NCBI RefSeq assembly: GCF_030012215.1
Contig: NZ_JASCXX010000015.1
Location: forward strand, 62,001-126,000
DNA: 64,000 nucleotides
Source: Anaerobaca lacustris
Lineage (GTDB): Bacteria > Planctomycetota > Phycisphaerae > Sedimentisphaerales > Anaerobacaceae
Direction: 5' to 3'
Both the position numbers and the translations under genes were made by a program. Position 1 is the stretch's first letter; each line of letters opens with the position of its first letter. The notes under the pieces were generated by a model. That model did no database searches. It saw only the letters and a list, made by a program, of their open reading frames with translations, and was not told where the DNA came from. Shown here piece after piece: positions 1 through 64,000 of the stretch.

Positions 1-601
1 AAAGTGGCGAGAGATTGCCTCCGAGCCGGACTACGACTGGCAATATGTGGGCGACTACATTCGCGCCCATTCCGAGCCGACGGATAGCATCTATGTCTGG
101 GGTTGGGTCCCGGGCATCTACGTACAAGCCCAGCGTCTCAGCGCTGCCCCGAAGGCATTTGAAGGGACGATGCACACCCTGCCGCCGGCCGTGCTGGCCG
201 AGCGCGTGCAGGAGATCCTGAGTGGGTTCGAGAAGGACCCGCCCAAGTTCATTGTCGATACGCGCAAGGAGCATTTCCCCTGGGACCGGCCGTGTCTGGA
301 GCTTTGGCCGATCGCGGCGTTTACTGGTCAGAACCAGGTGGTGTTTCTGCCGCCGAATCCCTCGCTGGTCGAGGCCTACGACAAGTCCTGGACTGAGACG
401 CTGCGTCAGAACTGGGGCAGCGACGAGGCCGCCCGATATGAAGCACTCGCGCCGCTGCGGAGGTACATCATGCAGAACTACCGGGTGGTTGAACGGGATC
501 AATACCGCGCGTCGCGCACCCGCTTTGGCCTCCCGACGCTGTACCACAAACCTGGCCTGCCCAACTCGTTTGGCGTGCAGGTCGTATTTGTTCGCACGTA
601 G
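1..601 (+). CDS. C-terminal part of an ArnT/GT39-like membrane glycosyltransferase (partial)
   Basis: The reading frame is open from base 2 to the stop at 599-601, so the gene begins left of the window. About 199 residues remain. They contain a 'YVWGWVPGIY' motif typical of the region after the last membrane helix in the dolichyl-phosphate-mannose mannosyltransferase/ArnT class, which moves sugars from lipid carriers at the outer face of the inner membrane. No membrane helix is left in the visible part, so family assignment rests on this motif and on context. The genes that follow are methyltransferases, GT4, GT2 and a flippase-like protein, which fits surface glycan assembly. Bases before the GTG at 47 also code in frame, so that GTG is not the start. 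Confidence 0.6.
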   Translation, partial: KWREIASEPDYDWQYVGDYIRAHSEPTDSIYVWGWVPGIYVQAQRLSAAPKAFEGTMHTLPPAVLAERVQEILSGFEKDPPKFIVDTRKEHFPWDRPCLELWPIAAFTGQNQVVFLPPNPSLVEAYDKSWTETLRQNWGSDEAARYEALAPLRRYIMQNYRVVERDQYRASRTRFGLPTLYHKPGLPNSFGVQVVFVRT

Positions 602-631
602 AGCCTTTGGAATCCTGAATAGGTCAGCCCC

Positions 632-1354
632 ATGCGCGAACCCTTGGACGAACAACTCATCGATCAGCAGGAGTTGTACGACAGCACCTGGACCGGCGGG
701 CTCGAACGCGGCAAGGAGCAGCGGGGCAATCTCCAGACCAACCTGGAGTTCCTTTCGCGAACCGGGTTGCTCCGGCCGGGCGACCGGATTCTGGAGATCG
801 GCTGTGGGATCGGCGCCGTGGTCAGCGAACTGGCGCGGCAGGGCTGTCGCGTTACGGGCACCGACATCTCCCGGGTCGCCATTGAATACGGCCAATCCAA
901 GTATCCTGGGCTCGACTTGCAGGTGCAGCCGGCCGAGGAGCTGGCCTTCGCCGACGAGACGTTCGACGTTGTTCTGAGCTTCGATCTGTTCGAGCATATC
1001 GCTCGGATCGACCGGCACGTCGGCGAGGTGCATCGGGTGCTCAAGCCCCAGGGCTACTATCTGTTCCAGACGCCCAACAAGCTCAGCAACGCGACATTCG
1101 AGACCCTCTCGCACAGGTCGCTCAAGTGGCGGCGGTACCATCCATCGCTGCACACGCCCGGACAGCTCCGCCGACGGCTGGCCCGGCATGGATTCGAGGT
1201 GAGCTTCGTGAAGGTCAACTCGATCAACGAATTCACGCGCGCGAAACTCAGGAAGTTCGGGCCCCTTGGCTCCCTGATTGCACGGATCAATTTCGAGAAG
1301 CTGCCGCTGAGCCTCCAGACGAACCTCTATGTGATCGCCCGCAAGAAAGACTGA
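632..1354 (+). CDS. class I SAM-dependent methyltransferase
   Basis: A 240-residue protein with the SAM-binding motif I 'ILEIGCGIGAV' near residue 53, an acidic motif II ('GTDIS') after the second strand, and 'FDVVLSFDLFEHI' as motif IV. These are hallmarks of the Methyltransf_11/25 superfamily. It starts 30 bp after the preceding glycosyltransferase and lies in a glycan cluster, so the likely substrate is a sugar or lipid-linked intermediate. The substrate cannot be read from the sequence. Confidence 0.85.
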   Translation: MREPLDEQLIDQQELYDSTWTGGLERGKEQRGNLQTNLEFLSRTGLLRPGDRILEIGCGIGAVVSELARQGCRVTGTDISRVAIEYGQSKYPGLDLQVQPAEELAFADETFDVVLSFDLFEHIARIDRHVGEVHRVLKPQGYYLFQTPNKLSNATFETLSHRSLKWRRYHPSLHTPGQLRRRLARHGFEVSFVKVNSINEFTRAKLRKFGPLGSLIARINFEKLPLSLQTNLYVIARKKD

Positions 1355-1395
1355 ACCAATGCGACAACACGTACAGTCAACGATCCAGAAGCGAC

Positions 1396-1500
1396 CTTGT
1401 CATTCCGAGCGCAGTCGAGGAATCTGGCCGCGAATGGGGTACGTGCCCGGTCCCTGGCCAGATCCTTCGACTGCGCTGCACTTCGCTCAGGATGACAAAG
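1396..1500. repeat. imperfect inverted repeat, intergenic repeat element
   Basis: Left arm 1396-1429 and right arm 1454-1500 are reverse complements with a small insertion in the right arm. The core is 'GCAGTCGAGGAATCTGGCC' on the left against 'GGCCAGATCCTTCGACTGC' on the right. The arm ends carry the CATTCCGAGC / GCTCAGGATGAC signature of a dispersed intergenic repeat seen in many bacterial genomes, as I recall it. It fills most of the 195-bp gap between a methyltransferase and a GT4 gene. A long hairpin would form in the transcript. Confidence 0.75.
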
Positions 1501-1549
1501 AGGCAGTGGCGACGCTTCGACCGGTCCAAACGGCAGGGGGTTGGGGCGG

Positions 1550-2704
1550 ATGAAGCTGCTCATGCTTAATTACGAGTTCCCGCCCATCGGCGGCGGGGGA
1601 GGGCAGGCGCATCGCTCGCTTCTGAAGGAGTTCGCGGGCCGTCGCGACCTTATCGTCGATGTGCTGACGTCGGCGCCGAAGCCGGGCTTCTCGACGGAGC
1701 CGTTCGCCGACAACATCCGGATTCACAAAGTGGGCATCCGCAAGGGGCATTTGCACTTCTGGCGGCGTTCCGAAGTGCTCGCTTGGCTCCTCAAGGCCCG
1801 CTCTCATTACCGCAGGCTCCTCCGTGAAATCGCCTATGATCTGGCCCATGCGTTCTTCGCCTTTCCCACGGGCTGGCTGTGTTACCGCACGGCCGGCCGA
1901 TTGCCCTATGTCATTTCGCTTCGCGGCTCCGATGTGCCCGGCGGCAACGCCCGTCTGCAATGGGACTACAAGCTGCTCGGACCGCTGGTGTTCAAACCGA
2001 TCTGGCAACAGGCGTCGGCCTTGGTCGCGTGCAGTGAGGGGCTGCGACAGCGGGCCCTGCGATTCCTGCCGTCGGCACAGATCGACGTGATTCCCAACGG
2101 CGTGGACCTGGATCGGTTCGCGCCGGCCGAAGAACTCTCCGGCGGGCCGCGACCTCTGCGGCTGATCACGGTCGGCCGGCTTTCTGCAACGAAACGACTG
2201 CCTGTACTGATTGAGATGGTCGAATCACTCCGGAAGGAAGGCGGCGACGTGCAACTGACCATTGTCGGTGGCGGCGCCCTCGAAGGTGAGCTTCGCCGGA
2301 GAATTTCGCATGAACGGTTTCGGCAAGTCGTGACCATGACCGGACGGTGTGACGCCGATCAAATGCCCGAAATGTACCGCCGGCACGATGTTTATGTCAG
2401 CGCCAGCGCCCAGGAAGGAATGAGCAACGCCATGCTTGAAGCGATGGCCTCGGGACTGCCCATCGTCACCACGCGCTGCGAAGGCGTCGATGAGCTGATC
2501 GCCGACAACGGCCTTGTGGTCGATGAGGCGTCGCCCGAGTCCCTGGCACGCGCGATCGCGGCGTTCGTCAGCGACGGACCGACGCTTCGGGCCATGTCGA
2601 CGGCGGCGCGGAGGCAGGCCGAGCGTTTCGCCTGGCGGTCCGTTGCCGAGCGGTATCTCGAACTGTACGAACGGATCGTGACGCAGAGAGGGGTGAATCG
2701 GTGA
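1550..2704 (+). CDS. glycosyltransferase family 4 (GT-B fold)
   Basis: A retaining glycosyltransferase that probably adds a sugar from an NDP-sugar at the cytoplasmic face of the membrane. The N-terminus 'MLNYEFPPIGGGGGQ' is the glycine-rich acceptor loop of GT4 enzymes. The C-terminal half has 'ITVGRLSATKR' and the EX7E motif 'EGMSNAMLE' that binds the donor. I chose ATG 1550 over the upstream in-frame TTG 1541 because family members begin with this hydrophobic strand; length is 384 residues. The stop overlaps the next gene by 4 bp, so the two are translationally coupled. Confidence 0.9.
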   Translation: MKLLMLNYEFPPIGGGGGQAHRSLLKEFAGRRDLIVDVLTSAPKPGFSTEPFADNIRIHKVGIRKGHLHFWRRSEVLAWLLKARSHYRRLLREIAYDLAHAFFAFPTGWLCYRTAGRLPYVISLRGSDVPGGNARLQWDYKLLGPLVFKPIWQQASALVACSEGLRQRALRFLPSAQIDVIPNGVDLDRFAPAEELSGGPRPLRLITVGRLSATKRLPVLIEMVESLRKEGGDVQLTIVGGGALEGELRRRISHERFRQVVTMTGRCDADQMPEMYRRHDVYVSASAQEGMSNAMLEAMASGLPIVTTRCEGVDELIADNGLVVDEASPESLARAIAAFVSDGPTLRAMSTAARRQAERFAWRSVAERYLELYERIVTQRGVNR

Positions 2705-3642
2705 CTCCCAAGCTGTCCGTCATCATCGCTTCATACAACCATCAGGACTACATCGCCCAGACCCTGCGCAGCATCGAAGAGCAGACATTCGGGGATTTCG
2801 AGATCATCCTGATCGACGACGGCAGTTCGGACCGCACCGTCGAGGTCGCCCGCGAGACCGAATCGCGCGCCCGGATTCACACCCAGCGGAATCAGGGTGT
2901 CGTCGCCGCGCGCAACCGGGGTGTGGAGCTGGCCCAAGGGCAATACCTCTGCTTCATTGACAGCGACGACCTCGTCCTGCCGCAGCGTTTCGAGCGGCAG
3001 GTGGCGTTCCTGGACGCCCACCCGGAGGTCGGGCTCGTCTATGCCGAGGCGCTGATTATCGATGCCGAGGGCCACGGGCAGGGCCGCCTGAGCGACGTGT
3101 ATCCGGTCAAGCCCGGCGACACCGCTGAGATGCTGGCCCTGCACTACTGCTTTATTCCGATGATTACGGCGATGGTCCGGGCCGATGTGCTGAGACAGGC
3201 CGGACCGTTTGAGCGACCCGGACCGATCAGCGACTACATCAAGTGGATCGAGGTCGCCCATCTCAGCGGCGCCCACTATGATCCTGAGCCTCTGGGCTGC
3301 TGGCGACGACACCCGCGCAGCACGTCGAAACGGGCCAACAAGGTCAAGAGCTACGCCAAGACGCGGGTCGCACTGAAGCGCACCCTGCGTAAGTATCCTG
3401 ATCTGGCCCGGAAGCTCGGCAAACGCATCGTACGCCGCTATGCACGGTCGTACTTTTTGACCGGTTTCTGGCTGGCCGCCGACGGCGACGTGCCGCGTGC
3501 TCGAAAGTACTACGCCAAGGCGATTAAACTCTACCCGGCTTCTGCGGCCAACTGGGGCGGGTATCTCCTGACCTTGGTGCCGGCCCGGCGTTCTATCGTG
3601 GCGCTGCATCGCTACGTTCGGACCCGAAAGCTGCCCTGGTGA
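2701..3642 (+). CDS. glycosyltransferase family 2 (GT-A fold)
   Basis: A 313-residue protein. 'LSVIIASYNHQDYI' at the N-terminus and 'LIDDGSSDRT' around residue 38 are the nucleotide-sugar binding motifs of GT2, and 'FIDSDDLVLP' carries the metal-binding DxD. The GTG start at 2701 overlaps the preceding gene's stop (GTGA). The C-terminal 70 residues are basic and unlike the catalytic domain, possibly a membrane-association region. It probably works with the preceding GT4 on the same glycan. Confidence 0.9.
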   Translation: MTPKLSVIIASYNHQDYIAQTLRSIEEQTFGDFEIILIDDGSSDRTVEVARETESRARIHTQRNQGVVAARNRGVELAQGQYLCFIDSDDLVLPQRFERQVAFLDAHPEVGLVYAEALIIDAEGHGQGRLSDVYPVKPGDTAEMLALHYCFIPMITAMVRADVLRQAGPFERPGPISDYIKWIEVAHLSGAHYDPEPLGCWRRHPRSTSKRANKVKSYAKTRVALKRTLRKYPDLARKLGKRIVRRYARSYFLTGFWLAADGDVPRARKYYAKAIKLYPASAANWGGYLLTLVPARRSIVALHRYVRTRKLPW

Positions 3643-3665
3643 ATGTCCAAAACAACGGAAGGCGC

Positions 3666-4688
3666 ATGACGACGATTCGGACCATTGAGGTTTCTTGCCC
3701 GCTGTGTGGCAGCGACGATGCGATGTATCTGTTCGAGGCCGTCGATCGTCTGCACGGGATCGAGGGTCGTTTTCGTTACGTGCGTTGCCGGTCGTGCGAG
3801 CTGGTGTATATGAACCCGCAGGTCGCGCCCGAGAGCGTTGGGCAGTTGTACCCGGAGTCGTATGCACCCCACGCCGACAAGTCGCAGACTGCGCGCAAGA
3901 CGTTGATGGCGGTGCGCGACGGTCTGCACAAGATACCACTGGTGGGCAAAGAACTGAAACGCTGGACCGACGCCCGGGTGATGGCGCCGCTGTTTCGCGG
4001 CTTGAGCGCGGGCCGGCGTCTGCTGGACGTCGGCTGCGGCAGCGGGGCGTTCCTGGCTGCGGCACGTGGCGCCACCGGTTGCGAGGTCCACGGTGTCGAT
4101 ATCTCGCCCCACGCGGTCCAGACCGCGCGGACGCGGTATGGGGTCGATGTGTTCGAGGGCCCGATCATGGAAGCGCCGTTTGCAGACGATTCGTTCGACA
4201 CGATCACGGCGTGGTGGTATCTGGAGCACATCGCCAATCCGAATGAGGCCGTGGCGGCCATGAGCCGGCTGTTGAAGGAAGGGGGCACCAGCGTTCTCGG
4301 CGTTCCCAACTTCGACAGCACCTTCGCCCGGCGGTTCCAGGACCGATGGTATCATCTGGACTGTCCCCGCCACTTGTGCATCTGGAGTCCTGCGACGATG
4401 CGCCGATTGCTGGAATTACACGGTCTGACCGTGACGCGCATCTTCCACGACCGATCGCCCTGGGGTCTGCTCGGATCGCTGCAATACTGGCGTTACGGCA
4501 GCAACGCCGATCCGAAGCACCGCAACCGCATCCGACAGTCGGCGCTGCTCTGGCCCCTGCTGCTGCCTGCGACGATCGTCGTGTCCTTGCTGCGCCGCTC
4601 GGATATCATCGTCGTCTACGCACAGAAACGAACGGCCCCCGCCCGCGCGGGCGCACGCTGTGACGGGAGAGATGGACCTTCCATATGA
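3666..4688 (+). CDS. SAM methyltransferase with N-terminal zinc-ribbon-like CxxC pair
   Basis: About 340 residues. Two CxxC pairs (CPLC near residue 10 and CRSC near 42) precede a methyltransferase domain with 'LLDVGCGSGAFL' and 'FDTITAWWYLEHI'. The layout matches the CxxC-then-Methyltransf_23 group common in polysaccharide and lipid clusters. ATG 3666 has GGAAGG at 3657-3662. An in-frame GTG at 3639 would overlap the GT2 gene by 4 bp and is the alternative start. A hydrophobic segment near the C-terminus may anchor it. The stop overlaps the next start (ATGA). Confidence 0.85.
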   Translation: MTTIRTIEVSCPLCGSDDAMYLFEAVDRLHGIEGRFRYVRCRSCELVYMNPQVAPESVGQLYPESYAPHADKSQTARKTLMAVRDGLHKIPLVGKELKRWTDARVMAPLFRGLSAGRRLLDVGCGSGAFLAAARGATGCEVHGVDISPHAVQTARTRYGVDVFEGPIMEAPFADDSFDTITAWWYLEHIANPNEAVAAMSRLLKEGGTSVLGVPNFDSTFARRFQDRWYHLDCPRHLCIWSPATMRRLLELHGLTVTRIFHDRSPWGLLGSLQYWRYGSNADPKHRNRIRQSALLWPLLLPATIVVSLLRRSDIIVVYAQKRTAPARAGARCDGRDGPSI

Positions 4689-5395
4689 ATCAGACAACGT
4701 TCTACGACCATTTCCATCAGGACCGGCCCACCGGTGCCGGTGCGTGGGTGGCTTCGCGTTTCTGCCGGCGCATCCTGGAGTTTGCCAATCTGAAAGCGGG
4801 GGACAAGGTCCTTGAGATCGGGCCGGGACGAGGGGCGTTCGCCGACCTTTGCCTGGAGCGCTCGATTTCGTATACAGCGATCGAGCCGAACCCTCATCTG
4901 GCCGAGGCGCTGGAGAAGCGGGGGGCTCGCGTGGTGCGTGCCCTCGTTCCGCCGTTGCCCGAGATGGACGAGAGATTCGACTGTGCGGTCATGATCAATG
5001 TTCTGGAGCACATGAGCGACGTGAAGGAGGCCCTGGCGATTGCCGAGCAGGTACGGGAATGCCTTGCGCCGAACGGCCGGTTCGTGGTCTGCTCGCCCGA
5101 TTATCTCAATCTGCGATGGCACTTCTTCAACAGCGATTTCTCGCACGGTTACGTCACCACCCAGCGTCGCCTGTCGCAGTTGCTGATCAGTGCCGGCTAC
5201 AATACCTGCCGGAGCACGTATCTGTCGGGCCCGCTGGCGGGACTGGGCGGGCTGCTGACGTCGGCGGTCGCGGGCCGGCTGCCGTTCGGGACGCTCCATG
5301 CGTGGTTCCCCAAGAGCCGACTGCTCATGAAGCTCTACAAGATCCAACTGACCTTCTCGCGCAAGGTCCTGATAGCTGGAGCGAGCGAATCGTGA
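4685..5395 (+). CDS. class I SAM-dependent methyltransferase
   Basis: A 236-residue protein with 'VLEIGPGRGAFAD' as motif I, 'AIEPNPHLAEAL' as motif II and 'CAVMINVLEHM' as motif IV. ATG 4685 overlaps the upstream stop by 4 bp. The C-terminal part is rich in Gly and Leu. It is the third methyltransferase of the cluster, so successive methylations of one glycan or lipid are plausible, but that is inference from position. Confidence 0.85.
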   Translation: MNQTTFYDHFHQDRPTGAGAWVASRFCRRILEFANLKAGDKVLEIGPGRGAFADLCLERSISYTAIEPNPHLAEALEKRGARVVRALVPPLPEMDERFDCAVMINVLEHMSDVKEALAIAEQVRECLAPNGRFVVCSPDYLNLRWHFFNSDFSHGYVTTQRRLSQLLISAGYNTCRSTYLSGPLAGLGGLLTSAVAGRLPFGTLHAWFPKSRLLMKLYKIQLTFSRKVLIAGASES

Positions 5396-5435
5396 CGCTC
5401 AGGGCGATTCAACCACGACGAGCCGGTGAAAGCCT

Positions 5436-6443
5436 ATGACCGAGCGGACCAAGGCCATTGCGAAGCTTCTTCTGCGACTGACGATTACCGTCGGGTTGCT
5501 CTGCTACGTGTTCCGGCAGGTGGACATGCAGCACTTCTGGCAGGTGGCGCGGACTGCCCGATGGACCTACCTGCTTGGTGTGTGGTTCTTCGCCGCGGTG
5601 TTCTACGGCGTCCAGTCGGTTGCGCTCCGGCTGATCCTGCGCCGGCAGGGCTGTGACGTCCCGCTTGCCGTTCTCTTCGGCGCCAGTTCGGTGACGGCCC
5701 TCTATAGCCTCATCCTGCCCGGCATCCTGAGTACGGGTGTCAAGTGGTATATCCTCAAGAAGCACACCGGCAAGGGCACCCACGTCCTAAGCAGCATGCT
5801 GTACAACCAGGTCATGCTGTTGGTTGCGATGATGGTGGTGGGCCTGGCGACTCTGATCGTGACGAACCCGAGCCGCGTGCTTTTTCCGCAAGCACGACAC
5901 GATTGGGTCTTGCCAGTGGTGTGCGCCGCGCTTCTCGTCGCCGTTGTGCTGCTGTGCATTCTGCTTCTGAACGGTCGTACCGGACAGGTGGTGACGCGCT
6001 TGCTGGCCTTCCCATTGCGGCTTCTGCCCCGGCGCATCCAGAAACGAGGAAATGACATCCTCTCGCAACTGGCGGTCTTCCAGAACGCCGGACTGCGGTT
6101 CCATCTGACCGTTGCCGCTGTGAACGCCTTGGATGGGCTCCTCGTCGGCTTGGCGATCTACTTCTGTGCAGCCCGTGCCGCCCATGTGACTGTCGGACTG
6201 AGCGTCCTGATCTGGTTGTGGGCGGCGGTGTTCGTTCTCAGCAAGGTGCCCATCACCGTGGGCAATCTCGGGGTGCGCGAGGTGACGGTCGTCGGTCTGC
6301 TAACGGCCTATGGCGTCGCACAGCCCCACGCCTTGCTGATGTCGATGATCCTGTTCAGTTCCCAACTCTTTCTGGCGGCCCTCGGCTTGGGCTACCAGCT
6401 TGTCTGGGCGACCCAGTCGAAGGAGCCGCCTGAGTCCGCCTGA
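5436..6443 (+). CDS. lysylphosphatidylglycerol synthase TM-region/YbhN-like flippase family membrane protein
   Basis: 335 residues with about eight hydrophobic segments and the family pattern of the UPF0104/LPG_synthase_TM group (first helix with 'LCYVFRQVDM', later 'TVGNLGVREV'). Members sit in glycan and lipid clusters and several are suspected lipid flippases. It ends the polysaccharide cluster at the left of the window. Whether it moves a lipid-linked sugar is inference. Confidence 0.8.
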   Translation: MTERTKAIAKLLLRLTITVGLLCYVFRQVDMQHFWQVARTARWTYLLGVWFFAAVFYGVQSVALRLILRRQGCDVPLAVLFGASSVTALYSLILPGILSTGVKWYILKKHTGKGTHVLSSMLYNQVMLLVAMMVVGLATLIVTNPSRVLFPQARHDWVLPVVCAALLVAVVLLCILLLNGRTGQVVTRLLAFPLRLLPRRIQKRGNDILSQLAVFQNAGLRFHLTVAAVNALDGLLVGLAIYFCAARAAHVTVGLSVLIWLWAAVFVLSKVPITVGNLGVREVTVVGLLTAYGVAQPHALLMSMILFSSQLFLAALGLGYQLVWATQSKEPPESA

Positions 6444-6594
6444 GACCCGTGTGTTCCTCGACTCCAATGATGGGTGGTTCCGGTTGACAGCCAGCCGTGG
6501 CTCGGATACCCTCTCTGCCGCGCATTGTCCCGTTGAGGACAACCGGGCACGGCCTGGGCCGACCGAGAAGCCGCAGGAACGCCTCAAGGAGAAT

Positions 6595-7596
6595 ATGCAC
6601 GATCCGACCCATCTGAAACTTGGCAGCCTGACGCTGGATGTTCCGTTCTTCCAGGCGTCCCTGAGCGGTTACAGCGATTATACGATGCGCTTGTTTGCCC
6701 GCCGCTTCGGTTGTCCTTTTGCGCTGGCCGATGTGATGCTGGCCAAGAGCATGGCCGAGCCGCGTGTCCTGCGCAAGGCCTGTTTCCGGCCGGGTATCGA
6801 CGAGCACCCGGTGGGCGCTCAGATCATGGGCGAAACCCCGTCGGTCATGGCCAAGGCCGCCCGCGACCTGGTGGCGGTCGGATACGATGTGATCGACCTG
6901 AACTTTGCCTGTCCGGTGCCCAAGGTCCTGCGACGCGGACGCGGCGGGGCTCTGCTGGCCCATCCCAACACGGTCATCGATATCGTCAAGGCGGTCCGCG
7001 AGTCCGTCGCCTGTCCGCTGCTGATCAAGCTTCGCATCGGCACCGATCACCAGCCTGTGTCCCAGGACAACTTCTGGGAGATCGTGACGCGGTCGATCGA
7101 AGAAGGGATCGATGCCTTGGTCATCCACGGACGCACTGTCTTGCAGCGCTACCGAGGTAAGGCGGACTGGGATGCCCTGGCCAGGGTCAAGGCCCGATTT
7201 CCGTCGGCCACCATCATCGGCAGCGGCGATATCTTCGATCCGCTTGCGACGGTCGAACTGATGAAACGAACAGGTCTTGATGGCTTTGTCGTTGCCCGTG
7301 GTGCGATCGGCAATCCGTGGATCTTCCGCGACCTGCGCTGCGTGTGGGAGAACCGCCCGGTTCCGCCCCCGCCGGACCTGGCCGAGCAGCGAGAGATCAT
7401 GCTCGAGCACTTCCATCGCGTGCTGAACGGCTATCCGGAGAAGCGAGCGATCGGCTACTTCCGCAAGTTCGTGGTTCGTTACGCCCGGCTTCACCCCAAT
7501 CGCAAGCAGGTGACGATCACCCTGATGAAGGCAGAGACACGGGCCGCCGTCGAGGCCGGGATCGACGGCCTGTACGGCGGCAACGAAGCCCGGTGA
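6595..7596 (+). CDS. tRNA-dihydrouridine synthase (Dus family)
   Basis: An FMN enzyme that reduces uridine to dihydrouridine in tRNA. 333 residues. Catalytic Cys106 is in 'LNFACPVPKV', followed by 'RRGRGGALL', and 'LIKLRIG' and 'GSGDIFD' are the later barrel motifs that contact RNA and flavin. I use ATG 6595, which has AAGGAG at 6586-6591; an open frame reaching back to 6400 overlaps the preceding gene and has no homology. Which of DusA/B/C it equals cannot be fixed. Confidence 0.9.
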   Translation: MHDPTHLKLGSLTLDVPFFQASLSGYSDYTMRLFARRFGCPFALADVMLAKSMAEPRVLRKACFRPGIDEHPVGAQIMGETPSVMAKAARDLVAVGYDVIDLNFACPVPKVLRRGRGGALLAHPNTVIDIVKAVRESVACPLLIKLRIGTDHQPVSQDNFWEIVTRSIEEGIDALVIHGRTVLQRYRGKADWDALARVKARFPSATIIGSGDIFDPLATVELMKRTGLDGFVVARGAIGNPWIFRDLRCVWENRPVPPPPDLAEQREIMLEHFHRVLNGYPEKRAIGYFRKFVVRYARLHPNRKQVTITLMKAETRAAVEAGIDGLYGGNEAR

Positions 7597-7615
7597 TGCC
7601 TGCCGGCAACTCGGA

Positions 7616-8101
7616 TCAGAGGGGTTTGGCGTAGAACAGTGAGCCGCCGGCGCTCTCATGGTATCGGGCCTGTGCGAATCCGGCGGCCTCGTACAGACGT
7701 CTGGCGCGATGGTTGTTCTCCAGCACCTCCAGCGTGAGCTTGCAGCAATCCAACTGTGCGGCCTTTTCTGCCACGGCCTCCAGCAGTCGTCGCCCGATCC
7801 CCCCTCCACGACAGTCCGGCAGCACCGCCAGGTCGTGAATGTTGAGCAGGGGCCGGGCGTGAAACGTGGAAAACCCGCGGAAACAGACGGCGATCCCAAC
7901 TGCTCTGCCGTCCTGCCAGGCGAGGAGGATGAGCGTGGTGGGGTGCCGCCGCAACCCGTCGATCAGGTTGGCTCGCACCTGCGGCGGAAGCGGCCGGCCA
8001 TTACCCATCGGGTCGACGGCGTATGCATCGATCAACTCGACCACCGCCTGCTGATGCAAAACGCAGCCCAGGTCCGCCTCGACGATCTCAACATTCGACA
8101 T
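7616..8101 (-). CDS. GNAT family N-acetyltransferase
   Basis: 161 residues. 'LAVLPDCRGGGIGRRLL' is acetyl-CoA-binding motif A (R-x-x-G-x-G) and 'ENNHRARRLYEAAGF' is motif B. ATG 8101 is preceded by GGAAGAG (plus-strand 8108-8114); in-frame upstream starts at 8134 and 8116 are less well placed. It is convergent with the dihydrouridine synthase, with 19 bp between stops. The substrate is unknown. Confidence 0.85.
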   Translation of the reverse strand: MSNVEIVEADLGCVLHQQAVVELIDAYAVDPMGNGRPLPPQVRANLIDGLRRHPTTLILLAWQDGRAVGIAVCFRGFSTFHARPLLNIHDLAVLPDCRGGGIGRRLLEAVAEKAAQLDCCKLTLEVLENNHRARRLYEAAGFAQARYHESAGGSLFYAKPL

Positions 8102-8249
8102 GTGCCGCTCTTCCATCCAACTCCTCGTGGCCATGCGACTCAGGACGCTTTGAACAAGGCAGCGACTATACTCGGCTCGTAGCGTATGGGCAAGCGACAG
8201 ATCCCGTCTTGCCTCGCGGGCGCGCGGACGTACGGAGTGGATTTCTCGG

Positions 8250-8278
8250 TTGCATTACACGGTCGCTCTGGCTAATAT
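8250..8278 (+). promoter_or_regulatory. possible sigma70-type promoter of tyrS
   Basis: TTGCAT at 8250-8255 and TAATAT at 8273-8278 are separated by 17 bp, 45 bp upstream of the tyrS start. The match is moderate. Confidence 0.35.
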
Positions 8279-8322
8279 CGTCGCTTCCTTTTGAACGGCA
8301 GGCACGATCGGGAGGCAGGTTT

Positions 8323-9528
8323 ATGTCAGACAATGTGGTACAGGCTGTACAGGCCCTGAAACGCGGCACCGTGGAGGTTTACACGGAGACCGACCTGGCC
8401 CAGCGGCTGGTGGACGCCGCCAAGACGGGCCGGCCGATGCGGATCAAGCTGGGTCTGGACCCGACCAGCCCGGATATCCATCTGGGCCACACGGTGGTGC
8501 TCCGCAAGATGCGCCAGTTTCAGGACTTGGGGCACAAGGCCGTCCTGATCATCGGCGACTACACCGCCCGCGTGGGCGACCCGACGGGCCAGAACGCGAC
8601 GCGGCCCATGCTCTCGCCCGAGCAGATCGAGCGAAACGCCCGCACCTATTTCAATCAGGCCGGACATATCCTCAACACCTCGCCCGACAAGCTCGAGGTC
8701 CGCTATAACAGCGAGTGGCTCGCCAAGATCAACCTGGCCGACCTGATCAAGCTGGCCAGCAGCATGACGGTGGCCCGCATGCTCGAACGCGACACGTTCG
8801 AACTGCGCTACAAGGCCGGCGACCCCATCGGCATTCACGAGTTTCTTTATCCGCTCATGCAAGGCTATGACTCCGTGATGATTCGCAGCGACGTCGAGCT
8901 GGGCGGCACCGATCAGACCTTCAACAACCTCGTCGGCCGCGACCTCCAGCGGATGCACGACCAGCCGCCGCAGATCGTCATCACCATGCCCATCCTCGTC
9001 GGCCTCGACGGCAAGGAGAAGATGAGCAAGTCCAAGGGCAACTACGTCGGCGTCACCGATGCGCCGAACGACATGTTCGGCAAGATCATGAGCATCAGCG
9101 ACGAGATGATGGCCAACTACTACACGCTGTTGACCGATCTGCCTGCCGAGCAGATTGCGACGCTGACCGACCCGAGCCGGAGCCATCCCAAGGAGGCCAA
9201 GGTTACGCTGGGCAAGACGGTTGTGACGCAGTTCTACGGGCCTGAGCTGGCCGAGATGGCGGCCGCCGAGTTCGACAAGGTCTTCGCGCAGGGCCAGTTG
9301 CCCGATGAAATCGCGGAGTTCTCGCTGCCGGGCGAACCGATCTCGATCAAGCAACTTCTGACGGCCTGCAAGCTGGTCGATTCCGGCGGCGAGGCCAAAC
9401 GCATGGTCACGCAAGGCGGCGTCAGTATCGACGGGCAGAAGGTCACGGACCCGAACGCCACCACTACGCCGACCGACGGCATGGTCGTCCAGGTCGGTAG
9501 GCGCCGCTTCGCCAGGATCCGCGTCTGA
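8323..9528 (+). CDS. tyrS: tyrosyl-tRNA synthetase
   Basis: Charges tRNA-Tyr. 401 residues, typical for the bacterial TyrS group with 'HLGH' (53-56, the HIGH motif) and 'KMSKS' (233-237). 'GGTDQTFNNLVGRDLQ' is the Tyr/ATP site, and the last 70 residues form the S4 RNA-binding domain ('KLVDSGGEAKRMV'). ATG 8323 has GGGAGG at 8310-8315; the longer open frame from 8023 overlaps the divergent acetyltransferase and is discarded. Confidence 0.97.
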   Translation: MSDNVVQAVQALKRGTVEVYTETDLAQRLVDAAKTGRPMRIKLGLDPTSPDIHLGHTVVLRKMRQFQDLGHKAVLIIGDYTARVGDPTGQNATRPMLSPEQIERNARTYFNQAGHILNTSPDKLEVRYNSEWLAKINLADLIKLASSMTVARMLERDTFELRYKAGDPIGIHEFLYPLMQGYDSVMIRSDVELGGTDQTFNNLVGRDLQRMHDQPPQIVITMPILVGLDGKEKMSKSKGNYVGVTDAPNDMFGKIMSISDEMMANYYTLLTDLPAEQIATLTDPSRSHPKEAKVTLGKTVVTQFYGPELAEMAAAEFDKVFAQGQLPDEIAEFSLPGEPISIKQLLTACKLVDSGGEAKRMVTQGGVSIDGQKVTDPNATTTPTDGMVVQVGRRRFARIRV

Positions 9529-9580
9529 CGATCTCGCCCATCGCAGAAGGCCGAACGAACAACTCACGTGAAAGGACACC

Positions 9581-9757
9581 ATGAAGCGCCTCAGCCCGGA
9601 ACGACGGAACCAGCTTATCAACGAACACCTCCGCCATCTCAGCGCCGACTGGACCTGTCGCTACGGGCAATGGAACCGCGAGAAACTGCTGGCGGAGATG
9701 GAATCGGCGCTGCGGGCCAGAAGGCACCGTCAGAAGGCCGGCGCGACCGAAGCATGA
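9581..9757 (+). CDS. small basic protein of unknown function (58 residues)
   Basis: A short gene between tyrS and the phosphatase-like lipoprotein gene. ATG 9581 follows AAAGGA at 9571-9576 with a normal spacer. The product starts MKRLSPERRNQLI, is rich in Arg, Glu and Leu, and contains 'DWTCRYGQWNREKLLAEM'. Third codon positions are mostly G or C, as in neighbouring genes. I do not recognise the family. It could be an RNA- or nucleic-acid-associated helical protein, judging only by charge. Confidence 0.6.
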   Translation: MKRLSPERRNQLINEHLRHLSADWTCRYGQWNREKLLAEMESALRARRHRQKAGATEA

Positions 9758-9825
9758 TGCACTGGGTCGGCATCTGCGACGTGGTGCTGCATCCCGATGT
9801 CACAGAGCGAATCATAGGGGGTCAC

Positions 9826-10623
9826 ATGAGACAGACTCGAAGGGCGTTCCTCACATTCGTTGTGGCTTTCGCATCGCTGACCGTCGTGATAGGCTGCCAA
9901 TCCCCGGCGGCCAGACCGCACGACCCGCAGACCCTTCGCGTGGTGACGTACAACATCCATCACGGAGAAGGGATGGACGGGCGGTTCGACTACGAGCGTC
10001 TGGCGAAGGTGATCAACGATCTGTCGCCGGACCTGGTCGCGCTGCAGGAGGTCGATGACCGCACCGAGCGCGCTTCGGGTGTGGATCAGGCGGCGCTGCT
10101 CGGCAAGCTGTGCGGGATGCACCATGTGTTCGGCCAGGCCATGCCGTACCAGGGCGGGCGGTACGGCCATGCGGTTCTATCGCGATTTCCCATTCTCAAG
10201 ACGGCGGTGCATCCGCTGCCATACCGCCCCGGCCGCGAACCGCGCGCGGCGCTGGAGGTGTGGATCGAGCCCGAGGGGATCGGTCCGCTTCGTTTTGTCG
10301 GCACGCACTTGTGCCACCTGGACAACGAAGTTCGCGTGCAACAGACGACGCGACTGACCCAGCTTTTCGGCGCCGAGGGCGGCCCTGGCATTGTCCTGGT
10401 GGGCGATTTCAACGCGCGGCCGGGCAGCGACCCGATGCGTCTCTTGTTCGACGGCGGCTGGACCGACGTTGTCGCACCCCGGTCGAAGATCGACTATATT
10501 CTCGTCCGGTCGTCCGACCCGTGGCAGGTGGAAGACGTGATCATCGTCGACGAGCCTGTCGCCTCCGACCACGATCCTATTCTCGCCGTTCTGCGGTGGC
10601 AGGGCGCCGACCGCAACCGGTAA
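9826..10623 (+). CDS. endonuclease/exonuclease/phosphatase-family lipoprotein
   Basis: A 265-residue DNase I-like metal-dependent hydrolase. The motifs occur in order: 'VVTYNIHHGEG', 'LVALQEVDDR', 'GTHLCHLDNE', 'GDFNARPGSDP' and 'SDHDPI'. The N-terminus has a signal peptide ending in a lipobox (VIGC, Cys24), so it should be exported and lipidated. ATG 9826 has AGGGGG at 9816-9821. The natural substrate may be a phosphodiester in a lipid or sugar rather than DNA; the sequence does not decide. Confidence 0.88.
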   Translation: MRQTRRAFLTFVVAFASLTVVIGCQSPAARPHDPQTLRVVTYNIHHGEGMDGRFDYERLAKVINDLSPDLVALQEVDDRTERASGVDQAALLGKLCGMHHVFGQAMPYQGGRYGHAVLSRFPILKTAVHPLPYRPGREPRAALEVWIEPEGIGPLRFVGTHLCHLDNEVRVQQTTRLTQLFGAEGGPGIVLVGDFNARPGSDPMRLLFDGGWTDVVAPRSKIDYILVRSSDPWQVEDVIIVDEPVASDHDPILAVLRWQGADRNR

Positions 10624-10697
10624 CGAATTGCCGGATGCCGTGTCGGCTGCACTCATGGCCCGAACCGGACCGATGCGACCTCTCGGAAGGATGCGTC

Positions 10698-11525
10698 ATG
10701 GAAAAACTCGTGTTCGCTGACGCATGGCAGGACTTCTTCAGCCGGCACCGCATGGAGACCTTCAGCCACTTCTTCGACGAAGCACAGGGAACCTGCGTCA
10801 ACACGAACAAGAAGCGAAACGTCCTCAAGCTTACGATCGAGGACACACCGGTCAGAACGTTCTTTCTCAAGCGATTCTACCTCGGGCAGGTGAAGGACAC
10901 GATCGGCGCCGTGTGGAGATTCGGCCGGCCCATGTCGCAAGCGGCGATCGAGTGGACCAACGCGTGTCATCTCCAGAGACACGGGATTCGAACCGGCAAT
11001 CCCGTATGCTTCGGAGAGCAGATGGTCATGGGCTTTGAGCGACGATCCTTCCTGCTCACCGAGCAGATCGAGGGCATCTGTCTGATGGATTTCCTCGTCG
11101 AGCGGTGGCGGAAGCTTCCTCGTGCAACGCAGGAGCAGATCGTGGTGGAGATGGCGAAACTGGCGCGCCGACTGCACGATGTGAACGTGTCCTTGCCCGA
11201 TCTGTACATCTGGCACATCTTCATCCGTCACGACCCGGCTACTGGCGGGTACGCACTGAGTGTGATCGACCTTCACCGCATGATCCCGAAGGCGCGGACC
11301 GCCTCAGAGCGGTTCAAGAGCCTTGCCCGCCTGCACTGGAGCATGTCCTCTCGCTACTTCGACGACGATCTGAAGGACCTCCTGATCTCGGCGTATGCAG
11401 AGGCCGGCCCGACCGATGGGAATTGCCTGCTGCGGAGCATCCGGCGAAACGCGCTAACCCTGGCGAGGCGGGGCCGCGACGTCGGGCGCTATTACCCAAA
11501 GACGAACCTGCCGTCCTCTCGATGA
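10698..11525 (+). CDS. Kdo/WaaP-type lipopolysaccharide kinase family protein
   Basis: 275 residues. 'FFLKRFY' supplies the ATP-contacting lysine, 'LPDLYIWHIFI' the catalytic Asp region and 'LSVIDLHRM' the metal-binding DxxR-like motif of the Kdo/WaaP clan, which phosphorylates LPS core sugars in the cytoplasm. ATG 10698 has GGAAGG at 10685-10690. The larger open frame starting at 10110 is a shadow of the preceding gene. Its presence suggests an LPS-bearing outer membrane. The exact sugar acceptor is unknown. Confidence 0.8.
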   Translation: MEKLVFADAWQDFFSRHRMETFSHFFDEAQGTCVNTNKKRNVLKLTIEDTPVRTFFLKRFYLGQVKDTIGAVWRFGRPMSQAAIEWTNACHLQRHGIRTGNPVCFGEQMVMGFERRSFLLTEQIEGICLMDFLVERWRKLPRATQEQIVVEMAKLARRLHDVNVSLPDLYIWHIFIRHDPATGGYALSVIDLHRMIPKARTASERFKSLARLHWSMSSRYFDDDLKDLLISAYAEAGPTDGNCLLRSIRRNALTLARRGRDVGRYYPKTNLPSSR

Positions 11526-11576
11526 TCCTATCAGGGGCGGTGTCTTTGCAGCGGGTGTGCCCACGCCTCCTGGCGA

Positions 11577-13091
11577 CTACCTCCTGGGCGTGATCTTGAA
11601 TGCGGCTGCGTAATCACACGGTCTTTCCTTCGGCATGGTGATGACCAGGCCATCGGGCGTTCTTGACCACTGGATCCTGGCCTTGCTGCCGAGCAACGAC
11701 ACGGAGGCGATCTCGCCGGCGAAGAGGTCCGAGCCGGACTTCAACGACCGGATCGTCAGGGAATCCTCGGCCCAGCCCAGGCTGATGGCATACAGCGTAC
11801 GTCCCTTCGTGGTGAAGCGGATATCCTCCGGCCGGTAGCCTTCTTTCGGGTCGGTGACCCCGCCGAAGTGTCCCGCCTGGCCCTGCGTGGAACCCTCGCC
11901 GTAGATCGTCCAGGGCCGCGTGCCGTAGATCGCTTCGCCGTTGACCTTCAGCCACCGGCCCATCTCCAGCAGCACGTCACGCTGGTTCTGCGGAATGGTG
12001 CCGTCGGCCATCGGCGAGATGTTCAGCAGCAGGGCGCCGTTCTTGCTGACGGTGTCGATCAGGCTGTGCAGCACGACCGAGGTCGGCTTGATTCGCAGGT
12101 CCTTGGTATAACACCAACTGCCCATGCTGATCGTGTCGTCGGTCAGCCAGAAGTTCTCGGTCAGGCGGTCGGCACGCCCCTTTTCGATATCCTGTACGCT
12201 GACGCTCAGCGGCAGATCGTCCTGCTTGCGCGTGACGACGACCTCCCTGTTCCATTCCTGCGCCCGATTGTAGTAGTAGGCCAGGTACTCCTGTCGGAGG
12301 TCCTCCGGAATCTCGTCGAGCCAGGAATCGAACCACATCAGGTCGGGGCGATACTTGTCGATGACCTCGGCAAGCTTGCCCAGCCACATGGCCAGGAACT
12401 CCTCGCGAGGCATATAGCCGTACAGGATCGCCCGCTCACGGTCTTCAAGCAGGGCGGGGAAGCGCTCTTTGACGAACTGGTAATGTCCGGTCCAGACGAG
12501 TTGCCCGTCGCGACCGGGCTTCTGCCAGAGGTTATTCCGGGCGTGATGGAACGTCGTGACGAACTTCATGCCGCGTTTGCGGATGGCCTTCTCCAACTCG
12601 CCGGTGATGTCGCGTCTGGGGCCCTTGTTCACGACGTTCCAGGGCGTCTTGTCGCTGTCCCACATCGCCCATCCATCGTGGTGCTCGGCGACGGGGCCGG
12701 CGAATCGCGCTCCAGCCCGCTCAAACAACTCTGCCCACGCCTCGGCGTCGAACCTTTCGGCCTGGAACATCGGGACGAAATCGGGATAGCCGAACGCATT
12801 CGGATCGCCCCAGGTCTCGACATGATGACGGTACTCGCGACTTTTCACGTTGTACATGTTGCGCGGGTACCACTCGTTTCCGAAGGCCGGCACCGAATAG
12901 ACACCCCAGTGAAAGTAGATGCCGAACTTGGCGTCGCGGAACCAGTCGGGCGCCTCGTTGACCTTGGCCAGCGACTCCCACGTCGGTTCGTATGGTTTGG
13001 CGGCCGGCGCGCGATGCGAGGTTGCACAACCGACAGCCAGCATCAGTGCCAGCAGCAGAGGGGCGGCGAAACGGAAGTGCGTGTGGTCCAT
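11577..13091 (-). CDS. alpha-L-fucosidase, GH29, lipoprotein
   Basis: 504 residues from ATG 13091, which is preceded by GGGAGA. A signal peptide ends in a lipobox (AVGC, Cys22). The GH29 catalytic domain has 'KFGIYFHWGVYSVPAF', 'HHDGWAMWDS' and the nucleophile Asp in 'LMWFDSWLD'. The C-terminal region after about residue 400 resembles the beta-sandwich seen in GH29. It should release fucose from glycans outside the cytoplasm, consistent with a polysaccharide-degrading life style. Confidence 0.93.
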   Translation of the reverse strand: MDHTHFRFAAPLLLALMLAVGCATSHRAPAAKPYEPTWESLAKVNEAPDWFRDAKFGIYFHWGVYSVPAFGNEWYPRNMYNVKSREYRHHVETWGDPNAFGYPDFVPMFQAERFDAEAWAELFERAGARFAGPVAEHHDGWAMWDSDKTPWNVVNKGPRRDITGELEKAIRKRGMKFVTTFHHARNNLWQKPGRDGQLVWTGHYQFVKERFPALLEDRERAILYGYMPREEFLAMWLGKLAEVIDKYRPDLMWFDSWLDEIPEDLRQEYLAYYYNRAQEWNREVVVTRKQDDLPLSVSVQDIEKGRADRLTENFWLTDDTISMGSWCYTKDLRIKPTSVVLHSLIDTVSKNGALLLNISPMADGTIPQNQRDVLLEMGRWLKVNGEAIYGTRPWTIYGEGSTQGQAGHFGGVTDPKEGYRPEDIRFTTKGRTLYAISLGWAEDSLTIRSLKSGSDLFAGEIASVSLLGSKARIQWSRTPDGLVITMPKERPCDYAAAFKITPRR

Positions 13092-13240
13092 GATGCGTCT
13101 CCCTACGGACATTACATGAGCAAGGTTACGGTTGCCTCGTAGCATGCCGCGAGGCATCGACAGGCCAGTATAGCGATCTGATTGTACGGGCGCATGACAA
13201 TTGTTGTCCAAAAGATGACGGTTCTTGACTTCCTGCGGCG

Positions 13241-13867
13241 CTATGCGGCGCGCAGGATCTCAACGGCTCGATAGATGAAGTGGACGCCGAACAGGGTCAG
13301 GGCGATGCCGCAAACCTGGAGGACGATTCGCTGGCTGCGCGGTCCGAGAATGTGCGTCCCATGGAAGCTTCCGAACGATAGGATCGTCAGCCAGACCAGA
13401 TCGCAGAGCCAGTGAACCAGCGCGAAGAGCACGAAGGCCAGCCAGCCCAGATGACGGGCCTCCAGGGCGAGGTTGAGCCCGACGGTGGCCCACCACAGCA
13501 GGAAGTACGGATTGCCGATCGACAGAATCAGCCCTGTCATCAGCGGTCCGGCGTCGGCGGTCCGGCCCGATGGCGAGTCGTCACCGCCCTTGTTGCGCAG
13601 CATGCCGACGCCCATCCAAACGAGAAAGGCTCCGCCGAACAGACCGACGATGATCCGGAACCAGCCGGCCTGAAACAACACGCCCAAGCCGAACATGATG
13701 AAGTAGATCAGGGGGATCTCGACGATGCCGTGACCGACCGCCATCAGTACGCCCGCCCACCGACGCCGTGCGCCCTGGGCAATGGCCGCCGTCGTCACCG
13801 CCCCCGGCGCCATGACCCCGGATAGAGAGATGCCTATGGCCTTGAGAAGAAAACCCGTCAGCCCCAC
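13241..13867 (-). CDS. LysE/RhtB-family exporter
   Basis: 208 residues with six predicted membrane helices and the family's N-terminal signature 'SLSGVMAPGAVTTAAI', followed by a 'GHGIVEIPLIYF' helix. Family members export amino acids or other small solutes. It lies 15 bp from the yjbQ-like gene on the same strand and may be co-transcribed. The substrate is not predictable. Confidence 0.8.
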   Translation of the reverse strand: MGLTGFLLKAIGISLSGVMAPGAVTTAAIAQGARRRWAGVLMAVGHGIVEIPLIYFIMFGLGVLFQAGWFRIIVGLFGGAFLVWMGVGMLRNKGGDDSPSGRTADAGPLMTGLILSIGNPYFLLWWATVGLNLALEARHLGWLAFVLFALVHWLCDLVWLTILSFGSFHGTHILGPRSQRIVLQVCGIALTLFGVHFIYRAVEILRAA

Positions 13868-13882
13868 GGAGCCTCCGAATGT

Positions 13883-14299
13883 CTATTCGCCGATAATCTT
13901 GACGAGGACGCGTTTACGGCGTTTGCCGTCGAATTCACCATAGAAGATCTGCTCCCACGGGCCGAAATCCAGCTTGCCGCCGGTGACCGCGACGACGACC
14001 TCCCGACCCATCACGCTGCGCTTAAGGTGGGCGTCGGCGTTGTCCTCGTAGCCGTTGTGTCTGTACTGGGCGTACGGCTTCTCCGGCGCCAGCTTCTCGA
14101 GCCAGACCTCGAAATCCTGATGCAGGCCTGATTCGTCGTCGTTGATGAACACGCTGGCGGTGATGTGCATGGCGTTGCACAGCAGAAGGCCCTCGCGGAT
14201 GCCGCTTTCGGCCAGGCAGCGCTCGATCTCCGGCGTGATGTTGATGAACTCCCTGCGACGTGTGGTGTCGAACCACAGTTCTTTCCTGTAACTGATCAT
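13883..14299 (-). CDS. YjbQ (UPF0047) family protein
   Basis: 138 residues from ATG 14299, the normal length of this family. The conserved motifs are '[19 protein letters not shown]', '[18 protein letters not shown]' and '[13 protein letters not shown]'. Some members have a weak thiamin-phosphate synthase activity, but the physiological role is unsettled. An open frame extending to 14650 runs through the divergent pncA gene and is ignored. Confidence 0.92.
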
Positions 14300-14471
14300 G
14301 ACCAGCCTTTCGTCATGGCACAAATGGGCTGAACGGCGTCGAAACCCCACCGTACATATGGGAGCAGAGATTGTAGCGTTTTTACGCGTGTGAAGAAAGA
14401 GTATCCTGCCGATGCCTTTGGAGGGGCACGGAGGCCCCTCAGGCACGGCGGTAGCGACAGGGGGACCGATC

Positions 14472-15116
14472 ATGAAAAAGAACCCACTATTTTGGGATGT
14501 CGATACCCAATTCGACTTCATGCAGCCGGAAGGGCGCTTGTACGTGCCGGGGGCCGAGACCATCATCGACGCGGTCAGCCAGGTGAGGCGATTCGCCCTG
14601 GACAACGGTTTTTCGATTCTCGCGGACGTCGACTGGCACACGCCGGACAACCCTGAAATCTCGGACCATCCTGACTACAAGACGACGTTTCCACCCCACT
14701 GCATGGCCGGCGAACCAGGCAGCGAGCGGATCGGATACGTTGGGACACGGCCGATTGACTTCGTCCCGGTCGAAGAAATGGACGTGGCGGACCTGCGCAG
14801 GCTGGCCGAGAAGGAGCCGTTTCATATCGTGATTCGCAAGCAGAGTCTCAGTGTCTTCGACAACCCGAATACGGACAGACTCATCGACGCAATTGAGCCC
14901 AAGCAGGTCGTCGTGTTTGGTGTGGCGCTCGACTTCTGCGTGTCCTATGTCGTGAAGGGTTTGGCGAAGCGGTCCGGAACGGAGTTGACGTTGCTCCGGG
15001 ATGCGGTTAAAGGGTTGCAGTCGAGGCCCGACGACGATATCTACGACGAATTTCGCCGGATGGGAGTGGCGATTGTGACGTTTGACGAGTTCAAGAGGCG
15101 ACTGACATGTGGCTGA
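14472..15116 (+). CDS. pncA: isochorismatase-family hydrolase, probable nicotinamidase
   Basis: 214 residues. '[12 protein letters not shown]' contains the catalytic Asp, '[11 protein letters not shown]' the metal-binding site and '[15 protein letters not shown]' the nucleophile Cys. Converts nicotinamide to nicotinate. The next gene, which overlaps it by 10 bp, is nicotinate phosphoribosyltransferase, which strengthens the nicotinamidase call and makes this a two-gene NAD-salvage operon. ATG 14472 is preceded by a G-rich Shine-Dalgarno stretch near 14460. Confidence 0.85.
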
Positions 15117-16387
15117 TCGAGGGAACGCCGGCCTTGTTCACGGACCTGTACGAGCTGACGATGGCTCAGGTCTACTACAGGAAGGGGATGGCAGGCTCGG
15201 CGTACTTCGAGGTCACGGTGCGGCATCTTCCTCAGAACTGGGGGTTCTTCGTCATGGCCGGTCTGCCGGAGTTGTGGTCCTATCTGGATCGGTTTCGGTT
15301 CTCCGACGACGACATCGCCTACCTGCGTTCGACAGAGCTGTTCGAGCCGGACTTCCTGGTTAATCTTCGCGATTTCCGGCCCGATGTAACGGTACGGGCG
15401 CTGCCCGAAGGAACCGTGTTCTTCCCTGGCGAGCCGATCTTGGAGGTGGGTGGCCCGATTCTGGCCACACAACTGCTCGAAAGCTATGTTCTGAACATCC
15501 TGGGCTTCTCGATCATCGAGGCCAGTCTGGCGACGAGGATGGTGCTCGCGGCCGGCGGTGTGCCGCTGCTGGAATTCGGCATGCGGCGGGCGCAGGGGCC
15601 GGTGGCCTCGATTCGCGCCGCCCGTGCCGCGCAGATGGCCGGCTGGAAGGCGACGAGCAATGTCTTTGCCGCTCGATGCCTCGGCATGCCGCCATCGGGC
15701 ACCATGGCTCACTCGTTCATTCAGGCCCACACCTCACAGGAGCAAGCCTTCCGCGAGTTCGCCGCGATCTACCGCGACAAGGCCATCCTGCTCGTCGATA
15801 CGTACGATACGATCGAAGGCGTGAAGACTGCCGCCCGCGTGGCCTGTGAATTCCTCGAACGAGGCGTCCGCTTGCGCGGCATTCGCCTCGATAGCGGCCA
15901 TCTCGTGGCCGACAGCCGATTCGCGCGTGATCACTTCCGACAACAGGGACTGGACTTCCTGAGGATCTTCGCCAGCGGCGATCTCGACGAGTTCAAGATC
16001 CACGACCTGCTTGCCGCAGGGGGGCAGTTCGACGGTTTCGGCGTCGGCACCCACTTTGCCGTGTCTCGACACGCTCCCTCCATCAGCATCGTCTACAAGC
16101 TCGCTCAATACGACGATCGCCCCTCGCACAAGACCTCGCCGGACAAGGCGACGCTGCCGGGTCGCAAAACGCTTCTTCGCACCGGTAGCAGTCAATTCGC
16201 GAAAGATACGGTCTGCCCGCTCGACCCAAGTGCGCACGACCTGCTGCGTCCGCTTCAGTCTGTCGAGCCCATTGAGACCGTCCAGGAGCGAGTGCGACGT
16301 CAGATCGTCGCCTTGCCGGAGTCGGTCAAAGCGATCCGCAAGCCCGCGAGTTATCCGGTGGAATTCGTCGGCTTCCCAGGTGCCTGA
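15107..16387 (+). CDS. pncB: nicotinate phosphoribosyltransferase
   Basis: 426 residues. Makes nicotinate mononucleotide from nicotinate and PRPP. The N-terminal 'LFTDLYELTMAQVYY', the phosphoribosyl site 'EFGMRRAQG', and 'LLVDTYDT', 'IRLDSG' and 'IFASGDLDE' are the family motifs. The start lies 10 bp inside pncA. The gene ends at a hairpin shared with the convergent GT4 gene. Confidence 0.93.
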   Translation: MWLIEGTPALFTDLYELTMAQVYYRKGMAGSAYFEVTVRHLPQNWGFFVMAGLPELWSYLDRFRFSDDDIAYLRSTELFEPDFLVNLRDFRPDVTVRALPEGTVFFPGEPILEVGGPILATQLLESYVLNILGFSIIEASLATRMVLAAGGVPLLEFGMRRAQGPVASIRAARAAQMAGWKATSNVFAARCLGMPPSGTMAHSFIQAHTSQEQAFREFAAIYRDKAILLVDTYDTIEGVKTAARVACEFLERGVRLRGIRLDSGHLVADSRFARDHFRQQGLDFLRIFASGDLDEFKIHDLLAAGGQFDGFGVGTHFAVSRHAPSISIVYKLAQYDDRPSHKTSPDKATLPGRKTLLRTGSSQFAKDTVCPLDPSAHDLLRPLQSVEPIETVQERVRRQIVALPESVKAIRKPASYPVEFVGFPGA

Positions 16388-16398
16388 CGCCCACGGGG

Positions 16399-16433
16399 GG
16401 AATAGGTCCTATACGACCAATAGGACCTATTCC
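16399..16433. terminator. perfect 14-bp inverted repeat, probable bidirectional terminator
   Basis: Arms 16399-16412 (GGAATAGGTCCTAT) and 16420-16433 are exact reverse complements with a 7-nt loop. The hairpin lies between the convergent pncB and GT4 genes and covers the GT4 stop codon. There is no clear U-tract, so it may be a transcript-end structure rather than a classic intrinsic terminator. Confidence 0.6.
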
Positions 16434-17599
16434 AAGAGCTGTTCGTAAACCCGTTCGATAGTGTCGACCATGGTTTCGGGCGCGAACCTGGTCTTGACCG
16501 ACTCGCGGCCGGTCCGGCCGAGGGTTTCGCGAAGCGATGCGTCGGCGATCAGTTCGGCGCAGGCGTCGATCAACTGCGGAACGTTCTTCGGCTCGGTGAG
16601 CCGGCCCGTGCGCTCGTTGACGACCTCGCGGGCGCCGTCGACGTCGAAGCTGATGGCCGGCCGGCCGCACAGCATCGCCTGGGGCAGCGTGCGGGCCAGG
16701 CCCTCGCGGAGCGAGCAATGAACGAGGATGTCGGAGGACTGGATCGCCAGCGGAATCTCGCCCGGGGGCATCAGGCCGGTGAAACGGAACCTCTCGTCCA
16801 GGCCCAGATCGCGGACCTGCTGCTTGTATTGCTCGGCGAGGTTGCCGTCGCCGACGAAGAGCCAGACCACGTTGTCGAACCGCTTCGCCAACTCCGGCGC
16901 CGATGCGATGATGTAATCATGGCCCTTGAGCATGAAGAGCCGTGCGATGGTTACGAGCACGACCGCATCGTCCGCGATGTTGTATTGGCGGCGAAACGCC
17001 CGCGTCCGCTCGGCGGGAATCGCTTCGAGAAACTGCCCTTCGTCGATGGCGGAATACGCGGTGACATAGGGCTTGTCCACCCCGATGCCGGCGGCTTTGC
17101 ACTGGTCGGTCATCGCATCGGCGACGCTGACGAAGTAGTCCGTGTGTTGTGCCGCCGCCTTCTCGATGGCAACGTAGATGCGATTGATCCATCGGCTCTG
17201 GTAAGGATGGAACGCCAGGCCGTGGATGCCGTGCACGACCGCCGGCCGCCCTGGGGTCCAGGCGCCCTTCAGGGCACTGCCTGCGTAGCGGCCGAGAATG
17301 CCCGCTTTGGCGGAATGTGTGTGGACGATGTCGGGCTGCAATTGCCGCAACAACCTCTTGAGCTTGCGATAACTGACGAAGTCCTTGACCGGCTCGATGG
17401 CCCGGCGCATCTCGTCGATGACGATCGTCTCGTATTTCTGCCCCTTTGTCTGGTTGAACAGCTCTCCCTCAGGTCCCAGCGCCGGCCCGGTGATCAGGGT
17501 GACATCATGGCCTCGCTCGGCGAGCAGCTTGCAGGTGATCAGTGTGTTCTCCTGCGCCCCACCCAGGATAAGCCGCGTGATGATGTGGACGATCTTCAC
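16427..17599 (-). CDS. glycosyltransferase family 4
   Basis: 390 residues. 'IITRLILGGAQENTL' is the acceptor loop, 'DIVHTHSAKAGILGR' the mid-domain motif and 'REGLARTLPQAMLCGRP' the donor site. The usual EX7E motif has Gln in place of the second Glu here. The start codon overlaps the stop of hydF (ATGA), so translation is coupled. Sugar and acceptor are unknown. Confidence 0.88.
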   Translation of the reverse strand: MKIVHIITRLILGGAQENTLITCKLLAERGHDVTLITGPALGPEGELFNQTKGQKYETIVIDEMRRAIEPVKDFVSYRKLKRLLRQLQPDIVHTHSAKAGILGRYAGSALKGAWTPGRPAVVHGIHGLAFHPYQSRWINRIYVAIEKAAAQHTDYFVSVADAMTDQCKAAGIGVDKPYVTAYSAIDEGQFLEAIPAERTRAFRRQYNIADDAVVLVTIARLFMLKGHDYIIASAPELAKRFDNVVWLFVGDGNLAEQYKQQVRDLGLDERFRFTGLMPPGEIPLAIQSSDILVHCSLREGLARTLPQAMLCGRPAISFDVDGAREVVNERTGRLTEPKNVPQLIDACAELIADASLRETLGRTGRESVKTRFAPETMVDTIERVYEQLLE

Positions 17600-18897
17600 G
17601 ATTGGGCCCCTCCGGTCGCAGGTCCCATCGGTCCAATATGTCCCATGCTTTCGATGCCCCAGGGCCGCAAGACCTTGCGCAGGGCTTCGGGGCCCTGCAT
17701 ATAGGACAGAAAGATGCCGTAATTGGTGTACGGCACGCCGATGGATTCAAGGTCGCGGATGCGAGCGAGCAGCTTCTGGGCGGTGATCATGCAGCCGCCG
17801 CAGTGGATGACGAGCTTGTAGGACTGGAGTTGCTCGTTCTCCTGGAACTCACGACCGAAGTTGTGGTCGATCTGGACGCCCGGCCAACGCTTCCGGATGA
17901 AGGTCGGGATCTGGACCGTACCGATGTCCTCGGCGATCCGGGAGTGGTTGCAGGCCTCGGCGATGAGCACCTTGTCGCCGGGCCGGAGGGTCGCCGCCGC
18001 CTCCAGTCCCGCGACGAAAGCAGCCAATCGCCCCCGGCTGACGTAGTTGATCATCATGATCGAAAACGTCGTCAGCAGGATGTCGTCGGACGTCCATGCG
18101 TGCATCAGGTCCATCGCCTGCGAATCGGTGACGATCGCCTTGGGCCGCCTGCCGAAACCGGACAGGAAACTGTCAAAGCGCTTCCGCTCGCTCGCGTCGC
18201 CCGCCCGCGCCTTGCCCAAATCCATCCGATAGGAGACGGGCCACGCCCAGTGGCGCGTGATGTACTCCTCGGCCATTGCCTGCGGGCGCAGGTACCGGCC
18301 GGGCGGGGTCTCATCATCCATCGGGATATTCAGCACGTAGAACGCATCGCGTTCGACGAACGGCAGCAGTTCCATCCGGGTGTTCTTCGAGACAAAATGG
18401 TCCAGGACGAATTGCAGCAGCGCCGGACGGCACTGTCCATCGACGGCCACGACACGGGTCTTCTGGTGGAATCGCAACAGCGGCACCTGCTGCTCCACGA
18501 CGGCGATCCGTTCGGCCGCTTCCGGCCGGAACACGTTGTAGATCACCAGGAGCTGCTTGTCCAACTCACGGGCCTTGTCCACGATCTCGTTTTCCGTGGC
18601 GAAATCGTCGGTCTCCGGATCGATCACGAGCAGCACGAGATCGCATTCCTTCAAATCGGCGAAGACCTTGGTTCGCTTCTTCTGCCCCAGCCCGGAGGCT
18701 TCGTCAAGCCCGGCGGTATCGAACAACTTGACCGGCCCCAGTCCGTGAATTTCCTGCAGCGCGATCTTGGTGTCGGCCGTGGTCCCGGGCGTCGCATCGA
18801 CGATCGAGGTGACCTGCTGGGTGAGCAGGTTCATGACGCTGCTCTTGCCCGAGTTCATTTTGCCAAAGATACCGATATGATCTCTTTCGACGAGCAT
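17596..18897 (-). CDS. hydF: [FeFe]-hydrogenase H-cluster maturation GTPase HydF
   Basis: 433 residues. A Ras-like GTPase domain carries the P-loop at 12-19 ('GKMNSGKS') and 'DTAGLDE' as Walker B. The C-terminal cluster-binding domain has the HydF signature CxH-x46-HCxxC (C316, H318, H365, C366, C369), which binds a 4Fe-4S cluster and carries the 2Fe precursor delivered to hydrogenase. ATG 18897 is chosen because it overlaps the truA stop as TGATG; an upstream GTG exists in the same frame. The last 12 residues are Gly/Pro/Met-rich and not part of the fold. Its presence implies a [FeFe]-hydrogenase elsewhere in the genome with HydE and HydG. Confidence 0.92.
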   Translation of the reverse strand: MLVERDHIGIFGKMNSGKSSVMNLLTQQVTSIVDATPGTTADTKIALQEIHGLGPVKLFDTAGLDEASGLGQKKRTKVFADLKECDLVLLVIDPETDDFATENEIVDKARELDKQLLVIYNVFRPEAAERIAVVEQQVPLLRFHQKTRVVAVDGQCRPALLQFVLDHFVSKNTRMELLPFVERDAFYVLNIPMDDETPPGRYLRPQAMAEEYITRHWAWPVSYRMDLGKARAGDASERKRFDSFLSGFGRRPKAIVTDSQAMDLMHAWTSDDILLTTFSIMMINYVSRGRLAAFVAGLEAAATLRPGDKVLIAEACNHSRIAEDIGTVQIPTFIRKRWPGVQIDHNFGREFQENEQLQSYKLVIHCGGCMITAQKLLARIRDLESIGVPYTNYGIFLSYMQGPEALRKVLRPWGIESMGHIGPMGPATGGAQS

Positions 18898-19649
18898 CAG
18901 TATTCGATCCACATCAGACACAGTCCGTTTGGCGGTGCGATGGGCCCGGCGGCGGTGCGATCGCGTGCTTCGAGGGTCCGCCCGATTCTCTCGGGCTCCC
19001 ATCGTCCGAGACCCACTTCCATCAGCGACCCGACGATATTGCGCACCATATTGTACAGGAATCCGTCCCCCTCGACCTCGACGTAGACCCAACGATCTCC
19101 GTCGTTCCTCGCCTCGGTGACATCGCAGCGGAAGATCGTGCGAACCGAATCGATGCGGCTGTCGGCGGCCGACGCGAAGGACTTAAAATCGTCCCTGCCC
19201 ACGAGGAGCTTGGCTCCGGCGTCCATCGCCGCCACGTCCGGGTTCGACGGTACGTGCCAGCAGTACCGTCGGTGCAGTACGGGTCGGGTCGGGCCACAGA
19301 AGATGGTGTAGCGATAGAGCTTCCTCGTGACCTCGCCGATCACGTCGAAGCCCATTCGGACTTCTTCGGCCTTGACGATGGCGATGTCGTCAGGAAGTCG
19401 GTCGGTGAGAGCCCTGGCAAGATTCTCCGTTGGAACAGGCGAATCGATCTGGATCAGGCCGACCTGGCCGAGGGCGTGGACGCCCGCGTCGGTCCGGCTG
19501 GCCCCGCAGACACGCACGTTCGGGCCCAGCAGACTTCGGGCGGCATCCTGGACGGCCTGCTGCACGGTGGTGAATCCCGGCTGAATCTGCCAGCCGTGGT
19601 ACTCACTGCCGTCATAGGCGATGGTCAGTTTAACGTTGCGCAGTGCCAT
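18897..19649 (-). CDS. truA: tRNA pseudouridine(38-40) synthase TruA
   Basis: 250 residues from ATG 19649. The catalytic Asp54 is in 'CGASRTDAGVHA'; 'KLYRYTIF' and 'GFLYNMVRNIVG' are the other conserved blocks. It modifies the anticodon stem-loop of many tRNAs. Its stop overlaps the hydF start (TGATG). The larger open frame reaching 19691 has no clear Shine-Dalgarno advantage. Confidence 0.95.
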   Translation of the reverse strand: MALRNVKLTIAYDGSEYHGWQIQPGFTTVQQAVQDAARSLLGPNVRVCGASRTDAGVHALGQVGLIQIDSPVPTENLARALTDRLPDDIAIVKAEEVRMGFDVIGEVTRKLYRYTIFCGPTRPVLHRRYCWHVPSNPDVAAMDAGAKLLVGRDDFKSFASAADSRIDSVRTIFRCDVTEARNDGDRWVYVEVEGDGFLYNMVRNIVGSLMEVGLGRWEPERIGRTLEARDRTAAGPIAPPNGLCLMWIEY

Positions 19650-19726
19650 CCGGGAGCACGGAAAGGCGGCCGGACGCAGCCGCCGGCGCACCTGCGCCGT
19701 TCGACTGCGCCCAGCCGTCGTGAAGA

Positions 19727-20734
19727 CTATAGTTCAAGCAGTCGCTCGGCGATCTGGACTGCGTTCAGGGCCGCCCCTTTGCGGAGTTGATCGCCGGCCA
19801 CCCAAATATTGATCCCACGGTTGTCCGGCAGGGACTCGTCCTGGCGGATTCGGCCCACGAGGACGTCGTCCATGCCCGAGGCATCGATCGGCATCGGGAA
19901 GCGGTTGTGCTCCCGGTCGTCCATCACAGTGACGCCCGGCGCCGCCGCGAGCAGCTCCCGCACTTTCTCCGGCGTCATTGGGTCGGCGAACTCCAGGTTG
20001 ATGCTCTCGCAATGGGCCCGCATCACCGGGATGCGCACGCATGTCGCAGTGATGGCGATGTCGGGACAGTTGAAAATCTTCCGGGTCTCTTTGACCATCT
20101 TGGTCTCTTCTTCGTTGTACCCGTCGGGCCCCAGTGCCGAGTTGTGGCTGAAGCAGTTGAACGCGATCTGGTAGGGGAACGCGTTGCAGGTCGGCTTCCT
20201 GCCGTCGAGGATCTCGCGGCTCTGGGCTTCGAGCTCTGCCATCGCGGCGGCCCCGGCGCCGCTGGCAGCCTGATAGGTGCTTACGACCATCCGCTTGACC
20301 GGATTGACCTGATGGAGCGGCCAGACCGGAACGATGCCGATGATCGTCGAGCAGTTCGGGTTGGCGATGATGCCCTTGTGCGCCTTGATCGCCTCGGCGT
20401 TGATCTCCGGGACCACCAGAGGTACCCCGGGGTCCATGCGAAACGCTGAGGAGTTGTCCACAACGACCGCTCCGGCCTTGGCTGCGGCAGGCGCGAACTC
20501 CTTGCTGCGTCCGCCGCCTGCGCTGAACAGGGCGATGTCGATGCCCGCGAAGCTGTCCTTGGTCAGTTCCTCAACTGTATATTCCTTGCCCTTGAAGGTG
20601 ATTTTCTTACCCTTGGAGCGGCTGCTGGCGAGCATCTTGAGCGTTGTGAACGGGAAGTTGCGCTCTTCGAGGATACTGAGAAATTCCTGACCGACGGCAC
20701 CGGTCACCCCTGCGATTGCCAGATGACAAGCCAT
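19727..20734 (-). CDS. asd: aspartate-semialdehyde dehydrogenase
   Basis: 335 residues. Reduces aspartyl phosphate to the semialdehyde for lysine, threonine, methionine and peptidoglycan precursors. The Rossmann motif GVTGAVG (9-15) is at the N-terminus and the catalytic Cys128 is in 'ANPNCSTI'. 'ATCVRIPVMRAHCESI' is the later substrate site. ATG 20734 has AAGGAG nine bases upstream; a GTG at 20740 is too close to that site. A promoter and a hairpin lie upstream. Confidence 0.96.
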   Translation of the reverse strand: MACHLAIAGVTGAVGQEFLSILEERNFPFTTLKMLASSRSKGKKITFKGKEYTVEELTKDSFAGIDIALFSAGGGRSKEFAPAAAKAGAVVVDNSSAFRMDPGVPLVVPEINAEAIKAHKGIIANPNCSTIIGIVPVWPLHQVNPVKRMVVSTYQAASGAGAAAMAELEAQSREILDGRKPTCNAFPYQIAFNCFSHNSALGPDGYNEEETKMVKETRKIFNCPDIAITATCVRIPVMRAHCESINLEFADPMTPEKVRELLAAAPGVTVMDDREHNRFPMPIDASGMDDVLVGRIRQDESLPDNRGINIWVAGDQLRKGAALNAVQIAERLLEL

Positions 20735-20774
20735 GCTCACATACTCCTTCTATTGACTGTGCATTTTCACTGAA

Positions 20775-20797
20775 GGACGGCCAACGATTGACCGTCC
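20775..20797 (-). other. hairpin in the asd leader
   Basis: GGACGG (20775-20780) pairs with CCGTCC (20792-20797), with further CAA/TTG pairing inside the loop. It lies in the roughly 90-nt leader between the asd promoter and its Shine-Dalgarno site. It could be an attenuation or stability structure; no U-tract follows. Confidence 0.4.
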
Positions 20798-20831
20798 ATA
20801 GGGCTGGTTTGAAAAACACGATAGAACTATT

Positions 20832-20860
20832 AGTCTACCTGATCGTGGCGGGAAATTCAA
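20832..20860 (-). promoter_or_regulatory. sigma70-type promoter for asd
   Basis: On the minus strand, TTGAAT (20860-20855), a 17-bp spacer and TAGACT (20837-20832). The same box pattern and spacing recur upstream of the three PA14 genes. The predicted transcript starts near 20825. Confidence 0.55.
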
Positions 20861-20893
20861 CGCGCTGTCTGCGAATATCTTGTATTTGCCCGG

Positions 20894-21928
20894 CTAATGG
20901 CCCAGGCGGCGCTGCCAGAAGGAGGCCAGGGCCGAGGCGGTGATGATGCAGACGAAGACGAAGATGGCGGCGGGGATGGCGGCCTCCTCGCCGAGATGCT
21001 CCAGGGCCAGGGCGCTGCCGAGCCCGGCGTTTTGCATGCCGATCTCGATCGTCAGCGCCCGTCGCTTGAGCACATCGAGGCCGAACAATGAGCCGATTCC
21101 GTACCCTGCGGCCATGCCATAGAGGTTCAGGGTCAGCACCACCGCAAGGACCGGGCCGGTCACCTGGGGCAGCCTCGACTGATTGCGTGCGATGACGACC
21201 GAGCAGATGAAGACGATGAACGTCGCGGAGATCGCCGGGAAGACCGGCAGGACACGCTCGATCGGACCACGAAAGCGAGATCGAATCCAGAAACCGGCCA
21301 GCAGCGGCAGCACGACCATGACCATGATCTGAAGGAACATCGACCAGAACGAGATGGGCAGTTGCGAGCCGGCCAGCACCTTCGTCAGCAGCGGGGTCAG
21401 GATGGGGCACAGCAGCGTCGAGACGGTGGTCAGCGAGACGGAATAGGCCGCATCGGCCTTGGCAACGTAGCTCATGGTGTTGCTGGCCATTGCGCCGGGG
21501 GCCGCCCCGGTCAGGATGAGGCCGACCGCCAGGGTCGGAGGCAGCCGGAACAGCCGCGATAGCGCATACGCCCCCAGCGGCATCACGAGAAACTGGGCCG
21601 CACTGCCCAGGGCAACGACCGACGGCGTCTTGAGAATCCGCTCGAAATCCTCCGGCTTGAGGGCTACCCCGATGCCGAACATCGTCAGGGCGAAGAACAG
21701 TGTGTTCACCGACAGGCAGGCGGACAGGTTCCCGGCCGCCGTCGGCGACAGGCTCGACCGGATGCTCTCGGGGAGGATTTCGGCCAGACTGTAGGTGCCG
21801 ATGACGCGGAACCAGTTGGGATGCTCCGGCGTGTCCTTCCAGAGGAAGGCGACCAGGCCGCACAGGACCACCCATACGGCGAAGTATCTCGTATAGAACG
21901 TTAGCGCTCTGCGCAACATGCCGGGCAA
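20894..21928 (-). CDS. bile acid:sodium symporter (BASS) family transporter
   Basis: 344 residues with about ten hydrophobic helices. 'LTGAAPGAMASNTMSY' and 'IEIGMQNAGLGSALA' are the two conserved sodium-site motifs of the BASS family. Substrates in bacteria include organic acids and bile-acid-like compounds. It lies 60 bp after the hisI stop on the same strand and may be in one transcript. The substrate is not determinable. Confidence 0.85.
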   Translation of the reverse strand: MPGMLRRALTFYTRYFAVWVVLCGLVAFLWKDTPEHPNWFRVIGTYSLAEILPESIRSSLSPTAAGNLSACLSVNTLFFALTMFGIGVALKPEDFERILKTPSVVALGSAAQFLVMPLGAYALSRLFRLPPTLAVGLILTGAAPGAMASNTMSYVAKADAAYSVSLTTVSTLLCPILTPLLTKVLAGSQLPISFWSMFLQIMVMVVLPLLAGFWIRSRFRGPIERVLPVFPAISATFIVFICSVVIARNQSRLPQVTGPVLAVVLTLNLYGMAAGYGIGSLFGLDVLKRRALTIEIGMQNAGLGSALALEHLGEEAAIPAAIFVFVCIITASALASFWQRRLGH

Positions 21929-21988
21929 GTATAGGGCACAACCGGCGTCCCGACAACCTCGAGATGCTCTCGGCCACAGGGCAGCGAG

Positions 21989-22399
21989 CTACTTCTTGTA
22001 GGTGGCCTCGGGGTCGTAGGTCTTCTCGGCGATCAGCTCCAGGTCCTTGTCCGAGCCGGGTTTGAGGGCCCGGTAGAAGCAGGACTGATAGCCCACGTGG
22101 CACTGGCCGGCGTCGACGGTGACCTTGAGGATCAGGCAGTCCTGGTCGCAGTCGACGAGGATCTGCTGGACCTGCTGGATGTGGCCGGACTCTTCGCCCT
22201 TTTTCCAGAGCTTCTTGCGACTTCGGCTGAAATAGGTGCCCCGCCCGGTGGCGATGGTGTAGTCGAGCGCCTCGCGGTTCATCCACGCGACCATCAGGAC
22301 CTGGCCGGTCTCGGCGTCCTGGGCGATGGCGGGGATCAGACCCTCGGCGTTGAATTTCGGCGTGAACTGCAATCCTTCTTCAATCTGTTTCGATTTCAA
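21989..22399 (-). CDS. hisI: phosphoribosyl-AMP cyclohydrolase
   Basis: 136 residues, the size of the stand-alone HisI enzyme. Third step of histidine synthesis. 'LMVAWMNREALDYTIATG' and 'SRSRKKLWKKGEESGH' form the active site. The metal ligands are in 'VDCDQDCLILKV' and 'GQCHVGYQSCFYR'. No other histidine gene is nearby. Confidence 0.94.
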   Translation of the reverse strand: MKSKQIEEGLQFTPKFNAEGLIPAIAQDAETGQVLMVAWMNREALDYTIATGRGTYFSRSRKKLWKKGEESGHIQQVQQILVDCDQDCLILKVTVDAGQCHVGYQSCFYRALKPGSDKDLELIAEKTYDPEATYKK

Positions 22400-22513
22400 T
22401 GCTTTCTGCCCCTATCCATTTCCATTGCGGCACCACGGCTGATTGCCCATCCCCCAGGAGGTATCCATACCACATTGGCGACCGGTCTGCAAGGCGTATC
22501 TCGTGGCTCGCCG

Positions 22514-22834
22514 TCATTGCTGTGGGTTGCGGCCGGAGACGTTTCGCTTCATCCCGACCCGTGGTGCGGCGTGGGCTCGTCTGGCACGCGAGGCGATTCT
22601 GGCGTGCACGCGGGCCAGAAAGATGTCCACGCTCGGAAGGGCAATTTCGTCGGCGAAGGCGACGCCGTTGACCAGGCGCACCATCTCGGCCCCGTGGCGG
22701 AAGGTTGGGGTCTTGATCACCTCACGGGCCTCGAACCGCGAGAGCGATTTGAGGAACGTCGGCAGGCTGCCTTCCCGCAAGGCCTCGCCGTAGTCGATTG
22801 CCAGATCGTGTGCTTCCCGATATTTCGCAAACAT
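22514..22834 (-). CDS. conserved-looking hypothetical protein (106 residues)
   Basis: From ATG 22834, preceded by a G-rich site. The product begins MFAKYREAHDLAIDYGE and is mostly helical, with an Arg/Ala-rich tail. Third codon positions are strongly G/C, as in true genes here. An in-frame ATG at 22867 is an alternative. I do not recognise the family. It lies between hisI and the VIT/vWA gene, 170 bp from the latter's stop, with no sign of shared function. Confidence 0.6.
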   Translation of the reverse strand: MFAKYREAHDLAIDYGEALREGSLPTFLKSLSRFEAREVIKTPTFRHGAEMVRLVNGVAFADEIALPSVDIFLARVHARIASRARRAHAAPRVGMKRNVSGRNPQQ

Positions 22835-23003
22835 TGAACCACCCCCGTACAATGCTTCTGCTGCCATGTCGTCAGAGGACGCCCTTGGGGCTCCTCCATC
22901 GACATAAAGGCGGAAACCGGCCGCCCGGTAACACGGAAAAACGACGGAAATGGTATTTTTGCCCCCGGTCCGCGAGTCGGCAGCATCGGCCGGCACGTGC
23001 AGG

Positions 23004-25424
23004 TCAGTTCTGGACGGTGGTGTCGTAGTGAACGCCCTCGGGGACCGGCACCGGGACGGCAACGGTCACGCCGTGGTCGCCGGCGGTCTGGCGCGTGCTG
23101 TCGACGGCGATGAAAGCGGTGTAGGCGCTCATCAGGCTGTATTGCAGAGCCACATGCTGGATCTCTTTCGGCAGGGCGGGGTTGCTGTCATACGTGGCCC
23201 GGGCGGCCAGTTCCTCGATCTTCTTGCGGGCCCAGACGCAGGCGACTCCCGGATGGGTGCTCGATCCGTCGGCAAAGCGGACCGGGAGGGTCAGTTGCCT
23301 GTCATACTGGCCGACCCTGCCTTCGATGCGAATGGTGGTGTCCCTTCGGCCGGTGAATCGACCCGTTACGACGATTGGACGGCCCACGAACAGGTCGGGA
23401 ATTCGCGACGGATAGACGTCCTGGACCTCGAGGGCGCCCCAGTCGATGGTCACGTCGGTCAGGGCGGGGTGGCTGATCCGGTCGTAAAACAGGTCCACGA
23501 TCTCGCTGCTGCTGTCGTTGGGTCCGATGTAGGCGACGGCGCCCTTGCCCAGTTTGGCCATGCGGTCGAGCAGGTAGCGGTTGACGGAGGAGCCGACGCC
23601 GAAACTGAAGATCCGGCTGTCGCCCAGCCGATCGTGGATCGCCGCGAGGATTTCCGCCTCGTTGCCGATGTAGCCGTCGGTCAGGAAGGAGACGAGCCGG
23701 AACCGACGCTCGTCGTGCGGGAACTCCAGCGCCGCCTTGATCCCCTCGATCATCATGGTCCCGCCGCTGCCTTGCAGAGCGTCGACGTAGGCGATGGCCT
23801 TGCGGACGTTCTCGGCGGTGGCGGGCACGGGCTGCGGGCCGAACTGCGAGGCGCTCTGGGAGAATCGGATCACCTGGAAGGTGTCATCCGGCCCGAGCTT
23901 TCGCAGCGCCCGCCTGACCGCGTCCTTGGCTTGGGCGATGGGCCGGCCGTTCATGCTGCCTGAGCAGTCCAGGACGAAGACCATCTCCATCGGCGCGCGC
24001 TGGAGCGTCTTGAGGTCGTCGGGCGGATAGAGCATCAGGGTGAAAAAGCCGCCGCGTTCGTCGGTATGCGTCACGAGGGCGGATTTGACGGTCTTGCCCG
24101 CGACCTTGTATCGCAGCACGAAGTCCTTGTTGGGAATCGTGTCGAGCGGGCTGATCTGGACGAGGGCTCTCTCCGGCGCGTCGCTGCTCTTCTGGATTGC
24201 GTGGGTGGTGCACGAAATCTGTTCGATCTCGACGCCGGCGTCGATGTCCACCGCCAGCGCGATGTCGTGACCGCTGCGCTCCTCTGGCCGCAGATACTGG
24301 ACCTCGGTCTCCTGGCCCGAGAGGCCCATGTTGCCCCGGCCGACGGCGCCGACGCCATCGGTCAAGCCGGGCGGGTTGAATCGCGGCCCGACCACCATCG
24401 GGAACACGAATTCGTACCAGCCGTCGGCGTAGGCGAGCGTGTTGAAGTACTTGATGTTGACGTTGATGGCTTTTCCCGGCTCGATGTTGGCGACTTTCTG
24501 GGTGAAGATGTTGGGCCGCTCCTGGGTCAGCAGCGAGGCGACGTAGCCCTGACGTCGGGCTTCCTTGTAGATCTGCTCGGCCTCCTGCCGCTCGCGGATG
24601 ATGCCGCGGATCTTCCGTTCGCCGATGATCATGATGAACTCGTTGACCGCCGCGCTCTGAGGCAGCGGAAAGACGTAAACCGCCTCGATCTTCTCGCTGT
24701 AGGGATTCTCAAACTGCTGCGTGACCTCGACGGTGGCGATATACCCGCTGATCCGCCCCTTGACGTCGGTGTGCTTGAGTGGCAGCGGAATCTCCTTCTC
24801 CTCGATCTTCGCCAGCATCGCCCCCGACCCCGGCGTCTGGTACTCGGGCCCGACCGCCTGCGGCCTCTCCGGCTTGGCTATCACCCATATCTCATCCTCA
24901 GTCACGGGACCCAACAGCGCAGAGTCCGTTAACGGCTCTGCCGACGATGCCATCATGCCGCCCATGATCTCGCTTCTGCCGAGTTGGCGTCTGGCGTCTC
25001 CGTCGCCGTTGTCTGCCGAGAGGGTACTGCTCGCGGACAGTGCTCCTCCGTATGCGTCGCTGGGGCCTTGTGTCAAGTAAAGGCTGTCGCCGTCGAGCGC
25101 AATGTTTCCACTCGGGGCGCGAAGGAGGGAAAGATCCGTTTCGTCAGAGGCCATCCTGTCGAGCGCATACGTGCGAGTCTCGCCGAACTCCAACGTTGCT
25201 GGTTGTTCGGCGGATTCGCGCACGCTCGAAAGCTCTTGCCATGAGAGCTGTTCTTGTTCTGTGGGAGGGTGGCTTTCCGACGCAGAGGGTCTTGGCTGCG
25301 GCACAGACTGGTGTGACCGGCTTGTGTACCGGTGGACCTTGTTCACAGAGGGGATGACCAGCGTGAACACGACCAGAGCGGCCGCAAGGACAATCAGCAG
25401 GGCAATCAGGCGCTTGGGTTTCAT
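23004..25424 (-). CDS. VIT domain / von Willebrand factor A domain protein
   Basis: 806 residues. A signal-anchor helix (about 7-25) is followed by a low-complexity stretch, a VIT domain (about 208-340; 'VEVTQQFENPYSEKIEAVY') and a vWA domain (about 478-650) with an intact MIDAS 'DCSGS' (486-490). A further beta-rich region ends the protein. It should face the periplasm or outside and bind a partner through Mg2+. Its ATG overlaps the stop of the cohesin-like gene by 4 bp, placing it last in an operon with an ECF sigma factor. Confidence 0.9.
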   Translation of the reverse strand: MKPKRLIALLIVLAAALVVFTLVIPSVNKVHRYTSRSHQSVPQPRPSASESHPPTEQEQLSWQELSSVRESAEQPATLEFGETRTYALDRMASDETDLSLLRAPSGNIALDGDSLYLTQGPSDAYGGALSASSTLSADNGDGDARRQLGRSEIMGGMMASSAEPLTDSALLGPVTEDEIWVIAKPERPQAVGPEYQTPGSGAMLAKIEEKEIPLPLKHTDVKGRISGYIATVEVTQQFENPYSEKIEAVYVFPLPQSAAVNEFIMIIGERKIRGIIRERQEAEQIYKEARRQGYVASLLTQERPNIFTQKVANIEPGKAINVNIKYFNTLAYADGWYEFVFPMVVGPRFNPPGLTDGVGAVGRGNMGLSGQETEVQYLRPEERSGHDIALAVDIDAGVEIEQISCTTHAIQKSSDAPERALVQISPLDTIPNKDFVLRYKVAGKTVKSALVTHTDERGGFFTLMLYPPDDLKTLQRAPMEMVFVLDCSGSMNGRPIAQAKDAVRRALRKLGPDDTFQVIRFSQSASQFGPQPVPATAENVRKAIAYVDALQGSGGTMMIEGIKAALEFPHDERRFRLVSFLTDGYIGNEAEILAAIHDRLGDSRIFSFGVGSSVNRYLLDRMAKLGKGAVAYIGPNDSSSEIVDLFYDRISHPALTDVTIDWGALEVQDVYPSRIPDLFVGRPIVVTGRFTGRRDTTIRIEGRVGQYDRQLTLPVRFADGSSTHPGVACVWARKKIEELAARATYDSNPALPKEIQHVALQYSLMSAYTAFIAVDSTRQTAGDHGVTVAVPVPVPEGVHYDTTVQN

Positions 25425-25927
25425 TGGTCCTCTCCTGTTTCCAAGGCGAGTTCGGTGGGGAATTCGCGGCCATTTGCGTCGGCGGCGACGGCGAGTTTGA
25501 GTTGGTATTCAGGTTCGGCGTCGGCGGGGATTTGCAGGTGGATGGTGGCGATGCGGGTGCGGCCGGTGGGCAGGTCGGCGCCGGTGTGGAAGGCGGCGAT
25601 GATGATGCGGTCGTTGGCCAGGGCCGCCGGGTCGTAGTAGGGGGCGTCGTTGAACGCGGGGTGCTCGCCGCCTTCGACGCCAACGATCTTGACCGCCGGT
25701 TCGTAGTGACGCCGTGAGGCGTTACTCTCCGATGCCCTCACGGGCACACTACAAACGAGCTCGAACTGGTAGGCTGCCAAGGGGGTGTCGCCCGAATCGA
25801 GGTAGATGTGCACCGGGGCGAAGCGGATGGTCGGTTCGTCGGCCCGGCCGCCCTGGCCGATGCGGGGGGCCGCGAGCGCCGCGACCAGACATGCGACGGC
25901 CAGTCCTGTCACTGCGGGTGGTTTCAT
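25421..25927 (-). CDS. exported cohesin-like domain protein
   Basis: 168 residues from ATG 25927, which follows AGGGAG by 7 bases. A signal peptide (about 1-29) precedes one domain. Its order of motifs resembles a cohesin fold: 'VHIYLDSGDTPLAAYQFEL', 'VKIVGVEGGEHPAF' and 'RIIIAAFHTGADLPTGRTR'. I see this as similarity of pattern, not proof. The preceding gene of the operon encodes a dockerin-like domain, which is the natural partner of a cohesin. The start is 2 bp after that gene's stop. Confidence 0.65.
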   Translation of the reverse strand: MKPPAVTGLAVACLVAALAAPRIGQGGRADEPTIRFAPVHIYLDSGDTPLAAYQFELVCSVPVRASESNASRRHYEPAVKIVGVEGGEHPAFNDAPYYDPAALANDRIIIAAFHTGADLPTGRTRIATIHLQIPADAEPEYQLKLAVAADANGREFPTELALETGEDQ

Positions 25928-25929
25928 GG

Positions 25930-26406
25930 TCAGACTCCCTTGTCCAGGCGCACTGCGGCAAACGCGACGGTGTCCACGTCGCGGCGGTCGATCAGGCCGT
26001 CGCCATTGAAGTCCCATGTCGCGTCCATCGGCTTTCGCGTCTCGATGTACTTGGCGAGCACGAAGGCGTCGAGAATATCGACCCTGCCGTTTCCGTCGAT
26101 GTCTGTCGCCACAGCAGCCTGGAGTGCATATGGGCTCTCTGTGACCGATGCCTTCTTCTCGGGCTGCGCCCACCAGAGGCAGGCGATCGCGATGGCGGCG
26201 GCAGCGGTGGCGGGCACGGCCCACCGAGGCCACCAGAGCCTTCGCTGAGGACGTGCAAAATGCCGCCGGGCCGCCTGTGCGACGGCACGGTCGATGTCGG
26301 GTGGAACCGGCCGGTCCGGGGCGAACAGACTGCCCAAGTCGTCGGAGAAGTTCCGGCTGACCATTAGGTCCGGCTCGTCGTCGAATTGTCGCTGTCTTTC
26401 GTTCAT
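25930..26406 (-). CDS. membrane-anchored dockerin-like (EF-hand type) protein, possible anti-sigma factor
   Basis: 158 residues from ATG 26406. Residues 1-60 are hydrophilic and would be cytoplasmic, 61-79 form one membrane helix, and the outer part has two calcium-loop motifs typical of type I dockerins: 'DIDGNGRVDILDA' (102-114) and 'DFNGDGLIDRRDVD' (132-145). The position directly after an ECF sigma gene and the N-in/C-out topology fit an anti-sigma factor whose outer sensor is a dockerin, but no zinc-finger anti-sigma motif is present. Confidence 0.75.
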   Translation of the reverse strand: MNERQRQFDDEPDLMVSRNFSDDLGSLFAPDRPVPPDIDRAVAQAARRHFARPQRRLWWPRWAVPATAAAAIAIACLWWAQPEKKASVTESPYALQAAVATDIDGNGRVDILDAFVLAKYIETRKPMDATWDFNGDGLIDRRDVDTVAFAAVRLDKGV

Positions 26407-26495
26407 ATGAATCGGTCTCCTCAGTGTGAAGCACGCCGGAAGGCGCGAAAGTTCATCAAACGCAGTATCTTTCTTCGCGGGCCCTGAAATTCCTC

Positions 26496-27023
26496 TCAAT
26501 CGAGAAAGTAGTCGCGGGTCCTCGGATCGTCTCGCAGCGAGCGCAACGCGTTGTACAGGCGGGATTTGACCGTATTCAGGGGGATGCCGAGAGCGATGGA
26601 AATCTCGCTCAGGGCCAGTCCGTCGACGAACCGCATCAGGACCACTTCTCGCTGTTCGAGCGAGAGGGCCCCCAACGCCGCGGCCAGTTCGCTCCGTGAG
26701 GTGGGGGACGATTCGGATATCGGGATGTCGTTGAGCGCCTCGTCGCCGGCGTGATGGGCGGACTTGCGCCGCCGCACGTTCAACGCCAGGTGCCTGACTG
26801 CCGGGTAAAGAAAAGTGGTCATCGAGGCGGTCAGCTCAAAGCCGGGGAACTTTGCCAGCAGGTAGGTGAATGTCTCCTGCAGGACATCGAGTGCATCCTC
26901 GTGGTTGACGGTGAACCGCCACGCCAGGCGGTAGACCCAGTCACGATAGCGATGGTAGAGTTGCTCGAAGGCATCCGCATCGCCCGTGTTGACGGCCTCG
27001 ATCAGTTCCCGATCCGATCTCAC
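26496..27023 (-). CDS. ECF RNA polymerase sigma factor
   Basis: 175 residues. Region 2 has 'FEQLYHRYRDWVYRLAW' and 'DALDVLQETFTYLL'; region 4 has 'LSLEQREVVLMRFVDGLALSEI' shortened as a typical helix-turn-helix, then 'IPLNTVKSRLYNAL'. It heads the operon with the dockerin-like, cohesin-like and VIT/vWA genes, and 89 bp separate it from the second gene. Probably controls its own operon or glycan-use genes. Confidence 0.92.
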   Translation of the reverse strand: MRSDRELIEAVNTGDADAFEQLYHRYRDWVYRLAWRFTVNHEDALDVLQETFTYLLAKFPGFELTASMTTFLYPAVRHLALNVRRRKSAHHAGDEALNDIPISESSPTSRSELAAALGALSLEQREVVLMRFVDGLALSEISIALGIPLNTVKSRLYNALRSLRDDPRTRDYFLD

Positions 27024-27073
27024 ATTGCACCCCGCACACCTGTCCGGTAACGGCCTCAGATTCGCTGACGGTC

Positions 27074-27101
27074 ATTATGAGGATCTGTGCCGGGTGTGCA
27101 A
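27074..27101 (-). promoter_or_regulatory. possible promoter of the ECF sigma operon
   Basis: On the minus strand TTGCAC (27101-27096), a 16-bp spacer and CATAAT (27079-27074), about 50 bp from the sigma gene start. The same TTGCAC-N16 arrangement occurs before the Gfo/Idh/MocA gene. Confidence 0.45.
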
Positions 27102-27143
27102 GGAACTTGTGACCGGCTTGGGTGTGTCCCGACCCATTGTGCT

Positions 27144-27995
27144 CTACGGCAGATTCGCCGGGGGGACCGGCGGCGGGCTGATCGGAGGGGCCGCCGGCAG
27201 GTGCGGCTGCGGGTAGTCCACCGCGAACTTGGCGCGAACGCGCTCGAGCATCTGGGCCTTGGCCTGGATTCGCCAGACGAGCAGGATCAGCGGCAGGCGC
27301 GACTTTTCCTTGAACGTGATGACGATGCGTCCGAAGCCGACGAGCCGTTCGATGAAGTCGCCGGTGTCGATGCGCGTGTTGTAGTCTTCCCGTCCGATCT
27401 GCTCGCCGGTCTCCGTCGGGCCTTCCTGGAGGTTCATGTAGTTCGGCGTGATCGCGACGTAGTAGAACAGGCCCCGGACCCAGGAGACGGCAATGGTCAG
27501 CAGGCCGATGACGGTGACCAGCAGATAGCCGGTGCCGCTGATGGAGAAGCCCAGGTGGCGGAAAATCCGCAGGAACGCGCCCGCCCAGCCGAGCAGGTGC
27601 AGCCAGAGGAACGCGAAGCCGATTCCGACGATGCCGATGATCAGCAGCTTGATACTAACGTCGTACTCCTCGACGATGAGATTGATAATGAAGATGGTGA
27701 ACCAGATGCCGCCAATGACCCTCGGGTTGATCGAAGCGAGCACGCTCCATTCGGTTTCCTTCAGGAACATCAGGATCGAGGCCAGCAGGGAGGCGGCGAT
27801 GGTGGGGACGTAGAGGATCTTGGGCGTCCAGCCGAAGACGATGAGCCAGTCGTTGATGTCAGGATCGGCCGCGAGCACCTTCTTCATGTGCAGCCGGGTC
27901 CGCAGCGTCTTGCGCAGGAGCATCCAGGCGGCGACGCCGATGCCGGCTATCGCCAGAAGGATGTACAACGCGATCATCTTGTTCGACGTCCACAT
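27144..27995 (-). CDS. multi-pass membrane protein of unknown function
   Basis: 283 residues from ATG 27995, with AAGGA upstream. About six hydrophobic helices lie between residues 8 and 195, then a soluble region ('QIGREDYNTRIDTGDFIERL') and a proline-rich tail. The soluble part, with aromatic and charged residues, resembles cytoplasmic domains of uncharacterised membrane proteins. I do not recognise the family. It is transcribed in the same direction as the downstream ECF operon but separated by 120 bp with a promoter. Confidence 0.7.
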   Translation of the reverse strand: MWTSNKMIALYILLAIAGIGVAAWMLLRKTLRTRLHMKKVLAADPDINDWLIVFGWTPKILYVPTIAASLLASILMFLKETEWSVLASINPRVIGGIWFTIFIINLIVEEYDVSIKLLIIGIVGIGFAFLWLHLLGWAGAFLRIFRHLGFSISGTGYLLVTVIGLLTIAVSWVRGLFYYVAITPNYMNLQEGPTETGEQIGREDYNTRIDTGDFIERLVGFGRIVITFKEKSRLPLILLVWRIQAKAQMLERVRAKFAVDYPQPHLPAAPPISPPPVPPANLP

Positions 27996-28082
27996 GGCCG
28001 TTCCTTTCCGCTCCGGGCCCGTCGGCCCGCGCCAGGTCTCAGGCGGTTCTATCTGTACAGACGCAGGAGGCGCCGATTCCTA

Positions 28083-28883
28083 TCATTTCGGTTGCGATTT
28101 TGTTTCTACGATGGCCCTGGTCGCGCCGGTGGTGAAGCCGCCGTCGACGAGGAGAATCTGGCCGGTGACGTAGGCGGAGGCGTCGGAGGCCAGGAAGATG
28201 ACGGCCCCGTCGAGGTCGTTGGGTTGGCCCGGCCGGCCGAGCGGGATGCGGTCGGTGATGTACTCGAGCCAGGGCTTGTTGTCGTAGAGGACCTTGTTCT
28301 GGGCGGTCTGGAACCAGCCGGGGGCCAGGACGTTGACGGTGATGCCGTGCCGGCCCCACTCAGCGGCCAGGCTGCGGCTCATCTGCAGAACGCCGCCGCG
28401 ACTGGCGCAGTACGGGCCGATGCCTTCCATGCCGAAAACGCACGTGCAGGAGCCGATGTTGATGATGCGGCCGTAGCGGCGCTCGATCATCACCTTGCCC
28501 ACCGCCTGGGCGACGAAGAACGACCCCTTGAGGTTCGTGTTCAGGACGGTGTCCCAGTCTTTCCAGGTGACTTCGGCGGCGGGCCGGCGGATGTTCAGCC
28601 CGGCGTTGTTGACCAGGATGTCGATCCTGCCATATTCGGCGACGGCCAGGCGGACCATGTTCTCGATGTCGCTTTCGTTGAGCACGTCGAGCTTGATCGG
28701 CAGGGCCCGGCGGCCGAGGGCCTCGATCTCTTCCTGGAACTCCGAGAGTCGCGACACATCGCGGCTGGTGATGACCAGGTCGGCGCCCGCCTGGGCCAGC
28801 GCCCGGCCGAAGTACTGGCCGAGCCCCCGGCTGGTCCCCGTGACGACCGCGACTTTGCCCGAAAGATCGAATAAATTCTCCAT
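28083..28883 (-). CDS. SDR-family oxidoreductase, gluconate 5-dehydrogenase-like
   Basis: 266 residues. 'VTGTSRGLG' is the NAD(P) loop, 'NNAG' follows in place, and 'NIGSCTCVFG' gives the catalytic Ser. The catalytic Tyr158 is in 'PYCASRGG', where the usual Lys is Arg162 (YxxxR). The last residues 'GQILLVDGGF' are typical. Sequence style and neighbours (zinc dehydrogenase, GntP permease) suggest hexonate or hexuronate metabolism. The substitution may slow or change catalysis. Confidence 0.85.
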   Translation of the reverse strand: MENLFDLSGKVAVVTGTSRGLGQYFGRALAQAGADLVITSRDVSRLSEFQEEIEALGRRALPIKLDVLNESDIENMVRLAVAEYGRIDILVNNAGLNIRRPAAEVTWKDWDTVLNTNLKGSFFVAQAVGKVMIERRYGRIINIGSCTCVFGMEGIGPYCASRGGVLQMSRSLAAEWGRHGITVNVLAPGWFQTAQNKVLYDNKPWLEYITDRIPLGRPGQPNDLDGAVIFLASDASAYVTGQILLVDGGFTTGATRAIVETKSQPK

Positions 28884-28900
28884 CCTCTTACGCTCCGTGA

Positions 28901-29932
28901 CTAAGGTTCCAGGACGATTTTCAACAGGTTCTCTTTGCCGTCGAGCAGACGGCGGAAGGCCGAGGGGCCGTCGCTCAGCGGCAGGACTTCACTGACGAGG
29001 GGGCCGACGTCGATCCGGCCGGAGGCGATCAGGTCGATGCACGTGCGGAATTCGCCCGAGCTGGCGTACGAGCCGGCGAAGGTCAGCTCGCGGCTGACCA
29101 ACTCCTGGAGGTTGAATTCCGCCTCCTTGGCCAGATTGCCGACGGCCACCACGCTGCCTCCGGTCCTGGTGATTGCGACGGCCTGGCGGAACGTCTCGGC
29201 GAATCCGACGGCCTCGAACGTGACATCGGCGCCCCGGCTGTCGGTCAGATCGGCGACGGCGTCCTTCAAGGGCCGGCTTTTGGAATTGACGCATTCATCG
29301 GCGCCGACCCGGCGGGCCAAGTCCAGACGAAAGTCGCTGATGTCACAGGCGACGGTTCGCTTGGCGCCGCGCAGTTTGGCGGCCTGGAGGATGAACAGGC
29401 CGATGGTGCCGGCGCCGATGACGACGGCTGTTTCGGCGTCGGCGATCGGGCTGCGGTTGGCGGCGTGCGTGCCGATCGATGCCGGCTCCAGCAGGGCCGC
29501 CTGAACGAAGGACATATCGTCGGGAAGCTTCGCAACGATCCAGTGCGGCACGGCGACGAACTCGGCGAAGGCTCCATGCCGTTTGAACTCGGGGACCGAG
29601 ACGCCGAGCACCTGGCGATGGACGCAGCGGTTGAACAGACCCTGCCGGCACGCGGGGCACTTGTTGCAATAGACCGTCGAATCGAAGCAGACGCGGTCGC
29701 CGGGGGCGAAGTCCGTGACATGCGCGCCGACCCGTTCGACGACGCCGGCGGCCTCGTGGCCCATGATCAGCGGGGGCAGTCGCCGGCCGGTCTTGCCGGT
29801 GTAGCCCTGCACGTCCGAGCCACAGATGCCGCACGCCCTGACGTGGACCAGCACATCGTCGTCACCGACGTTCGGGTCGGGGGCATCCGTGTATTCGAGC
29901 GTGTGCGGCCCGGTGTAGAGTAGCGCTTTCAA
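28901..29932 (-). CDS. zinc-dependent sugar-alcohol/threonine-type dehydrogenase
   Basis: 343 residues of the medium-chain zinc family. The catalytic zinc ligand Cys is in 'CGICGSDVQGY' with 'GHEAAGVV'; structural zinc cysteines are in 'CNKCPACRQGLFNRC'. 'VIGAGTIGLFILQ' binds NAD. The start is TTG (29932) with GAGGTG upstream. It lies 17 bp from the SDR gene, so an interconversion of two sugar acids or polyols by the pair is likely. Confidence 0.85.
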   Translation of the reverse strand: MKALLYTGPHTLEYTDAPDPNVGDDDVLVHVRACGICGSDVQGYTGKTGRRLPPLIMGHEAAGVVERVGAHVTDFAPGDRVCFDSTVYCNKCPACRQGLFNRCVHRQVLGVSVPEFKRHGAFAEFVAVPHWIVAKLPDDMSFVQAALLEPASIGTHAANRSPIADAETAVVIGAGTIGLFILQAAKLRGAKRTVACDISDFRLDLARRVGADECVNSKSRPLKDAVADLTDSRGADVTFEAVGFAETFRQAVAITRTGGSVVAVGNLAKEAEFNLQELVSRELTFAGSYASSGEFRTCIDLIASGRIDVGPLVSEVLPLSDGPSAFRRLLDGKENLLKIVLEP

Positions 29933-30024
29933 TCGAGCACCTCATTTCTGTATTCCCATCGGAATCGACAGGCGTCCCAGCATATCGCAGAGACGCCCCG
30001 TCGGAAAGACCGTTGTCGCCTCGA

Positions 30025-31482
30025 TCAGATCAGGGGCAGGACTGTGGCGAACGCCGCGGTGATGAGCAGGCCGATCACCGCCATCGAGCTGACCGTCACG
30101 GTCCAGGTCTTGAGCGTTTCGATCTCGGTCAGGCCGCCCATCTTGGCGAAGATCCAGAAGCCCGAATCGTTCATCCAGTTGCCGCATTGGGCGCCGAACC
30201 CGATGGCCGCCGCCAGGTAGGCCGGATGGTAGCCCAGGGCCTGCGGCGAGGCGATCATCCCCGCCAGCATGCCCGACGTGGCGATCATCGAGACGGTGCT
30301 GGAGCCTTGGGCGAATTTGAGCAGTGTGGCGATGAAGAACGCCATGAACAGCACCTTGACGCCGCCGAGGGCCGCGGTGCTGTCGCCGGCCACGAGTTGC
30401 TGGATTGCCTCGGCGACACGGGCCTGCTGGAGCATCGCACCGAAGGCGCCGCCGGCCGAGGTGATGAGGATGATGACGCCGCCGCTCATCAGCGAGGACT
30501 CCACGGTTCGGGCGAACTGTTCGCGGGTGGGCCTTCGCTGTGACCAGAGCACGTAGAGGGCGATGGCCGCCGAGAGGAGCATGGCGAGATTGGCGTTGCC
30601 GAGGACGGCGGTGACCATCTCGACTTTGCGGATGGCCGCTGCTTCGTCGGCGCCCTTGGCGAGCGTCGAGACGATCGTGTGCATCGAGATCAGCACCACG
30701 GGCAGGATGATCGGTAGGATCGACGGCAGCAGGGCGGGGAGCTGTTCGTCGGGCAGCGGTTCCGGCTCGGGGCCGGTGCCTTCGAGGGGTCGCATGGGGA
30801 TGTCGATCCGCCGGGCCAGCCAGCCGACGAGGAAGTAGATCGCGACGGCCGTCGGCGCCGCGCAGAGCAGGCCGACGAGCATCATCATGCCCAGATCGAT
30901 GCCCAGCGTCCCGGCGATCAGCAGTGGTCCCGGCGTCGGCGGGACCAGCGAGTGCGTGATCGACGCGCCCGCGCCCATCGCGAGGATCAGCAGCAGGTAG
31001 CTTCGTCCGGTGCGACGGTGCATCGAGCGGGCCAGCGGCAGCAGCAGATAGAACACGGTGTCGAAGAAGACGGGCACCGAGAGGACGAAGCCGCTGGACA
31101 TCAACGAGATGGCGCAGCGCTTCTCGCCGAGCAGTCCGACGAACAGGCGCACGACGCGGTCGGCGGCGCCCGAATCGATCAGGCACCTGCCGATGATCGC
31201 GGCGAAGGCGATGACCAGGCCGATCTTGCCGGCCATCGTGCCGAACTCGGCGGCGACGCGACTGATCTTGTCGCTGAACTCGCCCGGCGCCAGGAGGCTG
31301 ACGACCAGCGCCGCGGTGATCAACGCCAGAAACGCGTTGACGCGCAAGGCCACGATCATGCCGATGACGATGGCGATGCCGACGGCCAGGATGAGCAGCG
31401 GGCCGGCCACGCCGATCGGGTCGGGGGGCTGGGCCGCCCCAACGGTTGAGAGAATCAGTCCATTCAAGGTTCTGCCCTCCAT
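30025..31482 (-). CDS. GntP-family gluconate/organic-acid:H+ symporter
   Basis: 485 residues with 12 or more hydrophobic helices. 'GMIVALRVNAFLALITA', 'SVPVFFDTVFYLLLPLA' and 'PPTPGPLLIAG' are GntP-family motifs. It probably imports gluconate or a similar sugar acid for the SDR/zinc dehydrogenase pair next to it. Confidence 0.92.
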   Translation of the reverse strand: MEGRTLNGLILSTVGAAQPPDPIGVAGPLLILAVGIAIVIGMIVALRVNAFLALITAALVVSLLAPGEFSDKISRVAAEFGTMAGKIGLVIAFAAIIGRCLIDSGAADRVVRLFVGLLGEKRCAISLMSSGFVLSVPVFFDTVFYLLLPLARSMHRRTGRSYLLLILAMGAGASITHSLVPPTPGPLLIAGTLGIDLGMMMLVGLLCAAPTAVAIYFLVGWLARRIDIPMRPLEGTGPEPEPLPDEQLPALLPSILPIILPVVLISMHTIVSTLAKGADEAAAIRKVEMVTAVLGNANLAMLLSAAIALYVLWSQRRPTREQFARTVESSLMSGGVIILITSAGGAFGAMLQQARVAEAIQQLVAGDSTAALGGVKVLFMAFFIATLLKFAQGSSTVSMIATSGMLAGMIASPQALGYHPAYLAAAIGFGAQCGNWMNDSGFWIFAKMGGLTEIETLKTWTVTVSSMAVIGLLITAAFATVLPLI

Positions 31483-31535
31483 GAATCAACAGGCGCTCGC
31501 GGGTGGACCGGCGTCCGTCGCCCGCTTGCCACAGC

Positions 31536-32981
31536 TTAACGTGCCATGCGGAAAATATCCAGCAGGACTTGCGGGACCTGGGTCACGCAGAGATAGCCGT
31601 AGAAGGCGAACGTGCCGAGCAGGCCCGCCGCGAAGATCCAGCCCGGCTTGAGCACCTCGTACGCCTCCTTTGAGAGCATGCGGGGCATGACGATGAACAG
31701 CCCGAACGCCACAGCGGCCGCCTGGAGGGCGATCAGGAGAATCCCTTCGAGGATCGAGGCGACCTTCAGCAGGGAGATCGGCTGCGTGCCAAGGCAGCAG
31801 ACGACCAGTACGCTCGTGCAGAAGAACAGGATGAGGAAGAGATGGAATTGTCGCTTCCAGACGAGCCGGCGGTCGAAGCCGGGGATGCAGATCCGGCACG
31901 AATCGGCCAGCAGGCGCGGCCAGCCGGCAAGCTGGCCCATCAGCGTCGAGACCATCGCCACGGCGCCGCAGAGCTTGAAGACGAAGCCGCCCGCCTTGTC
32001 CCAGCGGCGGGCGAAGACCTCCGAGAGCACCTCGGCCATATTGTCATTCTGGGGGACCATGCGTTCGACACCCAGGATGCCGGCGCCGGCGACCAGGAAT
32101 GCGCCGGTGACGAGGATGCCCAGGACCATTGCGATAGTGGAATCGACGTAGAGCGTGCGACACCAGCCCTTGATGCACTGCGCCGTCCGGCGGGGCATCG
32201 CTCGCAGGTGGGTCAGATCGGCGGACTTGCCGTAGCCCCGCCCGGCAGTGGCACCGTAGCCGGCGCCGATGACCCAGTAGGTGTACCAAACCTGGGAGGC
32301 GAAGCCGCCGGCGCCCCAGCCCAGGACGGGCAGGATCTCCTGCCATGTGCTGTCGCCGACGCCTTCGGTGGCGGAGGCCCACTCCGGCACGGCCGGCAGC
32401 GTGCCCGTCAATCCGGCGGCCAGTTCGGCGAAGCTCGGGAAGACGTGGTAGGCGATGTACATCGCTCCGATGACGATGACGAGCACGAACAGGCTCATGA
32501 CGATCTTGAGCACGTCGAAGGTCCCTGACCACGCGATGGCCACGGCAAACAGGATCGCGGCCAGCCCGCAGAGTCTCATGTCGATGCATGGCACGAGGCT
32601 GTGGAGGAACGTGCCGGCCGCCGTCGCCAAGGCCCCGGTGGACATCACGGCGCAGAAGAGCTGGACCACCAGAACGATCCAGACGACCCAGTGACGCGGG
32701 CCGGGCATGCGGTCGAACATATCGACCATTCCTTCGCCCGTGCAGACGGTGTAGCGAGCGCCGGCCACGCCGATCCAGAACTTCAGGAACACGCCGAGGA
32801 CCACGGCCCATAGAACGGCGGTGCCGAGGATCGCGCCGGTGCGGGTGGCGATGACGACCTCGCCGGAGCCGATGTATTCGGCCGCCCAGACCATGCTCGG
32901 ACCGACCACGAGCAGGATGCCCAGCCCCCTCGGAGCGATCGGAACGTTCAAGTCACTCGCCTGTGTGTCGTCTTGCGCCAT
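31536..32981 (-). CDS. Nramp-related transporter without the canonical metal motif
   Basis: 481 residues with about 11 hydrophobic helices in the Nramp arrangement. Helix 1 has 'EYIGSGEVVIATRTGA' where metal transporters have DPGN, and helix 6 has 'GWGAGGFASQVWYTY' in place of MPH. Without these ligands divalent metal transport is unlikely. Because it lies beside a GntP permease and sugar enzymes, it may carry another solute; this is inference. Relatives with this pattern are known in planctomycetes. Confidence 0.75.
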   Translation of the reverse strand: MAQDDTQASDLNVPIAPRGLGILLVVGPSMVWAAEYIGSGEVVIATRTGAILGTAVLWAVVLGVFLKFWIGVAGARYTVCTGEGMVDMFDRMPGPRHWVVWIVLVVQLFCAVMSTGALATAAGTFLHSLVPCIDMRLCGLAAILFAVAIAWSGTFDVLKIVMSLFVLVIVIGAMYIAYHVFPSFAELAAGLTGTLPAVPEWASATEGVGDSTWQEILPVLGWGAGGFASQVWYTYWVIGAGYGATAGRGYGKSADLTHLRAMPRRTAQCIKGWCRTLYVDSTIAMVLGILVTGAFLVAGAGILGVERMVPQNDNMAEVLSEVFARRWDKAGGFVFKLCGAVAMVSTLMGQLAGWPRLLADSCRICIPGFDRRLVWKRQFHLFLILFFCTSVLVVCCLGTQPISLLKVASILEGILLIALQAAAVAFGLFIVMPRMLSKEAYEVLKPGWIFAAGLLGTFAFYGYLCVTQVPQVLLDIFRMAR

Positions 32982-33081
32982 AGGCTGCGTCCGTCCCTAT
33001 GCGGGTCTCTCTGGGCCTTCGACCGTGGGTCACAGGGTAGTGGTTCGCTGTCGCTGTGTCCACAGAATTCCGGAACGCTCT

Positions 33082-33111
33082 TTGCCGGATGCGGTACAAA
33101 GGCACTATACT
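33082..33111 (+). promoter_or_regulatory. possible promoter of the GH172 gene
   Basis: TTGCCG (33082-33087), an 18-bp spacer and TATACT (33106-33111), 65 bp upstream of the start. The -10 box is good and the -35 box moderate. Confidence 0.4.
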
Positions 33112-33175
33112 GCACACGCGTCGGACGCGCAGACGTCCATCACAGGAAGTCTCAAATGAAAAGGAGGTCACAGAG

Positions 33176-34369
33176 ATGAGCAGGCACTTCACTTTGGCAT
33201 TCGTCACGATCCTGCTGGTATTGCCGTCGTCGGCGCCGGCGGACGTGGGACACGGCAGCGATCTGTTCGGGCTGGCCCGCGTGCAGAGCGGGATGCGCAC
33301 CCGGCGGGTCAGCAGCTACGACCGCACGGGCGGCAACAACGACCGCTTCGAGCGGATCCAGGACGGGCAGACGCGCGAGTTGTTTAACGTTCGGGGGGCG
33401 GGGATCATCAACCATATCTGGATTACGATCGCGCCGCCGCCGGAGCAACTAAGCCGCAACGACATTATCCTCCGCATGTACTGGGACGGCAACGAATTCC
33501 CTTCGGTCGAGTCGCCCATCGGCCCGTTCTTCGGGCAGGGGTGGAACGAGAGCTATCCGTTCGTGAGCCTGCCGCTGGCGGTCGGCCCGGTCGAAGGGCG
33601 GGCGATGGTGTCGTATTTCGTCATGCCGTTCGCCAAGGGAGCGCGGATCGAGATCGAGAACCAGACGGGCCGAGAGATCAGCGCCTTCTACTACTACGTG
33701 GACTATGTGGAGGTCGATGCCCTGGCCGACGACATGGGGCGGTTCTGCGCGTGGTACAATCACGAGCTGACCGAGGCCACGCCCGAAGGGGAGACCGAAT
33801 GGGGCGTGACCGGCCCGCAGCCGAAGAACCTCGATGGAAAGGACAACTACCTGTTTGCCGACATCAAGGGCAAGGGGCACTTCGTCGGCGTCAACTACTA
33901 CGTCCACTGCCCGACCCCGATGTGGTACGGCGAGGGCGACGACATGATCTTCATTGACGGCGACAAGATGCCCACGTTGCACGGGACCGGAACGGAGGAC
34001 TACTTCAACACGTCCTGGTGCCCGAAGACGCTGTACACGCATCCGTATTTCGGCTACGCCCGCGTCAACAACGACATCGGCTGGCTGGGCCGCACGCACG
34101 TGTACCGCTTCCACGTCAGCGACCCGATCTACTTCGACGAATCGCTGCGGTTCACGATCGAGCATGGCCACGCCAACAATCTGACGCTCGATCTGGCCAG
34201 CGTAGCGTACTGGTACCAGGCGCCGCCTCTGGCGAAGCTCCCGCCGGCCCCCGACAAGGAGACACGCCGGCCCAAGCCCTTCATCGGCGTGCGGGAAATG
34301 CACCAGTGGCGTCACGAGTGGCGCAAGAACCAAGGCAACGACAGCCGGTTGTGGGGCAACGAGCGATAG
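33176..34369 (+). CDS. DUF2961 / glycoside hydrolase family 172 protein, secreted
   Basis: 397 residues from ATG 33176, which follows a strong AAGGAGGT at 33161-33168. A signal peptide ends around residue 22. The catalytic domain has 'GAGIINHIWIT', 'GTGTEDYFNTSWC' and 'FRFHVSDPIYFDE'-like blocks typical of DUF2961, whose characterised GH172 members act on difructose or arabinofuranose linkages. The likely substrate here is a furanoside-containing glycan, but this is family inference. It is followed by a strong terminator. Confidence 0.88.
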   Translation: MSRHFTLAFVTILLVLPSSAPADVGHGSDLFGLARVQSGMRTRRVSSYDRTGGNNDRFERIQDGQTRELFNVRGAGIINHIWITIAPPPEQLSRNDIILRMYWDGNEFPSVESPIGPFFGQGWNESYPFVSLPLAVGPVEGRAMVSYFVMPFAKGARIEIENQTGREISAFYYYVDYVEVDALADDMGRFCAWYNHELTEATPEGETEWGVTGPQPKNLDGKDNYLFADIKGKGHFVGVNYYVHCPTPMWYGEGDDMIFIDGDKMPTLHGTGTEDYFNTSWCPKTLYTHPYFGYARVNNDIGWLGRTHVYRFHVSDPIYFDESLRFTIEHGHANNLTLDLASVAYWYQAPPLAKLPPAPDKETRRPKPFIGVREMHQWRHEWRKNQGNDSRLWGNER

Positions 34370-34381
34370 GTTCTTTATGGG

Positions 34382-34411
34382 CACGGTCGGCCCGCGAAGA
34401 GGCCGACCGTG
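34382..34411 (+). terminator. rho-independent terminator after GH172
   Basis: CACGGTCGGCC (34382-34392) and GGCCGACCGTG (34401-34411) form a perfect 11-bp stem with an 8-nt loop, followed by TTT and a pyrimidine run. Confidence 0.8.
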
Positions 34412-34434
34412 TTTCCCTCTATCGTGATGGCTCG

Positions 34435-35805
34435 TCAGTTGCCCTTGAGCTTGTCGGCGTAGGGCAGCGTATCGGGGACGATGCGGACTTCCGTACTGAA
34501 GCGGTAGGGCAACGGCGTCCCCGAATCAAAATGCAGCTCGACGAAGTACGCAGTCCAGCCCTTGTCGGGCGCCGGGATGCGAACGTCATACGTGCCTGCG
34601 TTCGTCGCCGTCAGCGGACGGCTTTGCCAGGCCTTGCCGATCTTCTCCAGACGGAAGTCGCGGGCCTGGGGATTGGTCGCCGTCCAGAGCGTGACCTTCT
34701 GTGGCCGTGTTTGTGTGGTGACGACGACATGGCCGCTCTCGGGCGTGTCCCATGAGAACTGCGGCCGGTCGCGCCCGGTGAGGATCGACTGGTACCAGAT
34801 CAGCAGGGCCTTGTCGGCGTCGGAGCCGTCCAGGCCGTGGTCGGTGTTGGCGCAGTAGAGCAGGTGCTTTTCCTCCGGCAGGTCGGCGAAGTAGAACTGC
34901 GCCGAATCGGGCAGGAAGAACTGGTCGCCCGAGGAGTTGATCAGGAACTTGGGCATCGTGTAGCGATTGCGATACTCGTAAGGATCGACGAAGTTGCGGA
35001 TCTCGGTGCCGCCGTCGGTGTCGAGCCGGTCGAAGATCTTCATCTGCTCGTAGTCGCCGATGGCGGGGGAGTAGAAGCCATAAGCGGCGAAGTGGTGACG
35101 CATCTGGTCGTTCATGTTCAACACGTCGATCACGACCGGGGCGATCGCGCAGACTCGTTTGTCGACGGCCGCCGTCAGCCAGGTCGTCCAGCCTCGCTTC
35201 GATCCGCCGGAAACGACGAAGTTCTTGATCGTTACCTTACCGTCGGTGGCCTTGGCCAGATGGTCCTGGACGGTGTCCATCGCGCGGACGGCGCTCTTGA
35301 CCATCGGAAGCAGCAGCGGCCATGTGGGGTCTTCGGTCTTGAGGAATCGGTCGAAGGTGTACGCGATGATCGCGTCCTCGTATCGCTGGTTGGTCGGGTC
35401 GTCGGGGAAGACCAGCGGCTGGTTGGGCACCGTCCGCAACTCGGCCACCACCGACCGGCTGCGCAGCGCGATGTTGGCGAGCATGTCATCCGGCTGCGTC
35501 GGCGCGGGGCGGTCGTTGCTGCCCCCGGTGATCCAGAGCAACGCGGTGTCGAACGCGATGTCGTTCGGGACGACCACCGTCAGCCAGTGCTGCCAGAGCG
35601 TGCGGTTGACCTCCTGCTCGCTGCGCCATTGCTGCGAGGTCATGTCGAGGATGTAGATCTTCCCTTGCGGGTGGTCGATCGTGCGAACGAGGCTGTAGCG
35701 ATAACTCGGGTCGGGCCGGGCGACGTAGTCGTCCAGCGGACTCCCGACAGCCAGGGACACGACGAACAGGGTCAACAGGATGGCGACGTTCTTGCGCGTT
35801 CTCAT
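34435..35805 (-). CDS. PhoPQ-activated pathogenicity-related protein (alpha/beta hydrolase fold)
   Basis: 456 residues. A signal peptide is followed by the PhoPQ_related (PF10142) pattern: 'VVPNDIAFDTALLWITGGSN', the nucleophile region 'VSGGSKRGWTT' and 'FLINSSGDQFFLPD'. The C-terminal part is beta-rich ('VTLWTATNPQARDFR'). The family is an exported hydrolase with uncertain substrate. It lies between GH172 (convergent) and a sugar isomerase gene on the same strand. Confidence 0.88.
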   Translation of the reverse strand: MRTRKNVAILLTLFVVSLAVGSPLDDYVARPDPSYRYSLVRTIDHPQGKIYILDMTSQQWRSEQEVNRTLWQHWLTVVVPNDIAFDTALLWITGGSNDRPAPTQPDDMLANIALRSRSVVAELRTVPNQPLVFPDDPTNQRYEDAIIAYTFDRFLKTEDPTWPLLLPMVKSAVRAMDTVQDHLAKATDGKVTIKNFVVSGGSKRGWTTWLTAAVDKRVCAIAPVVIDVLNMNDQMRHHFAAYGFYSPAIGDYEQMKIFDRLDTDGGTEIRNFVDPYEYRNRYTMPKFLINSSGDQFFLPDSAQFYFADLPEEKHLLYCANTDHGLDGSDADKALLIWYQSILTGRDRPQFSWDTPESGHVVVTTQTRPQKVTLWTATNPQARDFRLEKIGKAWQSRPLTATNAGTYDVRIPAPDKGWTAYFVELHFDSGTPLPYRFSTEVRIVPDTLPYADKLKGN

Positions 35806-35849
35806 CGTCTAATGCCCCTTTCTCCTTTGTAAGGATGTGCCAGGGTCTC

Positions 35850-36743
35850 TCAGACCCTGGGCGGAAAGATCGTTCTGAGATACTCGGCGTCATACCGGCA
35901 GCTCTCCTCGACGCCGAGCGGCATCTTCACGCCTTCCATGACGAACCATCCACGGTAGTCGATGGCGTCCATGGCCTCGCGCACGCGTGGAAAATCGATC
36001 GAGCCGCGACCGTAGAGATCGTCGTAGTCCTTGGCGTGGAACTGGACGATCCGTCTGCCCAGGTCGCGGATCTCCTGGTAGATGTCATAGCCCTTATGAT
36101 GCGAGTTGCCGACGTCGTAGTAGACCTTGACGGCCGGTGAGCCGACGCCGTCGAGGATCTCCATGTGCTGCTCGGCATTGAGCCACGACTCGACGGCCAG
36201 TGTTACGCCGGCGTCTTCGGCCTTCGGGGCGATCTTCTTAAGACGTTCGACCGTCAGGTCCAACCCGATGGGGTCGTCCAGCAGGTCGCCCTTGCCGAAG
36301 AAGGCCAGCAGGATGATGTCCGTTTTCATCGCGCCGCAGACCTCGATGGCCTGCTCGACCCATCGCTCGGCGCGGGGATCGCTCTTGAAGGGAATCTCGT
36401 TGAGCGTGCCCATCGCCAGGGAGGCCACCTCGAGTTCGTTCTGTTCGGCCTGTTCGAGAATGCTCTGCTGCAGGGCGGGGGCGAACAGAGGCAGCTCCTC
36501 GGCGCCCCGTCCGAAGTCGACCTGGACCCCGTCGAGGCCGATTCGCTTGGCGACATCGAAGGCCTCCGGCTGGGTGGCCCGTCCGATCGTCCAGTCGCAG
36601 ACGCCCAACTTGAAGCCGGCCGGCCCTTTGCGGCCGGCGCGCTGTCCGGAAAGCGAGGTGCATGAGGTGGTCAGCGACAGACCCGCCAGGGTCAGGGCGC
36701 TGCCGGCAAGCATTTGGCGGCGGCTCAGTGTTCGTCCGTTCAC
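35850..36743 (-). CDS. Tat-exported sugar phosphate isomerase/epimerase-like (xylose isomerase-like TIM barrel)
   Basis: 297 residues from GTG 36743, chosen because GGAGG is 7 bases upstream; the frame open to 36884 lacks such a site. The N-terminus has a twin-arginine signal ('LSRRQMLAGSALTLAGLSL'). The barrel motifs 'AVESWLNAEQHM', 'YYDVGNSHHKG' and 'VQFHAKDYDD' match the AP_endonuc_2/sugar isomerase fold. It probably acts outside the cytoplasm on a sugar, in step with the Gfo/Idh/MocA gene upstream. Confidence 0.85.
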   Translation of the reverse strand: MNGRTLSRRQMLAGSALTLAGLSLTTSCTSLSGQRAGRKGPAGFKLGVCDWTIGRATQPEAFDVAKRIGLDGVQVDFGRGAEELPLFAPALQQSILEQAEQNELEVASLAMGTLNEIPFKSDPRAERWVEQAIEVCGAMKTDIILLAFFGKGDLLDDPIGLDLTVERLKKIAPKAEDAGVTLAVESWLNAEQHMEILDGVGSPAVKVYYDVGNSHHKGYDIYQEIRDLGRRIVQFHAKDYDDLYGRGSIDFPRVREAMDAIDYRGWFVMEGVKMPLGVEESCRYDAEYLRTIFPPRV

Positions 36744-36820
36744 GCGCAAACCTCCATGAATGGCGTGCGTGGGGCGCGCCGACGCCGGGCGGTCCCCCCA
36801 CGCGCGATGCGTTTTCGATT

Positions 36821-38071
36821 CTATGCTTTCAAGCCCTTGAGATTGGCGTCGAGCTTCTCGGTGTTGCTCATCAACTCGTTCCACGTGACCATGCGTTTCT
36901 CATAGGCGGCCATGCGGCCGAGCACGGTGATCAGGTTGCTGCGGACGCTGCACTCGACGGTGGGGTTCTCGAAGTTGCCGGTCGTGATGCTGTCGTAGAA
37001 CGTCTTGATATTGGCGACGGCGCCGTCCTGGTAGATGCCGGGCGACTTGCCGCCGCGATAGAAGTGGTCGCCGCGAATGAGGACCTGCCCGCCGTATTCG
37101 GTCTCGAGGATGCCCTCGGTGCCGAACATGCGGTTGCGAATGCCCTCCGGCTGCGTGCCGTAGCCGTTGGACTGACGCGAGCTGAACGTGATCGCGACGT
37201 CATTGGCATACTGGAACAGCAGGCTGAACGTGTCGTAGCAGGTGCCGACGGGACGGAACTTGCGTCCGCCGCTGCCGACGGCCCAGAGCGGCGGCGCGTC
37301 CATGATCCAGTTCATCACGTCGAGCGTGTGGATGTTCTGCTCGGTGATGATGTCGCCGGAGAGCACCCTGTCGAGTCCCCAGGCCCGCATGCGGTTTTCG
37401 GGGTTGTCCGGGTCCGACCGCCAGGCGTCATACATGCCGCCGAACGGGTCGCCGGCGTGATAGGTGCACTCACCGAATGCGAACTTGCCCAGGGCGTTCT
37501 CCTGGTGGACCCGTCGCAACGCCTCGATATAGAACGGATCGGCGCGCGTCTGGAAGTCGATGAGGAAGCAACGTTTCTTCTGGCGGGCAGTCTTGCCGCT
37601 GTCCTCGATGCTCAGGCAGCCCGGCACATCGACGGCGATCGGCTTGGCGACGTAGGTGTGCTTGCCTGCTGCGACGGCGGCAGCCGCCTGCTCGGGGTGG
37701 AAATAGGGCGGGCTCTTGATGACGACGGCGTCGACTTTGTCCATGAGTTTCAGATAGCCCTTGAGCCCGGTGTAGCGATGGGACGCCGGCACGCCGAGTT
37801 CTTCGCCGAAGCGGTTGGTCCGGTCCTCGAAGTAATCCGCCGCCGCGACGACGTTGTATCCGCCGTGGTCGCGGAAGAGCCGGCCGATCCACGTGCCGCG
37901 CCCGCCGCAGCCGACCATGCCAATGTTGATCTTGGCGTTGGCCGCAAAGGTGCGGACGGCGCCGGGGGCAACGATGGCGAATGACGCTGCGGCGGCGCCG
38001 GCCATGAATCGACGCCGGCTCAGGCTTGCGGGAACGGATGGCTGCGGGCTGGGGTTCTGCGTCTGTGGCAT
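36821..38071 (-). CDS. Tat-exported Gfo/Idh/MocA-family oxidoreductase
   Basis: 416 residues. The N-terminus is a Tat signal ('LSRRRFMAGAAAASFA'), then a Rossmann motif 'GMVGCGGRGTW'. The family's usual EKP appears here as 'AKP' in 'YVAKPIAVD'. The sugar-binding half has 'FGECTYHAGDPFGG'. Such Tat-exported oxidoreductases with sugar isomerases are characteristic of planctomycetes. It has AAAGGAGG before ATG 38071 and a well-formed promoter. Confidence 0.88.
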   Translation of the reverse strand: MPQTQNPSPQPSVPASLSRRRFMAGAAAASFAIVAPGAVRTFAANAKINIGMVGCGGRGTWIGRLFRDHGGYNVVAAADYFEDRTNRFGEELGVPASHRYTGLKGYLKLMDKVDAVVIKSPPYFHPEQAAAAVAAGKHTYVAKPIAVDVPGCLSIEDSGKTARQKKRCFLIDFQTRADPFYIEALRRVHQENALGKFAFGECTYHAGDPFGGMYDAWRSDPDNPENRMRAWGLDRVLSGDIITEQNIHTLDVMNWIMDAPPLWAVGSGGRKFRPVGTCYDTFSLLFQYANDVAITFSSRQSNGYGTQPEGIRNRMFGTEGILETEYGGQVLIRGDHFYRGGKSPGIYQDGAVANIKTFYDSITTGNFENPTVECSVRSNLITVLGRMAAYEKRMVTWNELMSNTEKLDANLKGLKA

Positions 38072-38169
38072 TGTGCGGTCCTCCTTTCAAATCGTTTGGA
38101 CGACACCACGTGGCGGGGCGGGACCCACGCATCGGCTGAGAACCTGCCCCACCGGACTCGATGGCAGCG

Positions 38170-38197
38170 ATTATACTCTACGGCATGCACCGTGCAA
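38170..38197 (-). promoter_or_regulatory. sigma70-type promoter of the Gfo/Idh/MocA gene
   Basis: On the minus strand TTGCAC (38197-38192), a 16-bp spacer and a perfect TATAAT (38175-38170). The predicted start is near 38163, about 90 nt from the gene. Confidence 0.6.
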
Positions 38198-38212
38198 TGC
38201 GTTTCTCATGCG

Positions 38213-40015
38213 TCAGACCGCTGTGACGTCCTGATCGCGGGTGTGAGAGGGCCTGTGGCTGTACCCCACGACGGGCGTGTGCTTGGCTTCGAGGTGGGCC
38301 AGGTCGATGTACTGCTCGCGTCGGATCTTGCCGGTCGAGGTCTTGGCGAATTCGTTCTCATGGATCTCAAGCTGGTGGGCTGCGATCCTCTCGAATCCGG
38401 AGAGATGTTTGTTCTCGCTTTGGCAACAGCGGATGCTCTCCCAGACGAGGCCCTTGATGGTGTGCGGCTCGCTGAGCAGCTCATGCTTGGGGCGGCGAGT
38501 GTGGTCTTCGAGTGTTTCCCAGGCGGGGTGGACGAGGGCCCGCATCGTCTCCTCCATGACGCCGTCGGGGTCGGTCCGGCGGGTGGGGACGACGAGGACC
38601 TCTTTGACGAAACGCGCCTGCGACAGCGCCGTCTCCACCCGCTCTGGATTGACGTTCTTGCCGCCGGGCAAAATGATGAGGTACTTCTTGCGGCCGGTGA
38701 TGTACAGATAGCCGTCTTCGTCGAGGTAGCCCAGGTCGCCCGTGTGCAGCCAGCGGACGCTCTCGGAGTCGGTGCGGATCGCCGCTTCGGTTGCCTGCGG
38801 ATTGCGATAATAGCCCTTCATGATACATGGACCACCCAGGCAGATCTCTCCCTTCTGGTGGGGGGCCAGCGTTCGGTTCTCCTCGTCCACAATCTTGACC
38901 GACAGCGTGTCGATGGGCCTGCCCACCGAGCCGAGCTTCTCCAGTCGCTCGTTGAATCCATAGACGGGCGAGTTCTCCGTCGTGCCATAGCCCTCGTACA
39001 TCCGGAAGCCCCGCCTCCAAAGCGTGTCGAGGACCCATCGTGGCATCGGGGCCGCGCCCGAGAGGAAGAACCGCAGGCCGGTCCAGCCCTGTTTGCGGCG
39101 GATCTGCCTGCCGACACATCGGGGGAAGTGCCGATCGAGGAACCGGAGGATCGCGCTGTCGCGTTTCTTGCGGTCGAGGCCGTCTTCGAGCTTGCGGGCC
39201 AGCGTGGTGAACAGCGCCGGAATGGCGATGAAGATCGTGATGCGCCGGTCGCGAATGAGATCGGCGACCTCGCGATAGCGGTTGGTGTAGATGCCGGTGG
39301 CCGCCGCCAGGAGGGGCAACATCTTGCCGACGGTCAGGCCGAAGGAATGGTGGGGCGGCAGGATGTGCCCCAGCACGTCGCGCGGGCCCAGGTCTACCCG
39401 GCGAAGCGACCCTTCGAGATTGGCGATGAGGTTGGCGTGGGTCAGCTCGACTTCGCGTGGATCGCCGGTGGTCCCCGACGTGCAGAGCACGACGGCGGTG
39501 TCGTCGGGGAGAATCTCCTTGTGGATCGAGCCCAAGTCGTGCGGTTCCCGGCAATCGCCTTCTCCGAGCGGTCGGCCGGTCATGGGAATCACTCTGAGCC
39601 CCTTGGTCTCGGCGTAGCTCGTCAGTTCCTCGCGGTCCGGCCGGGTGGCGTAGTCGTCGGCCAGGATCAGCCCACGTGCGTCGGTGGCCTCCAGGTGAGC
39701 GATCACGCCCTGGGGCCCACGCTCGGGATCGATCAGCACGGGGACCGCCCCCGCCAGCAGGACGCCCCAGAGGGCCACATCCCAGTCGGTGCGGTTCTTC
39801 GACACCAGAGCCACGCGATCCCGGGGTCCGATCCCCTCTTGCTGGGCGAGTCTGTGGGCAAAGGCGTGGGTTTGCGCTCGGAGTTGTCCGAAAGTCAGCG
39901 TTTCGTGCCGATCGGCGCTGAGGATCTCGGTGCAGACCTTGTCGGGCGAGGCGACCCGCAGCGTTGATTCTTCAAAGAGGTCGATCAGGTTTCGGTGCTT
40001 CAGTGCGATTTCCAT
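38213..40015 (-). CDS. AMP-dependent acyl-CoA synthetase/ligase-like protein
   Basis: 600 residues of the adenylate-forming superfamily. The P-loop 'TSGTTGDPREVELTH' has Arg and Glu in place of the usual Lys-Gly. 'GYGTTENSPV', 'HTGDLGYLDEDGYLYITGR' and the C-terminal lysine motif 'STGKIRREQY' are present. It probably activates a fatty or other carboxylic acid. It is not part of a visible operon. Loss of the P-loop lysine may lower activity. Confidence 0.85.
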   Translation of the reverse strand: MEIALKHRNLIDLFEESTLRVASPDKVCTEILSADRHETLTFGQLRAQTHAFAHRLAQQEGIGPRDRVALVSKNRTDWDVALWGVLLAGAVPVLIDPERGPQGVIAHLEATDARGLILADDYATRPDREELTSYAETKGLRVIPMTGRPLGEGDCREPHDLGSIHKEILPDDTAVVLCTSGTTGDPREVELTHANLIANLEGSLRRVDLGPRDVLGHILPPHHSFGLTVGKMLPLLAAATGIYTNRYREVADLIRDRRITIFIAIPALFTTLARKLEDGLDRKKRDSAILRFLDRHFPRCVGRQIRRKQGWTGLRFFLSGAAPMPRWVLDTLWRRGFRMYEGYGTTENSPVYGFNERLEKLGSVGRPIDTLSVKIVDEENRTLAPHQKGEICLGGPCIMKGYYRNPQATEAAIRTDSESVRWLHTGDLGYLDEDGYLYITGRKKYLIILPGGKNVNPERVETALSQARFVKEVLVVPTRRTDPDGVMEETMRALVHPAWETLEDHTRRPKHELLSEPHTIKGLVWESIRCCQSENKHLSGFERIAAHQLEIHENEFAKTSTGKIRREQYIDLAHLEAKHTPVVGYSHRPSHTRDQDVTAV

Positions 40016-40218
40016 GTCACCGGCTCCATGGGGCCCCGGCCCCGAGGTAGGACTGGTGTGGCGGCCTGCGCGCCCACGCCGCCGAAGCGAATATCATACT
40101 CGGTCACGCCACAAAAGTACCGAAAAAAGACAGAGTGCGACGCGACGGGCGCCGGTGTGTTGTGATGGGTGGCGGCTTATGGGCCGCCTGGGATGCCGGA
40201 ACGGCGACGGAAGTAAAA

Positions 40219-40249
40219 AAGGGCCTGCACCCCGGAGGTACAGGCCCTT
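40219..40249 (-). terminator. rho-independent terminator of the LamG/PA14 gene
   Basis: GGGCCTG...ACC pairs with GGT...CAGGCCC (40219-40231 with 40237-40249; one mismatch). On the minus strand it is followed by a run of T (the complement of AAAAAA at 40215-40220). Confidence 0.8.
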
Positions 40250-40306
40250 CGATTCGATCCTGTGTCCATCATCTCGGACACAGCAAATGATCCGACCGTC
40301 AATCGC

Positions 40307-42226
40307 TCAGTCTTGCAGCGAGTGAACGAGCCACTGGTCGGCCGTGATGGCCGCATCGACAAAGTCGACGACGCAGTCGCCGTTCCGATCGCCGATCACC
40401 TTGACATCGCACGGAGCAGCGGGCTCGGCGATGACATCGGGACCGGCCAGGAAGTTGGCCGCGATCTCGGCCGCCGACAGGGCGGTGTCATAGATGCGCA
40501 GTTCGTTGTAGGAACCACAGTACAGCGGATCGCCCCACTGCGAACGCCCGAGCCAGACGTTGTTGTCAATGAACTCGTTCAGCATGACCGGGGTCTTGTA
40601 GGCGCCGATGATCGTGCCGTTGATGTACAGCTTGACGATGCCGGCGATGTCATCATGTACCTGGGTGACCAGAACCTCTTCGCCGGCGGCAAGCTTGCCG
40701 CTGTCGGTCATCGGCATGTTATGCTGAGAGCCGAGACGACGGTACTCCAGCAGCAGTGAGCGCGAGCCGCTATCGGGCGTGACATAGAAATACGTCGTCT
40801 GGTCGCCGGAGTTGGAGACATCTTCGCCGCCATTGGAGGTGCCCATGTCATAGATACGCTGCCAGACCGCATCGGTGCCGTCCCAGGTGGTCCAGCATTC
40901 AATGGTCATCTGCGTCAGTGGCGAGATGATCCCGTTGGGCAGGTCGATGTAGTCACCGGCCGCGGCGTTGTTGGAGTTCTGCGAGCCGTCGTTGGCCAGA
41001 GTCGCCTGGCCGTCGGCGATGACGGCGTTGCCCGTACCGTTCATCAGGGTCGCATCGGCGCCGCCGACCACGTCCGGAATCGTCACACCGTCGGCGCTCT
41101 CATCGAAGGTCCAGCGGTGGATCAGACCCGTCTGGATGTCGAGGAACATCAGCGGCGAGGTGGTCGAGCCGTTCTCGTTGGTCACGACGCAGTAGTAGTA
41201 GCCCTCGTCGTCGATCGTTGCGCCGGCGACGTTAAGCACCGAATCCACGCCTTCGGGCAGCGGAACGTCATTCAGTTCGAAGCCCATCATGATGACCTTC
41301 TCACGGTACCATTGATAGCTCAGTTCGCCTGCGGCCGCACTGGTGGCTTCGCAGACGAGTTGGGCATCGCCACCCGGAGCGACGGCGTCGCCCTGGGCCT
41401 TGGTGATCAGCGGGCGGCCGTGCTGCGTGGTCAGGCTCCAGACGGTGCCTTCTTCGCCATTCGTGTCAACACGCCAGTAGTAGGTGGTCTCGAAACCGAA
41501 GTCCACACCCAGAACGCCGACCTCGAGCGAGGTTTCGGTCAGGCCGTCGGCGATCATCTCGAGCGCTTCGGGATCGGTGCCGACGTAGACGCTGTAGGCC
41601 GGATCTTCGATCGTGGCCGGAGCGCCCCAGCTCAGGGTCCCGCTCATGACGCCCGCGGCGCCGTCGGCCGGGTTCGGCTTGTTGGCCTTACTGGGATGGG
41701 TGGCAAAGGTGACCTCATCCGGCAGCACGATGATCCCTTCGATCCCCGGGCCGGCCACGCCGATCGCCAGGTTGTCGCCGCCGGTGCCTTCCTGCATCAC
41801 CGCCCAGAACGCCATGAGCTGGCCTTCGGTCAGCGACATCGGCTCGGCCTGCTGGCTGGCCATCGAGGTCCAGGCCTGCGAGCCGGTCCAGCCGTCGACG
41901 AAGGCGACCTGCACGGCATCGGCCATGTTGTCGTTCTGGCTGACGAACAGCCGGCTGGAGTCGTCGCTGGCGACATAGAAAGTGTACTCGCCGTCCGCCG
42001 GCACCAGGATGTAGCCGCTCAGCCTCGCGACGTAGTTGTCGGCGATGTCGGCCCATGTCGGTTCGACCAGAATGTCCACCTGGTCGGCGGGGGTGCCGCT
42101 CTGTACGAGAGTGATGGCGGCGTCAATGCTCGCACCGCCCCACCAGATCTCGCGCAGCACGTCGGCGGACGAAACCGCCGAGAGCATCAGACAGACCACT
42201 GTTGCCACTAAAGTTGCTTTCCTCAT
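40307..42226 (-). CDS. large secreted protein: PA14-like + Ig-like + LamG + C-terminal dockerin-like motif
   Basis: 639 residues from ATG 42226, with AGGAGG upstream. A signal peptide is followed by a PA14-like domain (about 20-180; 'WGGASIDAAITLV', 'PTWADIADNYVA'), a fibronectin-like linker, an Ig-like domain (about 280-365), a LamG/concanavalin-like domain (about 370-590) and a single calcium-loop segment 'GDRNGDCVVDFVDA' near the end, typical of planctomycete dockerin-like tails. Probable glycan-binding surface or extracellular protein. First of three tandem relatives. Confidence 0.88.
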   Translation of the reverse strand: MRKATLVATVVCLMLSAVSSADVLREIWWGGASIDAAITLVQSGTPADQVDILVEPTWADIADNYVARLSGYILVPADGEYTFYVASDDSSRLFVSQNDNMADAVQVAFVDGWTGSQAWTSMASQQAEPMSLTEGQLMAFWAVMQEGTGGDNLAIGVAGPGIEGIIVLPDEVTFATHPSKANKPNPADGAAGVMSGTLSWGAPATIEDPAYSVYVGTDPEALEMIADGLTETSLEVGVLGVDFGFETTYYWRVDTNGEEGTVWSLTTQHGRPLITKAQGDAVAPGGDAQLVCEATSAAAGELSYQWYREKVIMMGFELNDVPLPEGVDSVLNVAGATIDDEGYYYCVVTNENGSTTSPLMFLDIQTGLIHRWTFDESADGVTIPDVVGGADATLMNGTGNAVIADGQATLANDGSQNSNNAAAGDYIDLPNGIISPLTQMTIECWTTWDGTDAVWQRIYDMGTSNGGEDVSNSGDQTTYFYVTPDSGSRSLLLEYRRLGSQHNMPMTDSGKLAAGEEVLVTQVHDDIAGIVKLYINGTIIGAYKTPVMLNEFIDNNVWLGRSQWGDPLYCGSYNELRIYDTALSAAEIAANFLAGPDVIAEPAAPCDVKVIGDRNGDCVVDFVDAAITADQWLVHSLQD

Positions 42227-42770
42227 CGTTGATCCTCCTGAAACATTGCACATTTCAAGTCACGTTACAGTACAGTCCCACTTACAACCTGCAACACATT
42301 GCCTGTTCACCGCCGCTCGATTGCCACCTCCTTCCCGTCAATGTCTTGGGCCGACAACGCCCGGATGAGCACTCATGTGTCGAGCCAGGAACGCATGGCC
42401 TCAACGAAACGAGCTCCTCCTTGACCGAGAACGGTCCGATTGTCCAGCAACGACGCGCATCGCTCCGGTCGAGGATCCTGTCGGAGGCGGCTCTTTTCCG
42501 CTCCAGAGCGATTCTTCCTCCAAGGCTATCGACCGAAACACAGTTACTGGACCGGTGCCAATCACTCAAACAGTCTCCGATGGGTTCGTCCGATCTCCGG
42601 CTCGTGGCAGACGCCAGATCTTGCAGGTGATGTGGCTAACGGATTCAACTGCAAGAGGTTACGTCTAATCGGATATTGTTCGGACGGTCGCCTCAGATCG
42701 TGAACAGACAAACACCGCCACAGCAATGCCATGTCTATACTGCCCAATGAGATGCTCCTGCAGGTCGAAT
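42227..42770 (-). promoter_or_regulatory. long conserved leader, copy 1
   Basis: About 545 nt between the predicted start site and the start codon of the first PA14 gene hold no credible gene. Three blocks match leader 2 closely: 42316-42368 (45 of 53 bases, no gaps), 42438-42453 (16 of 16) and 42517-42539 (22 of 23). A CAGGTCGAA sequence sits just after the promoter in all three leaders. Substitutions fall in all codon positions, arguing against a coding cause. Possible structured RNA element. Confidence 0.65.
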
Positions 42771-42776
42771 GCGCTG

Positions 42777-42805
42777 AGTTTATCATAGGCGACCTTCCCA
42801 TTCAA
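42777..42805 (-). promoter_or_regulatory. promoter 1 of the PA14 gene family
   Basis: On the minus strand TTGAAT (42805-42800), a 17-bp spacer and TAAACT (42782-42777), preceded by an A/T-rich tract. It matches promoters 2 and 3 in box type and spacing. Confidence 0.6.
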
Positions 42806-43008
42806 GCAAAAACTGCGGCAAAAAACCGGGACCAACTTGGCCGAATCGCACTTCCGATCTCGCGAGCGATGGTTTTTTCGGACCTTTTGTGTTGCCGCGT
42901 GCGGGTCGTTGCCGTGCAACGACCACGATTCCCATCGGCCTTCGAGGGCCTTGACTTAACCAGGAATCGGGGCGGTGCCGGGGCCGCTCAACCCGGACAC
43001 AAAAAAAC

Positions 43009-43036
43009 GGGGCCCGTACCGGACGGTACGGGCCCC
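43009..43036 (-). terminator. rho-independent terminator of the second PA14 gene
   Basis: GGGGCCCGTACC (43009-43020) and GGTACGGGCCCC (43025-43036) form a perfect 12-bp stem with a 4-nt loop; on the minus strand it ends in a run of seven T. Nearly identical to the hairpin at 46700-46727. Confidence 0.9.
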
Positions 43037-43073
43037 AGGATGCTGCAAAACCACTTCCTACGCGTTGACGCGG

Positions 43074-46010
43074 CTACCAGCTTGACACACCGATCAGCTC
43101 GATCTCGGCGATCTGCATGCTGTTGGCGCTGCCCGGATCGCGAACCGCCGGGAACAGAATCTGATAGCTGGTGTACGCCACATCGTTGTCAAAGGTGATC
43201 GGTGTGACGTTCTTGGTGAAGCGCGGCCACGCGGTCTCACCGGCGAAATCAACGACGTCGCCGCTGGCGATCAGCGTGTACGGCCCATCGATCCCGTCGT
43301 TCGAGCCATAGAGCTCGAAGCTGACCGGGTCGCGTTCCACAGCGTCATTGGCCGTGGTCAGAGCGATCCCCGTGACGACGGTGGGGCCGACGGCCGGCGT
43401 GATCTGGACGCCGGTCGGCTCCGTTTCACCCTTGAAGTGCAGGTACTTGGTGGCGACGTCGTTGTCGAACGCCAGGTTCGGCGTCTCGGCACCGGGCCAA
43501 TCGCCGTCGTTCGGAACGCCCACGATCTCATCAGCCGGACTGGTGACGTCGGCGAGCACGTTGTGGCTCATCGGCGTGCCGACGCTGATCGTGACGCTGA
43601 CCGTACCACTGCCGGTTGCCGGGGCATCCGGCGTACCTGCGCCGACGACGATCTTGGCAACGTTCGCCAGATCGACACCGGCCAACCCGGCCAGCGGGAT
43701 GTTCCAGTTCTGCGTGCTGACGAGCTGTGTTGCCGCCTCGTCCGGATGGGCGACCACGGCCACCTGTCCGGCTGCGTCTTCGACGGCCACGTACAGACCG
43801 GCCGCATCGTTGGCGGGCATCGCCACGCCGATCGCTTCGGCCGTCCACTCGCCCTCGACATCGCCTGTAGTGGCAACCTCAGAGAACTGGGCAACCAACG
43901 GACTGCCGGAGGTATGGCTGGTCACGGCCAGACCGATGAGCACCGGATCTTCCATAACGACTTCACGAGCGCCGCCCAGTTGCAGCCACTCTTCGCCGTC
44001 GGCGGAGATGAACCCGGAGATGTCGTTGCCCACGCGCTCGACTTTGACGTAATACGGCGACGTGACCGCGCTGGTCGCGTCGTTGTTCACCGAATCGATG
44101 TTGGCTGAGACACGACCCTGGAACGAGGCGCCGTTGCCGCCACCGGCGGTGATCACGGTCATCGAGTGAGCCGAACCGGCGGCCGTGCTCTGGCGGACCA
44201 TCACGCCGGCCTTGGCCCATTCGTTGGTGATGTTGGTCATGCTGTCGACGCGAGCGACGATCGTGCCGTCGCCGGCAAGCGTCTTGTAGACGTAGCGGAA
44301 CTGATCCGCCGTGCCCCAGATGTCGGCGCCGGCGCCGCCGATGGTGATCACGCCGTCTGCCTCAGCGAAGCCGACCGGGTTGCCGCTGAAGGCCACGCGG
44401 AGGGTGTCGGGGGCATAGGCCGTCAGGTCCGCCCCGTCCATGTCCACTTCCATCGCATTGCCGTCTTCGTCGTAGACGAGTGTGGCCGCTGCGACGGGCA
44501 CGAATTCGGCCGTCGTGAAGCTCCAGGCATCGCCTGCCCAGACATCGACGCCGTCGAACTCATCGACCTGCCAGGCGTAGGGCATGCCGTAGATCAGGTC
44601 GGCGGCAAAGCTGCTGCCTTCGACCGTGGTGACCTCACCGTTGACGGTCACGTCGCTGGAGACCGCGTTGCGACCGGCCTGCCAACTGAGAACGCTCGCG
44701 GGATCCACACCCGTCGCGCCGTTGGACGGGCTTGGGAAGCGTGCGTGGGCCGGGACGTAGGTCATCGCCACATTCGTCAGACCCGAATCCGGGAACAAAC
44801 CGCCCCAGGTCGTGTTGATCGTCAGGCGGACGAACTTGGCCCCGATGCCGGCCATGTCGATAACGGTTTCGGCGGCCTGAGCGAGCTCGACGTCCCCGAA
44901 GACCATCCAATCATCGCCATCAGCCGAGTACTCGATCGTGACGTCCTTGGCGCCGTAGCCGAGCAGGGCTTCGAACTGGGTGTTCGAGTTGAAGATCGCC
45001 ATGTCGTACAGCTTGTAGACGCGCGGCAACTCGAACTGGATGTACAGAGCCTCGCCCTCGGGCGGAGCGGCCAGCCACTGGTCGGTGGCCTCGTTCGAGA
45101 TCACGCCGTTGACGGCCTTCTCCGGACCGGAGCCTTCCTGTGGTGTGCCGTTGCTCGTGGCGACGACGTTCTGCACGGCGAAGGTCATCGGTTCGGTGGT
45201 GAAGCTCCAGACGAAGCCTTGGCCGCCGGGAACATCGACGCGCCAGTAATAGGTTGTACCGAAATCGAGATCGATTCCAGCGGTTCCGACGAACGCTTCG
45301 GCCTCAACGATGCCTTCGGCCACCAAAGCCAGATCGCCCGGATCGGTGCCGAAGTAGAGGTCATAGATCGCGTCTTCCGCGTCCTCATCGGGCATATACC
45401 AACTTGCGACGGCCGTGATGACACCGGTGGCGCCGTTTGCCGGAGAGATCACCTTTGCCTTGATCGGCGCGGTCACCTCATACTCGGTGACGAACAGGTC
45501 GCCGGGGATGAGGGTGATGGCCTCGACGCCGGGGCCGGTCCAGCCCCAGTCTTGGCCGTCGCCGCCGCCGCCTTCCTGCATGATGCCGACGATGGCCAGA
45601 ACCTGGCCCTCTTCGAGCATCATCGGTGCGGCCTTCTGGCTGGCGTACTTGGTCCACTCTTGCGAGGCGGTCCAGCCGTCCACAAAGGCGACCATCTCGG
45701 CGTTGGCCGGATTGTCATCCTGGCTCACGTACAGCCTCTGGTAGTCATCGCCGGAGATATAGAAGGTGTACTCGCCGGTGGCCGGGATGGTCAGCCAGCC
45801 GCTCATCTTGGCGACGTAGTTGTCGGCGATGTCCACCCAGGTCGGGTTCTCCAGGACGTCGATCTGGTCGGCGGGTGTTCCGCTGTTGACCAGCGCGATG
45901 GCCTCATCGATGCTTGCGCCGCCCCACCAGATCTCTCGCAACACGGCCGCCGACGACACCGTCGACAGTACCAGAGACACCAACAGCACTAACAATACAG
46001 ACTTCTTCAT
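43074..46010 (-). CDS. large secreted PA14 + discoidin-like + DUF1349-like protein
   Basis: 978 residues from ATG 46010, with AGGAGG upstream. After a signal peptide comes a PA14-like domain (about 20-175), a fibronectin-like linker, an F5/8 type C-like domain (about 275-420; 'ATSNGTPQEG' and 'FELPRVYKLYDMAIFN'), a linker, a beta-sandwich of DUF1349-like style ('RYVYKTLAGDGTIVARVDSM', residues about 560-720), and a second discoidin-like domain at the C-terminus. Extracellular carbohydrate binding is likely; no catalytic motif was seen. Confidence 0.87.
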   Translation of the reverse strand: MKKSVLLVLLVSLVLSTVSSAAVLREIWWGGASIDEAIALVNSGTPADQIDVLENPTWVDIADNYVAKMSGWLTIPATGEYTFYISGDDYQRLYVSQDDNPANAEMVAFVDGWTASQEWTKYASQKAAPMMLEEGQVLAIVGIMQEGGGGDGQDWGWTGPGVEAITLIPGDLFVTEYEVTAPIKAKVISPANGATGVITAVASWYMPDEDAEDAIYDLYFGTDPGDLALVAEGIVEAEAFVGTAGIDLDFGTTYYWRVDVPGGQGFVWSFTTEPMTFAVQNVVATSNGTPQEGSGPEKAVNGVISNEATDQWLAAPPEGEALYIQFELPRVYKLYDMAIFNSNTQFEALLGYGAKDVTIEYSADGDDWMVFGDVELAQAAETVIDMAGIGAKFVRLTINTTWGGLFPDSGLTNVAMTYVPAHARFPSPSNGATGVDPASVLSWQAGRNAVSSDVTVNGEVTTVEGSSFAADLIYGMPYAWQVDEFDGVDVWAGDAWSFTTAEFVPVAAATLVYDEDGNAMEVDMDGADLTAYAPDTLRVAFSGNPVGFAEADGVITIGGAGADIWGTADQFRYVYKTLAGDGTIVARVDSMTNITNEWAKAGVMVRQSTAAGSAHSMTVITAGGGNGASFQGRVSANIDSVNNDATSAVTSPYYVKVERVGNDISGFISADGEEWLQLGGAREVVMEDPVLIGLAVTSHTSGSPLVAQFSEVATTGDVEGEWTAEAIGVAMPANDAAGLYVAVEDAAGQVAVVAHPDEAATQLVSTQNWNIPLAGLAGVDLANVAKIVVGAGTPDAPATGSGTVSVTISVGTPMSHNVLADVTSPADEIVGVPNDGDWPGAETPNLAFDNDVATKYLHFKGETEPTGVQITPAVGPTVVTGIALTTANDAVERDPVSFELYGSNDGIDGPYTLIASGDVVDFAGETAWPRFTKNVTPITFDNDVAYTSYQILFPAVRDPGSANSMQIAEIELIGVSSW

Positions 46011-46546
46011 AACACGTCCTCCTCGGACTCATTACAATGTTGTTTCGATTACCACACACTCCTTCATGCAATGCAGATGTCCCTTTGCTCGATGGCTACC
46101 TCCTTCCTGTCACTGCCTTGGGCCAACGGCGCCCGGATGAACGTTGTCGGGCCAGCAAGGCGCATGGCCTGGACGAACGAGATCCTCCCCCGTCGAGAGC
46201 AGTTCGATTGTCCAGCAACGAAAGGGTTCGCTGCGGTCGAGGGTCCTGCCGGAGACCGGCTCTGTCCCGCTCGGGAGCCGTTGTTTCCAGCGATTTCCTC
46301 CAAGGCCATCGACCGAAACGCGGTCACTGGACCCGTTACAATCACTCATCTCTCTCCAATATCTCGTCCGGACTCCAGACGGCGCTGGGACCCATTCTCT
46401 CGCGGATGTGGCTAAGCCGCTTTTTCGCAAGGAGTTACACATATGCGAATCCTTGCGTCGGGCGGACTCCTCCGTTGGAGAACGAACCAACACCGTAGCA
46501 ACACCGTTGCCAGACTGCAAAATGAGATGTCAGTCGCAGGTCGAAC
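46011..46546 (-). promoter_or_regulatory. long conserved leader, copy 2
   Basis: About 535 nt without a credible gene between the promoter and the second PA14 gene. It shares blocks 46088-46140, 46206-46221 and 46297-46319 with leader 1, and CACACACTCCT (46053-46063) and GTCCTCCTCGGAC (46016-46028) with leader 3. The last, read on the minus strand, is GTCC-GAGGA-GGAC, a small hairpin that contains the Shine-Dalgarno sequence. Confidence 0.65.
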
Positions 46547-46552
46547 ACAACG

Positions 46553-46581
46553 AGTCTACCATAAACGAGCGTCCCACTCAA
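46553..46581 (-). promoter_or_regulatory. promoter 2 of the PA14 gene family
   Basis: On the minus strand TTGAGT (46581-46576), a 17-bp spacer and TAGACT (46558-46553), as in promoter 1. Confidence 0.6.
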
Positions 46582-46699
46582 GCACTGGTTAGGGAAAAAA
46601 TATGAGGTAAATGGGTGCCCGCGGAGCGTTGTCCGATCGGGCTTTGAGGGTAGGGCGCCGGGGCCCATGCGGCCCCGGCTTGGATCGAGACAAAGACAG

Positions 46700-46727
46700 G
46701 GGGCCCGTACCGGTGGGTACGGGCCCC
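46700..46727 (-). terminator. terminator of the third PA14 gene
   Basis: GGGGCCCGTACC (46700-46711) and GGTACGGGCCCC (46716-46727) form a perfect stem with a 4-nt loop. The following T-run is weak. The stem is the same as at 43009. Confidence 0.8.
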
Positions 46728-46766
46728 AGGATGCTGCAAAAAGCCGCTACTGTGTGGCTGTCGCTG

Positions 46767-49643
46767 CTACCAGGAGGCGACACCGATCAGCTCGATCTCG
46801 GCGATCTGCATGCTGTTGACCGAGCCGCCGACCGGACCGCGAATGTCCGGGAACAGAAGCTGGTAGCTGGTGTACACCACGTCGTTTTCGAACGTGATCG
46901 GCGTGGCGTTCTTGGTGAAGCGAGGCCACTCGACCTCCCCGGCGAAGTCGAGGATGTCGCCGCTGGCGATCAGGGTGTACGGCCCATCGATCCCGTCGTT
47001 CGAGCCATAGAGCTCGAAGGTGATGGGATCGCGTCCGGGCACGTCATTGGCCGTCGTCAGTGTCAGGCCCGTGACCACGGTCGGGCCAACGGCGGGCGTG
47101 ACGCAAATGCCGCTGGGCCCTTCATCGCCCTTGAAATGCAGGAACTTGGTGGCGACGTTGTTGTCGATCGCCAGTGCCGGATGCTCGCCTCCGGGCCAGT
47201 CGCCGTCGTTCGGAACGCCTTGGACCGCGTCGCCCGGACCGGTGACGTCGGCCAGCACGTTATGGCTGATCGGCGTGCCGATGCTGATCGAGTTGACCAT
47301 GATCACACCGGCGCCGTCGGCGGCCGGATCGAGCCGGTTACCGGCGCCAATCGCCAAGCTCGCGACATTGGCCAGATCCACACCGGCGATGTCTCCCAGC
47401 GCCAGGTTCCACGTCTGCGGGCTGGAGTGCATCCAGTACTCGCCGGGAATGACCGTGACTTCGTCAAACCCCGGGCCGGTCCAGCCGAAGTCCTGACCGT
47501 CGCCGCCGCCGCCCTCCTGCATGATGCCGTAGACGGCCAGGACCTGGCCCTCTTCGAGCATCATTGGCTCGGCCCTCTGGCTGGCGTATGTGGTCCACGC
47601 CTGCGAAGCGGTCCAGCCGTCCACATAGGCGACGAGTACGGCGTTGGCCGGATTGTCGTCCTGACTTACGTACATCCTCTGGGAGTCATCGCCGGCGACG
47701 TAGAAGGTGTACTCGCCAGTGGCCGGGATAGTCAGCCAGCCGCTCATCCTGGCGACGTAGTTGTCGGCAATATCCACCCAGGTCGGCTCCTCGAGGACGT
47801 CCATCTGATTCGCGGGGACACCGCTGTTGACGAGCGCGATGGCCTCATCGATACTCGCGTCACCCCACCAGATCTCCCGCAACAGGCCGGGAGCCGCCGG
47901 CATGGTCGGCGTCGGGTTCGGGATGACGGCCACTTGCCCGTCCATGTCCTCGATGGCGACATAGATGTCGGCGGCGTCCTTGGTGGCGCCCCTGAAGGCC
48001 ACCCGCAGGGTGCTGGCGCCGTAGGCGGCCAGATCCATGCCGTCCTCCGCGGTCAGAGCGACCTCGCTATAGAACGGCTCGATCGAGTTGTCGTATTCCA
48101 GGATCAGTCCGCTGGCGATGGTGTCGAACTCACGCGTGGTGAAGCTCAGCACATCGCCTTCCCAGATGGCGGCGCCGTCGTCGGCGTCCACCTTCCAGTA
48201 GTACGGCATGCCGTACACCAAGTCGGGGGCGAAGCTGTTTCCGGCGACCACGCCCGCCAGCGCGAGTTCGTCGGTGCCCACATAGACGTTATGGGCAACC
48301 GCGCCGCGTCCAGCCTGCCAACTGAGAACGACGTCCGGGTCGACCCCCGTCGCGCCGTCGGCCAGGCTTGGGAAACGCACGTAGGCGGGAACATAGGTCA
48401 TCCGGACTTCGGTCAGACCGGAATCGGCAAACAGACCGCCCCAGTTCGAGTTGATCGTCAGACGGATGAACCTGGCTCCGATGCCGTCCAGATTGATGGT
48501 TGTCTCGGCGGCCCGAGCCAGTTCCACGTCGCCGAAGACCTCCCATGCGTCACCGTCGGCAGAGTATTCGATGGTGACGTCCTTGGCGCCATAGCCCAGC
48601 AGGGCTTCGAACTGCGTGTTCGAGTTGAAGACCGCCATGTCGTACATTTTGTGGACCCGCGGCAATTCGAACTGAATCCAGAGGACCTCGCCTTCGGGCG
48701 GAGTGGCCAGCCATTGATCCGTGGCTTCCGTCGAGATCCTGCCGTCAACGGCCTTTGCCGGTTCGGAACCCTCCTGCGGGGTGCCGTTGCTTGTGGCGAT
48801 GATGTTCGGTACGGCGAACGCCATCGCCTCGGTGGTGAAGCTCCAGACCCGGCCTGGGGTGCCGTCTGCGTCGACGCGCCAATAGTAGGTCGTTCCGAAG
48901 TCGAGCTCGATCCCGGCTGTTCCGCCGAACACGGTCGTTTCGACGATGCCTTCGGCGAACACGAACAAATTGTCCGGATCGATGCCGACGTACAGGTCGT
49001 ACACCACGCCCTCGGCACCGTCGGGCATGTACCAGTTCGCGACAGCGTCAATGACGCCGGTAGCGCCGTCTGCCGGCGTAACCACTCTCGCCTTGGCCGG
49101 CGCGGTCACCTCATAATCGATGACGAACAGGTCGCCGGGGATGAGCGTGATGGCTTCGACTCCGGGACCGGTCCAGCCCCAGTCCTGACCGTCGCCGCCA
49201 CCGCCTTCCTGCATGATGCCGTAGACGGCCAGGACCTGGCCTTCCTGGAGCATCATCGGCTGGGCCTTCTGGCTGGCGTACTTGGTCCACTCTTGCGAGG
49301 CGGTCCAGCCGTCCACGAAGGCGACCATCTCGGCGTTGGCCGGATTGTCGTCCTGGCTGACATACAGTCTCTGGTAGTCATCGCCGGAAACATAGAAGGT
49401 GTACTCGCCGGTGGCCGGGATGGTCAGCCAGCCGCTCATCCTGGCGACGTAGTTGTCGGCGATGTCCACCCAGGTCGGCTCATCCAGGATGTCGATCTGA
49501 TCGGCGGGCGTTCCGCTGTTGACCAGCGCGATGGCTTGGTCAATGTTTGCCCCGACCCACCAGATCTCTCGCAATACCTCGGCCGATGACACCGTCGACA
49601 GTGCCAGAGACACCAACAGCATCAACAATATTGACTTCTTCAT
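46767..49643 (-). CDS. large secreted protein with two PA14-like domains and discoidin-like domains
   Basis: 958 residues from ATG 49643 with GAGGAGG upstream. The first 550 residues are colinear with the second gene (PA14-like, fibronectin-like, F5/8 type C-like). In place of its DUF1349-like domain there is a second PA14-like copy ('WWGDASIDEAIALVNSG', about 610-760), and it shares the C-terminal discoidin-like domain. Paralogue of the second gene; function as for that protein. Confidence 0.87.
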   Translation of the reverse strand: MKKSILLMLLVSLALSTVSSAEVLREIWWVGANIDQAIALVNSGTPADQIDILDEPTWVDIADNYVARMSGWLTIPATGEYTFYVSGDDYQRLYVSQDDNPANAEMVAFVDGWTASQEWTKYASQKAQPMMLQEGQVLAVYGIMQEGGGGDGQDWGWTGPGVEAITLIPGDLFVIDYEVTAPAKARVVTPADGATGVIDAVANWYMPDGAEGVVYDLYVGIDPDNLFVFAEGIVETTVFGGTAGIELDFGTTYYWRVDADGTPGRVWSFTTEAMAFAVPNIIATSNGTPQEGSEPAKAVDGRISTEATDQWLATPPEGEVLWIQFELPRVHKMYDMAVFNSNTQFEALLGYGAKDVTIEYSADGDAWEVFGDVELARAAETTINLDGIGARFIRLTINSNWGGLFADSGLTEVRMTYVPAYVRFPSLADGATGVDPDVVLSWQAGRGAVAHNVYVGTDELALAGVVAGNSFAPDLVYGMPYYWKVDADDGAAIWEGDVLSFTTREFDTIASGLILEYDNSIEPFYSEVALTAEDGMDLAAYGASTLRVAFRGATKDAADIYVAIEDMDGQVAVIPNPTPTMPAAPGLLREIWWGDASIDEAIALVNSGVPANQMDVLEEPTWVDIADNYVARMSGWLTIPATGEYTFYVAGDDSQRMYVSQDDNPANAVLVAYVDGWTASQAWTTYASQRAEPMMLEEGQVLAVYGIMQEGGGGDGQDFGWTGPGFDEVTVIPGEYWMHSSPQTWNLALGDIAGVDLANVASLAIGAGNRLDPAADGAGVIMVNSISIGTPISHNVLADVTGPGDAVQGVPNDGDWPGGEHPALAIDNNVATKFLHFKGDEGPSGICVTPAVGPTVVTGLTLTTANDVPGRDPITFELYGSNDGIDGPYTLIASGDILDFAGEVEWPRFTKNATPITFENDVVYTSYQLLFPDIRGPVGGSVNSMQIAEIELIGVASW

Positions 49644-50153
49644 CACATGTCCTCCTCGGACCATTTGCATTTATGGTTTGGTTGGCACACACTCCTCGAT
49701 ACTCTCCACAGTCCCCTCCGCTCGACGGGCACCTTCATCCTGCCAACAGCCGAGCGACCAGCGGCAGGCCCAAGTGCCCGACAAGGGATGGCGATGTGGC
49801 GGCCCGGACGATGGGTTTCGCTGGCGTGACATGGGCCGGGGGATGGAACCGAATCGCTCACTCTCTCCAACCCTCTGACCCGTGCGTCGCTTCGACCGGA
49901 CCGGCGGCGGTCAAACCACCACCTCCCACAGGCGCGTTCCCGCGTCGATGGATACGGAACACACACGTGTCTCGGCTCTCCCGATGGCCGTCCGCTGTGG
50001 CCGGCGGCGGACCGCTCTCGCTGACGACAGGCCCACAAAGCTCCCGCGCAACTGTCATGCGCATAGCCCTCAGGGCTGAGAAGATGAAACCCGCTCCTGC
50101 CGCAGCGAAAGACTCGCGAGGACCGAAAAGCATTGCTCTATCACAGGTCGAAT
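49644..50153 (-). promoter_or_regulatory. long leader, copy 3 (diverged)
   Basis: About 510 nt without a gene. It shares GTCCTCCTCGGAC (49649-49661), CACACACTCCT (49686-49696), a CTCTCTCCAA tract near 49861 and CAGGTCGAA (50144-50152) with leader 2, but most of its length has diverged from the other two. Confidence 0.5.
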
Positions 50154-50160
50154 TACCCTA

Positions 50161-50189
50161 ATTGTAATGCACGGACCGAAGGGGTTCAA
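50161..50189 (-). promoter_or_regulatory. promoter 3 of the PA14 gene family
   Basis: On the minus strand TTGAAC (50189-50184), a 17-bp spacer and TACAAT (50166-50161), with an A/T-rich tract directly upstream, as in promoter 1. Confidence 0.65.
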
Positions 50190-50303
50190 GCAAAAAACGG
50201 GGAATGCTGGGTCCATATTTTCAGGTTGCCAGGCGGTCTCGCGCCTTGGCCGTTCGGCGTTCGTCAGGCGTGGGGGGGCGCCGCGGACCGGTCCGATTGC
50301 GGG

Positions 50304-51884
50304 CTATTCCCGCTGGGCCTGCCAGGCGGCCTCCGAGGCGGGCTGGCCGGCCTTCGGGGTGGCCATGGTGATGGGCATTTCGACGGCCAGCTTGTCGGGG
50401 CTTCGGTAGACCCTGGCCAGCGTTTCGCCGGTGGCGGCGGGCCGGTCGGTGACCAATTCGGCCGTGTTGAACGTCAGGAGGCAGGATCCGTAGAACGCCG
50501 GGTCCTTCTGGGGCAGGACGAACGGCTTGTGGACGGTCCCGTCGGGATCGACGTAGCTGATGAACAGCCGGGTGAACACCCCGTGGAGACGCTTGCTGCT
50601 GAAAACGATCCACCGGCTGTTGCTCGACCAGGTCTGCCACGATTCGCTCGTGTCGCTGCTGATTTCGAGGCGGCGGTAGGGGAATCTGCCGTCTTCGTCG
50701 CGGGCCGTCAGGTCCATCAAGTACAGGTCGCTGCCGGCCTGCCAGGCAGGGAAATAGCCGTAATCGCACATGCAGAACGACAGCCATCGCCCATCGGGGC
50801 TGCACCGGACCATCGCGATGCTCTTGCCCGTATCTTTCGATGAGAGCACGGTTTCCAGCTCGCCCCAGCGGTTGCTGTCGAGATCGTACGAGATCCGCAT
50901 CAGGCTGTACCTGACCTGGTCATACAGCGGCGGCGGACTCGGTGTGTCCCTGGGCCACAGCATCGGGCTGCTGCAGAAATAGAGGTGCTTGCCATCGCCC
51001 GACCAGGCGGGCCAGTTCTCCAGATGCTCCTTGCGGGCGAGGTTCGGCTCGACGTCTATGCGCTTGCCGTCATTGGAGTAACAGGCCAGAAACGACGCGA
51101 GATCGACGGTGTCGCGCACCTCGTTCCGGCTGGAATGGTAGAACATCGGCAGGTTGTTGACCGAGTAGACGGCCAGTTGCCCGCTGGGGTGCCAGGAGGT
51201 GTAGCCGAACTTGGCGTCGATCTGACGGACCGTCGCACCATCAACCAGGAGCGTGCCGACGCCGAACCTGGGCGACCGCACGCCCAGCAGCATCTTGTCG
51301 CTGCGATTGCCGGCAAAGGCATGGCAGTTGATGCAGCCGTTTTCGGAACTGTCGCTGCTGAGCAGCACCGACTCGCGAAAGCTGGTCAGGTCCCGGACCG
51401 CGATATCGATTTTGCCTTTGACCCGCAGGTGTGTCGGATGCATTTTGCGATAGACCAGAAAGCGGTCGATGTCCTCCTCGGCAACTCGGTTGGTGATGGC
51501 CTGGAAGCGATTCCAGTGGCCGTCTTCGGCCTTGACGAAGACGTCGATTTGCATCTCTTGGCCGCGATTTTGCTCCAGCAGGGCGTGCCAGGACCTTGGA
51601 CGGATTCGAATGGCGGGCTTTCTGCTAAAGACCTCAATCGGATCGCCTTGGTCGGCGGAGATTCGGATGCCGTATGCTGTGCCCGGCTCGCGAACCAGGA
51701 AGTTCAGCGGAGCGATGTTGGGCGGGATCACCACGTCGGTGTGGTCGGGCTCGATCCGGGGTCGGCGGTCGATCTGGCCGAAGCTGTCGATGGCTTCAGG
51801 CCGGCCTGACAGGCCGGCAACGCCCGCCCAGACCCCGGCGGCGGCGACCAGAAGCAGCGAACTGACAGCAAGGCGTTTGCGCAC
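50304..51884 (-). CDS. TolB-like beta-propeller protein with a CxxCH haem motif
   Basis: 526 residues with a signal peptide. The N-terminal third contains 'NGCINCHAF', a c-type haem attachment motif (CxxCH). The rest has PD40/TolB-like repeats ('YTSWHPSGQLAVYSV', 'NWPAWSGDGKHLYFCSS', 'VRCSPDGRWLSF', 'WQTWSSNSRWIVF'). It starts 10 bp after the DUF6057-like gene's stop, so the two are probably co-transcribed. An extracytoplasmic role at the membrane is likely; the activity is unknown. Confidence 0.8.
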   Translation of the reverse strand: MRKRLAVSSLLLVAAAGVWAGVAGLSGRPEAIDSFGQIDRRPRIEPDHTDVVIPPNIAPLNFLVREPGTAYGIRISADQGDPIEVFSRKPAIRIRPRSWHALLEQNRGQEMQIDVFVKAEDGHWNRFQAITNRVAEEDIDRFLVYRKMHPTHLRVKGKIDIAVRDLTSFRESVLLSSDSSENGCINCHAFAGNRSDKMLLGVRSPRFGVGTLLVDGATVRQIDAKFGYTSWHPSGQLAVYSVNNLPMFYHSSRNEVRDTVDLASFLACYSNDGKRIDVEPNLARKEHLENWPAWSGDGKHLYFCSSPMLWPRDTPSPPPLYDQVRYSLMRISYDLDSNRWGELETVLSSKDTGKSIAMVRCSPDGRWLSFCMCDYGYFPAWQAGSDLYLMDLTARDEDGRFPYRRLEISSDTSESWQTWSSNSRWIVFSSKRLHGVFTRLFISYVDPDGTVHKPFVLPQKDPAFYGSCLLTFNTAELVTDRPAATGETLARVYRSPDKLAVEMPITMATPKAGQPASEAAWQAQRE

Positions 51885-51893
51885 GAGAATCCC

Positions 51894-53777
51894 CTAACCG
51901 CCCAGGAAATAGTAGTAGTAATACGTATCGCCGAACGGCCCTCTGAGCGCCTCGGTTGCCTCGGCTTTGTCTTTGCCGTGCTGCTGAAGGGCCTGGAAGA
52001 ACTCGTGGAGTCTGATCTTGGTTTCTCTGGGGATCGTCTGTCCGGGCACGTCGATGGGCTGCCTCTTGAGCGTTCTGTTCAGTAGCACGGCTTCGACATG
52101 GTGTCTCGGGTCCTTCGGAGCGGCAACCGGACGCAGCGTATCGACGTTCTGGGCGAACGGGTCGAGCCTCTTGCTCAGCAGCAGCCCGGCCATGCCGTAC
52201 TCATATGCCATGCGATTGGCCGGGTTCTCCGTCAGCAGCAGCATCAGCGCATCGGCGTCACGGACGAAATCCTGCCGAAGCATAATCGACCGCCAGTGCT
52301 GAATCGCGGCGTCCTGCGACAGCTTGGGATCGGCGTCGAGCCGGGCCAGCTCGTCGCGGGCGGTGCGGCCCCAGAAGGGAGCCTTCGCCAAGGCGCCGAG
52401 GAACACCCGGGCCGTGCCGATGTTGCCCTTGATCTTGTTGACTCGGGCAAGGCGATGGAGCAGCAGGGGCCTCTGTCCATAGGTTTCCAGGCAGATCATC
52501 AACGCATTCTCCGCCTGGTTGACGAGCCCCATGTCCACGCACGTGTCAGACTTCTGCCACAGCGCCTCCTGCCTGGTCAGCAGCAGGGCCTCGGACCGCT
52601 GCGGGAAGGCGAACATCTCGTCGCCGAGTCGGCCTTCGTGATACAGCGCTCGGTTGACCGCGTGGCAGACGAGGTAGTGATACGGGTTCTCACGACCGAT
52701 TTCGATGACCTTCGACCACTGTCCGTGATAGGAGAAGTAGTCGGTCTCGAAGAGCGTCTTGACCTTGGGATTGCGATAGAGCAACAGGACGGCGGCGGTG
52801 GCGGCGATCAGCGTTGCCGTTTGGAGGTTTGGGCCGAATCGGCTGCAGGCGGGATCGCCGAGGAGCTTTTCGGCAATCCTGCGGATGGAATCCGGTGCGG
52901 GAGAGGGCTTGGCCTTCTTCCGTGACCGTCGCGAGCCAACCGACCGAAGGAGCATCTGAGCGATCCCCAGAACGAGCAGGGCCACAGGCAGGAACAGAAT
53001 CAGGACCCAGACGGCCTCTCGCATCAACTCCGACGACGTGAGGGTCGAAATCCTCCAAGAGAGCGGCAGCAACTGGAAGTACGCATCGTGTGTGCGCCGC
53101 CCGAACGCGATAACGCCCAGCACGAATGGCACGGCGGCCCCCAAGGCCAGTTGTATCGCGCCGAGGCGGGGCCGGCCCCGGAAGAGTATCTCTACGAGCC
53201 CACATAGCAGGGCGAACAGCAGATAGGGACCTCCGGCCAATGCGTAGAGACCGACTGAGAACGCCAGGAACCACACGCCCGCTCCGATTGGGCCTTTCGG
53301 TGCGAGCTTCAGATAGAGGCACAAGGCCACCAGGGCGGCCAGCACGCCCATCGTCACCGGCAGGTGGAACGTGTACTGCGAGTAGAGGGCCAGCAGGAGC
53401 AGGGGGCCGAGGAACCGCAATCCTCGCCATCGCGGCAGGCCCACGGCCCCGATCGCGTAATCCGTGCACAGGCAGATCAGCCACGCCTGGGCCGTGATGA
53501 CTGCCGCCCCGGCCCACGAGTAGTAGAAGAGCTGCGACAGCAAGGCGGAGGCGTACTCCAGGATTCCCCCCGGGTAGCTGAGAAACCCGGCGAAGAAGTC
53601 CCAGCCCCAATAGAAGACGGGGAAACTGTCGATCAGGCCGGCCCCGTGATAGAGCAGGTGCGGCTCAATCTCGAGGGCGACATACAGGTAGAACGCGACG
53701 AAGAAGACGGCCCATAGCGGCACCGCGATCCTGCGCCGAGGTGCGATTTTCCTTGTCTGGTCTGTGGTTCCCGTCAT
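51894..53777 (-). CDS. large membrane protein with TPR-like soluble tail (DUF6057-like)
   Basis: 627 residues from ATG 53777. About ten hydrophobic helices occupy the first 330 residues ('AVFFVAFYLYVALEIEPHLL'), and the soluble C-terminal half has helical repeats ('MGLVNQAENALMICLETYG', 'LHRLARVNKIKGNIG'). It ends in a tyrosine run 'YYYYYFLGG'. The layout fits the DUF6057 family as I recall it. It pairs with the haem-motif TolB protein downstream. Confidence 0.65.
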   Translation of the reverse strand: MTGTTDQTRKIAPRRRIAVPLWAVFFVAFYLYVALEIEPHLLYHGAGLIDSFPVFYWGWDFFAGFLSYPGGILEYASALLSQLFYYSWAGAAVITAQAWLICLCTDYAIGAVGLPRWRGLRFLGPLLLLALYSQYTFHLPVTMGVLAALVALCLYLKLAPKGPIGAGVWFLAFSVGLYALAGGPYLLFALLCGLVEILFRGRPRLGAIQLALGAAVPFVLGVIAFGRRTHDAYFQLLPLSWRISTLTSSELMREAVWVLILFLPVALLVLGIAQMLLRSVGSRRSRKKAKPSPAPDSIRRIAEKLLGDPACSRFGPNLQTATLIAATAAVLLLYRNPKVKTLFETDYFSYHGQWSKVIEIGRENPYHYLVCHAVNRALYHEGRLGDEMFAFPQRSEALLLTRQEALWQKSDTCVDMGLVNQAENALMICLETYGQRPLLLHRLARVNKIKGNIGTARVFLGALAKAPFWGRTARDELARLDADPKLSQDAAIQHWRSIMLRQDFVRDADALMLLLTENPANRMAYEYGMAGLLLSKRLDPFAQNVDTLRPVAAPKDPRHHVEAVLLNRTLKRQPIDVPGQTIPRETKIRLHEFFQALQQHGKDKAEATEALRGPFGDTYYYYYFLGG

Positions 53778-53893
53778 CGGCGATCTCTCAAGGCGTACTG
53801 CCTCGGTTCGTTTCAAGGCGACCTGAGACTCTTATCGGCAGCTAAACCCAGCCGCTTGCACAGATTATCATAAGCCGTGGCGGTGTGAAGAGC

Positions 53894-55648
53894 CTATCTG
53901 GGGCGTTTGGCTCGCAGCCATGTCTTGAGCTTCGCGGGTGAGAGGGTGTTGAGAACGTCGTCCCTGGTGGCCCAGCCCCGGCCGGCGGTCGCCACGCCGA
54001 AATGCATCAGGCCCAGCCCGGCGGTGCTGTGGGCGTCGGTCCCGATCGCCAGCTTGACGCCCGCTTCGACGGCCCTCTTGCAGTGAACGTCCTTGAGATC
54101 GAGCCGGTACGGATTGGCGTTGACCTCCAGAGCCGTGCCGGTGCGTGCGGCCTGTTCGATCACCGCCGCGATGTCCAGGTCCATCGCCTCCCGCTGGCCG
54201 AGGAGCCGGCCCGTCGGGTGGCCGATGCAGCTCACATAGGGGTTGTCCATCGCCTTGAGCGTCCGCATCGTGACCTTCTCACGTGGGCTGCCCATCCCCG
54301 AGTGGATCGACGCGACGACGTAGTCCAGTTCGGCCAGCAGCTTGTCGTCGAAGTCGAGCGAGCCATCGGCGCCGATATCGACCTCGGCGCCCGCCCAGAG
54401 GGTGATGCCCTTGAGCCCGGCGGCGATCTTGCGGATCTGCTCGATCTGTTTGGCAAGTCGCTTGGGGCTCTGGCCGTTGGCGACGATAGACGATTCGGAG
54501 TGGTCGGTGATGCAGAGGAACGCATAGCCCCGTTGTCGGGCGGCCTCGGCCATTTCCTCGATGCCGTTCCTGCCGTCCGAGGCGACGGTGTGCATGTGGA
54601 AATCGCCTCGGATGTCCTTGATCCGCACCAGTTCGGGCAGAGCGTGCGCGCGGGCGGCCTCGATCTCGCCGCGATCCTCACGCAGCAGCGGCGCGACGGG
54701 GTCCAGGCCCAGCCTCTCGTAGATCTCCTCTTCCGTTGCGCCCGCCAGTTGCGTGTCCCCGTCGAACAGGCCATACTCGTTGAGCTTGAGCTTGCCCTTG
54801 ACGGCGATCTCCCGCAGGCGGACGTTGTGCTGTTTGGAGCCGGTGAAGTACTGAAGCGCCGCCCCGAAGCTCTCGGCCGGAACGACGCGTACGTCCACCT
54901 GCACCGGCGTCGTCTCGGTCTGGATGATGGCCGAGCCCTTCGTGTCGCCGGCCGCCAGCACCCGCTCGACGAAGGACGCCTGCGTGAACGATTCGATGAT
55001 CTGACCGGGGCTTGTTTCGGATTTCCCGCTGCCTCTGCTCGCGGCGACGAGGATATCGATGTCGCCGATGGTCTCGGCCCGTCGGCGGAGCGACCCGGCC
55101 GGTTCGATCCGCTCGACGCCCGGCAACTCGTGCAGACAGGCGACGACCATCTCGGCGGCCTCCATCGCCTGATCCAGCCGGATGCGGCCCGTCGATTTCT
55201 CCAGAAACTCGATCCCGCGCGCGATGGCGGCCGCCCTCTTCTCGCCGAAGCCCGGCAGCGTCGCCAGCGTTCCGTTCTCAATGGCCTTCTTCAGGTCGCC
55301 GACGCCCTCGACGCCCAGCCCTTCATAGACCGCCTTGACCCCCTTCGGGCCCATGCCGGGGATGTGGAGCAACTCCAGCAGTGATGGGGGGATCCGCTCC
55401 AGAAGCTCCTCATGCGCCGCGACCCGGCCGCTCTCGACGAACTCGCGGATCTTGGCCAGGCTCGATTTGCCGATGCCCGGCGTCTTGGCCAGCCGGCCGT
55501 CTTCCAGCAGCACGCCCACGTCGGCGGGCAATTCACTGAGGGCACGGGAGACCTTGCGGTAGCTGTTGATGCGGAAGGGGTCCTCCCCAAGAATCTCCAT
55601 GATGTCGGCCATCTGCTCGAAGATCGCGCTGAGTATCGCGTTTCTCAT
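53894..55648 (-). CDS. polX: DNA polymerase X family protein (PolX)
   Basis: 584 residues. The N-terminal half has helix-hairpin-helix motifs ('LAKTPGIGKSSLAKI', 'LHIPGMGPKGVKAVY') and the polymerase site 'AGSLRRRAETIGDIDILVA'. The C-terminal PHP domain has 'GDFHMHTVASDGRNGIEEM', 'ITDHSES' and 'IGTDAHST', giving a 3'-5' exonuclease. It acts in base-excision repair. A promoter directly abuts its start. Confidence 0.95.
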   Translation of the reverse strand: MRNAILSAIFEQMADIMEILGEDPFRINSYRKVSRALSELPADVGVLLEDGRLAKTPGIGKSSLAKIREFVESGRVAAHEELLERIPPSLLELLHIPGMGPKGVKAVYEGLGVEGVGDLKKAIENGTLATLPGFGEKRAAAIARGIEFLEKSTGRIRLDQAMEAAEMVVACLHELPGVERIEPAGSLRRRAETIGDIDILVAASRGSGKSETSPGQIIESFTQASFVERVLAAGDTKGSAIIQTETTPVQVDVRVVPAESFGAALQYFTGSKQHNVRLREIAVKGKLKLNEYGLFDGDTQLAGATEEEIYERLGLDPVAPLLREDRGEIEAARAHALPELVRIKDIRGDFHMHTVASDGRNGIEEMAEAARQRGYAFLCITDHSESSIVANGQSPKRLAKQIEQIRKIAAGLKGITLWAGAEVDIGADGSLDFDDKLLAELDYVVASIHSGMGSPREKVTMRTLKAMDNPYVSCIGHPTGRLLGQREAMDLDIAAVIEQAARTGTALEVNANPYRLDLKDVHCKRAVEAGVKLAIGTDAHSTAGLGLMHFGVATAGRGWATRDDVLNTLSPAKLKTWLRAKRPR

Positions 55649-55655
55649 GGCAGTG

Positions 55656-55685
55656 ATTATACTGGTCTTGTCACGATTCGTTCAA
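55656..55685 (-). promoter_or_regulatory. sigma70-type promoter of polX, leaderless arrangement
   Basis: On the minus strand TTGAAC (55685-55680), an 18-bp spacer and perfect TATAAT (55661-55656). Only seven bases separate the -10 box from the ATG (55648), so the transcript should begin at or next to the A of the start codon. Confidence 0.6.
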
Positions 55686-55696
55686 GGAGCGTTCTC

Positions 55697-56275
55697 GTGG
55701 GCAGGACGGGCTGCGACATCCGCATCGGCACCTCCGGCTGGCACTACGACCACTGGCGGGGGCGGTTCTATCCTGAGAAGCTGCCCAAGAATCGGTGGCT
55801 CGAACATTACGCCCAGCACTTCGACACCGTTGAGATCAACAACACGTTCTATCACCTGCCCAAAGAGCACACGGTGGTGAACTGGCACGACACGGCCCCG
55901 GCGCACTTTCTGTATGCCGTCAAGGCCAGTCGCTACATCACTCACGTCAAGAAGCTCAACGATCCATCCGAGTCGCTGGACCGCTTTTTCGGTCTGGCCG
56001 ATCTGCTGAACCGGCGCACGGTGGGTTTTTGCGTCCACGACATGGCGGAGACGGCATCACCTCGGGTCGTCACCGGCGACAAGGTCTACGTCCGCTTCCA
56101 CGGGACGACCGGCCGCTACGGCGGCAACTACACGGACGCCATGCTCGCCGAATGGGCCGACTGGCTCATCGCCCAAGCCAAGAGCGTCAAGGCCATCTAC
56201 GTCTACTTCAACAACGATCTCGAGGGCTACGCCGTCTGCAACGCCGGGACACCACAGGACCTCTTGACGGATTGA
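55697..56275 (+). CDS. shortened DUF72 family protein
   Basis: 192 residues from GTG 55697, which has AAGGAG at 55684-55689. The N-terminal half is normal for DUF72 ('IRIGTSGWHYDHWRGRFYP', 'FDTVEINNTFYHLP', 'FLYAVKASRYITH'). After 'FFGLADLL' it runs directly into 'NRRTVGFCVHDM', whereas family members have about 55 more residues there (a 'FQLPP...EFR' segment). So it is either an in-frame internal deletion or a degenerate gene. The overall fold may be broken. The upstream open frame runs through polX and is ignored. Confidence 0.75.
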   Translation: MGRTGCDIRIGTSGWHYDHWRGRFYPEKLPKNRWLEHYAQHFDTVEINNTFYHLPKEHTVVNWHDTAPAHFLYAVKASRYITHVKKLNDPSESLDRFFGLADLLNRRTVGFCVHDMAETASPRVVTGDKVYVRFHGTTGRYGGNYTDAMLAEWADWLIAQAKSVKAIYVYFNNDLEGYAVCNAGTPQDLLTD

Positions 56276-56286
56276 GGATTTCGGTG

Positions 56287-56315
56287 TTGAGCGGCGAGCG
56301 GGCGAATTGTATACT
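56287..56315 (+). promoter_or_regulatory. sigma70-type promoter of the second ECF sigma gene
   Basis: TTGAGC (56287-56292), a 17-bp spacer and TATACT (56310-56315), 27 bp upstream of the start. Good match on both boxes. Confidence 0.6.
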
Positions 56316-56342
56316 GGAGGCGGGTTTTGCGGCGTGGAAACC

Positions 56343-56969
56343 ATGCAGAAAAACATACGGGCGATAGAACACAAAGCCGGTTCGGCGCATCAGAAGGATC
56401 AGCAGGTGGTTCCTTTGCGTGGCCGGCCGACCTCCGACGACGACCATTGCGGTCTCGTGCAGCGTTTGCGGCATGGTGACCGGGCGGCTGCGGAGATCCT
56501 GGTCGAGCAGTACCACGAGCGGGTTTACGTGTTCATGCGGTCTATGGGGCACGACCGCCAGACCAGCGAAGACCTGACGCAGGAGACGTTCATGCAGGCC
56601 TGGCGTCATATCGGCCAGTTGCGGGAGGATCGGGCCCTTGCGGCCTGGTTGTTCCGGATCGCCGGGAACGTCTCTCGCCTGTACTGGCGAAGGCACAGGC
56701 ACGCCGGGCCCGTCAACATCGACGATGTCGAGCCGGCCCAGGATGAGGCCGATGGGGCCCAGCGGGCCGGCGACCGGGAACTGTTCGCGGGCTTGCACCA
56801 CGCGGTCGGGAGGCTGCCGTGGAAGCTCCGGCAGGCCGTCGTGTTGCACTATATGGACCAATTGACGATTGCCGAGGCGGCCGAGGCGGCCCAGGTCCGA
56901 CAAGGGACGCTCAAGAGTCGCCTGAACAGGGCCCTCGAATCCCTGCGAAAGGAGATCGTCAGAGAATAG
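56343..56969 (+). CDS. ECF RNA polymerase sigma factor
   Basis: 208 residues from ATG 56343. Region 2 has 'LVEQYHERVYVFMRSMG' and 'TSEDLTQETFMQAWRH'; region 4 has 'LPWKLRQAVVLHYMDQL' and 'AAQVRQGTLKSRLNRAL'. A promoter lies just upstream. The next gene encodes a single-pass membrane protein that could be its anti-sigma partner. Confidence 0.93.
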   Translation: MQKNIRAIEHKAGSAHQKDQQVVPLRGRPTSDDDHCGLVQRLRHGDRAAAEILVEQYHERVYVFMRSMGHDRQTSEDLTQETFMQAWRHIGQLREDRALAAWLFRIAGNVSRLYWRRHRHAGPVNIDDVEPAQDEADGAQRAGDRELFAGLHHAVGRLPWKLRQAVVLHYMDQLTIAEAAEAAQVRQGTLKSRLNRALESLRKEIVRE

Positions 56970-57016
56970 GCCAAAGAGGTGGCTGCATTCACCCGGATCA
57001 CTGGCAGGGGCGACGT

Positions 57017-57565
57017 ATGACGACCGATAGAGAGCGAATCGAGGAGTTGCTCAGAGCCTTCCCGAAACGGGGGTTGGAGCTGGTCCGTCCCGGCTTGGTG
57101 CAGCAGATCAAGGATCGCATCCCTCACAGACTGATTGCCCATCGGATGGACGGCATCAACATCATCGTGGACCTGCGAATCAGCCGAATCACGGCCGCCG
57201 CGGTCATTGTCCTGGCCCTGGTCCTCGTCGGGGGGCTGTTCGGTGGGCGGGAAGCCCTCAGCAGGCGGATGCTCCAGGACGGAAAGGTCTACCTCAGATA
57301 CGCCCTGGCCGGAGAGAAGGCCTCACGCAGCGACATTCTGGCCGAGTTGCTGAACTTGCGCGAGAGCCTCATCGCGCAGGGGCGAGAGGTGGTCTACTAC
57401 GGTGACCGGACGAACCTGAGCGACCCGCATGTGGTCCTGATGCACTGGAAGCTGGATGATGAGGATCGGTACGGGGTCATTCTGGGCGACTTGTCGGCTC
57501 GGACGGTCAGCGGCAAGACGTTGATCCGACTCCAGGCCTATATGCTCAAGGAGCAGCGCAAGTGA
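57017..57565 (+). CDS. single-pass membrane protein, possible anti-sigma factor
   Basis: 182 residues from ATG 57017. Residues 1-55 are cytoplasmic ('TTDRERIEELLRAFPKRG'), then one helix ('AAAVIVLALVLVGGLFGG'), then an extracytoplasmic part. The position after an ECF gene and the topology fit an anti-sigma factor, but no anti-sigma motif is seen. Confidence 0.65.
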   Translation: MTTDRERIEELLRAFPKRGLELVRPGLVQQIKDRIPHRLIAHRMDGINIIVDLRISRITAAAVIVLALVLVGGLFGGREALSRRMLQDGKVYLRYALAGEKASRSDILAELLNLRESLIAQGREVVYYGDRTNLSDPHVVLMHWKLDDEDRYGVILGDLSARTVSGKTLIRLQAYMLKEQRK

Positions 57566-57592
57566 GTTCTGTGCACGCACCCGACGAAGGGG

Positions 57593-57621
57593 TTGCTTCT
57601 CCACCGCACCGTTGGTACAAT
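57593..57621 (+). promoter_or_regulatory. promoter of the pseudopilin-like gene
   Basis: TTGCTT (57593-57598), a 17-bp spacer and TACAAT (57616-57621), giving a leader of about 50 nt. Confidence 0.5.
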
Positions 57622-57679
57622 AACGAGAGGTTCTGTGAAGGACGGGGGTATTGGACCGGTTTGTTGTAAGGGGCCTGTC

Positions 57680-58474
57680 ATGCGTAAACGCAGCGGATTC
57701 ACACTGATCGAGTTGCTCGTGGTTATCGCGATTATCGCCCTGCTGATGGCGATTCTCATGCCGGCCCTGTCGCGAGTCAGGAAGCAGGCCCAGTCCGTCG
57801 CCTGCATGGCCCGGCTCAAGAGCTGGGGCCTGATATTCAAGTTCTATTCCGATGACTACAACGGCAGCTTCAATCCTGGCTGGGGCGTTGGCGAGACGAC
57901 CCTGTGGCAGAATGCGCTGCGTCCCTATTACAAGGACCAATGGCAGTTGCTGCTGTGCCCGACGGCGACCCGAATCGACCAGTTCGGCCAGGAAGGCACC
58001 TTCATGGCCCAGACGCGCACGCTGGCCACGCCGGGCGGAGGGTCACAAGAGTATGCCTTCAGTTACGGTATCAACAGTTGGACCAACCATATGAAGGCCG
58101 ACCGGGGCGATCGCAGCGTGGAGTGGTTCTGGAAGACAACCGAACAGACCGGTCAGTACAATATCCCCGTGTTTGCCGATTCCACGTGGCACGACGCCTG
58201 GCCCCGGCATACCGACGCCCCGATTCAGTTCCCATGGGATTTTGGCGGCGGCGACACGGGCACGACGGGCGAGATCAACCACTTCGCTATCGATCGGCAC
58301 AACGGTTGGGTGAATTTCCTGTTTATGGACTGGTCGGTCCGGCGCGTGGGTCTTAAGGAGATCTGGACGCTCAAGTGGCACAAGGCGTTCGACGTGAACG
58401 GGCCGTACACCCGAGCCGGTGGGATGCAGCCGTCGGACTGGCCGGCATGGCTGGTCAAGTACAAGGAGTATTGA
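57680..58474 (+). CDS. type II secretion pseudopilin-like protein
   Basis: 264 residues from ATG 57680 with AAGGGG upstream. The N-terminus 'KRSGFTLIELLVVIAIIALL' is a prepilin leader with the G-F-T-L-I-E cleavage motif and hydrophobic stalk. The outer domain has 'HFAIDRHNGWVNFLFMDWS', a planctomycete-type pseudopilin motif. Such proteins are abundant in planctomycetes and probably form surface or secretion fibres. Confidence 0.88.
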   Translation: MRKRSGFTLIELLVVIAIIALLMAILMPALSRVRKQAQSVACMARLKSWGLIFKFYSDDYNGSFNPGWGVGETTLWQNALRPYYKDQWQLLLCPTATRIDQFGQEGTFMAQTRTLATPGGGSQEYAFSYGINSWTNHMKADRGDRSVEWFWKTTEQTGQYNIPVFADSTWHDAWPRHTDAPIQFPWDFGGGDTGTTGEINHFAIDRHNGWVNFLFMDWSVRRVGLKEIWTLKWHKAFDVNGPYTRAGGMQPSDWPAWLVKYKEY

Positions 58475-58483
58475 CCGCGTGAG

Positions 58484-59062
58484 TCAGTAGATGATCGCGG
58501 TGACTTCCTCGATTCTGCCGATCACTTCCGCTGCGTCGGATGGGTTGGAGACGTATCCGTCAAAACCTTTCTGGATCAGGGCGGCCGCTTCCGGCTCGCT
58601 CAACTGGTTGGCCAGGGCGATCAGCTTGATCGTCGCGTACTCCTCATTGTCGCGAATGCTCCGGCAGATGCCGCCTGCGTCGATGCCGTTGGCCAGCAGA
58701 TTGATGAGGACGACGTGGGGCGTGAATCGCTGAATGGCGGCCCCGGTTTCGAACGTGGTGCCGGCGGCACGGACCTCGTAGCTGTCCTTCGCAGTGAGAC
58801 CACCGACCAGTGCGGCCCTGCTGTGCTCGTCGCTGTCGATGACCAGGACCCGGAGCTTGCCGACGGACAGCGTCCCGGTCGGCATGTTGTGGGCCTTCAT
58901 AAAACGGACCAGCTCACTGAGCGGGATGCGGCGGTCCTTGCTGCCCGGGATGCGATAGCCCTTGAGCTGTCCGGAGTCGAACCACTTGGAAACCGTTCGC
59001 GGCGCGACGTTGCAGATCTTCGCCACGTCTCCGGTCGTCAGGACATTCTTGCCTTTTGCCAT
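58484..59062 (-). CDS. helix-turn-helix protein fused to a degenerate receiver domain
   Basis: 192 residues from ATG 59062. Residues 1-58 form an excisionase/MerR-like winged helix ('LTTGDVAKICNVAPRTVSKW', 'GYRIPGSKDRRIPLSELV'). Residues 70-190 form a response-regulator receiver with the acidic pair near 'VLVIDSDEHSR', but the phosphorylation site reads 'VVLINLLANG' with Asn121 instead of Asp, and the usual Lys near the end is Asn ('GFDGYVSNPSD'). It should not be phosphorylated in the standard way. It is divergent from the DegT gene. Confidence 0.8.
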   Translation of the reverse strand: MAKGKNVLTTGDVAKICNVAPRTVSKWFDSGQLKGYRIPGSKDRRIPLSELVRFMKAHNMPTGTLSVGKLRVLVIDSDEHSRAALVGGLTAKDSYEVRAAGTTFETGAAIQRFTPHVVLINLLANGIDAGGICRSIRDNEEYATIKLIALANQLSEPEAAALIQKGFDGYVSNPSDAAEVIGRIEEVTAIIY

Positions 59063-59328
59063 CGTTGCCATTCCTGAATCAAGGTCCTTGTGCCGCCATC
59101 TTCTTCGGCGAGCGGAGCGATGGGGTTTACCCGAGAGTCTCCAAGCCCGCCTGGGACCGCCGTTATCGCGGATTCCAGTGTTCGATGGTCCCATAAGCCG
59201 CGAGCCCGTCCGACGGGGTCAGGGTCGGTGAGCAGGGGTCGCGCGGGTGAAGATTTGCTGGGACGAGGGTGGAATGGCCCTGCTATAGAATCTGCACAGA
59301 CACGGCATCGGCGGAAGAGCAAATTGCA

Positions 59329-59357
59329 TTGGACCTGGCGTGCGGGCCGATTAGAAT
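59329..59357 (+). promoter_or_regulatory. sigma70-type promoter of the DegT aminotransferase gene
   Basis: TTGGAC (59329-59334), a 17-bp spacer and TAGAAT (59352-59357), giving a leader of about 30 nt. The rest of the 331-bp divergent intergenic region (59063-59393) shows nothing clear; an additional TATAGAAT lies near 59284. Confidence 0.6.
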
Positions 59358-59393
59358 GTGTTGTCACGATCGACCCGTACACAGGAGCGCAGG

Positions 59394-60518
59394 ATGCAGA
59401 TCTACTTGTCTCGGCCCGACATCACGGAGAAGGAAATCGCCGGCGTCGTAGCGGTGCTGCGCAGTCCAAACCTGTCGCTGGGGCCCAAGCTGACCGAGTT
59501 CGAAGGCGCGCTGACCCGCTACGTCGGGCGGCGTCGGGCGGTGGCGGTCAACAGCGGCACCAGCGGGCTGTTCCTGAGCCTGCTGGCCTTGGGAATCGGT
59601 GCCGGCGATGAGGTGATTACCACGCCGTTTTCGTTCGTCGCTTCAGCGACGTCGATCATGATGACGGGGGCCCGGCCGGTCTTCGTCGATATCGATCCGG
59701 TGAGCCTGAATCTGCATCCGGACGCGATCGAGGCGGCCATTACGCCGCGTACGCGGGCGATTGTCCCGGTGGAGGTGTTCGGCAACCCCGCCGGCTTCGA
59801 TGCGGTCTGCGAGATCGCCGAGCGGCATGGCCTGTCTGTCGTCGAGGACAGTTGCGAGGCCCTGGGCTCGGCCCTGCACGGCCGAAGGGCCGGGACGTTC
59901 GGCACACTGAGCGTCTTCGGCTTCTATCCCAACAAGCAGATCACCACCGGGGAGGGCGGGGCCATCCTGACCGACGACGAGGCCCTGGTCGACCGGTGCG
60001 TCTCGCTTCGCAACCAGGGCCGCAGCGCCGCCGACCGGTGGCTGCTCCACGAGCGCCTCGGCTACAACTTCCGACTCAGTGACATCAACTGCGCGCTGGG
60101 CCTGGCCCAACTGGCGCGGATCGACGAGATCAAGGCTGCTCGGGCGCACGTGGCCCGCTGGTACCAAGAGATGCTGGCTGACGAGGACCGCTTGATCGTG
60201 CCGGCGGCGCCCGACGGCGTGGAGTTGAGTTGGTTCGTCTTCGTCGTTCGATTGGCCGAGTCCTTCAGCCCCGACGATCGCGACCGTCTGCTCGACGAGA
60301 TGCGCCGCCAGAAGATCCAGGTGAGCAACTACTTCCCCCCGATCCATTTGCAGCCGTTCATCGCCGCCCGCTACGGTTACGGCCCGGGCGATTTTCCCGT
60401 CTGCGAGCAGGTGGCCGCGCGGACGGTGGCCCTGCCGTTTCACACCCAGTTGAGCGAAGAGGACGTGGCCTTTGTCTGCGGCGTCCTGCGGGGCGTTCTC
60501 GACACGCTCCACCGCTGA
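59394..60518 (+). CDS. DegT/DnrJ/EryC1/StrS-family aminotransferase
   Basis: 374 residues from ATG 59394, with AGGAG at 59383-59387. 'SGTSGLFLSLLALG' and 'VEDSCEALGS' form the PLP site and the Lys in 'GFYPNKQITTGEGG' binds PLP. Family members transaminate keto-sugars for surface glycans or antibiotics. It is separate from the glycan cluster at the left of the window. The sugar is unknown. Confidence 0.92.
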   Translation: MQIYLSRPDITEKEIAGVVAVLRSPNLSLGPKLTEFEGALTRYVGRRRAVAVNSGTSGLFLSLLALGIGAGDEVITTPFSFVASATSIMMTGARPVFVDIDPVSLNLHPDAIEAAITPRTRAIVPVEVFGNPAGFDAVCEIAERHGLSVVEDSCEALGSALHGRRAGTFGTLSVFGFYPNKQITTGEGGAILTDDEALVDRCVSLRNQGRSAADRWLLHERLGYNFRLSDINCALGLAQLARIDEIKAARAHVARWYQEMLADEDRLIVPAAPDGVELSWFVFVVRLAESFSPDDRDRLLDEMRRQKIQVSNYFPPIHLQPFIAARYGYGPGDFPVCEQVAARTVALPFHTQLSEEDVAFVCGVLRGVLDTLHR

Positions 60519-60604
60519 GTCCGGCACCCTGCAAAGGCCGTTTTCCCGTTTGCATTTCAGCCGTTTCATTCCCACAATTTACGTAGAGACGGATACACGC
60601 AACA

Positions 60605-60925
60605 ATGCTGGGACTGGCATCGGATACTCCACAGAAGAAGGGGGGAACTCCATTGGGTTGGAGATCGAAATTCGTCTTACTGATGATTGTCTACAGCGCG
60701 GGCTTTGCGACGGCTGTCTACTGCCTCTCGCCGGCGCCCGATTCAGACCCGAGCCAGGGGCTGGACAAGGGCCGAATCCTCGCGAAGCTCAAGTCGGAGG
60801 AATTCACCCAGTCGCTCAATTCGGGGATGCACAAGGCCATCGCGTTCGGAAAGGAGGCCGCAACGAAGACCGCCGAGGTGATCCGCGAGAAGATCGACGA
60901 AGCCCAGGCCAAGACCAAGGGCTGA
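60605..60925 (+). CDS. small membrane protein (106 residues), unknown function
   Basis: From ATG 60605. A hydrophobic segment (about residues 24-41, 'FVLLMIVYSAGFATAVYCL') is followed by a helical, charged tail ('ATKTAEVIREKIDEAQAK'). Codon use is like neighbouring genes. No family recognised. It lies after the aminotransferase gene and may be in the same transcript (86 bp apart). Confidence 0.65.
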   Translation: MLGLASDTPQKKGGTPLGWRSKFVLLMIVYSAGFATAVYCLSPAPDSDPSQGLDKGRILAKLKSEEFTQSLNSGMHKAIAFGKEAATKTAEVIREKIDEAQAKTKG

Positions 60926-61022
60926 ACACGCGACAACTGATCTCGCCGAGGTGAACCATACGTGACTCCGGTGGGGGGGCCTATCCGGAGCCTGTTGCAG
61001 GGGGTGTTGGCTGCAAACGTCG

Positions 61023-61055
61023 GCAGGCCGCGGGTCCAAACGACCCGCGGCCTGC
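61023..61055. other. perfect 14-bp inverted repeat (hairpin)
   Basis: Arms 61023-61036 and 61042-61055 (GCAGGCCGCGGGTC with GACCCGCGGCCTGC) are exact reverse complements with a 5-nt loop. It lies in the 606-bp region 60926-61531 that otherwise holds only a weak open frame. No U-tract on either side; probably a transcript-end structure. Confidence 0.5.
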
Positions 61056-61108
61056 ACAGACTCCACTCCGTGTCACCTCTTAGCCGCCCCGCAACCCCCA
61101 GAGCAACG

Positions 61109-61357
61109 TCACGTGGCTTCGTAGAATTGCACGCCCGGCGGCACACGCAGGTCCACGCCGAGACGTGGAAAGTCCTCACCGAAGAACTGCCCATCGACAT
61201 ACTCCAGCCCGCCGCTGGTACTGGGAGCACCGGCCCTACCTTGACGACACCGAAAAATCCCACTGATCCACCCACCTCCGGGGCTTCTGTGCAGACCGCA
61301 GGCCAAGGCCAATGGCAAGAAATGTGGCTTTTGTCCTTGCCCAGGGGCCGCACGCAT
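61109..61357 (-). CDS. doubtful small open frame, possible gene remnant
   Basis: 82 codons on the minus strand. The last 35 residues ('GGLEYVDGQFFGEDF', 'LGVDLRVPPGVQFYEAT') have the look and third-position G/C use of true coding sequence, but the first half does not and no ribosome site is seen. It may be the end of a broken gene. Low confidence. Confidence 0.25.
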   Translation of the reverse strand: MRAAPGQGQKPHFLPLALACGLHRSPGGGWISGIFRCRQGRAGAPSTSGGLEYVDGQFFGEDFPRLGVDLRVPPGVQFYEAT

Positions 61358-61531
61358 GGCATAATGTATTTCTGAGACGTGCCCCGTGACGACGTTGCGA
61401 GAGATGAGATGGGGTCTTGTGTAAGGTCATATTCACGTGATACGATAGTGGTTGACGTGTCATTGGAGAAGGATGGCTTGTCCCACCCCCATTTCCTCGT
61501 TCGCCAATAACATCTGTGGAACTGGACCAAG

Positions 61532-62461
61532 TTGATTACCGACCTTCCCAGTGAAAACGATTTGGAGCACGCAGGTATCGACTATCTCGACATGGCGATG
61601 ACCGAAGCAATAGGTATTGCGCTAGGCGAAGAGTACTACATCGAGAATAATGACCCAACTGGCGAGGTCGACCTAGTACAGGAGTACTGGACGAGTGTGC
61701 GTTACGAATTGGCTAAGTGCGCTTCACTTCTTCAGACAGGCACGGAGTTACTCCTCAAATCGCGAATTGCCGGCATTTCACCATTCCTGCTACTTGACAG
61801 GGTAAGCACCTGGCTCAACCGTGCCAGTAGGGAGAATGTCCATTTCGATGAGTTCCGAACCGTTGACGTTCGCGTGCTCCCCCAAATATACAACACTGTT
61901 TGTGGTAGACGTCTCAGTGACGCCTTCATGAGTACTCTTGAGGGCATTAGAAAACGCAGAAATGCAATCGTCCATTCTGCAAGCGATAGAGCAGTCCCGA
62001 CGTGCGAGTCTATAGTCCTCGATGTGCTCGAAGTCTCCGCTAACCTGATAGGAGAGGGGAAGTGGCCTGAAATACATCGAAACAAGGCAAACTCTCCGCC
62101 GTTCTCTTACGTTGACCATCACGATCAGATCAAAGCAGGGTTGGTGATTGAGTTCGAGTTTCTTGTGAATCTGCTGACTCCATCAGACGTCAAGCGGCAT
62201 CTATGCATATCTAAGAAGCAAAGACGCTACTACTGTCCATGCTGCAAATATGGGGATGTTGCGCCGGACATAAGGATAGCGCAGTTGAGACCCAATGGAC
62301 CGAACTCGACAACTCTTTATTGTATTGCATGTGACACCGGGCATACTGTTCGCAGGCAGAACTGTCCTCACTGTTCTGGTAACGTCATTGGCAAAGATGA
62401 TCATTGCCTGTCATGTGGTTCGAACATCAGTCAGAAGACTACGATTCGGCGTATACGTTAA
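61532..62461 (+). CDS. HEPN-like domain protein with C-terminal zinc ribbons
   Basis: About 309 residues if the TTG at 61532 is used; the stop at 61508 limits the upstream choice and ATG 61592 is an alternative. The N-terminal region has 'LLQTGTELLLKSRI' and 'RKRRNAIVHSASD', which carries the RxxxxH motif of HEPN-type nucleases. The C-terminal 100 residues have four Cys pairs ('CPCC', 'CIAC', 'CPHC', 'CLSC') that form zinc ribbons. The gene is visibly lower in G+C than its neighbours. Possible RNA-targeting or toxin-like role, by analogy. Confidence 0.6.
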   Translation: MITDLPSENDLEHAGIDYLDMAMTEAIGIALGEEYYIENNDPTGEVDLVQEYWTSVRYELAKCASLLQTGTELLLKSRIAGISPFLLLDRVSTWLNRASRENVHFDEFRTVDVRVLPQIYNTVCGRRLSDAFMSTLEGIRKRRNAIVHSASDRAVPTCESIVLDVLEVSANLIGEGKWPEIHRNKANSPPFSYVDHHDQIKAGLVIEFEFLVNLLTPSDVKRHLCISKKQRRYYCPCCKYGDVAPDIRIAQLRPNGPNSTTLYCIACDTGHTVRRQNCPHCSGNVIGKDDHCLSCGSNISQKTTIRRIR

Positions 62462-62699
62462 CTAGTGACGTAGGGTGTCAACGCACGCCGGTTCCGATGT
62501 CTGAGGTGCTGAGGATGTGGAAGTAGGCCCACATGCGGCTTGCTGTATATTGGTCGTATCACCAGTGTGAATCGAGGAACTGTTGCATGCAGCGATGTGG
62601 GCCGCCACGAGTAAGATTCTCAGATTCCTCCTATGTGGGCGGGAAGAGTGAACGCTGCACTTCACACGGGAACATCAACTCACTGTAGGACCAAATCCG

Positions 62700-63230
62700 A
62701 TGATCTACGAGTCCTGCTACTGGAAGGAGCCACTACTTGACACCGCCCGGTGGCTTGCACGTGTTCGCCTGGGGGAGCGAACTCACGAGCGCACGTATGT
62801 CCGTATCGAGCGCGAGGTTTTCATCTCGTTTTATGCCATCCGAAAGCTTTTCGACACTCTGAAGGTTTCGGATCGAATCAAGAGGGCCACTAGTGAGTTG
62901 GAATGGCACCCAAATCGACATGCGGTACACCACATGAATTGCGAGCACCTTGATTTGCTCTATGATCTAGCAATTTCACGGAAGGAAACACGAGACGTCC
63001 TGTTTCTATGTAATCAGTTTGTGCACAGTTTCGTGTTTGCACCTTATGAGGAAGATGGGAAAATCGGTGGTTTCTTCGTGTCGTCCGACCGCGTTAAGAA
63101 CGAAAGACTGTACCGAGTAAGACTGGAGCAGGTACTTGTTCTGTTCCGTCTCGTTGGGCGAGACTATCCTGCCTCGCTGTTCTTCAGGCATAATCACGAC
63201 ACAGGCACTTGTGAGGCACGAGTCGAATAG
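62700..63230 (+). CDS. hypothetical protein in the low-G+C segment
   Basis: 176 residues from ATG 62700, which has AGGA upstream. Rich in aromatic and charged residues ('LARVRLGERTHERTYVRIER', 'HHMNCEHLDLLYDLAI'). I do not recognise the family. It follows the HEPN-like gene by 238 bp, a region that holds nothing credible, and shares its lower G+C content. Confidence 0.6.
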   Translation: MIYESCYWKEPLLDTARWLARVRLGERTHERTYVRIEREVFISFYAIRKLFDTLKVSDRIKRATSELEWHPNRHAVHHMNCEHLDLLYDLAISRKETRDVLFLCNQFVHSFVFAPYEEDGKIGGFFVSSDRVKNERLYRVRLEQVLVLFRLVGRDYPASLFFRHNHDTGTCEARVE

Positions 63231-63357
63231 CCCCGGCAGACGCGTCGTGCAAGAGCGCGACGCTATAGGCTGGAGATTTCCAGCCCCCTCTGGGCTCCGA
63301 GGCAGGTTCTCTCCAAAAAGCGAGATACGAAACACGAGATACGCTGCCGCGCAGCGG

Positions 63358-64000
63358 CTACTCGATCTCGCGGGGGAGGCCGTAGGGGCCGTGGACGACG
63401 CAGGAGGATTGGCCGCCGAGGGTGCGGAACTGGACGACCATTTTCTCTTCGACCTTCTTGCCGTTCTTGAGCCGGACGGTGGTCGGCACCGCGACGATGG
63501 GACCGAGTTTGGAGTGGCCCGTCCGACAGATCGGGCCGACCTCCACGATCTCGACGATGCGGTCGTCCTGGTCCGGCTTGAAGATGATCTTCCGTAGGAA
63601 CTCGTCGCCCCAGTTGCGGCACAGCGGACTGATGGTCTTGAGGCCGTCGAGGTCCTGATCGATCACCGCTTGGTAGAGGGCCCGGACGACCTTCTCAGCC
63701 GCCTCCTGCTGCGTCATGCCTTCGGCCGAGATGCCGTGCGCCGGGTCGCTCAGCACGCCGATGTTCTCGTCGGGAATCGTCAGCGGCTTCTCGATGTGCT
63801 TCGCCTGGGCCGGAATGCGCACGTCGAACACGCTGGCGGGCAGGTCCTCGTAGTAGGTGATCTTGGATGCGTCAAACGCCGGGGGGCCGCTGCGGTCCAG
63901 GTTTGGCCACTGCTTCATGGCCACGGGCAGTTTGCTGGCGGTGTCGAACTCGATGATCCAGGACTGCGCCCCGTGCACGTTGATCAGGCTGCACATCAAC
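63358..64000 (-). CDS. partial gene: C-terminal part of an exported outer-membrane-lipoprotein-sorting-like protein
   Basis: The frame remains open to the right edge, so the N-terminus lies beyond 64000; 213 residues are visible. 'SWIIEFDTASKLPVAMKQW' and 'ITYYEDLPASVFDVRIP' are a pattern found at the end of the LolA-like sensor domains that accompany planctomycete ECF sigma/anti-sigma genes. A second domain with 'RALYQAVIDQDLDGLKTI' follows. Function is inferred only. Confidence 0.5.
   Translation of the reverse strand, partial: LMCSLINVHGAQSWIIEFDTASKLPVAMKQWPNLDRSGPPAFDASKITYYEDLPASVFDVRIPAQAKHIEKPLTIPDENIGVLSDPAHGISAEGMTQQEAAEKVVRALYQAVIDQDLDGLKTISPLCRNWGDEFLRKIIFKPDQDDRIVEIVEVGPICRTGHSKLGPIVAVPTTVRLKNGKKVEEKMVVQFRTLGGQSSCVVHGPYGLPREIE

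Follow-up and report, generated by a model that had tools for sequence, protein, structure and literature searches.

A candidate start-codon-less Shine-Dalgarno element in the long leaders of planctomycete PA14-type secreted-protein genes

Three neighbouring genes for large secreted proteins have long leaders, and an extended Shine-Dalgarno (SD) sequence, AAGGAGGT, lies about 100 nt before the gene in two of them. No start codon follows it. In the third leader, the sequence has decayed. We propose, with moderate confidence, that this element acts as a 30S-docking stabiliser of the mRNA, comparable to the STAB-SD of cry3A. An earlier note on this DNA had read the leaders as a structured RNA.

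The locus and its leaders

The window, meaning the whole stretch of 64,000 nt analysed here, belongs to a planctomycete genome of 5.7 Mb. Its features around the leaders are the following.

40307 to 42226, minus strand: gene 1, start at 42226; signal peptide and PA14, Ig and LamG domains
42227 to 42770, minus strand: leader 1, 544 nt; predicted 5' end ATTCGACCTG
42777 to 42782, minus strand: putative -10 hexamer TAAACT of gene 1, spacer 17 nt
42800 to 42805, minus strand: putative -35 hexamer TTGAAT of gene 1, read from the sequence; kept in orthologues
43008 to 43037, minus strand: predicted intrinsic terminator 3' of gene 2, a hairpin
43074 to 46010, minus strand: gene 2, start at 46010; signal peptide and PA14 and F5/8 type C domains
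46011 to 46546, minus strand: leader 2, 536 nt; its 5' part resembles leader 1, its last ~130 nt leader 3 and orthologues
46553 to 46558, minus strand: putative -10 hexamer TAGACT of gene 2, spacer 17 nt
46576 to 46581, minus strand: putative -35 hexamer TTGAGT of gene 2, read from the sequence
46700 to 46727, minus strand: terminator-like hairpin 3' of gene 3
46767 to 49643, minus strand: gene 3, start at 49643; signal peptide, two PA14 domains and F5/8 type C
49644 to 50153, minus strand: leader 3, 510 nt; orthologous to leaders L074, L075 and L076
50161 to 50166, minus strand: putative -10 hexamer TACAAT of gene 3, spacer 17 nt, from a consensus scan
50184 to 50189, minus strand: putative -35 hexamer TTGAAC of gene 3, from a consensus scan

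Leader lengths run from the predicted start site to the ATG. They bear out the earlier description of about 0.5 kb of noncoding sequence between promoter and ATG in these three minus-strand genes. Eight related leaders measure 551-583 nt, with one exception at 338 nt. The promoters of the three genes follow the consensus TTGA(A/G)-17-TA(A/G/C)A(C/A)T, with the predicted start (A/G)TTCGACCTG located 6-7 nt downstream. Only the gene 3 promoter passes a strict consensus scan. Nevertheless, promoter and start sequence are kept in orthologues and paralogues from same-genus genomes and one further genus. The idea that TTCGACCTG is a start motif of general use was discarded; across 1.26 Mb of sequence it stands behind a recognisable promoter only at the three window genes. 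The terminator-like hairpins after genes 2 and 3 indicate that the genes are probably transcribed as separate units.

The close relatives used for comparison are MAGs labelled Phycisphaerae, Phycisphaerales or Sedimentisphaerales. Homologues of the leaders do occur before other PA14 genes; the earlier note had named their absence as grounds against its proposal. The ungapped blocks that it reported between leaders 1 and 2 were reproduced exactly (45/53, 16/16 and 22/23 identities). The two leaders match at 71% over ~500 nt with an E value of 4e-50, so the likeness is not due to chance. Their middle parts are 0.71 identical, while genes 1 and 2 are 39% identical in amino acids and 0.50 identical at fourfold sites. 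Likewise, leader 1 and its own orthologue are only 0.59 identical in the middle. Since leaders 1 and 2 resemble each other more than their genes do, and more than leader 1 resembles its orthologue, most blocks come from recent copying and not from constraint.

Orthologous pairs give a different picture of what is maintained. The leader middle is 0.49-0.66 identical against 0.60-0.76 at fourfold-degenerate sites; it evolves about as fast as these sites. The first 30 nt are mostly 0.80-1.0 identical. The region from -130 to -80, which holds the SD element and contains GGAAGGAGGT, is 0.75-0.92 identical. In these alignments, the conserved parts of the leader are short: the promoter with the predicted transcript start ATTCGACCTG, and AAGGAGGT upstream of the ATG.

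This pattern fits poorly with a structured RNA or riboswitch spanning the whole leader, the reading offered by the earlier note, which we now hold to be very improbable. Long leaders of conserved length speak for such an RNA; the fast-evolving middle speaks against it, and L082 does without ~210 nt of leader. A search of the leaders against Rfam gave no match at the gathering score and no credible weak match. Fold energies were like those of shuffled sequences: whole-leader z-scores are scattered from -2.6 to +2.1, and 80-nt windows have a mean near zero. The last 160 nt fold a little less stably than shuffled versions (mean z +0.6 to +0.7). In the last 80 nt the mean is +0.65, and the true ribosome-binding site (RBS) is predicted not to be sequestered.

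RNAalifold with column shuffling found no consistent signal across the alignments; 1 window of ~33 reached z -3.7, with 3-4 sequences per subgroup and low power. Applied to 11 aligned 5' ends, also with low power, it gave no structure. A possible covarying hairpin at nt 33-58 was seen by eye. Because covariation power is low with so few sequences per subgroup, the leaders may contain a small local structure, for instance close to the 5' end. Two candidates were rejected. The long-range closing stem of 5' UUCGACCUG with AGGU...CGAG is broken in L082 (ACCGG), with no compensation. The 5' hairpins drawn by eye shift register among sequences, and alifold yields none. The mild stability of segment 30-62 (mean z ~-0.7) is suggestive. 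One option in the earlier note, a stability element, does fit; it does so as a linear ribosome-binding sequence and not as a fold.

A Shine-Dalgarno sequence far upstream of the gene

The element and the gene's own SD were located as follows.

42233 to 42239, minus strand: gene 1 own SD AGGAGGA, -10.8 kcal/mol
42326 to 42333, minus strand: element AAGGAGGT of leader 1, no start codon; -20.2 kcal/mol with the 16S tail
46098 to 46105, minus strand: element AAGGAGGT of leader 2, no start codon; -17.2 kcal/mol
49731 to 49738, minus strand: decayed copy of the element, ATGAAGGT, in leader 3; it has dropped out of this leader's strongest anti-SD sites

The 3' end of the genome's own 16S rRNA is GGATCACCTCCTTTCT, with the tail ACCTCCTT. 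Consequently, AAGGAGGT is a perfect 8/8 anti-SD complement. It is the top 8-mer of 20 PA14 leaders, present in 16 of them where 0.5 would be expected, although these sequences are related. In 16/20 related leaders, no other site in the 620 nt upstream pairs more strongly with the anti-SD. The predicted duplex has -17 to -23 kcal/mol, compared with -8.5 to -12.4 for the genes' own SDs. Leader 3 carries ATGAAGGT, whereas its orthologues keep the element intact.

The position of the element is informative. Over 11 aligned leaders, the element lies 88-107 nt from the ATG, but anywhere between 231 and 495 nt from the transcript start. In a second subgroup, with promoters ~300-350 nt upstream, the element is still near -90. 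A constant distance to the ATG and a variable one to the start mean that the element is tied to the gene and not to the promoter. This points to a role at the level of RNA or translation. Compared with shuffled surroundings, the element was not significantly more accessible (mean rank 0.36 and 0.46).

The PA14 leaders show no ATG, GTG or TTG 4-11 nt after the element, and most have stops before the ATG. Thus, the element probably directs no translation there. The same observations make it highly improbable that an upstream ORF or an N-terminally extended protein begins at the element. Such a start could be defended in the two orthologous genes L132 and L133, which have an in-frame ATG/GTG 5 nt after AAGGAGG. 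One subgroup has a conserved ATC; it would be an exceptional start, and it is missing from the other subgroup.

Recurrence beyond the three genes

We searched for AAGGAGGT-N60..90-GGAGG-N4..10-ATGA, with reversed controls. In 61 relatives the pattern matched 35 times against 4 for the controls, and the genus alone gave 18 against 0. In 161 genomes of the order there were 68 matches against 15. A spacing of N170..200 was also above its control (36 against 15). These numbers were tallied manually from the rows listed. The P values were computed with 70 against 15 and 36 against 13, which makes little difference to them. The N170..200 matches listed look mostly coding-like or like canonical starts. 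A variant with another last base matched mostly other genes, some of them with the same architecture.

Signal peptides follow the pattern in 40/45 cases, compared with a baseline of 26/41 for such starts (P 0.01). This baseline is fair because the pattern itself favours MK/MR starts. The enrichment of signal peptides behind the pattern is therefore real but moderate. A start codon lies 4-11 nt past the element in 10/45 matches.

The 1.26 Mb sample was scanned without the ATGA condition, with signal peptides and gene starts called by simple heuristics. Sites of -17 kcal/mol or lower at -75 to -125 precede 8/146 signal-peptide genes and 0/287 others (P 1.5e-4; P 0.004 without the three PA14 genes). 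On the antisense strand, the counts were 0 and 1, respectively. The element is a minority feature among secreted-protein genes. Outside the genus, it is absent from most distant PA14 genes. With PA14 genes removed, the top words of the 1.26 Mb sample do not include AAGGAGGT.

Proposed role and known systems

In the mechanism that we propose, the full-length SD ~100 nt before the gene, decayed in leader 3, would dock a non-initiating 30S subunit. The docked 30S would act as a 5' stabiliser of a long mRNA, by keeping nucleases from entering or scanning at its 5' side. In this way, RNase E-type enzymes would be kept from attacking the gene and the 3' portion of its leader. The 230-490 nt further upstream would serve as a spacer that is for the most part dispensable and is perhaps trimmed off by processing. 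The docked subunit may also help loading of the true RBS. As to the enzyme, RNase E/G is present in 6/6 genomes of the genus, and the TIGR00649 profile for RNase J had no match over the cut-off in the same 6/6. Given this nuclease set, RNase E/G is more likely to be hindered than RNase J. The canonical RNase J mechanism was dropped, and any protection would have to differ from that of cry3A.

The main rival is ribosome standby or loading. Here the 30S would bind the strong upstream SD and pass on to the weaker true one, so that initiation rises and stability stays the same. We regard it as rather unlikely, even though the element is 5-13 kcal/mol stronger than the genes' own SDs, it lies ~100 nt away, as the standby region of tisB does (PMC7708055), and the final 160 nt are slightly open. 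Standby sites of the classical kind assist an RBS that is sequestered, and the RBS region here is, if anything, open. Moreover, tisB requires a single-stranded region and 5' structure, not a perfect SD. Binding of a regulatory protein, such as CsrA with its GGA-containing targets, or of another protein recognising AAGGAGGT, seems improbable. AAGGA does match the ANGGA core, and CTTCCTT just upstream, noted by eye, could form a hairpin with the element in L084, L085, L087 and L110. However, this hairpin is limited to one subgroup, and all eight conserved bases are the exact anti-SD complement.

The 30S-docking stabiliser may be extended, tentatively and with some doubt, to planctomycetes of the Sedimentisphaerales type. 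There, start-codon-less extended SDs at about -100 would be a general 30S-docking device on the mRNAs of large secreted proteins in cells lacking RNase J: a STAB-SD-like system of independent origin on an RNase E background. If true, protection of mRNA by idle 30S subunits would not be peculiar to RNase J bacteria. Highly expressed secreted proteins of planctomycetes would have a simple sequence as a handle, and a strong SD in these genomes could mark something besides a start. Leader 3 has naturally lost the element while its two neighbouring paralogues keep it, which permits a direct comparison. The open-access literature searched, whose coverage is incomplete, held no earlier description in planctomycetes and little on their mRNA decay.

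In Bacillus thuringiensis, published accounts place the cry3A promoter start at -558 and a stable 5' end at -129 (PMC4113751). Its STAB-SD is a binding site for 30S and stops RNase J1 (PMC4113751, PMC13001229; Agaisse and Lereclus 1996, Mathy 2007). Both systems have a vegetative-type promoter more than 500 nt upstream and, ~100 nt ahead of the gene, an SD-like sequence that complements 16S and directs no translation, and both serve a highly produced protein. The likeness is claimed for the SD itself and not for wider sequence homology. By its sequence, our element is likewise a predicted 5' UTR SD-like site well upstream of the RBS, complementary to its own 16S and untranslated. On the other hand, 30S binding, the -129 end and stabilisation are proven for cry3A and predicted here. 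Protection from RNase J1 has no counterpart, as RNase J was found in none of the six genus genomes. For this reason, we call the element STAB-SD-like and do not class it as a member.

The tisB mRNA shares a 30S contact ~100 nt upstream of the RBS, which is a prediction in our case. It differs in using single-stranded RNA with 5' structure and a sequestered RBS, with no perfect SD (PMC7708055). Finally, PMC7509114 describes ompA, ermC and lacZ mRNAs that a strong SD keeps stable even in the absence of a start codon or of translation. It also describes ribosomes that hinder RNase E scanning (citing Richards and Belasco 2019). Protection by bound 30S, also in a bacterium with RNase E, would be common to those mRNAs and ours. 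There the site is the gene's own RBS, whereas here it is a separate upstream site. Stabilisation by a start-codon-less SD in E. coli and the hindrance of RNase E scanning by ribosomes together favour 30S docking.

Mosaic leader 2, and features of gene 3 and its leader

Leader 2, the predicted untranslated leader of the second minus-strand PA14 gene (46011-46546), presents a mosaic structure. Its 5' part is near leader 1, and the final ~130 nt are near leader 3 and the orthologues. This pattern of similarity suggests a gene conversion, with a breakpoint close to the start-codon-less Shine-Dalgarno sequence (the element). Gene 3 (46767-49643) has two PA14 copies, and each resembles the PA14 found in gene 2. 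The pair would be accounted for by an internal duplication or by recombination. In leader 3, GGGAGGTGGTGG has become the strongest site for pairing with the anti-SD (the 16S 3' tail), at -17.0 kcal/mol; its centre lies near -280 (around 49923). Possibly, it is a relocated element.

Sequence context of the element in related genes

Two orthologous genes carry the same AAGGAGGT, followed by an ATG/GTG in frame with the gene:

G000:C17:22764-22875 and G001:C16:257930-258041, orthologous genes L132 and L133

Judging from the reading frame, a N-terminal extension of ~30 residues ahead of the signal peptide is possible in both.

The subgroup of related leaders L084, L085, L087, and L110 presents CTTCCTT 4-5 nt upstream of AAGGAGG. 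Pairing between these motifs could hide the element in a hairpin, a possible switch. The cost of opening the element was 8.6 kcal/mol in L085, 7.6 in L110, and only 2.3 in L084.

Transcript starts and a candidate 5' hairpin

Other element-bearing genes (L083, L084, L085, L088, and G000:C1 near 74337) have similar transcript-start sequences, TCG(A/G)CTGCGA and (T)GGCTGCGAGGG, located directly after the -10.

A possible short hairpin was spotted, by eye only, at nt 33-58 of the window leaders W1 and W2 and of the related L081, L075, L077, and L078. Its arms vary yet stay complementary, for example TTGACAGC/GCTGTCAA in L077 and CACAGC/GCTGTG in L081.
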